Shown piece after piece: positions 1 to 51,700 of a stretch of DNA of 51,700 nucleotides. The notes under the pieces are model-generated. The model saw nothing but the letters and a program-made list of their open reading frames with translations, did not search any database and was not told the DNA's origin. The stretch is from Chloroflexota bacterium. GTDB lineage: Bacteria; Chloroflexota; Anaerolineae; DUEN01. The stretch spans positions 1 to 51,700 of the forward strand of contig JAADGJ010000015.1 of the NCBI GenBank assembly GCA_013152435.1, read 5' to 3'. Numbering within the stretch: the first letter of the stretch is position 1; every line of letters starts with the position of its first letter. The position numbers and the translations under genes are program-made.

Positions 1-1
1 T

Positions 2-217
2 ATGAAGTTGATCTATCGGGATAAGGTGTGGGAGTTGAAGGGGGGCATGACCGTACGGGATGCCATCTTGAAGGTCGGCTTGAATCCGGAGAGCGTATTG
101 GCGACGCGTGATGGGAAGGTGATCAACGAGGAGGAGATCACCCGGGACGACGATGAGATCAAGCTGGTCGCCGTCATCTCGGGGGGAAGCGATTTCCCCT
201 TGGGTGGATCTCGTTGA
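2..217 (+). CDS. ttuB: TtuB-like ubiquitin-fold sulfur carrier with C-terminal extension
   Basis: This 71-residue protein has the ThiS/MoaD/TtuB beta-grasp pattern: a short strand start, a VRDAILKVGLNPE helix segment around 18-30, and a VAVISGG end at residues 56-62. TtuB is known to carry sulfur as a C-terminal Gly-Gly thiocarboxylate for 2-thiolation of ribothymidine 54 in tRNA. The next gene encodes the TtuA-type transferase, which supports this assignment over ThiS or MoaD. Unlike ordinary TtuB, the protein continues nine residues past Gly61-Gly62 (SDFPLGGSR) and so would need trimming before adenylation. The ATG lies at the window edge, so its ribosome binding site and any upstream start cannot be seen. 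Confidence 0.8.
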   Translation: MKLIYRDKVWELKGGMTVRDAILKVGLNPESVLATRDGKVINEEEITRDDDEIKLVAVISGGSDFPLGGSR

Positions 218-241
218 CTTGTCATCGTCTTTCATCTGGGG

Positions 242-262
242 TACGCCTGTCGGGTAGGCGTA
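242..262 (+). promoter_or_regulatory. Hairpin directly upstream of the ttuA Shine-Dalgarno
   Basis: TACGCCT (242-248) and AGGCGTA (256-262) form a perfect 7-bp inverted repeat with a 7-nt loop. It abuts the AAGGAG ribosome binding site (262-267) of the next gene. No T-run follows, so it is not an obvious terminator. It may insulate or modulate translation between ttuB and ttuA; this role is inferred from position only. Confidence 0.35.
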
Positions 263-275
263 AGGAGAAGAGGGT

Positions 276-1244
276 ATGAGAGGGATGCGGTGTCGGAAGT
301 GTGGCGCCCGTGCCGTGATCAATATGCGGCACCACAAGCTGGCGCTGTGTGAGGACCATTATCTGGAGTGGTTCGTCAACCAGACTCAGCGGGCCATCGA
401 GAAATATCGGATGTTCCGGCGGGAGCATCGGGTGTTGGTGGCCGTGTCGGGAGGCAAGGACAGCCTCAGTCTCTGGGATGTGTTGTTGCGTTTGGGGTAT
501 GAGGCGGACGGGTTGTATATCGGGCTGGGAATCGATGACGAGCTGGGCTACTCGGATGTATCCCTGGAGAAGGTACGGGCGTTCCATGCCCGGTACCCGG
601 ATCGCCAGTTGCACATTGTGGATATGCGGGAGACGTACGGCGAATCCATCCCGGACCTGGCCCGGCGCACGCGGCGCGGGCGTGGCAAGCCGTGCGCGGT
701 GTGCGGGCTGGCCAAGCGCCACATCATGAACCGGGTGGCGTTGGAGGGGGAATACTTCGCGTTGGCGACCGGGCATAACCTGGATGACGAGGCAGCCGTG
801 CTCTTCCAGAACGTGTTGCACTGGCAGACCGGCTACCTGGCGCGGCAGGCCCCCGTGCTGGAGGAAGGGGAGGGATTGGCTCGGAAGGTGAAGCCGTTGT
901 GCCGCTTCTACGAGCGAGAGGTGGCGGCCTACGCGCTGATCCGTGGCATCGACTACATTTATGAGGAGTGTCCCTATTCGGTGGGGGCTAAGACGATCTA
1001 TTACAAGGAGCTGCTAAACCAGCTGGAGCATAGATCGCCCGGCGCCAAGCACCAATTTTATCTCCAGTTCCTGGAGGCGCGCCGGCGGGGACAGATCACC
1101 TTCGGCGGCGGCAGGGGGGATATCGATTTGCACCCGTGCGAACGGTGTGGACAGCCGACGACGGCGCCGGGGCTGTGCGCTTTCTGTCGTTTGTGGGAGG
1201 ATCGGCCGGTCCCCGTCCAGCCCGCTTCTGTGGGGGACTCGTGA
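276..1244 (+). CDS. ttuA: TtuA-type tRNA 2-thiouridine synthase
   Basis: This is a 322-residue PP-loop ATPase of the TtcA/TtuA family. An N-terminal zinc knuckle has C6, C9 and C25 with H28. The PP-loop SGGKDS spans 58-63. C140 and C143 (CAVC) and C232 (EECPYS) match the three cysteines known to bind the iron-sulfur cluster in TtuA. ATGHNLDDEA lies at 164-173. A C-terminal zinc finger has C288, C291, C301 and C304. In the known family the enzyme adenylates U54 or m5U54 of tRNA and replaces O2 with sulfur delivered by TtuB, stabilising tRNA at high temperature. The adjacent ttuB and both zinc fingers favour TtuA over TtcA. AAGGAG precedes the ATG by nine bases. Confidence 0.9.
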   Translation: MRGMRCRKCGARAVINMRHHKLALCEDHYLEWFVNQTQRAIEKYRMFRREHRVLVAVSGGKDSLSLWDVLLRLGYEADGLYIGLGIDDELGYSDVSLEKVRAFHARYPDRQLHIVDMRETYGESIPDLARRTRRGRGKPCAVCGLAKRHIMNRVALEGEYFALATGHNLDDEAAVLFQNVLHWQTGYLARQAPVLEEGEGLARKVKPLCRFYEREVAAYALIRGIDYIYEECPYSVGAKTIYYKELLNQLEHRSPGAKHQFYLQFLEARRRGQITFGGGRGDIDLHPCERCGQPTTAPGLCAFCRLWEDRPVPVQPASVGDS

Positions 1245-1295
1245 TCTGGGTGGGAACCAACGCATACCGCAGCGGATGGAGGGTTGAGAGCTGAC

Positions 1296-2018
1296 ATGGA
1301 CCGTCCCTACAAATACTTCGATCTGGTGATGGCGCTGTTCGTGACCGTCCTGTTGGTGAGCAACATCGCCTCCTCGGCCAAGATCATCGATTGGGGCGTC
1401 TCGTTGTTCGGCCTGCCCCTGGCCTTTGACGCGGGAACCCTGCTGTTTCCCGTCTCCTACATTTTCGGAGATGTGCTCACGGAGGTGTACGGGTATCGGC
1501 GCTCGCGGCGGGTGATCTGGACCGGCTTCGCGTGCGCCGCGTTGATGGGGTTGACCTTCTGGGTGGTCGCCCGGCTGCCCGGCGAGGCCTCCTGGGAGGC
1601 GTATGCGGGGCAGGAGGCCTATGATGCCATCCTGGGCGGGGTGAGCAATGGTGGCATCATCCTGGCCAGCCTGGTGGCGTATTTCGCCGGCGAGTTCTCC
1701 AACTCCTACACGTTGGCGAAGATGAAGATCTGGACCGGCGGGCGGTGGCTGTGGACGCGCACCATCGGCTCCACGCTGGTGGGGGAAGGGGTGGATACCG
1801 TGCTCTTCGTCGTGATCGCGTCCGCCTTCGGCGTCTTCCCCTGGTCCGTGGCGCTGAGCATCATCGTCTCCAACTACATTTTCAAGGTGGGGATCGAGGC
1901 GTTGTTCACCCCGCTGACCTATCGCGTGGTGAACACGCTGAAGCGGGTGGAGCGCGAGGATTACTTTGACTATGACACGAACTTCAACCCGTTCCATCTC
2001 GAAGGGCTGCAGCCGTGA
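1296..2018 (+). CDS. yhhQ: Queuosine precursor transporter, YhhQ/VUT family
   Basis: The protein is about 240 residues with six or so hydrophobic segments and the VUT/YhhQ hallmarks: LLVSNIASSAKI near the start, FPVSYIFGDVLTEVYGY, the SNSYTLAKMKIWT segment, and RTIGSTLVGEGVDTVLF. Family members import the queuosine precursors preQ0, preQ1 or queuine, which feed modification of tRNA wobble guanosine. That fits a tRNA-modification neighbourhood with ttuAB upstream. A TTG at 1284 is also in frame, but the ATG at 1296 starts at the conserved region and has GAGAG upstream, so it is preferred. The stop overlaps the GTG start of era by four bases, suggesting translational coupling. Substrate is inferred from the family only. 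Confidence 0.85.
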   Translation: MDRPYKYFDLVMALFVTVLLVSNIASSAKIIDWGVSLFGLPLAFDAGTLLFPVSYIFGDVLTEVYGYRRSRRVIWTGFACAALMGLTFWVVARLPGEASWEAYAGQEAYDAILGGVSNGGIILASLVAYFAGEFSNSYTLAKMKIWTGGRWLWTRTIGSTLVGEGVDTVLFVVIASAFGVFPWSVALSIIVSNYIFKVGIEALFTPLTYRVVNTLKRVEREDYFDYDTNFNPFHLEGLQP

Positions 2019-2995
2019 ATGATATACAGGATCTGTTGCCGGGGCCGGAGGAGCTGCCGGAGGATCATCGATCCGGCTTCGTGGCCGTCATCGGGCGCCC
2101 CAATGTGGGCAAGTCCACGCTGATGAACGCCTACCTGGGGCAGAAGGTCGCCATCGTCTCGCCGAAGCCCCAGACGACGCGCAACCGCCTGCTGGGGATC
2201 CTCACCCGGCCGGATGCGCAGATCATCTTCGTCGATACGCCGGGGATTCACAGGCCCAAGCACAAGCTGGGCGAGTACATGCGGGAGCAGGCCCTCATCG
2301 CGATCCCGGATGCGGATGTGGTGCTGTGGCTGGTGGACGTCTCCGTGCTCCCCACGGAGGAGGACGAGGAGATCGCTGATCTGCTGGCGAGGCGCAGGCA
2401 CTCGGCGCCGCTGGTCATGGGCATGAACAAGGTGGATCTGCTGGCGCCCGAGGATGTGCCGGATCGGACGGCGGTCTACCGGGAGTTGCTGGCCCGGGCG
2501 GCCCCGGAGCAGCTCGATCCGCCCTGGATGCTGATCTCGGCCGTGCGCGGCGATGGCCGTGATGAGCTGTTGGACCTGTTGATTTCGCTGTTGCCGCTGG
2601 GGCCGCGCTACTACCCGCCCGATCAGATCACCGATCAGCAGGAGCGCTTCATCGTGGCCGAGCTGATTCGCGAGCAGGCGCTGCACCATCTCCGTCAAGA
2701 GGTCCCGCACGGGGTCGCCGTCGTGGTCGACGAGTTCAAAGAGCGCTCGGCCGAGATGACCTATATCAGCGCCACTATCTATGTGGAGCGAGACAGCCAC
2801 AAGGGGATCGTCCTGGGGCGTGAGGGCAGCATGTTGAAGCGTATCGGCCAGGCGGCGCGACAGGAGATCGAGCAGCTCTTAGGGACCCGGGTCTACCTGG
2901 ATTTGTGGGTCAAGGTGCGGCCACGCTGGCGGCGCGATGAGAAGGCGTTGCGCTATTTGGGTTACCCCCTGCCGCGTACACGCAAGCGGAAGTAG
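2015..2995 (+). CDS. era: GTPase Era
   Basis: This 326-residue protein has the Era GTPase order: G1 GRPNVGKST at about 27-35, switch I TTRNR, G3 DTPG at about 74, G4 NKVD at about 138, and a C-terminal KH domain with GREGSMLKRIG near 268-278. Era is known to bind the 3' end of 16S rRNA and to assist 30S subunit maturation. The sequence is a little longer than usual at the N-terminus, with about 20 acidic residues before the G domain. It starts with GTG inside the stop of the previous gene (four-base overlap). The ATG four bases later is out of frame. Confidence 0.95.
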   Translation: MNDIQDLLPGPEELPEDHRSGFVAVIGRPNVGKSTLMNAYLGQKVAIVSPKPQTTRNRLLGILTRPDAQIIFVDTPGIHRPKHKLGEYMREQALIAIPDADVVLWLVDVSVLPTEEDEEIADLLARRRHSAPLVMGMNKVDLLAPEDVPDRTAVYRELLARAAPEQLDPPWMLISAVRGDGRDELLDLLISLLPLGPRYYPPDQITDQQERFIVAELIREQALHHLRQEVPHGVAVVVDEFKERSAEMTYISATIYVERDSHKGIVLGREGSMLKRIGQAARQEIEQLLGTRVYLDLWVKVRPRWRRDEKALRYLGYPLPRTRKRK

Positions 2996-3270
2996 CGTCC
3001 CCGGCGGCGTATCCGGCTTCCTCCTGGGTGTCGCCGGGTGGTCATCCATCCCCCAGATCCTGCACCAATAAAGGATGCACTCTCTATCTCCCGCATTGCA
3101 CCGACCCGTAGGGTCTGCTATAATGGGCTCACCTGCGCCTGACGGGGTGCGGCTCACGGCTGATCGGGATCCTGCGGATCCCCGTGGATCGAATGCTCAC
3201 CTCGGCCCCTTATTCCTCCTCTATGAGGGGCCGCCACCGTTGTAGTTTCTCCATGGGATAGGTGTGGAAG
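2996..3270 (+). other. Era-glycerophosphodiesterase intergenic region with leader hairpins
   Basis: No gene is visible here. A GC-rich inverted repeat, CCCGGCG (about 3000) with CGCCGGG (about 3034), lies just after era and may terminate it, although no T-run follows. After the promoter at 3096-3124 the leader carries GGGATCC-TGC-GGATCCC (3166-3182) and GGCCCC (3204-3209) pairing with GGGGCC (3227-3232). These could fold in the 5' UTR of the next gene. I do not recognise a riboswitch. Confidence 0.4.
3096..3124 (+). promoter_or_regulatory. Sigma70-type promoter for the glycerophosphodiesterase gene
   Basis: TTGCAC (3096-3101) and a perfect TATAAT (3119-3124) are separated by exactly 17 bases. 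Transcription would start near 3131, giving a leader of about 140 nt. Confidence 0.75.
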
Positions 3271-4161
3271 ATGAAACGATACCTGTGGCGCCTGATCATC
3301 ATGCTCGTCGTCGTGGTGGTCGTGTTCGCCTTGTATCGCCGGTTGACCATTGGGCCTCCACCGTTGACCCCCTTCCTGGAGTCGCCCTATCCTCTCAATC
3401 TGGCCCATCGGGGCGGCGCGGCCCTGGCGCCGGAGAACACGATGGTGGCCTTTGAGCGGGCATTGGCGTTGGGAGCGGATGGCCTGGATCTGGATGTGCG
3501 CGCGTCCCGGGATGGGGAGCTGGTGGTCATCCATGACGAGACCGTGGATCGCACAACCGACGGCACCGGCCGGGTGTCTGACATGACGTTGGCCGAGCTG
3601 CAGGCGCTGGATGCGGGCTACCGATACTCCGTCGATAACGGCCAGACCTTTCCCTATCGAGGGCAGGGGGTGAAGATCCCGACATTGCGGGAGGTGTTGT
3701 CGGCTTTCCCGGATGCGCGGGTCAACATCGAGATCAAGCAGGTGGATCCGCCTATCGAGAAGGCGCTGGCGGATCTGATCCTGGAGATGGGCGCGCAGGA
3801 GCGGGTGATGGTGGTGGCCGCGGATGGCGACGTGATCGAGCGGTTCCGCCACCTGGCGCCGGATGTGGCGACGGCGGCGGCGAGGGGCGAGGTCACGTGG
3901 TTCTACTGGATGCAGCGGCTCCGGCTGGACGCCTTCTACCGCCCCACGGCCAGCGCGTTGCAGGTGCCGGAGCGGTCGGGGGATGTGGTGTTGGTGACGC
4001 CCAGGTTCGTGGAGGCCGCCCACGCCAGGGGGATGAAGGTGATCGTGTGGACGGTGAACACGCCCGATCGCATGCGGCGGCTGTTGCAGATGGGCGTCGA
4101 TGGGATCATCACCGATCGCCCAGACCTCCTGCGCCAGGTGCGGGCAGAGGTTGCCTATTAG
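3271..4161 (+). CDS. Membrane-anchored glycerophosphodiester phosphodiesterase
   Basis: This is a GDPD-family TIM barrel. The first motif is LAHRGG followed by APENT, and the second is DGLDLDVRASRDGELVVIHD with DRTTDGTG; these supply the metal-binding acidic residues and catalytic histidines. Conserved VNIEIK and the WTVNTPDRMRRLLQMGVDGIITDRP end complete the barrel. A single hydrophobic segment (LIIMLVVVVVVFALY) near the N-terminus predicts a membrane anchor with the catalytic domain outside. Family enzymes release sn-glycerol-3-phosphate from deacylated phospholipids. GTG 3262 is in frame, but ATG 3271 has AGG at a better distance and begins MKRYLWR, a normal anchor start. It is probably monocistronic from its own promoter. 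Confidence 0.88.
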   Translation: MKRYLWRLIIMLVVVVVVFALYRRLTIGPPPLTPFLESPYPLNLAHRGGAALAPENTMVAFERALALGADGLDLDVRASRDGELVVIHDETVDRTTDGTGRVSDMTLAELQALDAGYRYSVDNGQTFPYRGQGVKIPTLREVLSAFPDARVNIEIKQVDPPIEKALADLILEMGAQERVMVVAADGDVIERFRHLAPDVATAAARGEVTWFYWMQRLRLDAFYRPTASALQVPERSGDVVLVTPRFVEAAHARGMKVIVWTVNTPDRMRRLLQMGVDGIITDRPDLLRQVRAEVAY

Positions 4162-4349
4162 CCCATGGGATGCTTTTCCCTGTTCTCCAGCATGTCCCTT
4201 GATCTTTCGTTGAGCAGGCAGGAGGCAGGGGGCAGATGACCCGCCGGGGCGCCCGTGCGAGGGAGAATCCCCGGCGATCTGAGGTTTTTGTGATGCTGCC
4301 TGACGTTTGGACCGGATAGGTTTCCGTTCTCCACTTGGGAGGTGTGAGC

Positions 4350-4994
4350 ATGCTGGTCGGTGAGCGAATGCGTCGAGATCCCGTGACGGTGACCGAGGAC
4401 GTGGGGATCGGCGAGGCGCTGCGTATCATGCGTGAGAACAAGATCCGTCGCCTGCCGGTGCTTGACCGGCATGGCAAGCTGGTGGGGATCGTCTCCGAAA
4501 AGGACCTGTTGCACGCTTCCCCATCGCCGGCGACCTCGCTGGACATATACGAGTTGCATTACCTGCTGTCGAAGTTGACGGTCAAGAAGGTGATGACCTC
4601 GCCGGTGGTCACGGTGGATGAGCAGACGCCGTTGGAGGAAGCCGCTCGCATCATGGCGGACAATCGGATCGGCGGGCTGCCGGTGGTTCACGGCGATGAA
4701 TTGGTGGGGATCATCACCGAGACGGATCTGTTCAAGATCTTCCTGGAGCTGCTGGGCGCGCGCGATTCGGGCGTGCGTCTGACGCTGGAGGTGCCCGATC
4801 GACGGGGATTGCTGGCCGATTTGACCAGCGCGATCGCGGGCATCGGCGGCAACATCATCAGCCTGGGAACGTTTGCCGGCGATGAGCCGGGCACGGCGTT
4901 GATCACGGTGAAGGTATCCGATGTCTCCGAGCAGGCCCTGCTGGAGGCCATCTCGCACATCGATGGAAAGGTGATCGATATCCGGACCACGTGA
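4350..4994 (+). CDS. CBS-pair and ACT domain protein (AcuB-like)
   Basis: The protein has about 214 residues with two CBS motifs: the first at about 1-60 (MRRDPVTVTEDV, IRRLPVLDRHGKLVGIVSEKDLL) and the second at about 70-135 (VKKVMTSPVVTVDEQTPLEEAA, GGLPVVHGDELVGIITETDLF). An ACT-like domain follows (LTLEVPDRRGLLADLTSAIAGIGGNIISLGTF). CBS pairs bind adenosyl ligands, and ACT domains bind small metabolites such as amino acids. This architecture resembles AcuB-type regulators, but the partner is unknown. GGGAGGTG just before the ATG supports this start over the in-frame TTG at 4335. It appears to be a stand-alone gene with a hairpin downstream. Confidence 0.85.
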   Translation: MLVGERMRRDPVTVTEDVGIGEALRIMRENKIRRLPVLDRHGKLVGIVSEKDLLHASPSPATSLDIYELHYLLSKLTVKKVMTSPVVTVDEQTPLEEAARIMADNRIGGLPVVHGDELVGIITETDLFKIFLELLGARDSGVRLTLEVPDRRGLLADLTSAIAGIGGNIISLGTFAGDEPGTALITVKVSDVSEQALLEAISHIDGKVIDIRTT

Positions 4995-5023
4995 GTCGGG
5001 AGCTGGTTCATGGATGGGCGTCG

Positions 5024-5048
5024 ACGCCCCTGCGCAGAGCGGGGGCGT
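5024..5048 (+). terminator. Possible terminator after the CBS-ACT gene
   Basis: ACGCCCC (5024-5030) pairs with GGGGCGT (5042-5048) across an 11-nt loop, followed by the weakly T-rich TCGTTGTC. The stem sits 30 bases after the stop. The poor T-run keeps confidence moderate. Confidence 0.4.
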
Positions 5049-5125
5049 TCGTTGTCAACGGGGCGCTCGCCGGTTCCGGTGGCGCCGAGGATCGTTCGTG
5101 TGGTGGATAGAGGAGAACGCGCGTC

Positions 5126-5602
5126 ATGGAAGTGAGGTTGTTGGGGTACACGAGGTTCAACCCTGCGCTCTCCGCCGCGTCGGACCTGGGCGATGTGAGC
5201 ACGATGCTGGAGTCCTCCGTGGGGACGGAACAGGAGCGTTTGGCGGAGTTCGCAGCTCGCGTATGCTATCGGTCGACGGATCGGATGGGACACAACCCCG
5301 CGTTCATTCAGGCGCGTGTGCGCGAGGGACACGAGGACGTGATCGAGCACGTGTCATTCGTCGTGCACGTGACCGATGTGGATGAGGGAGATGTCCTCCA
5401 GGTGGACGGCCCGGTGCGGTGGCGGATGGTCAATCGCCATCTGGAAGTGACGCCCCGGGGGGACGGCTGGGTCGTCTCGGGGAACGCTCGCGTCTGGCTG
5501 GATCTGTTCCGTAGGGGGCTGGCCTTAAGCGTGTTGCCGCTGGTGCAGCCCCTCGCCCCCTCGTTCTATGCGGAGTTGGCCACGCCGGAGGAGAGCGCAT
5601 GA
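5126..5602 (+). CDS. ThyX-family protein lacking the RHR signature (first of a tandem pair)
   Basis: The 158-residue product resembles the N-terminal part of flavin-dependent thymidylate synthase: [11 protein letters not shown], then ARVCYRS at 44-50, then [11 protein letters not shown] at 68-78, matching the His-Glu...Glu-His segment that contacts FAD. It then jumps to [13 protein letters not shown] (about 117-128), which resembles the later ThyX asparagine region. The central RHR...S...R substrate-binding signature is absent. It overlaps the next gene by four bases, and that gene has RHR but lacks this His-Glu segment. The two products may therefore form one heteromeric enzyme; this is inference. 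AGAGGAGAA precedes the ATG. A degenerate paralogue is the alternative. Confidence 0.7.
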
Positions 5603-6117
5603 AGGTGACTCTGTTGGCGTATACTCAGCCGTTGATCACGGATCCGGACCTGGCCCGGGATCATAACACGGCGACCTTCCTGATCGAGGGGGTCAGCCGG
5701 GCGGCCACGCACCAGATCGTCCGCCATCGTCTGGCCAGCATCTCCCAGGAGAGCCAGCGCTATGTCTCCCTGGACAAGGGGGGATGGGGGTTCATCGTGC
5801 CGCCCGAGGTCGATGGGAACCCGGAGGCTAGGGAGATCCTGGATCAGGCCTGGGAGGACCTGACCGAGGCATATGAGAGGCTGCGGAAGTTGGGGATCCG
5901 CAAGGAGGATGCCCGGTTCCTGTTGCCCAACGCGGCGGAGACCCGGTTGGTCATCTCCATGAACTTCGCCGCCTGGCGGCACTTCTGCCGGCTGCGCTGT
6001 GACAAGGCGTCCCAATGGGAGATCCGGGCGGTGGCGTTCGAGATCCTGCGCCAGCTCCACGGGCTGGTCCCGGCCGCCTTCCAGGATCTGTACAATACCT
6101 TCTTACGCGACACGTAA
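5599..6117 (+). CDS. thyX: Flavin-dependent thymidylate synthase ThyX, catalytic half
   Basis: The 172-residue product has the ThyX signature [14 protein letters not shown] at 42-55, the [15 protein letters not shown] segment at about 108-122 and [19 protein letters not shown] at 132-150, which in ThyX bind dUMP and FAD. It makes dTMP from dUMP using methylene-tetrahydrofolate and reduced flavin. Usual ThyX length is about 220 or more. Here only 24 residues separate the MKVTLLAYT start from [15 protein letters not shown], so the usual CY...HESxxEH region is missing. The preceding overlapping gene carries that region. The ATG overlaps the upstream TGA by four bases, which implies coupled translation and probably a fixed subunit ratio. 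Confidence 0.82.
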
Positions 6118-6194
6118 TACGCAACACGCAACACGCAATACGCAGCACGCAACACGCAGTGCGCAATCCGTGTTTCGTATCGCGTATTATGTGT
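6110..6194. repeat. Heptanucleotide tandem array inside a large inverted repeat
   Basis: Seven consecutive 7-mers of the form CGCAACA (variants CGCAATA, CGCAGCA, CGCAGTG, CGCAATC) run from 6120 to 6168. They are bracketed by ACACGTAATACGC (6110-6122) and GCGTATTATGTGT (6182-6194), which are complementary with one wobble. The array lies between the convergent ends of thyX and ribF and overlaps both last codons. It could act as a bidirectional terminator or simply be expanded junk. Confidence 0.75.
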
Positions 6195-7512
6195 CGAACA
6201 CCACCGTGGCCTCCCAGCCGTCGGGCGTCTTTTGCACGCTGAGGTTGTGGTAGGTCACGGCTTTGATATGCGCCCGTTCCCCGTAGCCGGGGACGCCGCC
6301 GATCCGGGCTCTGATGCGGGTCTCCGTCGCCTCATCGATGACGAAGCGGGTGTAGGATTCTCCCGTCGTCTCCGACTGGTAGAGCAGCTCGCTTAGCCAG
6401 GTGACCAGGAGCCCCTCTCGATCTGGGGCCTCCACCTCGATCTCGCGCCAGACGTGAGGATCCGCGGCCATGTCCACCTCCTCCATCGCATACATGGCGG
6501 CCCCCGCCTGGCTCAGCAGGTCGGCGAAGTCCCGGCCGAAGATCCGGATGCTCCAGTCGGCCGTGTGTTCGATCTCCTCGAAGCGCGGCGGCTCCGGCGC
6601 CAGCGCCCGGCGTGTGTTGGCGATGTCCTGCTGGACCTGAGCGATCAGGTCATCCACGTGGGCGAACCGCCGCTCCGGGCGCAGACGAAGCACGAACTCC
6701 AGGCGCACCGTCGCGTCGTAAAGATCCCCTTTGAAGTCCAGGATGTGTGCCTCCACCGTGGGATGCCCGTTGTCGAAGGTGGGGCGCACGCCGATGTTCG
6801 TGGCGGCCGGGAGACGCCGGCCGTCGACATGGCACCAGGTGGCGTAGACGCCGTGAGCGGGGATCAGGCGCTCCGGCGGCACATCCAGATTGGCGGTGGG
6901 CAGCCCGATGGATCGACCCCGCCCGGCCCCCCGGATGACCTTCCCCTCCAGCCAGTAGGGACGGCCGAGCATCTGCCTGGCCAGATCCACGTCGCCGTTT
7001 GCCAGGATACGACGGATATGCCCGCTACGCACCTCTCGTCCGGCGATCTGGATGGGCTGGATCACCTCCACGGTGAATCCCATCTCAGCGCCCAGTTGCC
7101 GCAGCCTCTCCACATCGCCCTCTCGGTTTCGCCCCAGGGCGAAGTCGGGCCCCACCCACAGGCGACGGAGGCCCAGATGATCCACCAGCGCCTGCATGAA
7201 GGCGGCCGCCGTCATGCGGGCCGTATCCTTTGTGAAGGAGTAGATGACCACGAAGTCCAGGCCGAGCGACTCCAACAGGGTCAGCCGCTCGTCCAGGGTG
7301 GTCAGGTAGGCCAATGGGGTGTGGGGCCGCAGCACTTGAAGAGGGTGGGGGGTAAACGTGAGGGCCCCCGCTGTGCGGCCCGTCTCTTGTGCTGCGGCCA
7401 CCAGCTGCTCGATCAGAGCCTGGTGGCCTTTGTGAACACCATCAAAGTTCCCGATCGTAAGCTCACATCCGTTCGGCGCGATCCCGTCTGGTAATCCTCG
7501 GTAGATGTTCAT
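6187..7512 (-). CDS. ribF: RibF (riboflavin kinase/FAD synthetase) fused to an archease domain
   Basis: Residues 1-305 form a full RibF: the nucleotidyltransferase motif GNFDGVHKGH at 21-30, TFTPHP at 52-57, SSGH-like RSGHIRR at 162-168, and the flavokinase motif GRGRSIGLPTANLDVPP at 198-213 with ATNIGVRPTF at 237-246. It phosphorylates riboflavin to FMN and adenylylates FMN to FAD. Residues 311-441 are a complete archease: FEEIEHTADWSI, ELLYQSET, and the end KAVTYHNLSVQKTPDGWEATVVFD. Archease normally is a separate protein that activates the RNA ligase RtcB. The join is in one frame with no stop. It is the last gene of the nusA operon, ten bases after truB. Confidence 0.9.
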   Translation of the reverse strand: MNIYRGLPDGIAPNGCELTIGNFDGVHKGHQALIEQLVAAAQETGRTAGALTFTPHPLQVLRPHTPLAYLTTLDERLTLLESLGLDFVVIYSFTKDTARMTAAAFMQALVDHLGLRRLWVGPDFALGRNREGDVERLRQLGAEMGFTVEVIQPIQIAGREVRSGHIRRILANGDVDLARQMLGRPYWLEGKVIRGAGRGRSIGLPTANLDVPPERLIPAHGVYATWCHVDGRRLPAATNIGVRPTFDNGHPTVEAHILDFKGDLYDATVRLEFVLRLRPERRFAHVDDLIAQVQQDIANTRRALAPEPPRFEEIEHTADWSIRIFGRDFADLLSQAGAAMYAMEEVDMAADPHVWREIEVEAPDREGLLVTWLSELLYQSETTGESYTRFVIDEATETRIRARIGGVPGYGERAHIKAVTYHNLSVQKTPDGWEATVVFDT

Positions 7513-7522
7513 ATGTCGATGT

Positions 7523-8428
7523 TCAACCCAGCACTTTATGTGGTCGCCAGACGTCGCGTTCGGCGTCGAAGCGAAGGATGGCGATGAGATCCCCCTCTGG
7601 GGAGATCCCGGCTGCCAGCGCCTGATCGGCCCCTGTGGGCCCGGGTACCGGTCGACCGAAGCGCACGGCCTGCGCGTCCTGTGCGGATAAGGGGATCTGA
7701 GGCATATCCCTCACCGCCTCGATGAGGGGGAGCACCCGCTGTCGCCATTCGCCGGTCGCGATCAGCGGCTCCAGATCGGGCAGGGGGATGGCCTGATCCT
7801 CCGTGAACGGGCCGGAGGCGGTACGTCGCAGGTCGACCAGGTGGGCGCCGCATCCGATGGCCTGCCCCAGATCGTGGGCCAGGGAGCGGATATACGTCCC
7901 CGCGGAGCAGGCGATCTCCAGTGACAGGTCGGGGGGCGCCCACCGGAGCAGGCGGATCTCGTGGATGGTCACCTGTCGTGAGGGCAGAACGATCTGCTCG
8001 CCCCGACGCACCCGGCGATGTGCGGGCGTTCCGGCAACCTTCACCGCCGAGTAGGCGGGGGGACGCTGCGTGATCGTGCCCTGGAACGCGCGCAAATAGG
8101 CGGATAGCTCCTCCTCCGACAACGTTGGGACGGGCTTCCGCTCGACGACCTCCCCCTCGGCGTCATACGTGTCGGTGACCTCGCCCAGGCGGATGGTGGC
8201 CCGGTAGCGCTTGTCATGTCCCTGCAGATACTCGGCGAGGCGGGTGGCCCGGCCCAGGCACAGGACCAGGACCCCGGTCGCCAGGGGGTCCAGAGTGCCG
8301 GCATGCCCGATCCGGCGTTGCCCGATCAGGCGACGCACCCTGGCGACCACGTCATGCGATGTCCACCCGGCCTCTTTGTCTATGATCAGCAGCCCGTGGA
8401 CCATCGGTGATCGTCGATGTGTGCTCAC
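7523..8428 (-). CDS. truB: tRNA pseudouridine(55) synthase TruB
   Basis: This 301-residue protein has the TruB catalytic motif GHAGTLDPLATGVL (41-54, catalytic Asp47), the N-terminal GLLIIDKEAGWTSHDVV, the RPPAYSAVKVAG segment, and CSAGTYIRSLAHDLG. The C-terminal portion carries a short PUA-like region. TruB isomerises U55 in the T-loop of tRNA, next to the U54 that TtuA modifies. The GTG at 8428 overlaps the nrnA stop by four bases and has GGGTGG just upstream, so it is preferred to the ATG at 8404. Confidence 0.95.
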   Translation of the reverse strand: MSTHRRSPMVHGLLIIDKEAGWTSHDVVARVRRLIGQRRIGHAGTLDPLATGVLVLCLGRATRLAEYLQGHDKRYRATIRLGEVTDTYDAEGEVVERKPVPTLSEEELSAYLRAFQGTITQRPPAYSAVKVAGTPAHRRVRRGEQIVLPSRQVTIHEIRLLRWAPPDLSLEIACSAGTYIRSLAHDLGQAIGCGAHLVDLRRTASGPFTEDQAIPLPDLEPLIATGEWRQRVLPLIEAVRDMPQIPLSAQDAQAVRFGRPVPGPTGADQALAAGISPEGDLIAILRFDAERDVWRPHKVLG

Positions 8429-9387
8429 CCGCCACCCTGGTGCTTCAGCGATTCTTCCAGTGCGGCCAATACGCGCTCCTGCGCCTCCTCCAGGGGGGCC
8501 TGGATGACGCAGCCTGCGGCCTGGGGGTGCCCGCCGCCGCCCAATGCCAGGGCAACTTGGCTGACGTCGAACCCGGGTTTGGCGCGCATGCCGACCTCGA
8601 TCTTGTTGTTCTCCCGCTCCGTGAAGACAACGGCGACGTCGGCCTCATTGGCGGAGACCAACACGTTCACCAATCCCCCGTCCCCGTTGTCGTTGACGCC
8701 CGTCTCCTCTCGCATCTTCCGGGTGACCACGCTCCAGAGGATACGCCCGCGCAGCTGCATCCGTGGCAGCGCCATGCCCCACAGGCGCAGGACGGCCAAA
8801 GGCTTGCGATTGAGCGCCTGGTCCGTGACCAGGTTCAGGTCGGCGCCCGCCTCCATGAGGCGTGTGGCGATGGCCAGGCTGCGGGGCGTCGTGTTCGACG
8901 TGCGGAAGCCACGCGTGTCCGTGACGACGCCGCATAGAAGGCACTGGGCGGTCTTAAGGTCCAGCGGAGCGCCCAGCTTCTCGATCAGCTCATAGATCAT
9001 CTCGGCGGTGGCTGCGGCCGTCGTGTCCACCCAGTTCACGGAGCCGAAGTACAGGTTCGTGACGTGATGGTCGATCACGATCGTCGGCACGTCCATCTCT
9101 TGCACGCGTTGCCACGGCGGCCCCAGCCGCTGTGGGTCCGAAGCGTCCAGCCCGATCACCAGGTCGAAGGAGTCCTTGGCCTCCCGGACGATGTCCTGGT
9201 GGCCCGGCAGGAAATAGAACGGCTGCGGGACCGGATCTGCGCAGACGAGAGTCGGGCGTTTGCCCAGGGCGCGCAGTGCCCACCCCAATCCCAGTAGCGA
9301 TCCGATAGCATCCCCGTCCGGTGAGATATGCGTGATGACCAGGATGCGATCCGCTTTTTCGATGAGTGCGAGGATGCGTGAATCCAT
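8425..9387 (-). CDS. nrnA: DHH/DHHA1 bifunctional oligoribonuclease/PAP phosphatase NrnA
   Basis: The DHH domain shows ITHISPDGDAIGS, VIGLDASD, VIDHHVTN and GVVTDTRGF. The C-terminal DHHA1 domain ends with ALGGGGHPQAAGCVI. NrnA degrades nano-RNAs and dephosphorylates 3'-phosphoadenosine 5'-phosphate. The position between rbfA and truB is typical for this family. Starts further upstream would overlap rbfA; the ATG at 9387 follows GGAGAAG and lies four bases past the rbfA stop, so it is chosen. Length is about 320 residues, normal for the family. Confidence 0.92.
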   Translation of the reverse strand: MDSRILALIEKADRILVITHISPDGDAIGSLLGLGWALRALGKRPTLVCADPVPQPFYFLPGHQDIVREAKDSFDLVIGLDASDPQRLGPPWQRVQEMDVPTIVIDHHVTNLYFGSVNWVDTTAAATAEMIYELIEKLGAPLDLKTAQCLLCGVVTDTRGFRTSNTTPRSLAIATRLMEAGADLNLVTDQALNRKPLAVLRLWGMALPRMQLRGRILWSVVTRKMREETGVNDNGDGGLVNVLVSANEADVAVVFTERENNKIEVGMRAKPGFDVSQVALALGGGGHPQAAGCVIQAPLEEAQERVLAALEESLKHQGGG

Positions 9388-9391
9388 GGCT

Positions 9392-9766
9392 CTAGGTTTC
9401 TTCTCCTGCTTCTGCTTCCTGCTCATGTAAGCTCTCGATGATCTCGTCAATGCGCCGTGCTCGCGCCAGCGTCTCGTCGATGTGGAAGGTGAGGGCGGGC
9501 ACGTACCGCAGGATCACACGGCGGGCCAGTTCACGGCGCAGATAACCGGAGGCATGCCCCAGCGCCGCCAGGATGTTGGGCTCATCCTCCGGGGTGCCCA
9601 GGTGGCTGACGTACACATGCGCGTGGCGCAGATCCGGGCTGACCTCCACCGCAGTCACGGTGACGAATTCCAGGCGCGGGTCATGAAGCTCCAGCGCGAT
9701 CATCACGCCGAGCTCTTCCATGAGCATATCCGCTACTCTACGTTGTCGACGAGTTGTGCTCATCAT
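9392..9766 (-). CDS. rbfA: Ribosome-binding factor A
   Basis: This is a KH-like protein of about 124 residues with TRRQRRVADMLMEELGVMI, the DPRLEFVTVTAVEVSPDLRHAHVYVS core and GYLRRELARRVILRYVPALTFHIDETLARARRIDEII, all matching RbfA. It assists 16S rRNA maturation and cold adaptation by binding the 30S subunit. Two ATG codons stand in tandem at 9766 and 9763. A GTG at 9781 is also in frame, but none has a strong Shine-Dalgarno, so the exact start is uncertain. The gene follows infB by about 75 bases. Confidence 0.92.
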   Translation of the reverse strand: MMSTTRRQRRVADMLMEELGVMIALELHDPRLEFVTVTAVEVSPDLRHAHVYVSHLGTPEDEPNILAALGHASGYLRRELARRVILRYVPALTFHIDETLARARRIDEIIESLHEQEAEAGEET

Positions 9767-9840
9767 CGTATCCGTTTGCACGTCTCGGGGGTGAGCCTCC
9801 CCGGCCGCAATCGGCCGGAAAGCTCACCTGCCCGTGCTTT

Positions 9841-11790
<1,950 letters not shown>

Positions 11791-12096
11791 ACTCTCTTCT
11801 CCTTTCCGTCGGCCGGGCGAGCATAACCTACCGTCCGGGCCCGTGCGGAAGCACAGGCCGACATGGTGTGGCCGACGCGTCGTGCTATCCAGTTTGCCGG
11901 AGGGGCCAAGGGAAAAATCGGCCGTGAGGTGGGTGAGAACCCAATTGGCCTATGCGAGGGCGAAAGGGGGGAACCGGGTGTGGAGCTGGATCCTGGATCC
12001 TACTCGTGCATGGTCCGTTCCCTTTCGCCCGGCCCGTCTCCGGACTTCCACTCTCGGCGTTTTTGGGCTTGGGCGTCCATGACGTGGCGCCGCACC
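11791..12096 (-). other. ylxR-infB intergenic region
   Basis: Many bacteria have a ribosomal L7Ae-like gene (ylxQ) here, but none is visible. The half next to ylxR stays open in another frame: from about 12165 to the TAG near 12000 the reading gives ELEQMLQPEVRRHVMD and then AQAQKRREWKSG, which looks charged and coding-like. It could be an alternative C-terminus of YlxR reached by a frameshift, or a small overlapping gene. The rest (about 11791-11999) shows no gene. Confidence 0.3.
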
Positions 12097-12420
12097 TCAG
12101 GCTGGAGCATCTGCTCCAGCTCCTTGTCCTTCCTGGGTCTCCGCGGGCGCCAGCTCCCTGGCGTATGCCTCCAACATAGCCAGTGCTTCGGCATCAATGT
12201 GCGTCTTCAGCGCATGTTCCAACCGTCGCCCTCCGGAGGCCAGGATCTTTTGCCAACACTCCTGTGATCGACACAGGTAAGCGCCGCGTCCGGATCGTTT
12301 CCCCGTGGGATCGATGACTACCTCTCCCTCCGGGGTGCGCACGATCCGGACGAGCTCCCGCTTGCTTTGCACCTTGCGACAGGCGATGCATGTCCGTTGC
12401 GGTACGTGTCGGCGGCGCAT
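12097..12420 (-). CDS. ylxR: YlxR/RnpM family RNA-binding protein
   Basis: The protein has about 107 residues with the YlxR pattern RTCIACRKVQSKRELVRIV, then DPTGKRSGRGAYLCRSQECW. YlxR/RnpM is reported to bind RNase P RNA and to lie between nusA and infB, as here. The C-terminal tail (AETQEGQGAGADAPA) is low-complexity, unlike the charged peptide in the neighbouring frame, so its end may be altered. The ATG at 12420 is used; the GTG at 12426 is in frame. It starts 18 bases after the nusA stop. Confidence 0.88.
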   Translation of the reverse strand: MRRRHVPQRTCIACRKVQSKRELVRIVRTPEGEVVIDPTGKRSGRGAYLCRSQECWQKILASGGRRLEHALKTHIDAEALAMLEAYARELAPAETQEGQGAGADAPA

Positions 12421-12438
12421 GATCACAACTCGATATGG

Positions 12439-14115
12439 TTAGAAATCGTAGTCTTCGTCGAACTCATCCCAGGCCTCGGGGGAGCGCTTATGGCGCCGCA
12501 GCGCGATCGTCTGCCCCGTCTCCTCGTCGTAGATCAGCCGACGGCGCTTGCTCTTCTTCTTCCGCTTCTTGCGCTTCCCATCCCCGCTCTCCTCGATATC
12601 CTCCTCGTCATCGAGCTCCTCGATGTCGTCCAGCACGATATCCAGCTCCTGGATATCCAGCGGGGACTCGGCGGCCTCCTCCGTCGGCTCTGCGGCCTCT
12701 GGGATGCTTACCTCTTCTTCCGTCAGATCCGCCGCCTCGGGGGCCTCGACCTCCGGCTCGGCCACCGGGGGCTCCTCGGCGCTGGCCTCCTCAGGCTCCG
12801 CCGTGGGCTCCTGGGAGGGCGCCTCGGCGCCTTCCTCCTCGACGACGGACGGTTCGGCCTCCGCTTCGACCGGCTTCAGCGGCGTCAGTTCCTGCCCATC
12901 CACCATCACGGCCTCCAGCGCCTCATCGAAGGCGTGCGTGCGAGCGGATTCGTTCTGGCTGGACTGACGCAGGATCTCCTCGGCGACGGCCAACAGATCG
13001 CGTTCGCTGCTGGCCTGGATGGCCTCCTCCATGCGGCGTCGCTCGATGGCCAGCCGGTCCAGGCCCTCCTCCGCCGCCTCGGTCTCGCTCTTGATATCGA
13101 TGCGCCATCCGGTCAGCTTGGCCGCCAGGCGGGCGTTTTGGCCCTCCTTGCCGATGGCCAGCGAGAGCTGATTATCCGGGACGATGACGATGGCCGTCCG
13201 GCCTTCCGGCGCCTCCTCCAGGATGACGTCCGAGACCTTCGCGGGGCTGAGGGCGTTCGCGATGAACGTGGCCGTGTCCGAGCTCCACTCCACCACGTCG
13301 ATCTTCTCGCCGTTCAGCTCGTTGACGATGGCCTGGATGCGCATGCCGCGCATGCCCACGCAGGACCCCACGGGATCCACCCCCGGCTGTAGGGGGGCGA
13401 CGGCCACCTTGGAGCGTTGTCCGGGCTCGCGAGCGATGGCCTTGATCTCCACGCTCCCCTGGAAGATCTCGGGGACCTCCTTCTCCAGGAGCCGGCGCAG
13501 CAGGTTTCGGTGTGAGCGGGAGAGCCGGATGATGGGGCCCCGGTTCCCGCGATGGACCTCCACCAGCAGGGCGCGCACCGTGTGTCCAGGGCGGTAGCGC
13601 TCTGAGGGGATCTGGTCCTCCTTGGTCATGGTCCCCTCGGCCCGGTCCAGGTTTACCGTGACCGTGCCGGTGCTGTAATCGACGCTCTGCACCTTGCCCT
13701 GGATGATCTCGCCAACGCGCTCCTCGAAGTACTGGTAGACGGTCTCACGCTCGGCCTCTTTGATCCGTTGCAGGATGACCTGCTTGGCCGTCTGCGCGGC
13801 GATACGGCCGAAGTTGCTGGGTGTGCTCTCGATCGCCACCCGGTCGCCCAGTTGCGCGTCCGGATCGATCTTGCGAGCCTCCTCCAGCGTGATCTGGGTC
13901 CTGGGATCCGTGACCTCTTCGACGACCTCTTTTTGGGCGTAGATGCTGATCGCCCCCGTCTCGGGATCGATGCGCGCGACGACGTTGGCGGCCGTCCCGA
14001 AGTTTCGACGGTATGCTGAGATCAAGGCGGCCTCGATCGCCTCTAAGATCACTTGCTTCGAGAGTTCTTTCTCCGCAGCGATTTGGTTAATAGCCCGGAT
14101 CAGCTCGCTGTTCAT
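12439..14115 (-). CDS. nusA: Transcription termination/antitermination factor NusA
   Basis: The 558-residue protein has an N-terminal RNA-polymerase-binding domain ([21 protein letters not shown]...), an S1 domain (about 130-200, [20 protein letters not shown]), and two KH domains ([20 protein letters not shown] and [21 protein letters not shown]). NusA modulates pausing, termination and antitermination. After residue 390 it departs from known architectures: about 120 residues are very acidic (E-, A- and P-rich), then comes a lysine/arginine cluster ([13 protein letters not shown]) and a short acidic end. GGAG lies upstream of the ATG. The rimP gene that usually precedes nusA is not present here. 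Confidence 0.95.
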
Positions 14116-14178
14116 GTTATACTCCGCACCTCATGCTACTGCGCTGACCTGTCGTTCGCAAAAGCTCCTTACAGCAAG

Positions 14179-14201
14179 AAAAGTGGGGGCTGCCCACTTT
14201 T
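14179..14201 (-). promoter_or_regulatory. Perfect hairpin in the nusA leader
   Basis: AAAAGTGGG and CCCACTTTT form a perfect 9-bp stem with a 5-nt loop in the roughly 110-nt nusA leader. On the - strand the stem ends in CTTTTCTTG, a short T-rich stretch. It may be an attenuator through which NusA controls its own operon, or it may pause polymerase. This role is inferred from position. Confidence 0.45.
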
Positions 14202-14229
14202 CCGGAAAGCTACGATCTTTAGCGATCGA

Positions 14230-14258
14230 ATTTTACCATATTTCCTGGGGAGAGGCAA
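14230..14258 (-). promoter_or_regulatory. Promoter of the nusA-ribF operon
   Basis: Read on the - strand: TTGCCT (14258-14253), 17 bases, then TAAAAT (14235-14230). Transcription would start near 14223 and read through nusA, ylxR, infB, rbfA, nrnA, truB and ribF. All of these are closely spaced or overlapping except for the gap before infB. Confidence 0.75.
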
Positions 14259-14309
14259 ACCTTTGCGCTCGTGGTGGGTGCGTCTTTTCGATGGGGAAGC
14301 TGTGACGCC

Positions 14310-14338
14310 TTGCCATTTCCATCCCCAGATGCTACAAT
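14310..14338 (+). promoter_or_regulatory. Divergent sigma70-type promoter reading into a non-coding stretch
   Basis: TTGCCA (14310-14315) and TACAAT (14333-14338) are 17 bases apart. The next gene on this strand begins 340 bases later, so either the leader is long or a separate RNA is made. Confidence 0.7.
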
Positions 14339-14344
14339 TTCCGT

Positions 14345-14560
14345 GCCGTGGGGCATTGCAGAGCGGGAACTGCCCGGATCACGACGTCGGGAGGGTCCCC
14401 TTTGCGTGTGCAAGAGCCTGTGTAAGCCGGGTGGGAGCTCGTGGGGCGTGGGCCCGTTCCTGAACTGCCCGGCGTTCTTGTGCGCGGGAGGCGTCCGCTG
14501 GCGCTCTCGAGGGAACGTATCGTTCTCCCGAGACGTTGGGATCCATGGGGCGTGAGGTAC
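14345..14560 (+). ncRNA. Candidate structured non-coding RNA (possibly 6S-like)
   Basis: No convincing gene lies here on either strand, yet the stretch follows a good promoter and is strongly self-complementary. GTGTGCAAGA (14406-14415) pairs with TCTTGTGCGC (14476-14485), partly through G-U pairs. Inside it GCCGGG (14426-14431) pairs with CCCGGC (14468-14473). A further hairpin has CTCG (14506-14509) with CGAG (14529-14532) and AACG/CGTT inside. GAACTGCCCGG occurs twice (about 14368 and 14463). A long rod with a terminal loop would fit 6S RNA, but I cannot confirm the family. It may instead be a long leader for the acetyltransferase gene. Both ends are approximate. Confidence 0.35.
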
Positions 14561-14681
14561 CCTTGTTGCGGATGAGGCCAGGTCGGGCCAGGCGGCTCTG
14601 CATTTTCCCATGAGCATGGAGGGATATTCGCACCTCGAGATGGGGTGTCATCGCATTCTCAACGACAGGAAGTGACGTTTT

Positions 14682-15212
14682 ATGCGTATCCGTCCCGCCG
14701 ACCTGCATGATCTGAGCCCTTGTTTCAACCTGGATGCCTCCTATGAGACGGATTACGTCTGGCAGCTGGAGCTTCGGGAGGATGAATCCGGCATCGCGGT
14801 CCAGTTCCGCCCAACGCGCCTGCCCCGGACGATGGCGGTGACCTATCCGCCGCGCGGGGAGAGCCTGCTGGCCCACTGGGAACGTGGGGAATGCGTGTAC
14901 GTAGCGGCCGAGGGGCGTGATGTGAAGGGATATGTGGAGGTGGTCGCCCAGCCGGATCAGGGCCTGGCGTGGGTGTATAATCTGATCGTGGACAAACCTC
15001 ACCGTCGTCAGGGGCTGGGCACCTCGCTGACCTCCGCCGCGATCCAGTGGGCCCAGGCGAGAGGCCTGGAGCGCCTGATGGTGCCCGTGCAGAGCAAGAA
15101 TTACCCTGCGATCTGCTTCTGCCAGAAGTTGGGCTTTGAGTTCTGCGGTTTCAACGATCGTTACTTCGCCAATCGGGATATTGCCCTGTTTTTTGGACGT
15201 AATTTGACGTAA
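14682..15212 (+). CDS. GNAT-family N-acetyltransferase
   Basis: The 176-residue protein has the GNAT acetyl-CoA motif A: VYNLIVDKPHRRQGLGTSL, with RRQGLGT at 108-114, followed by AAIQWAQARGLERLMVPVQSKNYPAICFCQKLGFEFCGF, the typical motif B. The N-terminal part (MRIRPADLHDLSPCFNLDASYETDYVWQ) resembles RimI-like acetyltransferases. The substrate is unknown. AGGAAG lies 10 bases before the ATG. It ends about 20 bases before the 7TM-GAF gene and may be co-transcribed with it. Confidence 0.8.
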   Translation: MRIRPADLHDLSPCFNLDASYETDYVWQLELREDESGIAVQFRPTRLPRTMAVTYPPRGESLLAHWERGECVYVAAEGRDVKGYVEVVAQPDQGLAWVYNLIVDKPHRRQGLGTSLTSAAIQWAQARGLERLMVPVQSKNYPAICFCQKLGFEFCGFNDRYFANRDIALFFGRNLT

Positions 15213-15233
15213 TCGTGTCCTTTAGAAGATCTT

Positions 15234-17264
15234 ATGACGCAACCCTTTGGTGTCGATTGGACGGGGCTCCTGTCCTTTGCCGATCTCGTTCTCGCTTCGG
15301 CCATCCTGGTCTTTACCTTCTCGCTTCTGGTTTACCTGCTGATCTACAACTGGCGCAACGGGGTGGCGCAAGGATTTGGGGCATTGCTCGCGGGCGTGGC
15401 CCTGGTCTACGCCTGTGATGTCGTCCTGCCCCGCGTGGAGACGCCACGTGCGGCCACGCTCTGGCTGCGGTTCCAGTGGCTGGGTATCAGCTTCGTCCCG
15501 GCCGCCTATCTCCACTTCTCCGATGCGCTATTGCGCACGACCAACTCCCTGTCCAACCGCCGTCGATGGCTCGTGCGGTTCAGCTATCTCCTGAGCGCCA
15601 TCCTGTGTGGGTTGGCGTTCTTCACCGATTGGATCGTGCGGGATGGCGTCTTCGCCCCGCCCATCACCCACCTGGCCCCCGGCCCACTGTTCCGGGGTTT
15701 CACCGTCTATTTCGTCCTCACGGTCCTGTACGGAGCCTATAACATCCATCGGGCTCGCGTCCGGTGTCTGACGCCGGCCTCCCGGCGGCGCATGACCTAC
15801 CTGGCTGCGGCCTTCGTCGCCCCCGCGCTGGGCGTCTTCCCGTATCTGGTCCTGGTCAGCGCGCCGGAGCCGGTCCCCTCCAGCCTGGTGCTCTCCCTCA
15901 GCCTGATCGGCAACATGGGGGTGGGGGCGATGCTGGTGCTGATGTCGTACAGCGTCGCCTATTATGGCGTGCTCACGCCCGATCGCGTGGTGAAGCATCG
16001 CCTGATCCACTACCTGCTGCGGGGGCCGGTGGTGGGATCTGCGGTCATCGTGGCCATGCTGCTGATCCCCAAGGTCGAGGCGATCCTGGGGCTGCCGCGC
16101 GACACGGTGATCGTCTTCGCCGTGATGATCGTGGTCGTTTTGGGGCAGCTTCTGGTGGACCTGGCCAAGCCGTTCATCGATCGCGTGATCTACTGGCAGG
16201 ACGAGGAGGAGATCGGGCTGATCCAGGAGCTGGATCGGCGGTTGCTGACGTCCGGCGACCTCCGTCAGTTCCTGGAGCACGTGTTGATCGCGATCTGCGA
16301 GCGGTTGCGGATCCCCTCCGGCTTCGTGGCCGTCATCCGGGACCGGGAGTTGTACCTGGAGGCCTCGTGTGGCATCGCCGAGGAGGCGCAGAAGGTGTTG
16401 GCGGCGGAGGATTGGGTGGCCGTCTTGCAATCCCTGGGCCAGCCGGGGGCGGGACGGGCCAACGATCACGGGCCTTTGCAGTGCGTCAGCCGGGCGGGGT
16501 ATTGGATCTGGCCGCTGCGCTCCAGTCAAGGCGGGCGGTTGCTGGGCCTGTTGGCCGTGCAGGCGCGCACGGAGGAGCCGCTGTTGACCGAGGAGGAGGG
16601 GCAAACGGTTGCCATGCTGCTGCGGCGCGCGGAGACAGCCCTGGAGGATCGGCAGCTGCAGCAGACGGTGTTCCTGGCGTTGCAGCGCATCATGCCGGAG
16701 CTGGAGCGTATCCAGGCGTGGCGCGGCGCGGTGCCTTACGCGGGTGGGATCGCGTTGCCTGAGGAGGATGTCCCGGCGGTGGACATGAAGGAGCTCCAGC
16801 GCTGGGTGAAGGATGCGCTCAGCCATTACTGGGGCGGGCCCAAGCTGACGCGTAGCCCCCTGCTGCGGCTGCGCGTTGTGAACCACGCGCTGGAGGAGGA
16901 GGGGGGGAATCCGGCGCGGGCGTTGCGTGCCGTGTTGACGCAGGCCATCGAACGGCTGCGGCCGCCGGGCGAGCGCCACATGACCGCGGCGGAGTGGCTG
17001 CTGTACAACATCCTGGATCTGAAGTTCATTCAGGGCATGCGGGTGCGGGAGGTGGCCCGCCGGCTGGCGATGAGCGAGTCGGACCTGTATCGCAAGCAGC
17101 GGGTGGCCATCGCCGAGGTGGCCCGGGTGCTGGCGGAGATGGAGGCCCGGGAGGCAGGGATTTCGTATGATTCCTTACAAATGCTTGACAAAGATACCCC
17201 CCCTGCCTATAATGATTATGATTTAATGGGCGGACGTTCGCCGAAGGCAAGCGAGAGTGATTGA
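15234..17264 (+). CDS. 7TM receptor-like, GAF and HTH domain membrane regulator
   Basis: The 676-residue protein begins with seven or eight hydrophobic segments (about 15-310) resembling the 7TM sensor domain of some histidine kinases. A further segment at about 260-312 leads through an amphipathic linker (IDRVIYWQDEEEIGLIQELDRR) to a GAF-like domain (about 335-470). No kinase H-box or ATPase motif follows. The C-terminal third has VREVARRLAMSESDLYRKQRVAIAEVARVL at about 603-632, a helix-turn-helix-like segment also seen in sigma-type regulators. It may be a membrane-bound one-component sensor, or signal to a partner. The last 80 bases contain a perfect promoter for downstream transcription. 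Confidence 0.6.
   Translation: MTQPFGVDWTGLLSFADLVLASAILVFTFSLLVYLLIYNWRNGVAQGFGALLAGVALVYACDVVLPRVETPRAATLWLRFQWLGISFVPAAYLHFSDALLRTTNSLSNRRRWLVRFSYLLSAILCGLAFFTDWIVRDGVFAPPITHLAPGPLFRGFTVYFVLTVLYGAYNIHRARVRCLTPASRRRMTYLAAAFVAPALGVFPYLVLVSAPEPVPSSLVLSLSLIGNMGVGAMLVLMSYSVAYYGVLTPDRVVKHRLIHYLLRGPVVGSAVIVAMLLIPKVEAILGLPRDTVIVFAVMIVVVLGQLLVDLAKPFIDRVIYWQDEEEIGLIQELDRRLLTSGDLRQFLEHVLIAICERLRIPSGFVAVIRDRELYLEASCGIAEEAQKVLAAEDWVAVLQSLGQPGAGRANDHGPLQCVSRAGYWIWPLRSSQGGRLLGLLAVQARTEEPLLTEEEGQTVAMLLRRAETALEDRQLQQTVFLALQRIMPELERIQAWRGAVPYAGGIALPEEDVPAVDMKELQRWVKDALSHYWGGPKLTRSPLLRLRVVNHALEEEGGNPARALRAVLTQAIERLRPPGERHMTAAEWLLYNILDLKFIQGMRVREVARRLAMSESDLYRKQRVAIAEVARVLAEMEAREAGISYDSLQMLDKDTPPAYNDYDLMGGRSPKASESD
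17185..17213 (+). promoter_or_regulatory. Perfect consensus sigma70 promoter inside a gene end
   Basis: TTGACA (17185-17190) and TATAAT (17208-17213) with an exact 17-base spacer lie within the last 27 codons of the 7TM-GAF gene. Transcription would begin near 17220 and cover the leader and the S1-domain gene. Confidence 0.88.
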
Positions 17265-17524
17265 GGACAGGGGCAACGGATGATCCCTTGGATCAGTGGC
17301 AAGGCCCGTTGGATGTTGCAATACGGAACAGGTGGTGGGAAAGTCTCGGCTGCTGCCTGATGGAAAGTGGCCGGGACTTTTTGTGTCGGCTTTGCGCTTT
17401 CCACATCGCAGTGATGCACGGCGTCGTGTGCGGAGGATCCGTTAGATGATCGGTTCCCCGATCGATGGGGGATGGTGGTTCGATACGAGAGGTTTCAACA
17501 GTTCGTGTGGGTTGGGGAGGATGT
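17220..17524 (+). promoter_or_regulatory. Structured leader, possible small RNA, upstream of the S1-domain gene
   Basis: This 300-nt leader holds a perfect short hairpin TGATCC-CTT-GGATCA (17281-17295), paired AACGG and CCGTT segments around it, and the strong terminator-like stem at 17340-17380. Further on, GATCGG and CCGATC pair (about 17443-17458). Together with the consensus promoter this could yield a small RNA of about 165 nt, or attenuate the S1-domain gene. I do not recognise a known riboswitch. A 62-codon frame crosses it but shows no coding character. Confidence 0.45.
17340..17385 (+). terminator. Terminator or attenuator in the S1-gene leader
   Basis: AAAGTCTCGGC (17340-17350) pairs over 11 bp with GCCGGGACTTT (17370-17380), one pair being G-U, and is followed by TTGTG, giving CTTTTTG. 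The loop is 19 nt. It lies 145 bases before the S1-domain gene start, so it would be an internal attenuator or the end of a small RNA. Confidence 0.6.
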
Positions 17525-18574
17525 ATGAGCGAGCCATGGCACAGTGACAGCAGCTCGGAGGATGATCTGGAGGAAGGGTACTGGCAATCCCTGCTCAACG
17601 ATGGGGAGATCGTGTCGTCGCCGCCGCCGGAGGAGATGGAGGAGGCATCTTTCGCCCGTGTCGGCGGGGTGGGCACCGGAGCAAGCCGTTCCTGGGAGGA
17701 GGATTGGCGGGAGGCCGAGCGAGCCAAGGCATGTATGCAGGTGCTCTCCTTGCCCGTGACGGGCTACAACCGGGGAGGCCTGCTGGTTCAGTTCAAGCGA
17801 TTGAGCGGTTTCGTGCCGGCCTCGCATTTGGCGGATTGGCCGAGGTTGTTGAGCCCCGGCGAGCGTTTGCAGATGCTGGCCCAGTGGGTGGGTAAGACCA
17901 TCGACGTATGCATCATCGAGATCGATCGGGCCGAAGGGCGTCTGGTGATGTCGGAGCGCGCGGTGCAGGAGGGGCATCGCGGTCGTGAGGTGTTGCAATC
18001 TTTGAAGCCGGGGGAGGTCCGTCGCGGCCGCGTGACCAATTTGCGCCCCTTCGGCGCGTTCGTGGACCTGGGGGGCATTGAGGGATTGATCCACATCTCC
18101 GAGCTCTCCTGGGGGCGTATCGCACATCCTAGCGAGGTGGTGCGCCCGGGGGACGAGGTGGATGTGTACGTGATCAGCGTGGATTGTGAGCAGCGCAAGA
18201 TCGCTCTCAGCTTGAGGCGTTTGAAGCCGAATCCATGGGAGGGTGTGGCAGAGCGCTACCAGGTGGGGCAGATCGTCACCGGCGTGATCACCAATGTGGT
18301 CGGCTTTGGCGCGTTCGCGCGCATTGAGGACGGATTGGAAGGCCTGATCCATATCTCCGAGCTGGCCGAGGGACAGTTCCTCCACCCGCGCAACGTGGTG
18401 AAAGAAGGGGACCGGGTGCGGGTGCGCATCCTCAACATCGATCCGGAGAACCATCGGATGGGGTTGAGCATGCGGCGTGTGTGGCAGGAGGAGCCAGGCC
18501 CTTCTGCCGAGGAGGAGGCCCCGCCGAATGAGCCGGTGAGCTCGGATACTCGGGAGCCGGCCACTGCCTGGTAG
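17525..18574 (+). CDS. Triple S1-domain RNA-binding protein
   Basis: The protein has about 349 residues. After an acidic N-terminus of about 65 residues come three S1 repeats: a degenerate one (about 75-145, VTGYNRGGLLVQFKRLSGFVPASHL), a clear one (about 165-235, RGRVTNLRPFGAFVDLGGIEGLIHISELSWGR), and a third (about 250-320, TGVITNVVGFGAFARIEDGLEGLIHISELAEGQ). It resembles short ribosomal protein S1 relatives that bind mRNA. The ATG at 17525 follows GGGGAGG. The ATG at 17521 is out of frame. Its own promoter and leader suggest regulated expression. Whether it replaces ribosomal S1 in this organism is unknown. Confidence 0.85.
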   Translation: MSEPWHSDSSSEDDLEEGYWQSLLNDGEIVSSPPPEEMEEASFARVGGVGTGASRSWEEDWREAERAKACMQVLSLPVTGYNRGGLLVQFKRLSGFVPASHLADWPRLLSPGERLQMLAQWVGKTIDVCIIEIDRAEGRLVMSERAVQEGHRGREVLQSLKPGEVRRGRVTNLRPFGAFVDLGGIEGLIHISELSWGRIAHPSEVVRPGDEVDVYVISVDCEQRKIALSLRRLKPNPWEGVAERYQVGQIVTGVITNVVGFGAFARIEDGLEGLIHISELAEGQFLHPRNVVKEGDRVRVRILNIDPENHRMGLSMRRVWQEEPGPSAEEEAPPNEPVSSDTREPATAW

Positions 18575-18603
18575 CGGACGAGATTCCCAACATCGGGGTT
18601 AGG

Positions 18604-20820
18604 ATGACCAAACGACGCGGTTCGCGCCGCCTGGTGAGTCGCGAGCGGGCGCGATCCTCTTGGGGTGCCCGCTGGTGGCGGCGCATCATTGAATGGGAAA
18701 AGAACAGATTGGGCCAGTCCGCGGTGGTGGGGCTGGCCCTGTTTGCGCTTGGAGCCTGGGGGATCGTGGCCCTGTTGGGCGGCCTGCCCGGGCGAGCCTT
18801 CCTGCTGCGGGTTTGCGGATGGGGGGCGTACCCGCTGGCGCTTGGCCTGATCGGAGGGGGCGTGTTCCTGCTCCTGGGCGAGCGCGCTCGGCAGCTCTGG
18901 CGGTGGGAGGTCCTCGTCGGCGTCGAGCTGGCCTGGTTGGGCGCGTTGACCCTCACCCAGCTGGTGGGGGGAGATGAAGCGCTCGCTGCGGGACCGCAGG
19001 AGCTCCACGGGGGCGGCCTGGTGGGATGGGTGCTGGCGAGCCTCTTCGATCGAGCTTTTGGCGGCCCGGGCGCGTGGGTCCTGGCGCTGGCCATGACGCT
19101 GGCGGGGGGATGGCTGGTGTGGTACTTCCTCCCGGAGATCGCCGCCGAGCGTGTCCGGGAGGTTTGGTCCGTGGTGTGGAGCGTGGCTGCTCCGCGCATT
19201 CGTATCGAGGGCTTGCCTGGCGCTCCGGCGGAGGAGGAAGAGGCCGAGGATGAAGCCGAGGAGCCCGTGTCCAGAGTGAAGACGCGCGGGGCTCGACGCA
19301 AGGTCGGAAAGCGGCGCTCCGCCCGTCCACGGCCGGTGAAATCGCGATCACGTCCCGACTCGCTGCCTCCCATGGACCTGCTGGCGCCGGACGAAGGCGC
19401 CAGCACCGGCGATGTGGCCGCTCGGGATCGAGCGAACCTGATCGAGCGCACCCTGTCCAGTTTCGGCGTGCCCGTTCGGGTGGTGGAGGTCAACGTGGGG
19501 CCGGCCGTGACCCAGTTCGGCGTGGAGCCGCTCTACATCGAGCGCGGTGGCCGTCGGCGCAAGGTGCGGGTCAGCCGGATCCAGGCGCTGGCCAACGATC
19601 TGGCCCTGGCATTGGCTGCCCCCGCCGTGCGGATCGAGGCGCCCGTCCCCGGACGTCCCTACGTGGGGATCGAGGTGCCCAACTCGAACACGGCCCTGGT
19701 CAATTTGCGGGGGATCATGGAGTCGCCCGAGTTCCAGCGATTGCGATCCCCCCTGGCCATAGCGCTGGGGCGTGGCGTCTCCGGCGCGCCCGCGGTGGCC
19801 GATCTGACGCACATGCCTCACCTCCTCATCGCCGGGGCGACCGGATCGGGCAAGTCGGTCTGCGTGAACTCCATCGTGACCTGCCTGCTGATGAACAACG
19901 GCCCCGATCGGCTGCGCTTCCTGATGGTGGACCCCAAGATGGTGGAGCTGGTGGGGTACAACGGGATTCCACACCTGCTGGCCCCGGTCGTGACCGATCT
20001 GGAGCAGGTGGTGGGCGCGTTGGTCTGGCTGACGCTCCAGATGGACGAGCGGTATCGGAAGTTCAACGCGCTGGGGGTGCGAAACCTGGAGGCGTACAAT
20101 CGCAAGGTGGCCCGCCGGAAGGGGGACGAGGGGCCGCTGCCATATATCGTCGTGGTCATCGACGAGCTGGCGGATCTCATGATGACGGCGCCGGAGGAGG
20201 TGGAACGGCACATCTGCCGTCTGGCGCAGATGGCCCGGGCGACGGGGATCCACCTGGTGATCGCCACGCAGCGGCCCAGCGTGGACGTGGTGACGGGTCT
20301 GATCAAGGCCAACTTCCCGGCCCGGATCGCCTTCGCGGTGACCTCGCAGATCGACTCCCGGGTGATCCTGGACCAGCCGGGGGCGGAGAAGTTGCTGGGG
20401 CGCGGGGATATGCTGTTCATGGCGCCGGAGTCCAGCAAGCTGCAGCGCATTCAGGGGTGCTTCGTGTCGGACAATGAGATCCGGGCGGTGGTGGATTTCT
20501 GGCGGGAGCGCAACCCGGAGGAGCCGGTGGTGGCGGATTCCCTGCTTCCCTGGGCCAGCCTGCTGGACGAGATGGAGGCACGGGATGATCTGCTGGAGCA
20601 GGCCTTGCGGGAGATCGAGGGACGGGAGCGGGTTTCCGCTTCCATGTTGCAACGCCGTTTGCACATCGGTTACCCGCGTGCGGCTCGCCTGATCGAGCAG
20701 TTGGAGGAGATGGGGGTCGTGGGTCCGGATGAGGGGGGCGGTCGTTCACGTCGGGTGTTGCTGTCCTCCTCGAATGGGGATGGAGACGATGAGGAGGAGG
20801 ACGAGGCGTTGTTCGATTGA
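18604..20820 (+). CDS. ftsK: DNA translocase FtsK/SpoIIIE
   Basis: The 738-residue protein has a basic N-terminus, about four membrane segments (residues 35-180), a charged linker (about 200-250), then the motor: FtsK alpha domain, Walker A GATGSGKS at about 411-418, Walker B VVVIDELADLM at about 515-525, ATQRPSVDVVTGLIKANFPARIAF, and LGRGDMLF. A C-terminal gamma winged-helix (ASMLQRRLHIGYPRAARLIEQLEEMGVVG) would read polar DNA motifs. It pumps DNA through the division septum and helps resolve chromosome dimers. The end is acidic (DGDDEEEDEALFD). Confidence 0.95.
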   Translation: MTKRRGSRRLVSRERARSSWGARWWRRIIEWEKNRLGQSAVVGLALFALGAWGIVALLGGLPGRAFLLRVCGWGAYPLALGLIGGGVFLLLGERARQLWRWEVLVGVELAWLGALTLTQLVGGDEALAAGPQELHGGGLVGWVLASLFDRAFGGPGAWVLALAMTLAGGWLVWYFLPEIAAERVREVWSVVWSVAAPRIRIEGLPGAPAEEEEAEDEAEEPVSRVKTRGARRKVGKRRSARPRPVKSRSRPDSLPPMDLLAPDEGASTGDVAARDRANLIERTLSSFGVPVRVVEVNVGPAVTQFGVEPLYIERGGRRRKVRVSRIQALANDLALALAAPAVRIEAPVPGRPYVGIEVPNSNTALVNLRGIMESPEFQRLRSPLAIALGRGVSGAPAVADLTHMPHLLIAGATGSGKSVCVNSIVTCLLMNNGPDRLRFLMVDPKMVELVGYNGIPHLLAPVVTDLEQVVGALVWLTLQMDERYRKFNALGVRNLEAYNRKVARRKGDEGPLPYIVVVIDELADLMMTAPEEVERHICRLAQMARATGIHLVIATQRPSVDVVTGLIKANFPARIAFAVTSQIDSRVILDQPGAEKLLGRGDMLFMAPESSKLQRIQGCFVSDNEIRAVVDFWRERNPEEPVVADSLLPWASLLDEMEARDDLLEQALREIEGRERVSASMLQRRLHIGYPRAARLIEQLEEMGVVGPDEGGGRSRRVLLSSSNGDGDDEEEDEALFD

Positions 20821-20836
20821 GCTGTGGCAGAACGAG

Positions 20837-20865
20837 TTGACAGGACAGAGGGGCGCTCGTATAAT
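20837..20865 (+). promoter_or_regulatory. Consensus promoter of tRNA-Val
   Basis: TTGACA (20837-20842) and TATAAT (20860-20865) with a 17-base spacer lie 14 bases before the tRNA, a perfect match to the sigma70 consensus. Confidence 0.9.
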
Positions 20866-20878
20866 GGCAGGCGGGCAT

Positions 20879-20952
20879 GGGCGAATAGCTCAGGTGGTAT
20901 GAGCGCCTCGCTTACAACGAGGAGGTCGTAGGTTCGAGTCCTACTTCGCCCA
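20879..20952 (+). tRNA. trnV: tRNA-Val (anticodon UAC)
   Basis: A full cloverleaf is visible: acceptor stem GGGCGAA/TTCGCCC, D-arm around AGCTCAGGTGGTATGAGC, anticodon stem CCTCG/CGAGG with loop CTTACAA (anticodon TAC), and T-arm GTAGG-TTCGAGT-CCTAC. The discriminator base is A at 20952. The following CCT shows that the CCA end is not encoded. Confidence 0.96.
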
Positions 20953-20957
20953 CCTGG

Positions 20958-21005
20958 GAACGCCTGGTCGCGTGATGACACGTGGCCAGGCGTTCTTTGC
21001 TTCTT
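20958..21005 (+). terminator. Rho-independent terminator of tRNA-Val
   Basis: GAACGCCTGG (20958-20967) pairs perfectly with CCAGGCGTTC (20985-20994), followed by TTTGCTTCTT. Confidence 0.85.
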
Positions 21006-21250
21006 AGAGTGTGTCTGAGGAATGCCGTTGCTTCTGCTGTGGGAGCCCCTCCGGAAAAAGCCCTTCTTTTGCCCTCGACTTGCCTGGCCTCGGCCTGGGT
21101 CCTGCGGAAAGAGCCGAGAGAGGCAGGTGCAGGCCGGAAGAGTGGGATTTCCGTGGAGGGGAGGACCCCTCCACACCTCCCCCTGTGGAGCTGGCAGTTG
21201 AGGGAGCCCCCTCAGACATCTTGCCGGTAAACTTTCAGACACACTCTAAG
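21003..21250. mobile_element. 248-bp MITE with 16-bp terminal inverted repeats
   Basis: CTTAGAGTGTGTCTGA (21003-21018) is the exact reverse complement of 21235-21250. Excluding the outer bases, the element GAGTGTGTCTGA...TCAGACACACTC is flanked on both sides by TA, as expected for insertion with a TA duplication (IS630/Tc1-like or some IS5 groups). No transposase fits inside; it is non-autonomous. The left 105 bases recur, about 85% alike by eye, at 35480-35587. It has landed just behind the tRNA terminator. Confidence 0.8.
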
Positions 21251-21257
21251 ATCATAG

Positions 21258-21283
21258 CTGGCCGGGCTCCCATGCCCGGCCAG
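21258..21283. terminator. GC-rich perfect hairpin between the MITE and the liv promoter
   Basis: CTGGCCGGGC (21258-21267) pairs with GCCCGGCCAG (21274-21283) across a 6-nt loop. No T-run follows. It may act as a second transcription barrier before the transporter operon. The bases up to the promoter at 21451 show no gene. Confidence 0.4.
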
Positions 21284-21450
21284 TGGCAGTGTGGGAGCTG
21301 CCGCTGCTGGTCCAGGCATCTAGATTGCTCACGATTCTTCCCGTTAGCATAGTCGTGAACTGTTGCCCGGGAGAGAGGGGGACCGCTCTCAGCGGCTGCC
21401 TTGGTTATAATCCCCAACCTGGCGTCAAGGGGTTTGTAAGGATTTCACAA

Positions 21451-21479
21451 TTGCTTTTCATAGGTATTGATGTTATAAT
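21451..21479 (+). promoter_or_regulatory. Promoter of the liv-type transporter operon
   Basis: TTGCTT (21451-21456), 17 bases, TATAAT (21474-21479). Start would be near 21486, giving a 110-nt leader to the first ATPase gene. An earlier TATAAT near 21404 lacks a matching -35 box. Confidence 0.75.
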
Positions 21480-21595
21480 CTCCCACTAAGGGAAACCCTC
21501 TTCCATTTCATCTAAGGCACCGGTGCCGATTGCGAGTCTCATCAACGGTGATGGGATGTGTCGCCTCATTCCAGCACGCCGATGATGAGAACGTT

Positions 21596-22396
21596 ATGCA
21601 CACGACTGCATCCTCGCCTGTCCTCTTGCAGATTCACGGTCTTGGTAAAGCTTTTCACGGCCTTCAAGCGTTACTCGATTATCATTTGACGCTTTATACC
21701 GGTGAGTTACTGGGGATCATCGGGCCCAATGGCGCGGGGAAGACCACCCTCTTCAACCTGATCACCGGTGTTTTGAAGCCGACGCAGGGCCGCATCCTCT
21801 TCGGTGATCGGGATATCACCGGCCTGGCTCCCGAGGCCATCTGCCGACTGGGCATCGCCCGAACCTTTCAGAACGTCCGCCTGTTTCCATCTATCTCCGC
21901 GCTGGAGAACGTTCGGATCAGCCTGCAGATGCACCAATCGGCGGGGTTGTGGGAGACCCTGATGGGGCTCCCGAGCTTCCGTCGGAGTGAGCGCGTGCTA
22001 CACGAGGAGGCCGGCGAGCTGCTGCGCCTCTTCGGCCTGGAGGCCTATCAGGACGTCCCGGCCCGCAGCCTGCCCTACGGGCTCCAGCGCAAGCTGGAGA
22101 TGGCCAGCGCGCTGGCCCTGCGCCCCCGTCTGCTCCTGTTGGACGAGCCCGCGGCCGGGATGAACCCCAGCGAGACGGAAGAGCTCATGGCGCTGATCCG
22201 GCGCATCCGCGATGAGTTCGATCTCACCATTATCCTCATCGAGCACAACATGCGGGTCGTGATGAACGTCTGCGAGCGCATCCAGGCCTTGAACTACGGC
22301 GCCGTCATCGCCGAGGGCACGCCAGAGGAGATCCAGAACCATCCCGAGGTGATCGAGGCATATCTGGGACAGCGAGAGGTGATGGAATACCACTGA
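21596..22396 (+). CDS. livG: Branched-chain amino-acid-type ABC transporter ATPase LivG
   Basis: The 266-residue ATPase has Walker A GPNGAGKTT, the Q-loop segment ARTFQNVRLFPSISALENV, a signature region SLPYGLQRKLEMASALA, and Walker B LLLLDEPAAGMNPSE, then the H-loop in ILIEHNMRVVM. AARTFQN and GMNP are typical of LivG rather than LivF. The signature is SLPYGLQRK, the usual LivG variation on LSGGQ. ATG 21596 is preferred to the in-frame TTG at 21530 because family similarity begins soon after. It is the first gene of a five-gene transporter operon, and its stop overlaps the next ATG (TGATG). Confidence 0.9.
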   Translation: MHTTASSPVLLQIHGLGKAFHGLQALLDYHLTLYTGELLGIIGPNGAGKTTLFNLITGVLKPTQGRILFGDRDITGLAPEAICRLGIARTFQNVRLFPSISALENVRISLQMHQSAGLWETLMGLPSFRRSERVLHEEAGELLRLFGLEAYQDVPARSLPYGLQRKLEMASALALRPRLLLLDEPAAGMNPSETEELMALIRRIRDEFDLTIILIEHNMRVVMNVCERIQALNYGAVIAEGTPEEIQNHPEVIEAYLGQREVMEYH

Positions 22397-23100
22397 TGCT
22401 AGAGCTGGAAGACGTCCACGTCTATTATGGGCACATTCATGCCCTCAGAGGGATCTCCCTCTCCGTCGAGGAAGGGGAGATCGTCACCATCGTGGGGAGC
22501 AACGGCGCCGGGAAGACCACGACGCTGATGACCATCTCAGGGTTGTTGCGTCCCCGGCAGGGGACCCTGCGTTACAAGGGGCGTGATCTGACCCGGATGG
22601 CGCCCCATGAGATCGTGCGGGCCGGCATCTCCCACTGCCCGGAGGGGCGTCAGATCTTCGCCCAGTTGACCGTGACGGAGAATCTGATCCTGGGGGCGTA
22701 CCATCGAAAGGATCGGCAGGCGATCCTGCAGGACCGGGCGTGGGTGGAGGAGCTGTTCCCGATCCTGGCCGAGCGCCGGAATCAGCGGGCGGGCACGTTG
22801 AGCGGCGGAGAGCAGCAGATGCTGGCCATCGCCCGGGCGCTTATGAGCCGTCCCACGGTCCTGCTGCTGGATGAGCCCTCCCTGGGCCTGGCCCCTCTGG
22901 TGGTCGCTCGCATCTTTGAGGTCATCCGGCTGTTGCGGGAGCGCGGCGTCACGATCCTGTTGGTGGAGCAGAACGCTTATCAGGCCCTGCACGTCGCCGA
23001 CCGGGCTTACGTGCTGGAGACGGGACAGATCCGGCTTCAGGGGCCGGCGCGGGAGTTGGCGGATGATCCGGCCGTGAAGGAAGCCTACCTGGGAGGATAG
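22396..23100 (+). CDS. livF: Branched-chain amino-acid-type ABC transporter ATPase LivF
   Basis: This 234-residue ATPase has Walker A GSNGAGKTTT, EGRQIFAQLTVTENLILGAY (the LivF Q-loop region), LSGGEQQMLAIARALMSRP and LLLDEPSLGLAPLVV, all typical of LivF. It pairs with LivG as the second motor subunit. Its ATG shares one base with the livG stop. livH starts four bases after its own stop. Confidence 0.92.
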   Translation: MLELEDVHVYYGHIHALRGISLSVEEGEIVTIVGSNGAGKTTTLMTISGLLRPRQGTLRYKGRDLTRMAPHEIVRAGISHCPEGRQIFAQLTVTENLILGAYHRKDRQAILQDRAWVEELFPILAERRNQRAGTLSGGEQQMLAIARALMSRPTVLLLDEPSLGLAPLVVARIFEVIRLLRERGVTILLVEQNAYQALHVADRAYVLETGQIRLQGPARELADDPAVKEAYLGG

Positions 23101-23104
23101 CCCT

Positions 23105-24004
23105 TTGTACTCGTCTAGCTACATCCTGCAGCAGGTCATCAACGGCCTGAACCTGGGCAGCATCTACGCCCTGGTGGCCATCGGGCTTACCATCGTCTAC
23201 GGCATCCTGCGCCTGATCAACTTCGCCCACGGCGATGTGATGATGCTGGGGGCCTATCTGGCCCTGGCGCTCCTCCTTCACCAGTTCGTCCCGCTGGCCT
23301 TGGTGATCCTGATCCCGATGATCGTCATCGGCGCGCTGGGCATCCTGATCGAGCGCGTGGCCTATCGCCCTCTGCGAGGGGCGCCCGAGGTGGCCATGCT
23401 CATCACGTCCCTGGCTGTGAGCTCCATCATCCAGAACGGCGTTACCATGACGATCACCGCCCAGCCTCGTTCGTTTCGCCTTCCCACGGAATGGGTGCAG
23501 CGACACACCGTGGCCGGCGTGAGCTTCTCCACGCTGGACGTGTTGACGGTGAGCCTGGCGCTGCTGCTCATGCTCCTGCTGACCCTTTTCGTCACCCGCA
23601 CCCGGGTGGGGATCGCCATGCGGGCGTGCTCGGAGAACCTGAACGCCGCCCGGCTGATGGGCATCCCGATCGGGCAGGTGGTCGCCGCCGCCTTCGCCAT
23701 CGGCTCGGCCCTGGCGGCCATCGCCGGGTTCTTCTGGGCCGGCAAGTTCGGTACCGTGGATCCCTTCATGGGGTTCCTGCCGGGGCTGAAGGCGTTTGTG
23801 GCCGCGGTGATCGGTGGGATCGGCAGCATACCGGGGGCGGTGTTGGGGGGATACCTGCTGGGGTTCTCCGAGATCTTCTTCGTGGGCTTCCTGCCGCCGA
23901 GCTTCTCCGGCTATCGGGATGCGTTCGTGTTCATTCTCCTCCTGGTGGTGTTGCTGGTTCGCCCCCAGGGGTTGCTACGTACCACATCTGAGGAGCGAGA
24001 CTGA
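23105..24004 (+). CDS. livH: Branched-chain amino-acid-type ABC permease LivH
   Basis: The 299-residue permease starts with TTG and LQQVINGLNLGSIYALVAIG, the LivH opening, followed by about eight membrane helices. GLTIVYGILRLINFAHGDVMMLGAY is the characteristic LivH motif. FVAAVIGGIGSIPGAVLGGYLLG near the end is the coupling-loop region that meets the ATPases. The TTG start is forced by the short gap after livF. Confidence 0.92.
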   Translation: MYSSSYILQQVINGLNLGSIYALVAIGLTIVYGILRLINFAHGDVMMLGAYLALALLLHQFVPLALVILIPMIVIGALGILIERVAYRPLRGAPEVAMLITSLAVSSIIQNGVTMTITAQPRSFRLPTEWVQRHTVAGVSFSTLDVLTVSLALLLMLLLTLFVTRTRVGIAMRACSENLNAARLMGIPIGQVVAAAFAIGSALAAIAGFFWAGKFGTVDPFMGFLPGLKAFVAAVIGGIGSIPGAVLGGYLLGFSEIFFVGFLPPSFSGYRDAFVFILLLVVLLVRPQGLLRTTSEERD

Positions 24005-24006
24005 TC

Positions 24007-25065
24007 GTGTGGAACCGTGCCCGCCTTTTGGCCTTCTTCCCTCTTCTGTTGGGCGTGGTTCTGATCGCCGTCGCCCAGGGGACCCTGAACGACTACTATC
24101 AGCGGGTGTTGGCCGTTGTGGCCATCCATATCATCCTGACCGTGAGCCTGAACCTGACGAATGGCTTCACCGGGGATTTCTCGTTGGGGCACGCGGCGTT
24201 CATGGCCATCGGAGCTTACGTCTCGGCCGTGCTGACGCTTCCGGTCGCCTCCAAGGAGATGTTGATGTCGGATCTGCCGACCTGGCTTGGCCAGATGCAG
24301 GTCCCCTTCCCTGTGGCCACGATCCTGGGCGGGATCCTGGCGGCGGCGGTTGCGCTGCTCATCGGCGTGCCCGTCCTGCGTCTGCGCGGGCACTATCTGG
24401 CCGTCGCCACCCTGGGGCTCATGGTGATCGTGCGCGTGGCTGCCAACAATTGGGTGCGTTTCACCCGGGGGGCCAAGGGGATCAACGGCCTCCCGGCGTT
24501 CACGAACCTGTGGTGGGCCTATGGCTGGATGGCCATCACCCTCTACGTCATCTGGCGCCTGGTCCACTCCCCCTATGGCCGGGCGATGATCGCTATCCGG
24601 GAGGATGAGCTCGCCGCCGCCTCTCGCGGCGTTCGCGTGTTTCGGATCCGGCAGTTGGCGTTCGCTGTGGGCGCTTACTTCGCTGGCATCGCCGGGGCTC
24701 TATGGGCCCACCTGATCACCGCCATCACGCCGAACTCCTTCTCCTTTCTGATCACGTTCAACGTGGTGGTGATGTTGGTGGTGGGCGGCATGGGCAGCAT
24801 CACCGGCTCCGTCGTGGGGGCCGTGCTCATGACGCTGGCGCCGGAGTTCCTGCGCCGGATCGAGACCTCGGTCTCCGTGGGAGGACATCCTCTGTACGGA
24901 CTTAGCCAGGTCACCATCTCCATCGCGGTGATGCTGGTGATGATCTTCCGGCGTGAAGGGTTGTTGGGAGGCCGGGAGCTGACGTGGCCCCGCTGGCTCC
25001 GGCGCTGGGCTTTCGGCGGTGAGGAGGTGGAGGGGCCGGTCCCCGCTCAGCAGAGCGGCTCTTGA
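24007..25065 (+). CDS. livM: Branched-chain amino-acid-type ABC permease LivM
   Basis: The 352-residue permease shows LNLTNGFTGDFSLGHAAFMAIGAYVSA, the LivM signature, and the coupling segment VVGGMGSITGSVVGAVLMTLAPEFLR. It has about ten hydrophobic segments. It starts with GTG two bases after the livH stop. The C-terminus extends about 30 polar residues past the last helix. Confidence 0.92.
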   Translation: MWNRARLLAFFPLLLGVVLIAVAQGTLNDYYQRVLAVVAIHIILTVSLNLTNGFTGDFSLGHAAFMAIGAYVSAVLTLPVASKEMLMSDLPTWLGQMQVPFPVATILGGILAAAVALLIGVPVLRLRGHYLAVATLGLMVIVRVAANNWVRFTRGAKGINGLPAFTNLWWAYGWMAITLYVIWRLVHSPYGRAMIAIREDELAAASRGVRVFRIRQLAFAVGAYFAGIAGALWAHLITAITPNSFSFLITFNVVVMLVVGGMGSITGSVVGAVLMTLAPEFLRRIETSVSVGGHPLYGLSQVTISIAVMLVMIFRREGLLGGRELTWPRWLRRWAFGGEEVEGPVPAQQSGS

Positions 25066-25148
25066 TGCTCAATTTGATCCCCCACCGGGGTCGACGGGCT
25101 CCGGGTTTCAGTATGTCCGTGTGGCATGATCCTAGTGAGGAGGGTGTT

Positions 25149-26369
25149 ATGTTGCGTCGAATCCCACGGTTTCTCGCTTGGCTGCTGGTTCTGTCCTTTG
25201 TCCTGACCGCGTGTGCTCCTGTCACACCCGCGCCGGCTCAGGCCCCCGCTGCCGAGCAGCCCGAGGAGAAGGCTCCGGCGGAGGAAGAGGCGGCTGCTGA
25301 GCCCATCAAGATCGGTGCCATCTACAACGTCACCGGCGGCATGTCCTCCATCGACGCGCCCGGGTTGAACGGCATGAAGCTGGCCGCCAAGCAGATCAAT
25401 GAGGCCGGCGGTGTGCTGGGTCGCCCCATCGAGCTCGTCGCCATTGACGGAAAGACGGATCAGACGACGGTGACCAACGCCGTCTCCGAGATGATCAACG
25501 TCCACAAGGTCGTCGCCATCGGCGGCCTCAACGACTCCACCTTCGCCCTGGCGGCTGGTCCCATCGCTCAGAAGGCGGGCATCCCCTTCGTCACGGCCGG
25601 CGCGACCCTGCCCACCCTGCCTGAGCAGATCGGCGACTACTTCTTCATGGTCCCGTTCGGGGACGACGCCCAGGCGTACGCCATCGCCGACTTCGCCATC
25701 GACGACCTGGGGGCCAAGACCGCCTGGATGCTGGTCGACCAGGCCTATGACTTCACCACCGCTCTGGCGAAGTTCTTCAAGGAGCGCTTCACGGAGCGGG
25801 GCGGTACCATCCTTCTGGAGGACATCTACCAGTCCGGCGACACCGACTTCTCCGCCCAGATTGCTCGTCTGAAGGAGCTGGACCCGCAGCCGGACGTCCT
25901 CTTCGTGTCGGCCATCCCCAACGAGGCGGGCATCACCACCAAGCAGATCCGGGAGGCGGGCCTGACACAGCCGATCCTGTCCGGAGATGGCTTTGATACG
26001 CCGCTGATCGCTGAGGTGGCGGGCGATCTGGCCGATGACGTCTACTACTCTACCCACGCCGGGTTGGACAACCCCAGCCCCAAGGTGCAGAACTTCGTGA
26101 AGGCCTACACCGAGGAATACGGTCGGCCGCCGGAGAACGCCTTCGCCGCGCTGGGGTATGACGCGCTGAACCTCATCGCCGATGCCATCCGTCGGGCGGG
26201 CTCGACCGATCCCGCGGCCATTCGCGATGCCCTGGCCGCGACGAAGGACTTCGACGCTGTGACCGGCGTCATCACCTATCCGCCGGGCCAGCGCAAGCCG
26301 ACCAAGTCGGTCTCCATCATCCAGGTGCAGGACGGCAAGTACTCCTTCGTCAAGGAGATTACGCCGTAA
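25149..26369 (+). CDS. livK: ABC transporter substrate-binding lipoprotein, LivK type
   Basis: The precursor starts MLRRIPRFLAWLLVLSFVLTAC, a lipoprotein signal with lipobox LTAC and acylated Cys22. A proline/alanine/glutamate-rich linker (APAQAPAAEQPEEKAPAEEE) leads to a periplasmic-binding-protein type I fold: IKIGAIYNVTGGMSSID, NGMKLAAKQINEAGG, and the later KQIREAGLTQPILSGDGFD. It delivers a substrate, probably an amino acid or amide, to LivHM. ATG 25149 follows GTGAGGAGGG and starts the signal peptide; the longer upstream frame adds a non-secretory leader and overlaps livM. A terminator follows. Confidence 0.92.
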   Translation: MLRRIPRFLAWLLVLSFVLTACAPVTPAPAQAPAAEQPEEKAPAEEEAAAEPIKIGAIYNVTGGMSSIDAPGLNGMKLAAKQINEAGGVLGRPIELVAIDGKTDQTTVTNAVSEMINVHKVVAIGGLNDSTFALAAGPIAQKAGIPFVTAGATLPTLPEQIGDYFFMVPFGDDAQAYAIADFAIDDLGAKTAWMLVDQAYDFTTALAKFFKERFTERGGTILLEDIYQSGDTDFSAQIARLKELDPQPDVLFVSAIPNEAGITTKQIREAGLTQPILSGDGFDTPLIAEVAGDLADDVYYSTHAGLDNPSPKVQNFVKAYTEEYGRPPENAFAALGYDALNLIADAIRRAGSTDPAAIRDALAATKDFDAVTGVITYPPGQRKPTKSVSIIQVQDGKYSFVKEITP

Positions 26370-26379
26370 GCGTGATTCA

Positions 26380-26420
26380 GGGCCGAGGATCGGGGTCGAC
26401 CGGTCCTCGGCCCTTCCTGT
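26380..26420 (+). terminator. Terminator after the binding-protein gene
   Basis: GGGCCGAGGA (26380-26389) pairs with TCCTCGGCCC (26404-26413), followed by TTCCTGTCTCT. Placed between the binding protein and the ligase genes, it may reduce but not abolish read-through. Confidence 0.7.
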
Positions 26421-26447
26421 CTCTCGTCAGAGTCGAGGTGAGTCTTC

Positions 26448-27794
26448 ATGTCCGATCTGCGAAATCGCGTTCTGGCTGCGATTCAAGCTCAGGATGTCCG
26501 GTTCGTCCGCTTCATCTGGTGCGATAACGCCGGCGTGATCCGGGCGAAGGCGGTGCATGTGGCCCTCCTGGAGGATCACCTAGACGGCCTGGGGGTGGGC
26601 ATTGCGGCGGCGCAGCAGGCGCTTCCCGTGATGTACGATGCGCTCTCCGCCGGCTCCGGGCTCACTCCCGCCGGGGAGGTCTACATGCGGGCGGATTGGA
26701 GCACCTTCTCTCCGCTGCCCTATGCGCCCGGCCATGCCCGGGTGTTGACCGATATCTATGATGGCGAGGAGCCATGGGGGCACTGCCCTCGCTCCTTCCT
26801 GCGCCGGGCCATCGCCCGGGCTCGCGACCTGGGCTGGCGGATCATGGCCGCGTTCGAGAACGAGTTCTATCTGCTGCATCCCTCGGAGGGCGAGCCCCAG
26901 CCGCTGGACCAGACGGTCTTCGCCCAGACGGCCGCGCTGGACGGCGCCGCGCCGGTCATCGATGACATCACGGACGCCCTGGCCGATCAGGGTATCCAAG
27001 TGGAGATGGTCTATTCGGAGTCGGGGCCCGGCCAGTTCGAGATGCCCATCCGCTACGCCGATGCGCTCACCGCCGCCGATCAGCAGATCGTCTTTCGGGA
27101 GACGGTCCGAGCCGTGGCGCAGCAAAATGGGCTCCTGGCCTCCTTCGTGCCCAAGCTCTTCCCCGACCGGGCCGGCTGTGGCGCCCACCTGCACCTCAGC
27201 CTCTGGCGTGAGGGGCGGAACTATATCGCCGACCCGCAGGATCCCACCGTCATCAGTCCGGAGACGGCTTCCTTCATCGCCGGCATTCTGCATCACCTGC
27301 CGGCCCTGATGGCGCTGACGGTACCCAGCACCAACTCGTTCAAGCGCATCCGCCCCCGCTTCTGGAGTGGCGCGTTTACCTGCTGGGGGTATGGCAACCG
27401 GGAGGGCGCCGTGCGGGTGCCCCAACCCGACGTTCACCGTCCCCTCACCCAGATCGAGCTCAAGACCGTCGATCCCTCCTGCAACCCCTATCTGGCCCTC
27501 GGCGCCACCATCATCGCCGGCCTGGACGGGCTGGAGAACCAGATGTCGCTGGGGGACCCAGTGCAGATGGATCCCGCCGATCTCTCCGACGAGGAACGGG
27601 AGCGCCGGGGGATCCACCCGCTGCCCACCACGTTGGGTGAGGCGATTCAGGCGCTGGAGGCGGATCAGGTGTTGTTGGAGGCCCTGGGGACGGACCTGGC
27701 CCGCTCCTTCCTGGCCGTGCGCCGTGCCGAGTGGGAGGGGATGAAGGATATGTCCCACGAGGAGGAAGTTCGCCTGTTGCTGGCACGGTACTGA
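26448..27794 (+). CDS. Glutamine-synthetase-like ligase (gamma-glutamyl amide ligase family)
   Basis: The 448-residue enzyme has the GS fold motifs: N-terminal FVRFIWCDNAGVIRAKAV, the metal site FENEFYLL, VYSESGPGQFEM, the ATP/metal motif GCGAHLHLSLW, NSFKRIRPRFWSG...CWGYGNREGAVRVP, and TVDPSCNPYLALGATIIAGLDGLE. It departs from housekeeping GlnA and resembles the PuuA/FluG-type group, which joins glutamate to amines or acts on related amides. Its stop overlaps the next ATG by one base, and that gene encodes a FluG-type amidohydrolase. Co-localisation with the liv-type transporter suggests catabolism of the imported compound. Exact substrate is unknown. Confidence 0.82.
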   Translation: MSDLRNRVLAAIQAQDVRFVRFIWCDNAGVIRAKAVHVALLEDHLDGLGVGIAAAQQALPVMYDALSAGSGLTPAGEVYMRADWSTFSPLPYAPGHARVLTDIYDGEEPWGHCPRSFLRRAIARARDLGWRIMAAFENEFYLLHPSEGEPQPLDQTVFAQTAALDGAAPVIDDITDALADQGIQVEMVYSESGPGQFEMPIRYADALTAADQQIVFRETVRAVAQQNGLLASFVPKLFPDRAGCGAHLHLSLWREGRNYIADPQDPTVISPETASFIAGILHHLPALMALTVPSTNSFKRIRPRFWSGAFTCWGYGNREGAVRVPQPDVHRPLTQIELKTVDPSCNPYLALGATIIAGLDGLENQMSLGDPVQMDPADLSDEERERRGIHPLPTTLGEAIQALEADQVLLEALGTDLARSFLAVRRAEWEGMKDMSHEEEVRLLLARY

Positions 27795-28921
27795 TGTTGG
27801 ACCTCACCGCGATCCCCATCGTCGATCATCATGTGCACTCGCTGTTACGCCGGCAGCCGAGGACGCTGCCGGCCTATCTGCGTCTGTTCACCGAGAGCGA
27901 CGATCCCAAGCAGGTGGCGCGCCACGTCCCTCACACGGTCTTCTTCCGGTGGGCGGTGCGCCGCCTCTCCGAGTTTCTGGGGTGCGAGCCCACCGCCGAG
28001 GCAGTGTTGGCCGCCCGGCGGGATCTGCCCCCGGATGATCTGGCGCGTCGTTTGTTCGCGGACGCCGGGATCGAGACGTTGTTGGTGGATTATGGGTTCC
28101 GCGGCGAGGAGAACCTGAGCCTGGAGGAACTGGGCGCGGCGACGGGATGTCGGGTCGAGCCGATCCTGCGACTCGAGACGTTGGCGGAGGAGTTGATTCG
28201 CGAGCACGCGAGCTTCTCCGCCTTCCTCGATGCCTTCGTGGACAGGATCGAGCGGGCGCGCTCGGATGGCCACGTGGCGCTCAAGAGCATCGTCGCCTAC
28301 CGCACCGGCCTGGCGATCGCCCCCCCGGAGGAGGACGCTGCGGTCGAAGGGTTCCGCCGCTTGCGCTCCCAGGTCGAGCGGGGGGAAGGGATCCGGCTGG
28401 CGCATAAGCCCCTGTGCGATCGCCTGGTGCTCCTGGCGCTGGACATTGCGCAACGTCAGGAGATGCCCGTGCAGTTCCACGCGGGCTTCGGGGATCGGGA
28501 CGTGGATCTCCTGCAGGCCAATCCGCTCCACCTGCGGTGGGTGTTGCAATCCGGCCGGTACTCGCGGGTCCCGATCGTGATCCTGCACGCCGGGTACCCC
28601 TACGTGCGGGAGACGGCGTATCTGGCCAGCGTGTACGCCCACGTCTTCGCCGATATGTCCCTGGCGGTCCCCTTTGCGGCCGGCGACATCCCCGCCGTCC
28701 TGGACGAGTTATTGGGATTGGCTCCCATCAGCAAGGTGCTGTATGCCTCGGACGCGTTCAGCATCCCGGAGCTGTTCTGGCTGGCAGCGCAACTGGGGAG
28801 ACGGGAGCTGGCCCGGGCGCTGCAGTCGTTGATCGACGCGGGTTGGCTTCGTTTCGATGAGGCGGAGGAGGCCGCCCAACGCATCCTGAACGGCAACGCC
28901 CGAGCTCTGTACGGCCTGTAG
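27794..28921 (+). CDS. Amidohydrolase of the FluG N-domain type
   Basis: The 375-residue protein starts MLDLTAIPIVDHHVHSLLR: an HxH pair (HHVH) that binds the first metal. ALKSIVAYRTGL holds the conserved lysine, QFHAGFGDRD the third histidine, and VILHAGYPYVRE the fourth. ASDAFSIPELFWLAAQLGRRELARAL carries the final aspartate. This matches TIM-barrel amidohydrolases like the N-terminal part of fungal FluG, whose C-terminal part is a GS-like domain. Here the two domains are separate genes joined by TGATG. It probably hydrolyses an amide or carboxylate metabolite handled with the ligase. A hairpin follows. Confidence 0.8.
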   Translation: MLDLTAIPIVDHHVHSLLRRQPRTLPAYLRLFTESDDPKQVARHVPHTVFFRWAVRRLSEFLGCEPTAEAVLAARRDLPPDDLARRLFADAGIETLLVDYGFRGEENLSLEELGAATGCRVEPILRLETLAEELIREHASFSAFLDAFVDRIERARSDGHVALKSIVAYRTGLAIAPPEEDAAVEGFRRLRSQVERGEGIRLAHKPLCDRLVLLALDIAQRQEMPVQFHAGFGDRDVDLLQANPLHLRWVLQSGRYSRVPIVILHAGYPYVRETAYLASVYAHVFADMSLAVPFAAGDIPAVLDELLGLAPISKVLYASDAFSIPELFWLAAQLGRRELARALQSLIDAGWLRFDEAEEAAQRILNGNARALYGL

Positions 28922-28950
28922 CCGCGTGTGCGAATGGATCGGATAAAGCG

Positions 28951-28989
28951 AAGGGGCGTGGCATCCCTGTGCGGGCGGCCACGCCCCTT
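28951..28989. terminator. Bidirectional hairpin between convergent genes
   Basis: AAGGGGCGTGGC (28951-28962) pairs perfectly with GCCACGCCCCTT (28978-28989), a 12-bp stem with a 15-nt loop. It lies between the + strand amidohydrolase and the - strand M55 gene, so it could stop both transcripts. T-runs are weak. Confidence 0.6.
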
Positions 28990-29095
28990 GGTGTCAGATC
29001 TCGATCTCAGCCGGTGTCTTCATCTCGAGCGCCGCTGCCGTGTGTCCTCATAACTTCAGCGGTGCTCTCGCCTGCATGCGAGCCCCTCTGTCGAG

Positions 29096-29899
29096 CTAGA
29101 GGAACGCCTTGGATAGCTCCAGGAAGTCATCCGCTTCCACGGCGATGGTCTTCTCGTCCACCCGCTGCGCCCACGGCCGGGCGTTGCAGAACGCGCCGGC
29201 CATTCGGGCTTCCACATACCTGCGCGTCGCCCGGTAGGGAGGCGGCGGGAGGGCCGGCCTGCCCTCCGCGATCCTGTGCATGGCACGCTCGGCGGCCTCC
29301 TCGATGATTCGCTGCGAGACGGGCGGGGGCTTGCAGATCGCCACGGCTACGTCGAGCTCCTCCTTCACGACGGCCGTCTCGATCCACGGCGCGTACCCCT
29401 TCGCCTCGGCGCAGGCTTTGTCTCCCCCGGTGACCAGGACGACCGGGACGCCGAAATATCCGGCCGTGTACGTGATCCAGCCGATCTCGCCGATGGGCTG
29501 GCCGTTGAGGGTGCACTCCTCGATGGTCCTGTGCGACCAACTGTGGCGCAGGTTCGCGTTGGGGGTTCCCTCCATGGCGTGGTGGGCGAACAGCACGGCC
29601 GCGTCCCATCCCCGGTCCAGGACGAAGGGGGGGCGCATCGGGCGTCCCAGGTAGATGTCGGCCTCCTCCCGGATCAGCTCGATGTCAAGCCCGCCTGCGC
29701 CGTGCCCGTCCAGGACGAGGATCTCATCGGCCCCGCCTTTGCGGAGCCCACGGATCAGGGCGTTCAGCTCCTCGGTGGCGAGGCGAAGGGATCGGGCGTA
29801 GTTGGGCTGGCCGGGGGCGCAATCGGCGTCGAAATTCACCACCCCGCTGACGCCTTCCAGATCGCACAGCACGTGTACTCTCCGTTTGTTCCGTCCCAT
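29096..29899 (-). CDS. M55-family D-aminopeptidase (DppA-like)
   Basis: The 267-residue protein has the DppA pattern: VHVLCDLEGVSGVVNFD with Asp-x-Glu zinc ligands, LVLDGHGAGGLDI, AVLFAHHAMEGTPNANLRHSWSHRTIEECTLNGQPIGEIG (two conserved histidines and a glutamate), and PVVLVTGGDKACAEAK. Family members release D-amino acids from peptides, for example when recycling cell-wall peptides. A short C-terminal domain follows the catalytic part. The URO-D-like gene is transcribed first, ten bases upstream on the same strand, so the two may form a unit. Confidence 0.88.
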   Translation of the reverse strand: MGRNKRRVHVLCDLEGVSGVVNFDADCAPGQPNYARSLRLATEELNALIRGLRKGGADEILVLDGHGAGGLDIELIREEADIYLGRPMRPPFVLDRGWDAAVLFAHHAMEGTPNANLRHSWSHRTIEECTLNGQPIGEIGWITYTAGYFGVPVVLVTGGDKACAEAKGYAPWIETAVVKEELDVAVAICKPPPVSQRIIEEAAERAMHRIAEGRPALPPPPYRATRRYVEARMAGAFCNARPWAQRVDEKTIAVEADDFLELSKAFL

Positions 29900-29909
29900 G
29901 GTGTCCGTC

Positions 29910-30971
29910 CTATCTCCAGATGCGACGTGCGAACGCGATGATCTCCCTGGCCTGGCCTTCGTTCGCCGCCCTCGTTTTGACGATGACGTTCCCCTTACGT
30001 AGGGTTTTCGCCTTCTCCCGCAGCTCGTCGGGGGTGAGGTAGATCAGGAGGGGCGTCCCCCGGGCTGCTTCGACGATCCCCTCCAGCCTGTCGTATGCCC
30101 TGGGGGCGTTGGGGTCGTCGGTGATCTCCAGGAGGAGCAGGTTGCGGAGGGCGAGAAACTCCTTCAGGGCGTGGAGCCCCGCCGAATGCAGGTGGATGGC
30201 TCCGCCGCCCGGGAAGCGATCCAGGACCCCCTGGTCATACGGCGCCCCGAGCTCCCGGTATGTCTCCGGGGAGCACATACTGGAGGCGTCGTTCGAGAAG
30301 TGGCCGAAGGCGTCGTGGGGGATCCAGAGGTTGAAGGCGATGAAGAGATCCTCCTGGTAACGTCGCACGATCTCCAGTTGCCTTCGACAGAACTCCAAGA
30401 TGAGCTCGGTGCATCTTCTCAGGAGCTGATGGGCCCTATCGCTGTCCAGCATGAGGTCGGTGAAGAAGTCATTGCCCCGGAGGGCGTTCGCCAGATCCAT
30501 GGGCAGAAAGGCGCCCCGGAGCGCCAGTTTCCATCTCCCTTGGGATCTCTCCCCCAGATACGCCATCGCGTCGAGCAGCATGCGGAACCACGGAGCCTCC
30601 TGCACCTGCAGGTTTTCCAGGCCCGCGTAGCCCTCTTCCAGGATCGGGCTACACCAGCTCGTATTCCCGCTGAATTTGACCTCGCCTCCCAGGAATGAGC
30701 TGAACTCCTGGATTCCAAACCAGGGGCGGAGCACCGGGATCGTATCGTCCGGGATGCCGAGCCTCCTTTCGAACGCCCTCTCTGCCCGATCGATGCAGGA
30801 GTCGATGTAGTCTTTCCACTCGTCCGGGAACCTCCATGTCTCCAGAGGGCGGCTTGCCTCCTCAACGTGCGTGGGGATCTCCACCTGGATCAGGATCTTC
30901 CCCGTCCCCGGCCCGGCAAAGAACCGCCTCTGGCGGTCCAGGACCTCGTCGATGTCCGGGCGGAACTTCAT
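29910..30971 (-). CDS. URO-D-fold methyltransferase-like protein
   Basis: The 353-residue protein resembles uroporphyrinogen decarboxylase-fold proteins: FFTDLMLDSDRAHQLLRRCTELILEFCRRQ in the middle, SSMCSPETYRELGAPYDQGVLDRFPGGGAIHLHSAGLHALKEFLALRNLLLLEI in the second half, and a barrel end LIYLTPDELREKAKTLRKGNVIVKT. The HLHS segment matches the metal-binding or catalytic position of MtaA/URO-D-like methyltransferases better than true HemE, whose N-terminal substrate motif is not seen. Its substrate is unknown. The gene precedes the M55 peptidase on the - strand. Confidence 0.65.
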   Translation of the reverse strand: MKFRPDIDEVLDRQRRFFAGPGTGKILIQVEIPTHVEEASRPLETWRFPDEWKDYIDSCIDRAERAFERRLGIPDDTIPVLRPWFGIQEFSSFLGGEVKFSGNTSWCSPILEEGYAGLENLQVQEAPWFRMLLDAMAYLGERSQGRWKLALRGAFLPMDLANALRGNDFFTDLMLDSDRAHQLLRRCTELILEFCRRQLEIVRRYQEDLFIAFNLWIPHDAFGHFSNDASSMCSPETYRELGAPYDQGVLDRFPGGGAIHLHSAGLHALKEFLALRNLLLLEITDDPNAPRAYDRLEGIVEAARGTPLLIYLTPDELREKAKTLRKGNVIVKTRAANEGQAREIIAFARRIWR

Positions 30972-31069
30972 GGCTTTTCTCCACTTTTGATATTTGGCTG
31001 AGATGATTTCTGATCCTGGTTGAAAAAGGAATTTCTACACTTGTAAACAACAGATTTAACCCAGGGGCC

Positions 31070-31098
31070 TTGACGCAAGCATGTTACTCGGTTAAAGT
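31070..31098 (+). promoter_or_regulatory. Promoter of the iron transporter operon
   Basis: TTGACG (31070-31075), 17 bases, TAAAGT (31093-31098). Start would be near 31105, just before a Fur-like operator. Confidence 0.65.
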
Positions 31099-31108
31099 AT
31101 GATATAGA

Positions 31109-31123
31109 TGCGAATGATTTGCA
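31109..31123 (+). promoter_or_regulatory. Fur-like operator
   Basis: TGCGAATGATTTGCA is a 7-1-7 inverted repeat (TGCGAAT, G, ATTTGCA) with the AAT-n-ATT centre of Fur-family boxes. It lies a few bases after the predicted transcription start, where a bound repressor would block initiation. The operon encodes an Fe(III) transporter, which fits iron repression. It is recognised by eye only. Confidence 0.5.
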
Positions 31124-31247
31124 ATAGCAATATGCCTGGAGCAGCGTCTGGTGCCAGATCGACTCTCTTCTATCGTCTATTCTCGACCCTCTTGGATGTA
31201 AAGGGGGCCAATCTGGGAGCTCATACCATCCAAAGGAGGATTTACCT

Positions 31248-32321
31248 GTGAACGCTAAAGTAACCGTTGCATTGCTCACTGCCGTGGGATTGCTATTGAT
31301 AGCGTGCGTGCCAACGGCCGCACCGACACCGCAAATCGTCCGCGAGACCGTTCCCGTGGAGGTCACGCGAGTTGTGGAGAGAGTGGTCGAGGAGCCGGTG
31401 GTTTACGTCTATTCCGCTCGGCACTACGGATTGATGGAGCCTGCCTTTGCCCAATTCACGAAGGAGACGGGGATCGAGGTGCGGTTCACTTTCGGCAAAG
31501 ACACGGAACTCCGCGAGCGCCTCAAGGCTGAGGGGCAGTATACACCTGCAGACGTCCTGTTCACTGTGGATGCGGGGAATCTATGGCTAGCGGCCGAAGA
31601 GGGCTTGTTGCAATCGATTCAATCGGAGGTGCTGGAGAAAAACGTTCCTGCCCACTTCCGGGATCCGGAAAACCGCTGGTTTGCCTTGTCTCTGCGGGTG
31701 CGCACCATCATGTACCACCCGGACCGGGTTAAGCCTGAGGAGCTCTCCACCTACGAGGCGCTGTCGGATCCCAAGTGGAAGGATCGGATGTGCTTCCGTC
31801 CTTCGACCAAGGTCTACACCCAGGCCCTGGTAGCCAGCCTGATCGCGACGCATGGCGAAGAGAAGGCCCGAGAGGTCGTAGAGGGGTGGGTGGCCAACAA
31901 TCCCACTTATATTGACAGCGACACCCGTATTCTGGAGACGGTCGCGGCCGGAGGATGCGATGTGGCCATTGTCAATCACTATTACCTGGCCCGGCTGGTG
32001 AATAAGGACCCGGACTTCCCCGTTAAACCCTTCTGGGCCAACCAGGACGATCGAGGAGTACACGTGAATGTTAGCGGGGGTGGGGTGACCACTTACGCCC
32101 GAAACGTGGAGAACGCCATCCGGCTACTGGAGTGGCTCAGCGGTCCCGGCCAGAATATGTTCGCCGATGGGAACTTCGAGTACCCGGTGAACCCCCAGGT
32201 AGAGCCTCATCCCTTGATCGCTGCCTGGGGCGCCTTCAAGACGGACACCATCCCGGTGGGTGAGTTCGGTCGCCTGCAGGCGGCTGCCATCAAGCTGATG
32301 GACGAGGTGGGGTACAAGTAA
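31248..32321 (+). CDS. fbpA: Fe(III) ABC transporter substrate-binding lipoprotein, FbpA/FutA type
   Basis: The 357-residue precursor has a lipoprotein signal ending LLLIAC (Cys20), a linker rich in threonine, valine and glutamate, then a class-2 periplasmic binding fold: VVYVYSARHYGLMEPAFAQFTKETGIEV, PADVLFTVDAGNLWLAAEEGLLQ, ALSLRVRTIMYHPDRV, and AIVNHYYLARLVN, which carries the tyrosine pair used for iron. It passes ferric iron to the permease. The start is GTG at 31248, preceded by AAAGGAGGA. First gene of fbpABC. Confidence 0.9.
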   Translation: MNAKVTVALLTAVGLLLIACVPTAAPTPQIVRETVPVEVTRVVERVVEEPVVYVYSARHYGLMEPAFAQFTKETGIEVRFTFGKDTELRERLKAEGQYTPADVLFTVDAGNLWLAAEEGLLQSIQSEVLEKNVPAHFRDPENRWFALSLRVRTIMYHPDRVKPEELSTYEALSDPKWKDRMCFRPSTKVYTQALVASLIATHGEEKAREVVEGWVANNPTYIDSDTRILETVAAGGCDVAIVNHYYLARLVNKDPDFPVKPFWANQDDRGVHVNVSGGGVTTYARNVENAIRLLEWLSGPGQNMFADGNFEYPVNPQVEPHPLIAAWGAFKTDTIPVGEFGRLQAAAIKLMDEVGYK

Positions 32322-32353
32322 GCGGTTATCGATACCAAGGAGGAAGAGCGCCA

Positions 32354-34210
32354 GTGCTGACCAACGACCAACGACTGACGACTCGTGACCAGCGACTGAG
32401 GGCCGATAACTCACAGCGGATGATGCAAGTCGAACTTCGAAGTCCACTCAGCGTTCCACGTCTGGCGTCCGCTGTCCGCTCATGGTGGTCGGCGGTCATT
32501 CCTGGCAATCGACGTTCAGTAGTCGGCGATCACATGGGAGTGTGGTCGGCTCTGAGCCTGCTCATCGCCTCGCTGGTGGTGTTGCCTATTGTTGTGGTTG
32601 TGCTGGCGCTCCTTTCTCCCACCCCTGAGGTATGGCGCCATCTCTGGGCCACTCGACTGCCGGAGATGCTCAGCAACACGGGGGTGCTTCTGGTAGGAGT
32701 GGGCTTGGGCACTCTGGTTCTGGGCACGGGGTTGGCATGGCTGGTGGTGAGCTATCGGTTTCCTGGCCGGACGCTTTTCGACTGGCTGCTTATCCTGCCG
32801 CTGGCTATGCCGTCCTATGTGCTGGCCTTTGTCTTCATGGCCACTCTGGACTTCGCGGGACCGGTGCAGACCGCGTTGCGTGCCTGGTTCGGCAGCAGTG
32901 CCTGGTTCCCCGAGATTCGCTCCGGCGGTGGCGTAGTGGTGGTCATGAGCCTGGTGTTCTATCCCTACGTGTACCTGCTGGCGCGAGCCGCTTTTCACGA
33001 GCAGGCGGCCGCTACCTTCGAGGTGGCCCGCACCTTAGGCCACGGCCGCTGGGAGGCCTTCTGTCGGGTGGCGCTCCCCATGGCCCGTCCTTCCATCGTC
33101 GCTGGCCTATCACTGGTCCTGATGGAGGTGTTGACCGATCTAGGCACCGTCCGCTTCCTCAATTTCCCGACACTGACCGATGGGATCTTCCGCATCTGGC
33201 ATGGGATGATGGAGCGGGAGGTAGCGACGGAGTTAGCAGGCTTGCTGTTGCTCTTCGCTCTGGCGGCCATCTTGTTGGAGCGCCGTCTACGGGGACGTGC
33301 CCGCTACTACCAGGCGGGCGGCCGCGGCCAGGGGATCACCCCAATGCGCCTTTCCGGCTGGAGGGGATGGGCGGCAACAATTATGTGCACGCTGGTCCTG
33401 AGCGTGGCTTTTCTGTTGCCGGTGGGACAGTTGCTGGTGTGGGCCGCAGGTGAGGTGACTCGCCGGACCCCGGGAGCGCTGGATGCCCTTTATTGGGATT
33501 TCACCCGCAACAGTCTGGTCCTTTCGGGGGCCGCGGCGGGTATTGCTGTAATCCTGGCCGTTGTGCTGGCCAACGGGGTGCGTCTGAGCGGCCAGCGTCT
33601 GACCCGGCTCGCAGCTCGATGGGCGACGATGGGGTATGTCGTTCCGGGAGCGGTCATCGCCTTAGGGGTGCTGATTCCTCTGTCAGCTCTGGATCATGTG
33701 CTGAACGATCTGGCCGGGCGATGGTGGGAGGGGGCCCCTGGCCTACTGCTCACCGGGTCTATCATCGGCCTGATCTACGCATATGTGGTGCGCTTTATGG
33801 CAGTGGCCTATTTCAGCGTGGAGGCAAGCCTGGAGAAGGTCACCCCCAGCATGGAGGGAGCAGCCCGTACCCTAGGCGCCTCACCAGGGAGAGTGCTATG
33901 GCGCATCCACCTGCCCCTGATCCGCGCCGGGATGTTCACCGGGGCGGTGCTGGTGTTCGTAGACGTCATGAAGGAGTTGCCGGCGACCCTTTTGCTGCGC
34001 CCCTTCGGCTACGATACGCTAGCTGTCCGCGTCTGGCAAGACGTCTCAGAGTCGTTGTGGGACAGCGCAGCCTTGCCCGCCCTCACCATTGTGGTGGCTG
34101 GGCTTCTACCCGTAGTGTTGTTGATACGTGCCGCTACACTGGGCAGCCGCTCCGGGCCCTTGCTGCATCATCCTAACAGAGAAGCCAGCAACCCTCTCCA
34201 CGAGGGCTGA
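32354..34210 (+). CDS. fbpB: Fe(III) ABC transporter permease, FbpB type
   Basis: The 618-residue protein has two fused permease domains with about twelve membrane segments. Each half carries an EAA-type loop: VARTLGHGRWEAFCRVALPMARPSIVAG and AARTLGASPGRVLWRIHLPLIRAGM. It moves ferric iron across the membrane with FbpA and FbpC. A strong AAGGAGGAAG precedes GTG 32354, but the first 60 residues are encoded partly by a heptanucleotide repeat array and look non-conserved. The ATG at 32534 (MGVWSALSLLIASL) starts right at the first membrane helix, though with a weaker binding site. Either the repeats are translated as a tail, or they have separated the site from the original start. Confidence 0.88.
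   Translation: MLTNDQRLTTRDQRLRADNSQRMMQVELRSPLSVPRLASAVRSWWSAVIPGNRRSVVGDHMGVWSALSLLIASLVVLPIVVVVLALLSPTPEVWRHLWATRLPEMLSNTGVLLVGVGLGTLVLGTGLAWLVVSYRFPGRTLFDWLLILPLAMPSYVLAFVFMATLDFAGPVQTALRAWFGSSAWFPEIRSGGGVVVVMSLVFYPYVYLLARAAFHEQAAATFEVARTLGHGRWEAFCRVALPMARPSIVAGLSLVLMEVLTDLGTVRFLNFPTLTDGIFRIWHGMMEREVATELAGLLLLFALAAILLERRLRGRARYYQAGGRGQGITPMRLSGWRGWAATIMCTLVLSVAFLLPVGQLLVWAAGEVTRRTPGALDALYWDFTRNSLVLSGAAAGIAVILAVVLANGVRLSGQRLTRLAARWATMGYVVPGAVIALGVLIPLSALDHVLNDLAGRWWEGAPGLLLTGSIIGLIYAYVVRFMAVAYFSVEASLEKVTPSMEGAARTLGASPGRVLWRIHLPLIRAGMFTGAVLVFVDVMKELPATLLLRPFGYDTLAVRVWQDVSESLWDSAALPALTIVVAGLLPVVLLIRAATLGSRSGPLLHHPNREASNPLHEG
32359..32407 (+). repeat. Heptanucleotide tandem array at the fbpB 5' end
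   Basis: Seven consecutive 7-mers (GACCAAC, GACCAAC, GACTGAC, GACTCGT, GACCAGC, GACTGAG, GGCCGAT) follow the GTG start. The period matches the other 7-nt arrays in the window (6120, 42623, 43049). Confidence 0.7.
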
Positions 34211-34315
34211 GGGGGAGGTATGGAATGTCCACTCGTGTGAAAGCTCACCTTGCCACTTTCCCGGGCGGGGATGGTTGTTCCCTAGAATACATCCGCGATA
34301 CGAGGAGAACGGAAC

Positions 34316-35425
34316 ATGCATGATCACAGGCACGCCCCTGTTCCTTCCTTTGTGGAGACCCTTGCCCCATCGACGGAACACGCCCTCTCCCTTTCTGGCA
34401 TTACCAAACGGTTTGGAAATGTAGTGGCGGTAGACAACTTCTCTTTGGATGTGGCTCCCGGTGAGCTGCTGGCCCTGGTGGGGCCCAGCGGTTGTGGCAA
34501 GACCACCATCTTGCGTCTCATCGCCGGGTTGGAGGTCCCAGACCAGGGACTCATCGCGATTCGAGGCCGACTGGCGGCAGGGGCAGGAGTCTGGCTCCCC
34601 CCTGAAGCGCGAAAGGTTAGTCTGGTGTTCCAAGATTACGCGCTGTTTCCTCACATGACGGTAGCCGATAACACGGGCTTCGGACTCCGAGGATGGAACC
34701 GCGAAGCCCGCGCATTGCGGATAAGAGAGGTGTTGGACATGGTGCAGTTGGCCCACCTGGCCAACCGCTATCCTCACGAGCTCTCTGGCGGTGAACAGCA
34801 GCGGGTTGCCTTGGCACGGGCGCTGGCCCCTCAGCCCGAGGTGTTATTGTTAGATGAACCCTTCTCCAATCTGGATGCTGGCTTGCGCACCCAGGTGCGG
34901 GAGGAGATTCGAGATATCCTGAAAGCCGTGCACACCACCGTGCTTTTCGTCACCCACGACCAGGAGGAGGCATTGTTCATGGGCGATCGGGTGGCGGTCC
35001 TCAACGCGGGGCGGCTGGAGCAGATGGGAATCCCGGAAGAGGTCTTTCACAATCCGGCTACCCGTTTTGTCGCCGAGTTTATGGGCCACACCGGCTTTCT
35101 ATCAGCCCGAGTCACCGCCGAAGGTCTGGAAACCGAGTTGGGCTTCCTACCTCAGCGACCACCTTTGCCTCCCGGAACCCAGGTAGACGTCCTGGTGAGG
35201 CCCGACGATCTGACTTTGCACCCTGATCCTCAGGCATCGGCCCGTGTGGAGCGGCGCATCTTTCAGGGGATGCACCACCTGCACCGGGTAGTCCTGCCCT
35301 CAGGGCAGATCGTCCACTGTTTGACGCTGCACACAGAACACTACCTGCCGGGCACGGCTGTGCGTGTGGAACTGACCCCCGGTCACCCCCTCACTTGCTT
35401 CGTGAACGGGCGGGCTGTGGCTTGA
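34316..35425 (+). CDS. fbpC: Fe(III) ABC transporter ATPase, FbpC type
   Basis: The 369-residue ATPase has Walker A GPSGCGKTT, the Q-loop LVFQDYALFPHMTVADN, signature LSGGEQQRVALARALA, Walker B VLLLDEPFSNLDAGLR and the H-loop TTVLFVTHDQEEA. A C-terminal TOBE-like regulatory domain (about 270-365: RPDDLTLHPDPQASARVERRIFQGMHH) is typical of the FbpC/PotA group. The start ATG 34316 follows GAGGAG at a good distance. It is about 100 bases after fbpB and probably part of the same operon. Confidence 0.92.
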   Translation: MHDHRHAPVPSFVETLAPSTEHALSLSGITKRFGNVVAVDNFSLDVAPGELLALVGPSGCGKTTILRLIAGLEVPDQGLIAIRGRLAAGAGVWLPPEARKVSLVFQDYALFPHMTVADNTGFGLRGWNREARALRIREVLDMVQLAHLANRYPHELSGGEQQRVALARALAPQPEVLLLDEPFSNLDAGLRTQVREEIRDILKAVHTTVLFVTHDQEEALFMGDRVAVLNAGRLEQMGIPEEVFHNPATRFVAEFMGHTGFLSARVTAEGLETELGFLPQRPPLPPGTQVDVLVRPDDLTLHPDPQASARVERRIFQGMHHLHRVVLPSGQIVHCLTLHTEHYLPGTAVRVELTPGHPLTCFVNGRAVA

Positions 35426-35479
35426 ACGACTGGAACTCTTCAATGGCCTGGGGGCCCAGCGGGACCACTCCGGAGTGTA

Positions 35480-35587
35480 AGGGTGTGTCTGAAAAATGCC
35501 GTTGCTTCTGCTGTGCGGGGCCCCTCCGGAAAAAGCACTTCTTTTGCCTTCGACCTGCCTGACCTCGGCCGAGTCCTTCGGGAAGAT
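35480..35587. mobile_element. Truncated copy (left half) of the MITE
   Basis: From the TIR-like GGGTGTGTCTGA (35481) the sequence follows the left end of the 21003 element for about 105 bases, then breaks off into ATTCGCCC octads. No right terminal repeat is present. It sits just after fbpC and begins the degraded left flank of the CRISPR array. Confidence 0.75.
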
Positions 35588-36046
35588 TCGCCCATTCGCC
35601 CATTCGCTCCGTATCCTCGTGCGGATCGGGCGAGACAGCCGACAGCGGGTAGCGGTTCGCCGATAGCTTTTACAGCGCGCTGCGGCTGTTAACCCGCTCT
35701 TTTCCAGGACCAAACGGTTAGCCATTCATTTGTGGGCTCATCACTCACCCGTTTGTTCATGATCCTCGAGAGCACGAAGGAGCTCACTGCTCACTGCTAC
35801 CAGCTAACCGCTAAACAGCTCCGTATCCTCGTGCGGATCGGGTGGGATTGAAGGGAGCGAGTCAGCGAATCTGCGAGTCAGCGAGGGCACGTGAATCCTG
35901 CTCCCTCGGAAGGGAAGGGAACAGACACGAGGACAACCGCCAAGCCACCGCCGACAGCATAGAACTTCCTGAACCCAACCATTGGAAGACCGCTGATTGT
36001 GGACAACCAATGATTCGCCATTCGCCCATTCGCCCACTCGCCCACT
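35588..36046. repeat. CRISPR left flank: relic repeats joined to octad arrays
   Basis: Relic copies of the CRISPR repeat stand at 35609-35630 and 35821-35852. Each begins CTCCGTATCCTCGTGCGG rather than CTTTCAG, and carries the GATCGGG variant seen in the right half of the array. Each is preceded by a short period-7/8 array (ATTCGCCC units at 35586-35607; GCTAACC-like units at about 35780-35818). A third array of ATTCGCCC/ACTCGCCC (36013-36050) leads into the first array repeat. No gene is visible. Confidence 0.6.
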
Positions 36047-39000
36047 CGCTCCGTATCCTCGTGCGGATCGGGTGGGGTTGAAACCGAGGACCCGGAGGTT
36101 ATCCGGAAACAGATCAAACCTTTCAGTATCCTCGTGCGGATCGGATGGGGTTGAAACTCGTCGGGCTCAAGCTCCCTGATCTACTCACGATGAAACTTTC
36201 AGTATCCTCGTGCGGATCGGATGGGGTTGAAACCGCTTGGGGCGCTGGTGGCCGTGCTGACCGGCCCGGCCCTTTCAGTATCCTCGTGCGGATCGGATGG
36301 GGTTGAAACATTTGCAGAGCGGCGCCGATGATCGTCTCATCATCGCTTTCAGTATCCTCGTGCGGATCGGATGGGGTTGAAACACCCGTCGCGGCCGTAC
36401 ACACTAGACGTGAACATTGCCCTTTCAGTATCCTCGTGCGGATCGGATGGGGTTGAAACGAGTGGAATCGGAAGACGGGGGAGCCGAAGCGCTTGCGCTT
36501 TCAGTATCCTCGTGCGGATCGGATGGGGTTGAAACCTGGCATCATCATCGCACCCACCCCTTTCGCCGTCTACCCTTTCAGTATCCTCGTGCGGATCGGA
36601 TGGGGTTGAAACGCAGCTCGTATGCCAGGGATCTCACGCTCCTTATCATGCTTTCAGTATCCTCGTGCGGATCGGATGGGGTTGAAACTGCATTACGTAT
36701 GGCATTTGTTAAGGCATCACAGGCGTCTTTCAGTATCCTCGTGCGGATCGGATGGGGTTGAAACATCATCATCTTGCCCCACGCGAGTCACCAGCTCGCC
36801 TTTCAGTATCCTCGTGCGGATCGGATGGGGTTGAAACCCTATAGAGTTCCCTACTCATCTCTACCATCGTTTTGTCTTTCAGCATCCTCGTGCGGATCGG
36901 ATGGGGTTGAAACGAAGAGGTCATGATCCCCGCCCAGTTCGACATGGACCTTTCAGTATCCTCGTGCGGATCGGATGGGGTTGAAACCGTAAAGCAGTGG
37001 TATAGGGTAAGCTCACCTAATTGGCCTTTCAGTATCCTCGTGCGGATCGGATGGGGTTGAAACTATGCACTGCCGCAGCCGAAGGAGCATCGGTTCAAGA
37101 CTTTCAGTATCCTCGTGCGGATCGGATGGGGTTGAAACCCTCTTCCAACTCATCTAGCGTAGGTGGTTCGCTGAAAACTTTCAGTATCCTCGTGCGGATC
37201 GGATGGGGTTGAAACGCAAGCCGCGTCCAAATCGAGTTCGCGGCCGCCACCCACCTTTCAGTATCCTCGTGCGGATCGGATGGGGTTGAAACCATGAAGG
37301 TCAAACTATTCGCCGTGATTGAGCCCAACTCTTTCAGTATCCTCGTGCGGATCGGATGGGGTTGAAACCGCGAAACACAGCAAAACAGCGCGGCCACACA
37401 AATCGCTTTCAGTATCCTCGTGCGGATCGGATGGGGTTGAAACGTTTTCATGCTTGGCATTCAGGATGTCGGATAGCGCTTTCAGTATCCTCGTGCGGAT
37501 GGGGTTGAAACGCCGATTGACGCTGATCATGTCGGCGTCAGTGGGCCTTTCAGTATCCTCGTGCGGATCGGATGGGGTTGAAACGTAGAGGAAAGAATGT
37601 CGTTAAGAACCACGGGAGTGAGCTTTCAGTATCCTCGTGCGGATCGGATGGGGTTGAAACGACAGATGATGAAGCGCGCAGTCAATATGATACCGCCTTT
37701 CAGTATCCTCGTGCGGATCGGATGGGGTTGAAACCTTCGACGTGGCACGCAATGAGGCACGACGTCGTTTGCCTTTCAGTATCCTCGTGCGGATCGGATG
37801 GGGTTGAAACCCTTCCCCATGCCTTCGGCGCCGTCTACGCGTCTGGAACTTTCAGTATCCTCGTGCGGATCGGATGGGGTTGAAACGTTTTCATGCTTGG
37901 CATTCAGGATGTCGGATAGCGCTTTCAGTATCCTCGTGCTCGGATGGGGTTGAAACGGATCGCTCTTGAAGATCGGCGGCCAGCTCCAGGAATCCTTTCA
38001 GTATCCTCGTGCGGATCGGATGGGGTTGAAACCCTGGACATCGAGCTCATCGCCCTCTACATCCTGTGGACTTTCAGTATCCTCGTGCGGATCGGATGGG
38101 GTTGAAACCGGGATCGTGAGCAAGCCCTGCCGAAGCACGTCCCGCCTTTCAGTATCCTCGTGCGGATCGGATGGGGTTGAAACCGTGCTTCCGGTGTTCC
38201 GCTTCGTCGGCGGGATACCAGCTTTCAGTATCCTCGTGCGGATCGGATGGGGTTGAAACCAGCAAGGACCTTGCAGTCATGACGTGCCGTGTGTGCTTTC
38301 AGTATCCTCGTGCGGATCGGATGGGGTTGAAACCCCACACGGCCATACGGATCTCGGCGATCATCTCCGGCTTTCAGTATCCTCGTGCGGATCGGGTGGG
38401 GTTGAAACAGGCATGCCTCATCGTCCAGGCATTCCGCGGAGCCGCTTTCAGTATCCTCGTGCGGATCGGGTGGGGTTGAAACCAGCGTTGCGCCTCAAGG
38501 CCACGTCGGCGCAACGCGCCTTTCAGTATCCTCGTGCGGATCGGGTGGGGTTGAAACACGAACACCCTGATCAGGTTGCTAGTCGACGTGTTCGGCTTTC
38601 AGTATCCTCGTGCGGATCGGGTGGGGTTGAAACGAATGGCCGTATCGTCATGTGGGCTGACCAGGAATTCTTTCAGTATCCTCGTGCGGATCGGGTGGGG
38701 TTGAAACTACAGCCACTGTCTCTCTTCCCCTGACCATCCGGACGCTTTCAGTATCCTCGTGCGGATCGGGTGGGGTTGAAACTAGGTGAGGATTTCGCGC
38801 GACGCGCCAATTCCGCCCGGCTTTCAGTATCCTCGTGCGGATCGGGTGGGGTTGAAACCAATGAGCTTATCCCAATTAGCGGCTGGACGTGGGCCTACTT
38901 TCAGTATCCTCGTGCGGATCGGGTGGGGTTGAAACGCCGAAGGAAGAGCTGGAGCGAGAGCTCGGCCGATCCCTTTCAGTATCCTCGTGCGGATCGGGTG

Positions 39001-40421
39001 GGGTTGAAACCGGATCATCGCCAACGCTCGGGACATCCTGGAATCCCCTTTCAGTATCCTCGTGCGGATCGGGTGGGGTTGAAACGCCGATACGCCCATC
39101 ATCTGGACGTATTCTCCCAAGGCTTTCAGTATCCTCGTGCGGATCGGGTGGGGTTGAAACCCTCCGCTTCCTCTGGTGGCCTGCCAAGGACCTTCGCCCT
39201 TTCAGTATCCTCGTGCGGATCGGGTGGGGTTGAAACTCCTCAACCGTTGGCCTGGTGTTGCCCTTGAATCCCTCTTTCAGTATCCTCGTGGTGGGGTTGA
39301 AACGGCGGGCGTGGGCTCTCCAGAATGCCCGCGATTGCACTTTCAGTATCCTCGTGCGGATCGGGTGGGGTTGAAACGTCCACATACGGTGTGAGCGGGA
39401 GCATGAACCGATCTCTTTCAGTATCCTCGTGCGGATCGGGTGGGGTTGAAACCAGGAGCGGCGACATGCATACTACGAGGAGTTGAATCTTTCAGTATCC
39501 TCGTGCGGATCGGGTGGGGTTGAAACTCCTCAACCGTTGGCCTGGTGTTGCCCTTGAATCCCTCTTTCAGTATCCTCGTATCGGGTGGGGTTGAAACGTA
39601 AAGCGTGCTACGAGGATTTCGCCCTACTCGTTCTTTCAGTATCCTCGTGCGGATCGGGTGGGGTTGAAACAGCGCCGTGAGCTATGGCCTTTGCGACGTA
39701 GATCGCTCCACTTTCAGTATCCTCGTGCGGATCGGGTGGGGTTGAAACGTCTCCTTCGCTGATCCGGGCAGTAACATTACGGACTTTCAGTATCCTCGTG
39801 CGGATCGGGTGGGGTTGAAACGGACAAGGATACCTGGGGCGTCTGGGCGGATGACGCTTTCAGTATCCTCGTGCGGATCGGGTGGGGTTGAAACCATTGC
39901 GGCGCTAGTCGCCCTTTGCCCTACCCAAGCCAACCTTTCAGTATCCTCGTGCGGATCGGGTGGGGTTGAAACTCCTTTACTAGGAGCAAAGCGTAGGCTC
40001 CCCAGTCTCTTTCAGTATCCTCGTGCGGATCGGGTGGGGTTGAAACAGCGCACGAGCTGCTCGGAGCCTGCCTGCATTGACAACTTTCAGTATCCTCGTG
40101 CGGATCGGGTGGGGTTGAAACCTCTCGTGGATCAGTGGGGCAAGGTCCCGGACGTTTCCCTTTCAGTATCCTCGTGCGGATCGGGTGGGGTTGAAACTGC
40201 GCTGACGTTATCGGGGACAGTTCCGGATCTGTCCGCTTTCAGTATCCTCGTGCGGATCGGGTGGGGTTGAAACCAAGATGCGGGCTCTGCGGTCTGGGGG
40301 TAGGGCTTCGCTTTCAGTATCCTCGTGCGGATCGGGTGGGGTTGAAACGTCCAGCCATTCCGCCCTAACGTAGGCCTTGAACGCTTTCAGTATCCTCGTG
40401 CGGATCGGGTGGGGTTGAAAC
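36047..40421 (+). CRISPR. CRISPR array, 58 full-position repeats plus one degenerate end repeat
   Basis: The 38-nt repeat starts CTTTCAGTATCCTCG and ends GTTGAAAC. Repeats 1-58 begin at 36120 and end at 40421, spaced 66-78 nt, with spacers of about 35-40 nt. A degenerate repeat (36047-36084) lies just left, its 5' end replaced. Repeats 1-30 read GATCGGATGG; repeats 31-58 (from 38371) read GATCGGGTGG. Repeat 11 has C for T at position 8. Repeats 19, 25, 43 and 47 carry internal deletions of 5, 3, 8 and 4 bases. The GTTGAAAC end resembles the 8-nt 5' tag of type I/III crRNAs, so transcription is probably left to right, towards the cas genes on the opposite strand. The degenerate left repeat argues the other way. 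Confidence 0.97.
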
Positions 40422-40470
40422 CCCTCATCTTCGCAACGCTCTTGGGTATGAAAATGCCTCTTTCCCTCTG

Positions 40471-40504
40471 AAAAACGGCTCTCAGAGCCTCTACGAGCGT
40501 TTTT
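40471..40504. terminator. Bidirectional terminator between array and cas operon
   Basis: AAAAACGGCTC (40471-40481) pairs, with one bulged G, with GAGCGTTTTT (40495-40504). A-run and T-run ends make it work on both strands: for the array transcript and for the cas operon that ends at 40594. A short alternative GGCTC-TCA-GAGCC hairpin lies inside. The rest of 40422-40593 shows no gene. Confidence 0.65.
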
Positions 40505-40593
40505 ATCACTCCGTGTATGTTAAGGTGCAGTCCAATCGAACCTGATTCTTCGCAAATCCTTTTTTGTCCCGAACCCCCGGGGGATTTGCGAAC

Positions 40594-41178
40594 CTATATC
40601 ACATCGTTGCAGAATCGCCGGAACTCACAGTTCACGCATTTCCCTCTCGAGCGGGGTGGATCTGGCATACGCTCGGAAGCGATCATTTCCCGCACTTCCG
40701 AGACCATCGTCCGCGCCCGAGACTTCAGTCGCGTGGTCATCCGGACCTCCTCCGCCCGCTTGGTCCGGATGGAATATAGGAAGCCTCGCCGGATGGGAGT
40801 CCAGCCATTGGCCTCCAATAGAAGCGCATATACTGCGAGCTGAACACGATGATGCTGTTGGAATCGGTTCGTATCCAATTTGTATTCTACAGGAATTATT
40901 TCACCTGTCAACTGCAGTACCAGGTCGATTCGGCCGCTTACGCCCAGGTCTGCATCTTGTACCTCTACTCGTAGATGTCGCCGCGCTTTGTCCAGCCTGT
41001 ACCGACGCAGGCTTCGCCTTACCTCGCGTAGCTCTTCCTCCTCGTGTGCGATCTTCCCTTCGATCATCAGATAAGTCTCCGGGCGGATGGAGGGCATGAA
41101 GTAGGCGTAGTAGACGATTCGAGGGCAGTACGTCCACTGCTTCAAATCGACTGCCTGCAACATCCAGGACTCGTTCAT
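40594..41178 (-). CDS. cas4: CRISPR-associated exonuclease Cas4
   Basis: The 194-residue protein has a PD-(D/E)xK nuclease core: His45 in GKIAHEEEE, Asp85 in GRIDLVLQ, Glu98 and Lys100 in PVEYKLD, and Gln113 in RVQLAVYALLLE. Four cysteines, C18 (TYCPR) and C181, C184 and C190 near the C-terminus, match the Cas4 iron-sulfur cluster. Cas4 works with Cas1-Cas2 to trim prespacers and select PAMs. ATG 41178 follows AGGAGATC and lies 14 bases after the cas2 stop. It is the last gene of the operon. Confidence 0.92.
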   Translation of the reverse strand: MNESWMLQAVDLKQWTYCPRIVYYAYFMPSIRPETYLMIEGKIAHEEEELREVRRSLRRYRLDKARRHLRVEVQDADLGVSGRIDLVLQLTGEIIPVEYKLDTNRFQQHHRVQLAVYALLLEANGWTPIRRGFLYSIRTKRAEEVRMTTRLKSRARTMVSEVREMIASERMPDPPRSRGKCVNCEFRRFCNDVI

Positions 41179-41192
41179 GAAATGATCTCCTG

Positions 41193-41450
41193 CTATTTGC
41201 GCTTCTCCTCTTGCTCGATGATGATCCGCTGCGCCCAATCCTCGTTGCAGACGTAGATCAATTGTACTTTCGCCGCCTTTCGGCCAACCTGCCTCCGGAT
41301 CCGGGCCATGAGCTCTTTCCGATATGTCTTGTTCAACTGACCGACAAAGGCGGAATATTGGATGCGATCCAGGCCATAATCCAGACACAAATCGGAGACC
41401 TTCGTGCGTATCCGATCGTCAGGGATGTCGTATACCAGCAGGCAGGGCAT
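41193..41450 (-). CDS. cas2: CRISPR-associated endoribonuclease Cas2
   Basis: The 85-residue ferredoxin-fold protein starts MPCLLVYDIPDDRIRTKVSDLCLDYGLDRIQYSAF, with the Cas2 Asp in YDI and the conserved first strand and helix. It continues LIYVCNEDWAQRII. Cas2 is the structural core of the Cas1-Cas2 spacer integrase. ATG 41450 follows GGAGG; the longer upstream frame only adds translated octad repeat and is rejected. Confidence 0.93.
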   Translation of the reverse strand: MPCLLVYDIPDDRIRTKVSDLCLDYGLDRIQYSAFVGQLNKTYRKELMARIRRQVGRKAAKVQLIYVCNEDWAQRIIIEQEEKRK

Positions 41451-41518
41451 GGAGACCTCCGAGAAGGGCAGATGGCGAGTCACGGACGGGCGCCGGATGC
41501 GGGGCGCCTCGTCGATTT

Positions 41519-41566
41519 CGCTGACTCGCTGACTCGCTGATTCGCTGACTCGCCGATTCGTTGACT
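41519..41566. repeat. Octanucleotide tandem array between cas1 and cas2
   Basis: Six 8-mers (CGCTGACT, CGCTGACT, CGCTGATT, CGCTGACT, CGCCGATT, CGTTGACT) fill most of the cas1-cas2 gap. Related units occur left of the array (GCGAGTCAGCGAATC at about 35857) and in the cas8-cas7 gap (GAATCAGCGAGTCAA at about 48436). Confidence 0.75.
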
Positions 41567-41577
41567 CACCACCCCGC

Positions 41578-42609
41578 TTACCAGCTCGCCAGGTACGGCG
41601 TGTATGTCTCCCGCTCACCTCGCAGATAGGTAGCCAGGTGACGGGCTTGGGTTTGCAGAATGGCCCCCAGCTTGTGGCGTTTCCCTTCGTACCGCTCGGG
41701 GCGGTCCAGGCGGTCCAATACCCGCTCGGCGATCATCCGGCGCGTCTCTTGTGTGAGGAATCCTTGGTCGTCCGTCTCAATGCCCATGCCCCGGTTGACG
41801 ATGCTCAATATGGTCCGGTCTACGACCGGTGCTCGGAATTCCTCGATCAGGTCCAGCACCAGGCTGGGTTTGCCCGGCCGATCGACATGGAGGAACCCGG
41901 CGTATGGCTCCAGACCGGCCAGCAGGATCGCCCGCTCGACCTGGCCGTAGAGCACGCCATATCCGTAGTTCAACGCCATGTTGATCGGATCTTTGGCGCC
42001 TCGCCCCCGACGTCCGGGCCAGTCCATCTGATCTCGGAGGAGTAGGCGGATGGCGGCCCAATATTTCTGCGCGGCCCGCCCCTCGGCCGACAGCAACTGG
42101 AAGCGCACGTCGTCCACACGGCTGCCTTGGGCTTGCTCCACCTCTGCCAGATGATCCAGCGTTTCGCTGGCCAGCAGTTGGAGCTCCTGGTAGAGATCGG
42201 GATCCTTTTCCTTTCGATATTTGGCGGCGTAGCGGATCAAGCGGGCTTGATTCTCGATCTTACCGGTGGCGAACGCCCGGGCGAGGTGCAGGCCGCGAGC
42301 GTCGTGGTAGGCCAGCATCTGGGAGCGGCGAGTTTGCACGGTTCCCACCAGCCCGACGGAGACCAGGGAGGCGTAGGGGGTTCCCCGGCTGCTCATGAAG
42401 TGGATGGGGATGCCGGCCTCGGCACAGGCGCGTACGGCATCCGCGCTGATGCTCACCCCGTTGGAGCCGATGAGGACCTGCTCCAGGTGGATGAGCGGCG
42501 CCTGCGTCAGTTTCTCCCCCGTCTTCAGTCGCTCGACCTGAAGGCGGCCGGAGTGCTTGCGGATGAAAGTGCCAAACTCGTCAACGATCAGATGTCGGAT
42601 GATGGGCAT
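41578..42609 (-). CDS. cas1: CRISPR-associated integrase Cas1
   Basis: The 343-residue protein has the N-terminal beta domain (LIVDEFGTFIRKHSGRLQVER...VLIGSNGVSIS) and the helical catalytic domain with Glu176 in LLSAEGRAAQKYW, His241 in GFLHVDRPGKPSLVLDL and the acidic DLIEEFRAPVVD (about 253-264). Cas1 with Cas2 inserts new spacers. Length and sequence fit type I-B Cas1. ATG 42609 follows GGAGG. The gap to the next gene upstream is a heptad repeat array. Confidence 0.95.
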   Translation of the reverse strand: MPIIRHLIVDEFGTFIRKHSGRLQVERLKTGEKLTQAPLIHLEQVLIGSNGVSISADAVRACAEAGIPIHFMSSRGTPYASLVSVGLVGTVQTRRSQMLAYHDARGLHLARAFATGKIENQARLIRYAAKYRKEKDPDLYQELQLLASETLDHLAEVEQAQGSRVDDVRFQLLSAEGRAAQKYWAAIRLLLRDQMDWPGRRGRGAKDPINMALNYGYGVLYGQVERAILLAGLEPYAGFLHVDRPGKPSLVLDLIEEFRAPVVDRTILSIVNRGMGIETDDQGFLTQETRRMIAERVLDRLDRPERYEGKRHKLGAILQTQARHLATYLRGERETYTPYLASW

Positions 42610-42622
42610 GGTGTCCTCCGGA

Positions 42623-42664
42623 CAGCAGGTAGCCGATAGCCGGCAGCAGGTAGCGGTTAGCGCT
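42623..42664. repeat. Heptanucleotide array, cas1-proximal side of the four-helix-bundle gene
   Basis: Units CAGCAGG, TAGCCGA, TAGCCGG, CAGCAGG, TAGCGGT and TAGCGCT run in register. They overlap the stop of the four-helix-bundle gene. CAGCAGGTAGC here is inverted relative to GCTACCTGCTG at 43049-43059. Confidence 0.65.
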
Positions 42665-43031
42665 TGCCGGTGATCGTGGCCAGGAGGCCGAAAAGCATTT
42701 TCGTAATCTCTTGTAGCTCATCCTGAAGGGGCTGATAATCTTCGGGTTGGAGATATCCCACATCCAGAGCGATATCGAGCTGCGTACTGAGTTCTGCGGC
42801 TGAGCCAAGGGCTATATTGATGTGATTGGCGAGCACTTTATCCGACCGTCTTACATGCCCTTCCGCGATGTTAGAGGGGATTGAGATCGCAGCGCGCCGA
42901 ACCTGACCAGTTAGGCCATATTGCTCACGCCGAGGGAAGGACTCCGTGATGCGATAGATCTCTACAGCTAGAGCTTTCGCCCGCTGCCACACTTCTAGAT
43001 CACGATAACTTCTAATCCTCCTGTTGCGCAT
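42657..43031 (-). CDS. Four-helix-bundle protein (23S rRNA intervening-sequence/Avd-like)
   Basis: The 124-residue protein has the four-helix-bundle signature SYRDLEVWQRAKALAVEIYRITESFPRREQYGLTGQVRRAAISIPSNIAEGHVRRS, then AELSTQLDIALDVGYLQPEDYQPLQDELQEITKMLFGLL. Relatives occur in intervening sequences of 23S rRNA, near diversity-generating retroelements (Avd), and as stand-alone genes; they bind nucleic acid or protein through a positively charged pentameric surface. It lies between cas6 and cas1, where no Cas protein of this kind is expected, and is bracketed by inverted heptad repeats. That suggests an inserted cassette. Its link to CRISPR function is unknown. Confidence 0.85.
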   Translation of the reverse strand: MRNRRIRSYRDLEVWQRAKALAVEIYRITESFPRREQYGLTGQVRRAAISIPSNIAEGHVRRSDKVLANHINIALGSAAELSTQLDIALDVGYLQPEDYQPLQDELQEITKMLFGLLATITGKR

Positions 43032-43048
43032 TGATCCCCCCTCTCCTT

Positions 43049-43090
43049 GCTACCTGCTGGCAGCTAACTGCTAACCGCTAACCGCTAACC
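43049..43090. repeat. Heptanucleotide array, cas6-proximal side of the four-helix-bundle gene
   Basis: Units GCTACCT, GCTGGCA, GCTAACT and three perfect GCTAACC. The cas6 stop codon and last few codons fall inside it. Confidence 0.75.
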
Positions 43091-44076
43091 TCGTACCACC
43101 CGTCCCCCTTCACCGCGTTCTTTCCCACGTGGGTCAGGGTGCCCCAGATGAGCCACGGGAGGAGGGGGGCCCAGTCTTTCGTCATGTAGGTGGCATATCC
43201 CATAAATCCGCCGATGGGGGTGGATCGCCCTGTGCGGGAGGAGTGGCTAGACAGGTCGACCCACACGGTGTCCTCGCAGATCAGCTCCACGTGCTCCGCT
43301 GCCTCCAGGGTTGGCTTCACGTCGATCTCGCCGATGTCGCCATACTCACGGGCCAGCCCCTCGATTCGGTCCACCAACCGGCCGAAGAGGGGGCGGAACA
43401 GCGGACGGCGGATCCGTTGGCGACCTCGTGCGATGATGCGGGTGGGGGTCAGGAAGTGCAAGCGCACTCTGCCGTTGATTCGGGCGAGCATGCGGTCCGC
43501 CGCCTCCTGGATATCGGCTGTGGCCACGGGGAGGGTCGGGATCTGCACGGTGGATCCCCCCTCGCCCATGAGAAGCTGCTCTTCCCCGGTGAGCGGGTGG
43601 ATGCACCGGATGTTGACCAGGGTGAAGCGTCCCCGGTGGCCCTTGTTTTGTGGCAGTCGTCGTCCCGCGCCGACGCGTCCCATCTCCGGGATGGCCAGGA
43701 TCAGGTAGGGGAGCAGGTTCACGGCCGTGCCGAAGAGGGTGATGCCGAAGGTGAACGTCTCGCCCGGCCGATAGTGGAAGGGCGGGCGGCCGTTGTGGGG
43801 ATCGGGCAATGGCGGCTCAATGGTGTAGGGGCGCACAGGGGTGTTGCCGCGCCACCAGCCTGCGTCCTCGCGGGCCAGGAGCCAGCAGACGGGGCATATG
43901 GCGGAGTGGCCGGGATCGGGATCGTCCGGCGCCGGGCAGTAGTGGTGGCGCAGGACGCCGAAAAGGGCGCCGCGCAGTTGCCCGCCCGGCTGGCGGCCGA
44001 AGGCGATGTGCGTTTGCGCTCGCACCTCGATGCACAGATGGTGGCTGGTGAGCTGGGGAAGCCCACAGGTCGTCAT
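43078..44076 (-). CDS. cas6: CRISPR pre-crRNA endoribonuclease Cas6
   Basis: The 332-residue RAMP protein has an N-terminal SHHLCIEVRAQTHIAFGRQPGGQLRGALFGVL and a middle segment with C-P-V-C (SAICPVCWLL). The C-terminal RAMP signature is GGFMGYATYMTKDWAPLLPWLIWGTLTHVGKNAVKGDGWYEV. Cas6 cuts repeats to leave the 8-nt tag, here probably GUUGAAAC. His residues near the N-terminus are candidate catalytic residues. The last codons (GTT AGC GGT TAG) come from the heptad array, so the natural end may have been altered. AGGAGG precedes the ATG. Confidence 0.85.
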   Translation of the reverse strand: MTTCGLPQLTSHHLCIEVRAQTHIAFGRQPGGQLRGALFGVLRHHYCPAPDDPDPGHSAICPVCWLLAREDAGWWRGNTPVRPYTIEPPLPDPHNGRPPFHYRPGETFTFGITLFGTAVNLLPYLILAIPEMGRVGAGRRLPQNKGHRGRFTLVNIRCIHPLTGEEQLLMGEGGSTVQIPTLPVATADIQEAADRMLARINGRVRLHFLTPTRIIARGRQRIRRPLFRPLFGRLVDRIEGLAREYGDIGEIDVKPTLEAAEHVELICEDTVWVDLSSHSSRTGRSTPIGGFMGYATYMTKDWAPLLPWLIWGTLTHVGKNAVKGDGWYEVSG

Positions 44077-44188
44077 GGTATCCTCCTGTCGGATCGGGTT
44101 GTGTGTGGCGTGAAGCGTAGCGCGTGGAGCATCTGGTGTGCTATGTGTTCCATGTCCTGGATCTTATGAGGCGTGACAGTAATGCTGT

Positions 44189-46576
44189 TTATAACCACTC
44201 TTCCTCATTCTCGGGTTCTCGTTCTGGGTCCAGGCCGATCTCTGAGTCGTAGTAGGCCTCTACGATGGGGGGAAGTCCATCGCCAGCCGGGCGGATGCGT
44301 CCTTCGTTGGCCAAGGCGTGGTAGCGTCCCCAGCTGATGGGAACCAGCAGTTGGCTGGCAGCCAGGGGATCGTCGTCCTCCAAGTGCGCCTCGTAGGCGT
44401 CCACGAGCCCTTGAGGCAGGACTTCCAGCCCATCGAAGAGCTTGTAGAAAGCATCCTCTAAGGCCGGATCGCTTCGGAAGGGATGTAACTGGTCCAAGGA
44501 TATTCGCCTGAACTCCCCGGCCGCTTGGACGTACTGCTGTTCCCATTGAAGCAGGACGTCTCCGGTGTACGTCTCGTCCAACCACGTCTGGACCAGCCCT
44601 TCGTTCAGCGATCGTCCCGCCGCTTCGCGCGTCAGGATGTCCAGCGCGGCCTGTACCATCGCCGGATCATAGATATGCTGCCCATCGTCTGGTAGCTCGA
44701 AGATGTGCACCGGAGCTAGGGGCATGCGGCGGCCCCGGTTGACGCGCCCGAATCGTTGCACCAGTGCCTCCAGGGGGGCTGGATCGGTGAAGATGGTGTC
44801 TAGGTCGATGTTCAGGCTGACCTCGACTACTTGGGTGGATACCACCAGCACCGGACGTTTTGGGTGTTGATGAAGAGCCGTTGCCTCCAGGATCCCTTGC
44901 TCCTTGACCAGTCGGTCGCGAGCGTTGAAGCGACCGTGGATCAGGATAATGTCCTCCGGTCGTGTTTGCGGAAGGCGGTCGATCAGGGCCTGGTGGGCAG
45001 CCTGGGCGCGAGCTACCGTGTTGCACGTGACTAGCACGGATCGTCCCGCCTGAAATGTCTCCACGATGGCATCCAGCCCGTGGTCGTCCAGCAATTCACC
45101 AGGTAGGATGCGCACCTGGTGTCGGGTGAACATCTGGAAGAGCGAGGGCGCCGCCGAGATCCGGATAGGATCCCCCAACGCCTGGGCCACCCGCTGACGC
45201 ACCGGAGCGGGCAGCGTGGCGGACATCACGAGGAATCGGGCGCCCAGATGCTCACGCAGGTAGGCTACCGTCTCCAAGATCAGCGCCAGGCGTTTCGGCT
45301 CGTAAGCGTGAATCTCGTCGAAGATGAAGGCCGCCTGGGCGTAGTTTGCCCACATCGTCTCGTATCCCTTGAGCTGGTAGGCGGCTTTGAGCATCTGGTA
45401 CGGGCTGAACACCTGGATCGGTGGTACGTAAAGCCGCACCAGGTCCCTGGTCGTGCGCGCCAGCCGGGTCGATTCTTGCGGCGTGTATCCCTGGTCCATG
45501 TACCGACGGTATAACGCCAGCATTGCCCGACCGTGCAGCAGGCCAACATGACCAGCGAAGGAACGGTGCAGGCGATCATACATGGCGTTCATGCTGGCCT
45601 GGTAGGGTAGCGTATAGAAGAGTCGAGGGATTTCGCCTCGGGATTCCGCCTGACGGGCCGCCCAGAGGAGCGCTGCCTCCGTTTTGCCGCTGCCTGTGGG
45701 AGCGACCAATAGGGCGGAGCCCTCTGTGGATGCCGCCCTCCGTTGGTGCTCGTAGAGTTGTTCCATGCCGATGTCGGCGGCGGCGAGAACGCTCTGTCGG
45801 ACGATGGGGGCAGGTTTGAACGTTCCGGCGTGAGCTGAGGCCGTGTGATCGGCCTGCACCAGATACCCTCGCAGGAGAATGCCCATCAGCCGCCGTGGGA
45901 TGTCGGGATCCCAGCTCAGATCATCCACCAGACGGAGGCATCGATCGAGCCAGCGGGAAGTGATGGATGCGCCATATTCCAGCACGTGGGCTGTGGCCTC
46001 GTCACCGGGCGGGGGGTGTGGAAGGCTCACGCCGAATCGATCCATGCCTAACTCCGCCACCCACGCCGGGGCGATCTCTGTCAGCCAGAGCCACAGACCA
46101 TATACCGTCGTCTCGTCCAGTTCCTGGACCAATCCGACGAAGGGATCATCTTCCTCGTCTAGATCTGTGGGGTAGAGCGATTCGATCTCCGCCAGGTCTT
46201 TGTGGTGTGAGGCGATGCTGGCCGCCAGCCAGATGGCCTCCTCCTCTTCCCAGTCGGCGGAGATCCAGTCCACAAAAGCCAGAGAGAGGACCTCATGCCG
46301 GTGGGGCCATCTCCTTGCTTTCCCACGGAGCACGGCCTGGAAGCTGTGGGTGGCCTTCCCCCAATCGTGCAGGAAGGCCGTCCAGAAGAGCAGGTGCCAC
46401 AGGTTGGGCCGGGAGATCTCGTCCGGTAGGCCGGGGCGTAGGCGGGCAAGCTCCGCCAATCTGGAGAGGATCTCCCACGTGTGCTCCGCCAGTGTTTCTC
46501 CCGAAGTTTCCCCTGACTTCGGGCTCTTGGCCCAGATGGAGTCCAGCCAGTCAGGCCATGCGGACGATGCTCTCAT
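44189..46576 (-). CDS. cas3: CRISPR-associated helicase-nuclease Cas3
   Basis: The 795-residue protein has an N-terminal HD nuclease: H32 (AEHTWEI), H70-D71 (FLHDWGKA), HRHEVLS and ASHHKDL. The SF2 helicase part has Walker A VAPTGSGKTEAALLWA, DEIH in FIFDEIHAYEPKRL, MSATLPAPVRQRV, and the later VVSTQVVEVSLNIDLDTIFTDPAPLEALVQRFGRVNRGR. Cas3 unwinds and degrades DNA bound by Cascade. HD and helicase fused in one chain is usual for type I-B. It overlaps cas5 by 26 bases. The 112-base gap to cas6 has GCGTGAAGCGTAGCGCGTGG, a loosely repetitive stretch. Confidence 0.95.
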   Translation of the reverse strand: MRASSAWPDWLDSIWAKSPKSGETSGETLAEHTWEILSRLAELARLRPGLPDEISRPNLWHLLFWTAFLHDWGKATHSFQAVLRGKARRWPHRHEVLSLAFVDWISADWEEEEAIWLAASIASHHKDLAEIESLYPTDLDEEDDPFVGLVQELDETTVYGLWLWLTEIAPAWVAELGMDRFGVSLPHPPPGDEATAHVLEYGASITSRWLDRCLRLVDDLSWDPDIPRRLMGILLRGYLVQADHTASAHAGTFKPAPIVRQSVLAAADIGMEQLYEHQRRAASTEGSALLVAPTGSGKTEAALLWAARQAESRGEIPRLFYTLPYQASMNAMYDRLHRSFAGHVGLLHGRAMLALYRRYMDQGYTPQESTRLARTTRDLVRLYVPPIQVFSPYQMLKAAYQLKGYETMWANYAQAAFIFDEIHAYEPKRLALILETVAYLREHLGARFLVMSATLPAPVRQRVAQALGDPIRISAAPSLFQMFTRHQVRILPGELLDDHGLDAIVETFQAGRSVLVTCNTVARAQAAHQALIDRLPQTRPEDIILIHGRFNARDRLVKEQGILEATALHQHPKRPVLVVSTQVVEVSLNIDLDTIFTDPAPLEALVQRFGRVNRGRRMPLAPVHIFELPDDGQHIYDPAMVQAALDILTREAAGRSLNEGLVQTWLDETYTGDVLLQWEQQYVQAAGEFRRISLDQLHPFRSDPALEDAFYKLFDGLEVLPQGLVDAYEAHLEDDDPLAASQLLVPISWGRYHALANEGRIRPAGDGLPPIVEAYYDSEIGLDPEREPENEEEWL

Positions 46577-47294
46577 CTTCTCCCACCCACGAGTGAAACG
46601 CCAGTCCCAGCTTGTCTCCTTTCACTTCCTCCGACGTGGGATCGACCCAGAAGGAAAGAGGGTCCTCGCCGGCGAAGCGGAGGAAATCGTGGCTGTGGAC
46701 ACGTCGGTGGATGACCACGTAGCGACCGAATGTGGGAAACCGATTCCGGGAGTAGTCCAGGAATCGGGGCATCAACACCACGAAACCCGATGCCGTCCGC
46801 CTGGCGAAGGAGTAGGGTGCCAGTGTATGCTCGAAGTAAGCGTGGTCAGCCCGCTCCAGCTCCACGATCTCGACATCCGTGTACGTGAACAGATCCTGGG
46901 ATCGCCCCAGGGCCACCGGGTAACGAGGGTGACGAAAGGCCTCAGCCCATTCGGGTTTGTTGACATAAAGCATCATTTTGGGCTTGAAAAGCAGGCCCCG
47001 GCGGAAAGGGGCTACTTTGCCCTCGTTCACTTTGGGCAGATTAGTGCCGGGCAACTTCCCAGCCGCGGGCGTCAAGACATGGGTGTGCTCGATGTCCTCG
47101 AACTTCGCCTGGTAGGTGAAGTGTAGGGCGAATTGGACGCCGTCCGGATCAAACCATTTCCCCAGGACGCTGCATATATGCCCGTAGATGGTGGCCGGCG
47201 GCGGCATCTCGAAGGTCGGCTGAACTTCTTGCATGAAGTGTGGATAGCGGAAGGAGGTGATGAGCCCTTCCGCCGTGATTTTCAAGACCCGCAT
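46551..47294 (-). CDS. cas5: Cascade subunit Cas5
   Basis: The 247-residue RAMP protein opens MRVLKITAEGLITSFRYPHFMQEVQPTFEMPPPATIYGHICSVLG, the Cas5 N-terminal pattern with its RxxP...PPxTT-like element. It later shows PFRRGLLFKPKMMLYV and YTDVEIVELERADHAYFEHTLAPYS. In type I-B, Cas5 caps the 5' tag of crRNA and anchors Cas8. Similar to the Cst-type (Tneap) Cas5. AGGAGG precedes the ATG. Confidence 0.9.
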   Translation of the reverse strand: MRVLKITAEGLITSFRYPHFMQEVQPTFEMPPPATIYGHICSVLGKWFDPDGVQFALHFTYQAKFEDIEHTHVLTPAAGKLPGTNLPKVNEGKVAPFRRGLLFKPKMMLYVNKPEWAEAFRHPRYPVALGRSQDLFTYTDVEIVELERADHAYFEHTLAPYSFARRTASGFVVLMPRFLDYSRNRFPTFGRYVVIHRRVHSHDFLRFAGEDPLSFWVDPTSEEVKGDKLGLAFHSWVGEDESIVRMA

Positions 47295-47325
47295 GGTGAG
47301 CCTCCTGTCTGAGGTAGCGAGGAGG

Positions 47326-48414
47326 TCACGCTAGCCACGACTTGTGTTCGGCGCTTTTCAGCTTTTCCGCCAGGGCCAGGAAGGCCTCCCTCGGATGCAT
47401 GATGTGGATGCGATCGGCCCAGGCTGCAAGATCCCTACCTTCTGCCAGGGCTTCCTCGAATCGCTCGCGCTCCTCGTCCAGGTATCCACGCACCCAGCCG
47501 ACGTAGATGTCGGAGAGGATATCGTCCTGGAAGACTCCCAACGCCTGTTTCAGGGCGTCGATCTTCACCATCGGGCGGTTTTTGGCATCGGCGCCGATCA
47601 CGTGCCCGAAGATGTGGTTGCCGCCCCGGGTCACGGCCGCAAAGGCGAGCACCGGGCTCACGTCGGTATAGTGAAGCGTCTGCTTAGCGCCGCCTTCCAG
47701 ATGGGCTAAGCCCTCCAGCAGAGCGGTGATGCGCTGAACGCGCTCTTCGGCGGGAAGCCGGAAGGCCTTTTCGTCCTTCAGGTGCTCCAGACCCTTTTCC
47801 TCGGCCATCTTCTTGCGCGCGTCGTCCAGATTCAGAAAGCCGGTCTTGCTGTGGTAGGTGAAAGTCCCGGCGGCGTGCAGGTCCAGGGAGAAGAGCCCTT
47901 TTAGCGTCGCCCGATAGAACTGATGCTCGTGGGGAACGGGGTCCCCTTCGTGTCGAGACATGACGCCGAAATCGTCCACCACCGGAGCCGGTGCGATGGA
48001 GACCAGCGTACTCACCCGAAAGGGAGAGACACGGGTGATGGTCTCCGCCGTGGGAGTCTCCATAGCTCGGCTCTCATCCGCCTCTCGTGCTGCCACAGCG
48101 GACGCTTTCTTGGAGGGCGCGCGCATGTAGCCGAAGAGGTCGTCGTCCCAGTACAGGATAGGGTTGCCATCGGTATAGGCGACCTTCTGTTCCCGGAAGA
48201 TGGGGGCCGCTCGCCAGCCCCAGGGGCCGTTCTCCAGCGTTCGGCGCAGCCAGTAGCGGAAAGCTTGCGCGGAGACATAGGGATAGGCGCCCTCCCGGGT
48301 TCGAATCATCTTGACGCCGACGGTATTGTCCGTGCGCGCTCCAGGGATCTGTCCCAGGTTGTTCAATGCGGACGCAGGCGCGTCGATCAGAAACATGCCG
48401 GTCAGGAAAGCCAT
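47326..48414 (-). CDS. cas7: Cascade backbone subunit Cas7 (Cst2/DevR type)
   Basis: The 362-residue protein begins MAFLTGMFLIDAPASALNNLGQIPGARTDNTVGVKMIRTREGAYPYVSAQAFRYWLR, the Cst2/DevR signature. It continues with SPFRVSTLVSIAPAPVVDDFGVMSRHEGDPVPHEHQFYRATLKGLFSLDL and a C-terminal helical part. Several copies coat the spacer part of crRNA in Cascade. GAGGAGG precedes the ATG. Confidence 0.93.
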   Translation of the reverse strand: MAFLTGMFLIDAPASALNNLGQIPGARTDNTVGVKMIRTREGAYPYVSAQAFRYWLRRTLENGPWGWRAAPIFREQKVAYTDGNPILYWDDDLFGYMRAPSKKASAVAAREADESRAMETPTAETITRVSPFRVSTLVSIAPAPVVDDFGVMSRHEGDPVPHEHQFYRATLKGLFSLDLHAAGTFTYHSKTGFLNLDDARKKMAEEKGLEHLKDEKAFRLPAEERVQRITALLEGLAHLEGGAKQTLHYTDVSPVLAFAAVTRGGNHIFGHVIGADAKNRPMVKIDALKQALGVFQDDILSDIYVGWVRGYLDEERERFEEALAEGRDLAAWADRIHIMHPREAFLALAEKLKSAEHKSWLA

Positions 48415-48489
48415 CGGTGACCTCCTCGAAGAGTGAATCAGCGAGTCAATGGGTTGTGCGTTGGTGAATCCACGATGAAGGTGTTTGTC

Positions 48490-49956
48490 CTATTCAGCTT
48501 CCGGTTCCGACGTCTCTTCCGGCAGCACATCCGCGTGGGCCTTGAGCCATCCGCGATTGTACAGCTGTTCGATCATGCGGATGAGTACCAGGTCCCGGGC
48601 CAGGCTCCAGTCGCTGTAGGGCAGGTCCTCCCCCTCTTCGAAGATCGTGATGAATTGATCGAAGGTGATGAGGGGCGGCTTGCCCTGCTTGACCTGAGCG
48701 GCGCTCGCTTTGATAAGCGCCGTTCGCAGGTATTCGTATCGCCCGACAGTGAGGAAGGCTCGGAAGAACCGTCGGTCGTTCTCCTGATCGACGTACTCGG
48801 CCAGCGTATCGCCGAGCTCTCGAATCCGTTCAATCCGCTCTCTGTCCATGTGCATCACCTTTCTCAGGAAGAGATCGAGCATGCTCCAAGATACCAGGTC
48901 GGCTTCTTCTCGCAGAGAGTACCCAGATCGTGGATCTCCCTTGCGCACGTTTCGCTGCGGGATGCGGAGGAAGTAAGTTCGAATGAAGAATCGGGCGTTC
49001 TCCGGTAGACGGAGAAGGTCTTCGTAGAAGACGTTGTAGCGTGGCTCCGGCGTGACGGGCGACTCTCCTTTTCGTCTACGCCTGGCTTGAGTGATCTCCC
49101 ACCCGCGATGTACGAGCCTGTTCCATGTTTCTCGGTAGTTGGTAGCCGTGGCCGTCCGGATGAAGTCCAGGGTTTCCATGGGCAGATGGTAGATGTCGAG
49201 GTCAACGCCCTGGCCGCTGTTGGAGAAATGATAAGCGGTTACGGATGCCGGGGTATCTTCCCTCGCTGCTTGAGCTCGTTCTCTTTCCAGCTTGATCAGG
49301 GTCTCGATGAAGAGCGTGGCGGTGCGGTGAGGCGCCTCGGGCAGTTTCTTCTCGCCCGCGTCGCGGGCGAGTTGAATGGCTCGTAAATTGTGTTGCAAGA
49401 ACTCCCAAGCGAAGCGGTAAGTGATCTCCGGATCATCGGAATGCACGGCCAGTAGCCTGCCCTGGGACTTGGCGCATCCCAGGGGCAGAGCTTGTAGCGC
49501 CAGGAGTGCTTCGCCCGATACGGGCAGTCCTGCATCGCCGTAGGGAAAGAAATTGATGACGCCTTCGCCGGTGATGAGGGGAATGTGCTGACGATAGGTT
49601 CTACCCGGTGGGAGCTTGCCTTTGACGTCCAGGGGAATGCCCGCGGCCGGTTTGCCCGTGAAGATGCCGGGTATGTTCAGTTTCGGTGCATCGGGACGGT
49701 AGGCTCCCAAGACTCGCTCGGCGTAGATCTCTCGCTTTTCCGGGGCCTTGTTGTAGGCGGGCTGCGTGAAGCCGGAGTTGGGAAACGCCACCGTCAGAAA
49801 TGATTTCAGCGGATCGACGACGTAGTTCTCCCTCATGTACACCGCGATCGCATCGAGGTCCGCCTCGGTGAGCTGTGTAGGGTCTCGCTTGTGGGCAAAG
49901 GCGGCGATGGTCGCTATGCCCACGTCTACCAGGGGATGGCCCGTGTATTCCAGCAT
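48490..49956 (-). CDS. cas8b1: Cascade large subunit Cas8b (Cst1 type)
   Basis: The 488-residue protein starts MLEYTGHPLVDVGIATIAAFAHKRDPTQLTEADLDAIAVYMRENYVVDPLKSFLTVAFPNSGFTQPAYN, typical of Cst1 (type I-B, Tneap group). GEGVINFFPYGDAGLPVSGEALLALQALPLGCAKSQGRLLAVHS follows; Cst1 often has zinc-binding cysteines in this part, but here only one Cys is seen. The large subunit recognises the PAM and recruits Cas3. First gene of the operon; AGGAGACAAC precedes the ATG. Confidence 0.85.
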   Translation of the reverse strand: MLEYTGHPLVDVGIATIAAFAHKRDPTQLTEADLDAIAVYMRENYVVDPLKSFLTVAFPNSGFTQPAYNKAPEKREIYAERVLGAYRPDAPKLNIPGIFTGKPAAGIPLDVKGKLPPGRTYRQHIPLITGEGVINFFPYGDAGLPVSGEALLALQALPLGCAKSQGRLLAVHSDDPEITYRFAWEFLQHNLRAIQLARDAGEKKLPEAPHRTATLFIETLIKLERERAQAAREDTPASVTAYHFSNSGQGVDLDIYHLPMETLDFIRTATATNYRETWNRLVHRGWEITQARRRRKGESPVTPEPRYNVFYEDLLRLPENARFFIRTYFLRIPQRNVRKGDPRSGYSLREEADLVSWSMLDLFLRKVMHMDRERIERIRELGDTLAEYVDQENDRRFFRAFLTVGRYEYLRTALIKASAAQVKQGKPPLITFDQFITIFEEGEDLPYSDWSLARDLVLIRMIEQLYNRGWLKAHADVLPEETSEPEAE

Positions 49957-50068
49957 ATCTGTTGTCTCCTGCTGCTTTGTGGCTCACGAGCTTTACTTTA
50001 CCAGGCCTCTAGGGGCGTCACGACGGAGGAAATGCCGATCCGCGTCAGAGGTTTTTCCGATTTGATGG

Positions 50069-50467
50069 CTATCCGCGCCTACGCCGCGCGGTGTCCCGCA
50101 CCTCCTGCAGGTTCAGGATCTCGGCGATCTCGAAGCGGGGCGGGACGACGCGATTGCCCTGGGCGTCCACCACGGGACGCAGACGTATGGCCGGTGGAAA
50201 GTAGCCCATGCGGCCGTGGAGCTCAGCGAGCAGGACGACGGCGATGTAGTTGAGCGATGGCGGGTTGATGAGCAGAGGCGTCGTCTGCCATTCCGTTGGG
50301 GTGAGGCCGGCCTGGTCGGCCATGGCGACGACCTGAGGGACCAGCGGCTGTTGGGGGTCGATCTGGCTGTTGATGGCGATAACGCGCTCGATCTTCTGGT
50401 CCGTGAGGGCTTCGATCTGTTCGAGATGCTCCGGAGTCAATGGGTGAGCGAAGTTGAGAAGGATCAT
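50069..50467 (-). CDS. Csx15-like small protein
   Basis: The 132-residue protein reads [24 protein letters not shown] and then [32 protein letters not shown], ending [25 protein letters not shown] recall this pattern from proteins annotated as Csx15, a family grouped with putative ring nucleases or cyclic-oligoadenylate-binding accessory proteins of type III systems. No type III effector (Cas10) is in this window. It is on the same strand as, and just upstream of, the type I-B operon. GAGGAG precedes the ATG. The Csx15 label is from memory. Confidence 0.5.
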
Positions 50468-50541
50468 GAGAGCAACTCCTCGTGGAGAGTGATCGTCACC
50501 GGGTGAGGTACTGGTCTTTCAGCATAGTTGGCTGCACTGGA

Positions 50542-51090
50542 CTAGGCATAATCTTCCGGTGTTGCTGCTAAACCGGCTCGCACTGGGTTGGCGTGGATAT
50601 AAGCGATCTTCTCTAGCAGTTTATACTTGGTATAGATGTTGAAGTCGTATCCTGCTCCGGGTTGCCAGATCTGATATCGCCAGTTGCGACGGCGAGGTTT
50701 GTTCTCAGGCTTCCGTGTAGGCCGTAGGGTTGGAAGCGGATGCCCGCTTGGTGCACTCTCGGGGTGGGCGAGGGCATTGCCCTCGTCCACCCTTTTGAGA
50801 TGATTCACCATCCGCCGTGCGGACTTTCCTTTCACTGCCCAAGCCACTTTAGAGATGGTCAACTCCGGCAGAGCTTCGGCATCCCACCACAGGAGCAGAT
50901 GTGCATGGTCGGGCATCACTACGAAGGCCAGTATATGAAAACCATAACGGACGCGGGTGGCTTCCAGTTCTTCGCAAAAGATGCGAGCGCAAGCAGCGTA
51001 CCTCAAGTAGGGGAAGTTCTTGAACGTTTTCGCCGTCAAGAAGTGAGCGCCAATGTTGTATTTAGGCAAGCGCGTATGCATCGATATCAT
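50542..51090 (-). CDS. REP-associated tyrosine transposase (RAYT, Y1_Tnp family)
   Basis: The protein is about 182 residues from ATG 51090. The HUH nuclease motif is HILAFVVMPDHAHLLLWW (His-Ala-His). The C-terminal KYKLLEKIAYIHANPVRAGL contains the usual catalytic tyrosine context. RAYTs cut and mobilise REP palindromes. The gene has a REP-like palindrome just upstream (51117) and a second inside its own frame at 50762-50792, where it encodes RVDEGNALAHPE. Upstream in-frame codons to 51309 translate REP and flanking DNA and are rejected. Confidence 0.85.
   Translation of the reverse strand: MISMHTRLPKYNIGAHFLTAKTFKNFPYLRYAACARIFCEELEATRVRYGFHILAFVVMPDHAHLLLWWDAEALPELTISKVAWAVKGKSARRMVNHLKRVDEGNALAHPESAPSGHPLPTLRPTRKPENKPRRRNWRYQIWQPGAGYDFNIYTKYKLLEKIAYIHANPVRAGLAATPEDYA
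50762..50792. repeat. REP-like palindrome inside the RAYT gene
   Basis: GGGTGGGCGAGG (50762-50773) pairs with CCTCGTCCACCC (50781-50792) over 12 bp with one wobble and a 7-nt loop. It is nearly the same as the palindrome at 51117. Confidence 0.8.
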
Positions 51091-51116
51091 CGTTGCACTT
51101 TTTTGGGGGGCGGGTA

Positions 51117-51147
51117 GGGTGGCCGAGGGCATTGTCCTCGGCCACCC
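51117..51147. repeat. REP-like palindrome upstream of the RAYT gene
   Basis: GGGTGGCCGAGG (51117-51128) and CCTCGGCCACCC (51136-51147) form a perfect 12-bp inverted repeat with a 7-nt loop (GCATTGT). Similar to 50762-50792, so this is probably the REP partner of the RAYT. Confidence 0.85.
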
Positions 51148-51155
51148 GCCATCGT

Positions 51156-51302
51156 TCATCTGCTGTTCCTCATAGGCCCTCGAGATCTCTGTGGGCTCTT
51201 GGTGATACGTCGTCGTTCCAACGCTGATAGCGGTGAACCGGAGACGAGGCTGGTGATGGCGTCGGGTGAACGGCCCGGGCCCATGAGGTGGTAGGTACCC
51301 AT
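51156..51302 (-). pseudogene. Short frame with strong RBS, possibly the truncated N-terminus of a CARF-like gene
   Basis: AAAGGAGATGTATC precedes an ATG that opens a 48-codon frame, MGTYHLMGPGRSPDAITSLVSG onward, ending just before the REP palindrome. The YHLMGPG strand followed by SP-x-A-x-T resembles the opening of CARF domains (strand, then Gly and a T/S-P-x-x-VT element). If right, a cyclic-nucleotide sensor gene was broken here by RAYT/REP insertion. A chance frame with a good binding site is the main alternative. Confidence 0.25.
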
Positions 51303-51358
51303 GATACATCTCCTTTGTACCTTACGAATTTCAATAATTCCACCCGATGTGCAACTTT

Positions 51359-51700
51359 CTACAAGGTGACCAAGCCAGCCAAGTCCAAGGGAGGACGACT
51401 AAGTTGTAAGTTGATAAACACACAAATGGTATGCGCCAAGATCTTCCGTATCAGTCGATGCTGATAATGCCATAAGTCACGGGCTCGGGTGCTCGATGTC
51501 GAAACGTTCGGTCAATTGGGAGATGACGGTCTCAATCCGTTTGCGCCATCGTTGAGCAGGACGTAAGATCGCAGGGGGAAGCGTGGCTTTCATATTCTTG
51601 CGAGGAGGAGCGATCACTTCTACGCCCCGCTTACGAGCCAGTTGTTCGTGGCGGAAGGCATCGATAAAGCCCTTGTCCCCAATAGCGACACCGGAGAAGC
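51359..51700 (-). pseudogene. Frameshifted C-terminus of an IS982-like transposase, cut by the window edge
   Basis: Read from 51699 on the - strand the frame gives FSGVAIGDKGFIDAFRHEQLARKRGVEVIAPPRKNMKATL...RIETVISQLTERFDIEHP, matching the DDE-transposase end of the IS982 family (DKG-y-I and the IETVxSQL glutamate). It then meets TGA at 51477-51479. A shift of frame near 51484 restores RARDLWHYQHRLIRKILAHTICVFINLQL..., ending TAG at 51359-51361. The remainder lies beyond the window. Confidence 0.75.

Follow-up and report, generated by a model that had tools for sequence, protein, structure and literature searches.

In type I-B CRISPR-Cas systems of the Cst/DevR subgroup, cas4, cas1, cas2, cas6, cas3, cas5, cas7 (Cst2/DevR) and cas8b1 (Cst1) adjoin the array; the same set adjoins the array described here, which in comparison with this subgroup displays no oddity relevant to its shortened repeats. 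A further feature, the recurrence of a spacer within a single array, is shared with other CRISPR arrays of the class, in which identical spacers were found 1 to 28 units apart (20 stretches from 16 genomes), and duplicated spacers as such are therefore ordinary. The neighbouring repeats in those arrays are, unlike the ones described below, of full length, indicating that neither a biological process nor an artefact that shortens repeats recurs there. On a single long contig of a related genome (L049), an array at 3187-4100 contains duplicated spacers that are identical or near-identical and lie next to each other; the repeats beside them occur in several sequence variants. A third point of comparison is the local assembly error at a collapsed repeat (PMC7111523), which is characterised by perfect overlaps of contig ends that equal the k-mer size, by wrong bases, missing bases or Ns at the joins and by broken reading frames. 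Perfect overlaps of scaffold ends often correspond to the largest k (IDBA-UD) or to k-1 (metaSPAdes), and such errors are suspected to feature prominently in assemblies made with IDBA-UD (PMC7111523). The locus reported here shares these features and differs in that the collapsed unit would be a duplicated spacer together with its two flanking repeats, leaving a scar that mimics an internally deleted repeat. No relevant publication emerged from a literature search on repeats that are shortened beside duplicated spacers.

The window, that is, the whole stretch of 51,700 nucleotides analysed here, is contig C15 of a 4.97-Mb draft that comprises 149 contigs. Its array was parsed by script (Table 1). 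The type I-B gene set beside it was recognised by NCBIfam and Pfam matches (Cas8b, Cas7 (Cst2/DevR), Cas5b, Cas3, Cas6 and adaptation genes), with the match of Cas5b lying below the curated cut-off. An 8-base tandem repeat (TCGCTGAC-like) is located at 41509-41580, close to the start of cas2, and a gene encoding a four-helix-bundle protein (TIGR02436, 23S rRNA insert/Avd-like family) is placed at 42657-43031, between cas1 and cas6. The 38-nt repeat reads CTTTCAGTATCCTCGTGCGGATCGGATGGGGTTGAAAC in the left half of the array, and CGGGTGGGG replaces CGGATGGGG in the right half; this switch, a single base change at position 38371, marks the separation of the older from the newer half of the array. 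The left end of the array carries degenerate repeats, and its right flank is similar to the corresponding flank of a second array (contig C105), which fits a leader common to both arrays. Because the cas operon and this leader-like flank lie on the right and the degenerate repeats on the left, transcription of the array most likely proceeds from the minus strand.

Table 1 Coordinates of the array, its duplicated spacers, shortened repeats and exact matches, and the adjoining cas genes (positions in the window).
Feature	Position	Strand	Remark
CRISPR array, 59 repeats	36049-40421	- (probable transcription strand)	script parse of the window
Array repeat, 38 nt			CTTTCAGTATCCTCGTGCGGATCGGRTGGGGTTGAAAC (+ strand spelling)
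Duplicated spacer 1, copy a (spacer 19), 35 nt	37444-37478		array parse
Duplicated spacer 1, copy b (spacer 25), 35 nt	37887-37921		array parse
Duplicated spacer 2, copy a (spacer 43), 37 nt	39237-39273		array parse
Duplicated spacer 2, copy b (spacer 47), 37 nt	39527-39563		array parse
Repeat 20, 33 nt, minus 5 (CGGAT)	37479-37511		left break fits 90-95 bases of the shared block, 91 included
Repeat 26, 35 nt, minus 3 (GGA)	37922-37956		left break exactly 91
Repeat 44, 30 nt, minus 8	39274-39303		left break 91 or 92
Repeat 48, 34 nt, minus 4 (GCGG)	39564-39597		left break exactly 91
91-bp exact match, pair 1, copy 1	37406-37496		repeat + spacer + 18 bases of next repeat
91-bp exact match, pair 1, copy 2	37849-37939
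91-bp exact match, pair 2, copy 1	39199-39289		repeat + spacer + 16 bases
91-bp exact match, pair 2, copy 2	39489-39579
Type I-B cas genes: cas4, cas2, cas1, cas6, cas3, cas5, cas7 (Cst2/DevR), cas8b1 (Cst1)	40594-49956	-	NCBIfam + Pfam matches
cas2	41193-41618	-	NCBIfam/Pfam
cas6	43078-44076	-	NCBIfam/Pfam

Related elements occur elsewhere in the draft. Lone CRISPR-repeat-like sequences outside the array (window 35607-35640 and 35819-35852; contig C87, 154-258 and 458-491) sit in a partly conserved intergenic sequence present on the contig of the window and on C87. The second array, on C105 (1-408), has the same repeat ending in GAAGC and is cut by the contig edge, while a further array on C58 (1-2050) has an unrelated ATTGAAAC repeat; no duplicated spacers were reported in the parsed stretches of these two. 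A DNA search of 60 relatives retrieved no copy of the array itself, and a Cas1 scan of genome contigs gave three distant relatives only, from Caldilineales/Caldilineae MAGs.

An earlier note on this DNA had pointed out two identical spacer pairs, with an internally shortened repeat beside each of the four copies. Both pairs were recovered exactly in the array parse, which yielded no further identical pair among the spacers of the array, and the four repeats measure 33, 35, 30 and 34 nt in place of 38, as the note had reported (minus 5, 3, 8 and 4). Its statement that all other repeats are of full length also holds: when the four are set aside, 54 of the remaining 55 have 38 nt, the exception being the outermost left repeat (36049-36084; 36 nt), which is divergent at its left end. 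We likewise agree that a coincidence of four out of four is not due to chance. That the shortened repeat comes after each copy is true of the printed strand; if the array is read from the minus strand, as is probable, each duplicated spacer is preceded by its shortened repeat.

The draft carries a signature of the word length with which it was assembled. Exact terminal matches to another place were observed at many of the 148 contig ends tested, with a length of 91 bp at 35 ends and of 90 bp at seven, and none of the 148 had a terminal match longer than 91 bp. In a survey of stretches of the draft, 2.07 Mb in all, the longest exact repeat was 92 bp (two cases), and exact repeats of 89-91 bp were found almost exclusively at contig ends or adjoining N runs, which occur with variable length within the contigs. 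Since overlaps of 91 bp recur at contig ends and no exact repeat exceeds 92 bp, the sequence points to a de Bruijn assembly from short reads with a largest k-mer of about 91. The draft, with 4.0% contamination, is likely to be a metagenome bin.

The same number recurs at the shortened repeats. Identity between the two copies ends at exactly 91 bp in both spacer pairs and, counted from the start of the shared block, the bases kept before the four deletions have one value in common, 91 (Table 1). Random placement of the same deletions gives such a common break with a frequency of 1.3e-5 if they may fall anywhere in the repeat, and of 3.5e-4 if they are confined to its middle. Within the repeat, the break lies at position 18 where the spacer has 35 nt and at position 16 where it has 37 nt; this shift equals the difference in spacer length, and a process acting on the repeat would hold its position in the repeat, suggesting that the break is set by the word length. 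Together, these observations indicate with near certainty that the four shortened repeats are not biological and represent small joining errors of a short-read assembly with 91-base words, made at spacers that occur twice. With intact repeats, the expected shared block is 38 + 35 + 38 + 1 = 112 bp for the first pair and 114 bp for the second, both longer than 91. Duplicated copies sharing blocks of this length with their flanking repeats would collapse in the assembly graph, each pair thereby breaking the array into pieces. The left-hand piece would keep exactly 91 bases of the shared block, and at the first copy of pair 1 it probably ends with the 91-bp match at 37406-37496. A scaffolder would then link the two pieces, relying on read pairs to estimate the overlap or gap between them, and a misjudged overlap would remove 3 to 8 bases too many. 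If both pieces hold 91 bases of the shared block, their true overlap in the array would amount to 70 or 68 bases, as against the 75, 73, 76 and 72 that the joins would then have used. The true repeats would accordingly have 38 nt at all four sites.

Comparable scars were observed in ordinary genes of the draft. A c-type cytochrome gene with tandem haem domains on contig C18 (L099, 15508-16314) is frameshifted twice; two of its domains contain an identical 92-bp stretch (15649-15740 and 15968-16059), directly past which the frame is lost in both copies, and from there on the copies are again homologous to each other. On contig C115 (L176), a tandem-repeat gene of the VCBS-like kind has two segments that match over 92 bp (1269-1360 and 1414-1505); past this match one copy lacks 8 bases, and the gene is frameshifted. 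A second frame change is found near 1690 in this gene region (900-2000) and may have the same cause as the 8-base deletion. A 91-bp match on contig C72 (L192) leads into Ns in one of its copies; the other copy continues into a duplicated stretch, that is, an insertion-type join. Deletions, insertions and Ns at one kind of site would be expected from joins made through misjudged overlaps. The earlier note had left the choice between a biological process and wrong assembly joins; the 91-bp signature and its replication outside CRISPR strongly favour the latter.

Biological accounts of the shortened repeats were weighed against the same observations. Bases in the adjoining repeat could be deleted when the duplicated spacers recombine or when strands slip between them, or during repair after self-cleavage. 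All four shortened repeats do adjoin duplicated spacers, and direct CGGAT copies flank one deletion, as would suit slippage. Microhomology, however, is absent at two of the four breakpoints and limited to a single base at another; the breaks keep a fixed distance of 91 bases to the start of the shared block, not a position in the repeat, 91 is also the assembly k-mer throughout the draft, ordinary genes show the same scars, and repeats beside duplicated spacers are intact in other arrays. We therefore regard deletion by such a process as very improbable. According to a second account, the two spacers would be harmful through self-targeting, and selection would have inactivated their crRNAs by damage to the leader-side repeat, separately for each copy. 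In its favour, if the array is read from the minus strand, every duplicated spacer has immediately upstream of it a shortened repeat that touches the hairpin region. Matching of the spacers to the host genome and phages had been proposed in the earlier note. Within the 4.97-Mb genome, neither spacer has a match with up to 3 mismatches other than its two array copies, which speaks against self-targeting. No protospacers were found in viral contigs with exact core patterns of both spacers, or in phages by a distant search. By eye, at least two of the four repeats could also still form a short ATCC/GGAT stem, and the exact 91-bp breakpoints are left unexplained, making this account extremely improbable. 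We assign an equally slight chance to a real mechanism that trims the repeat beside spacers occurring twice, such as error-prone repair where the copies have formed recombination intermediates, in which case the agreement with 91 would be a coincidence. A process is thus unsupported, because the breakpoints track the word length of the assembly and not the repeat and because neither spacer matches elsewhere in the genome.

A separate question is whether each cell has both copies of the spacers. The duplicates might be false, with one copy of each spacer per cell and two strain variants of the array merged in the assembly, given that in a contaminated draft that is likely a metagenome bin a mixture of strains can provide one spacer with two neighbours. 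This is unlikely, since one 91-mer spans the last base of the preceding spacer, a full repeat, the duplicated spacer and part of the next repeat; if k was 91, both left neighbours would be directly supported by k-mers. Identical duplicated spacers are, moreover, present in complete or near-complete genomes of the class. As single 91-mers tie each copy to its left neighbour, the duplications are probably true, with full-length repeats behind both copies. The earlier note had predicted that an artefact would reveal itself by a single copy of each spacer; under joining errors of the kind proposed here this is not the expected outcome, both copies probably being real.

Joining errors at duplicated spacers call for caution with draft metagenome assemblies, in which shortened repeats beside duplicated spacers can originate in this way, and a match between the copies that ends at exactly the k-mer of the assembly is the sign by which such joins can be recognised. 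Other drafts of the class carry duplicated spacers with full-length repeats, indicating that the error is specific to this assembly and not general. In this draft, genes with internal repeats are broken by the same error; a frameshift in one of its tandem-repeat genes is therefore not to be taken as evidence of a pseudogene, and the c-type cytochrome gene is most likely intact in nature.
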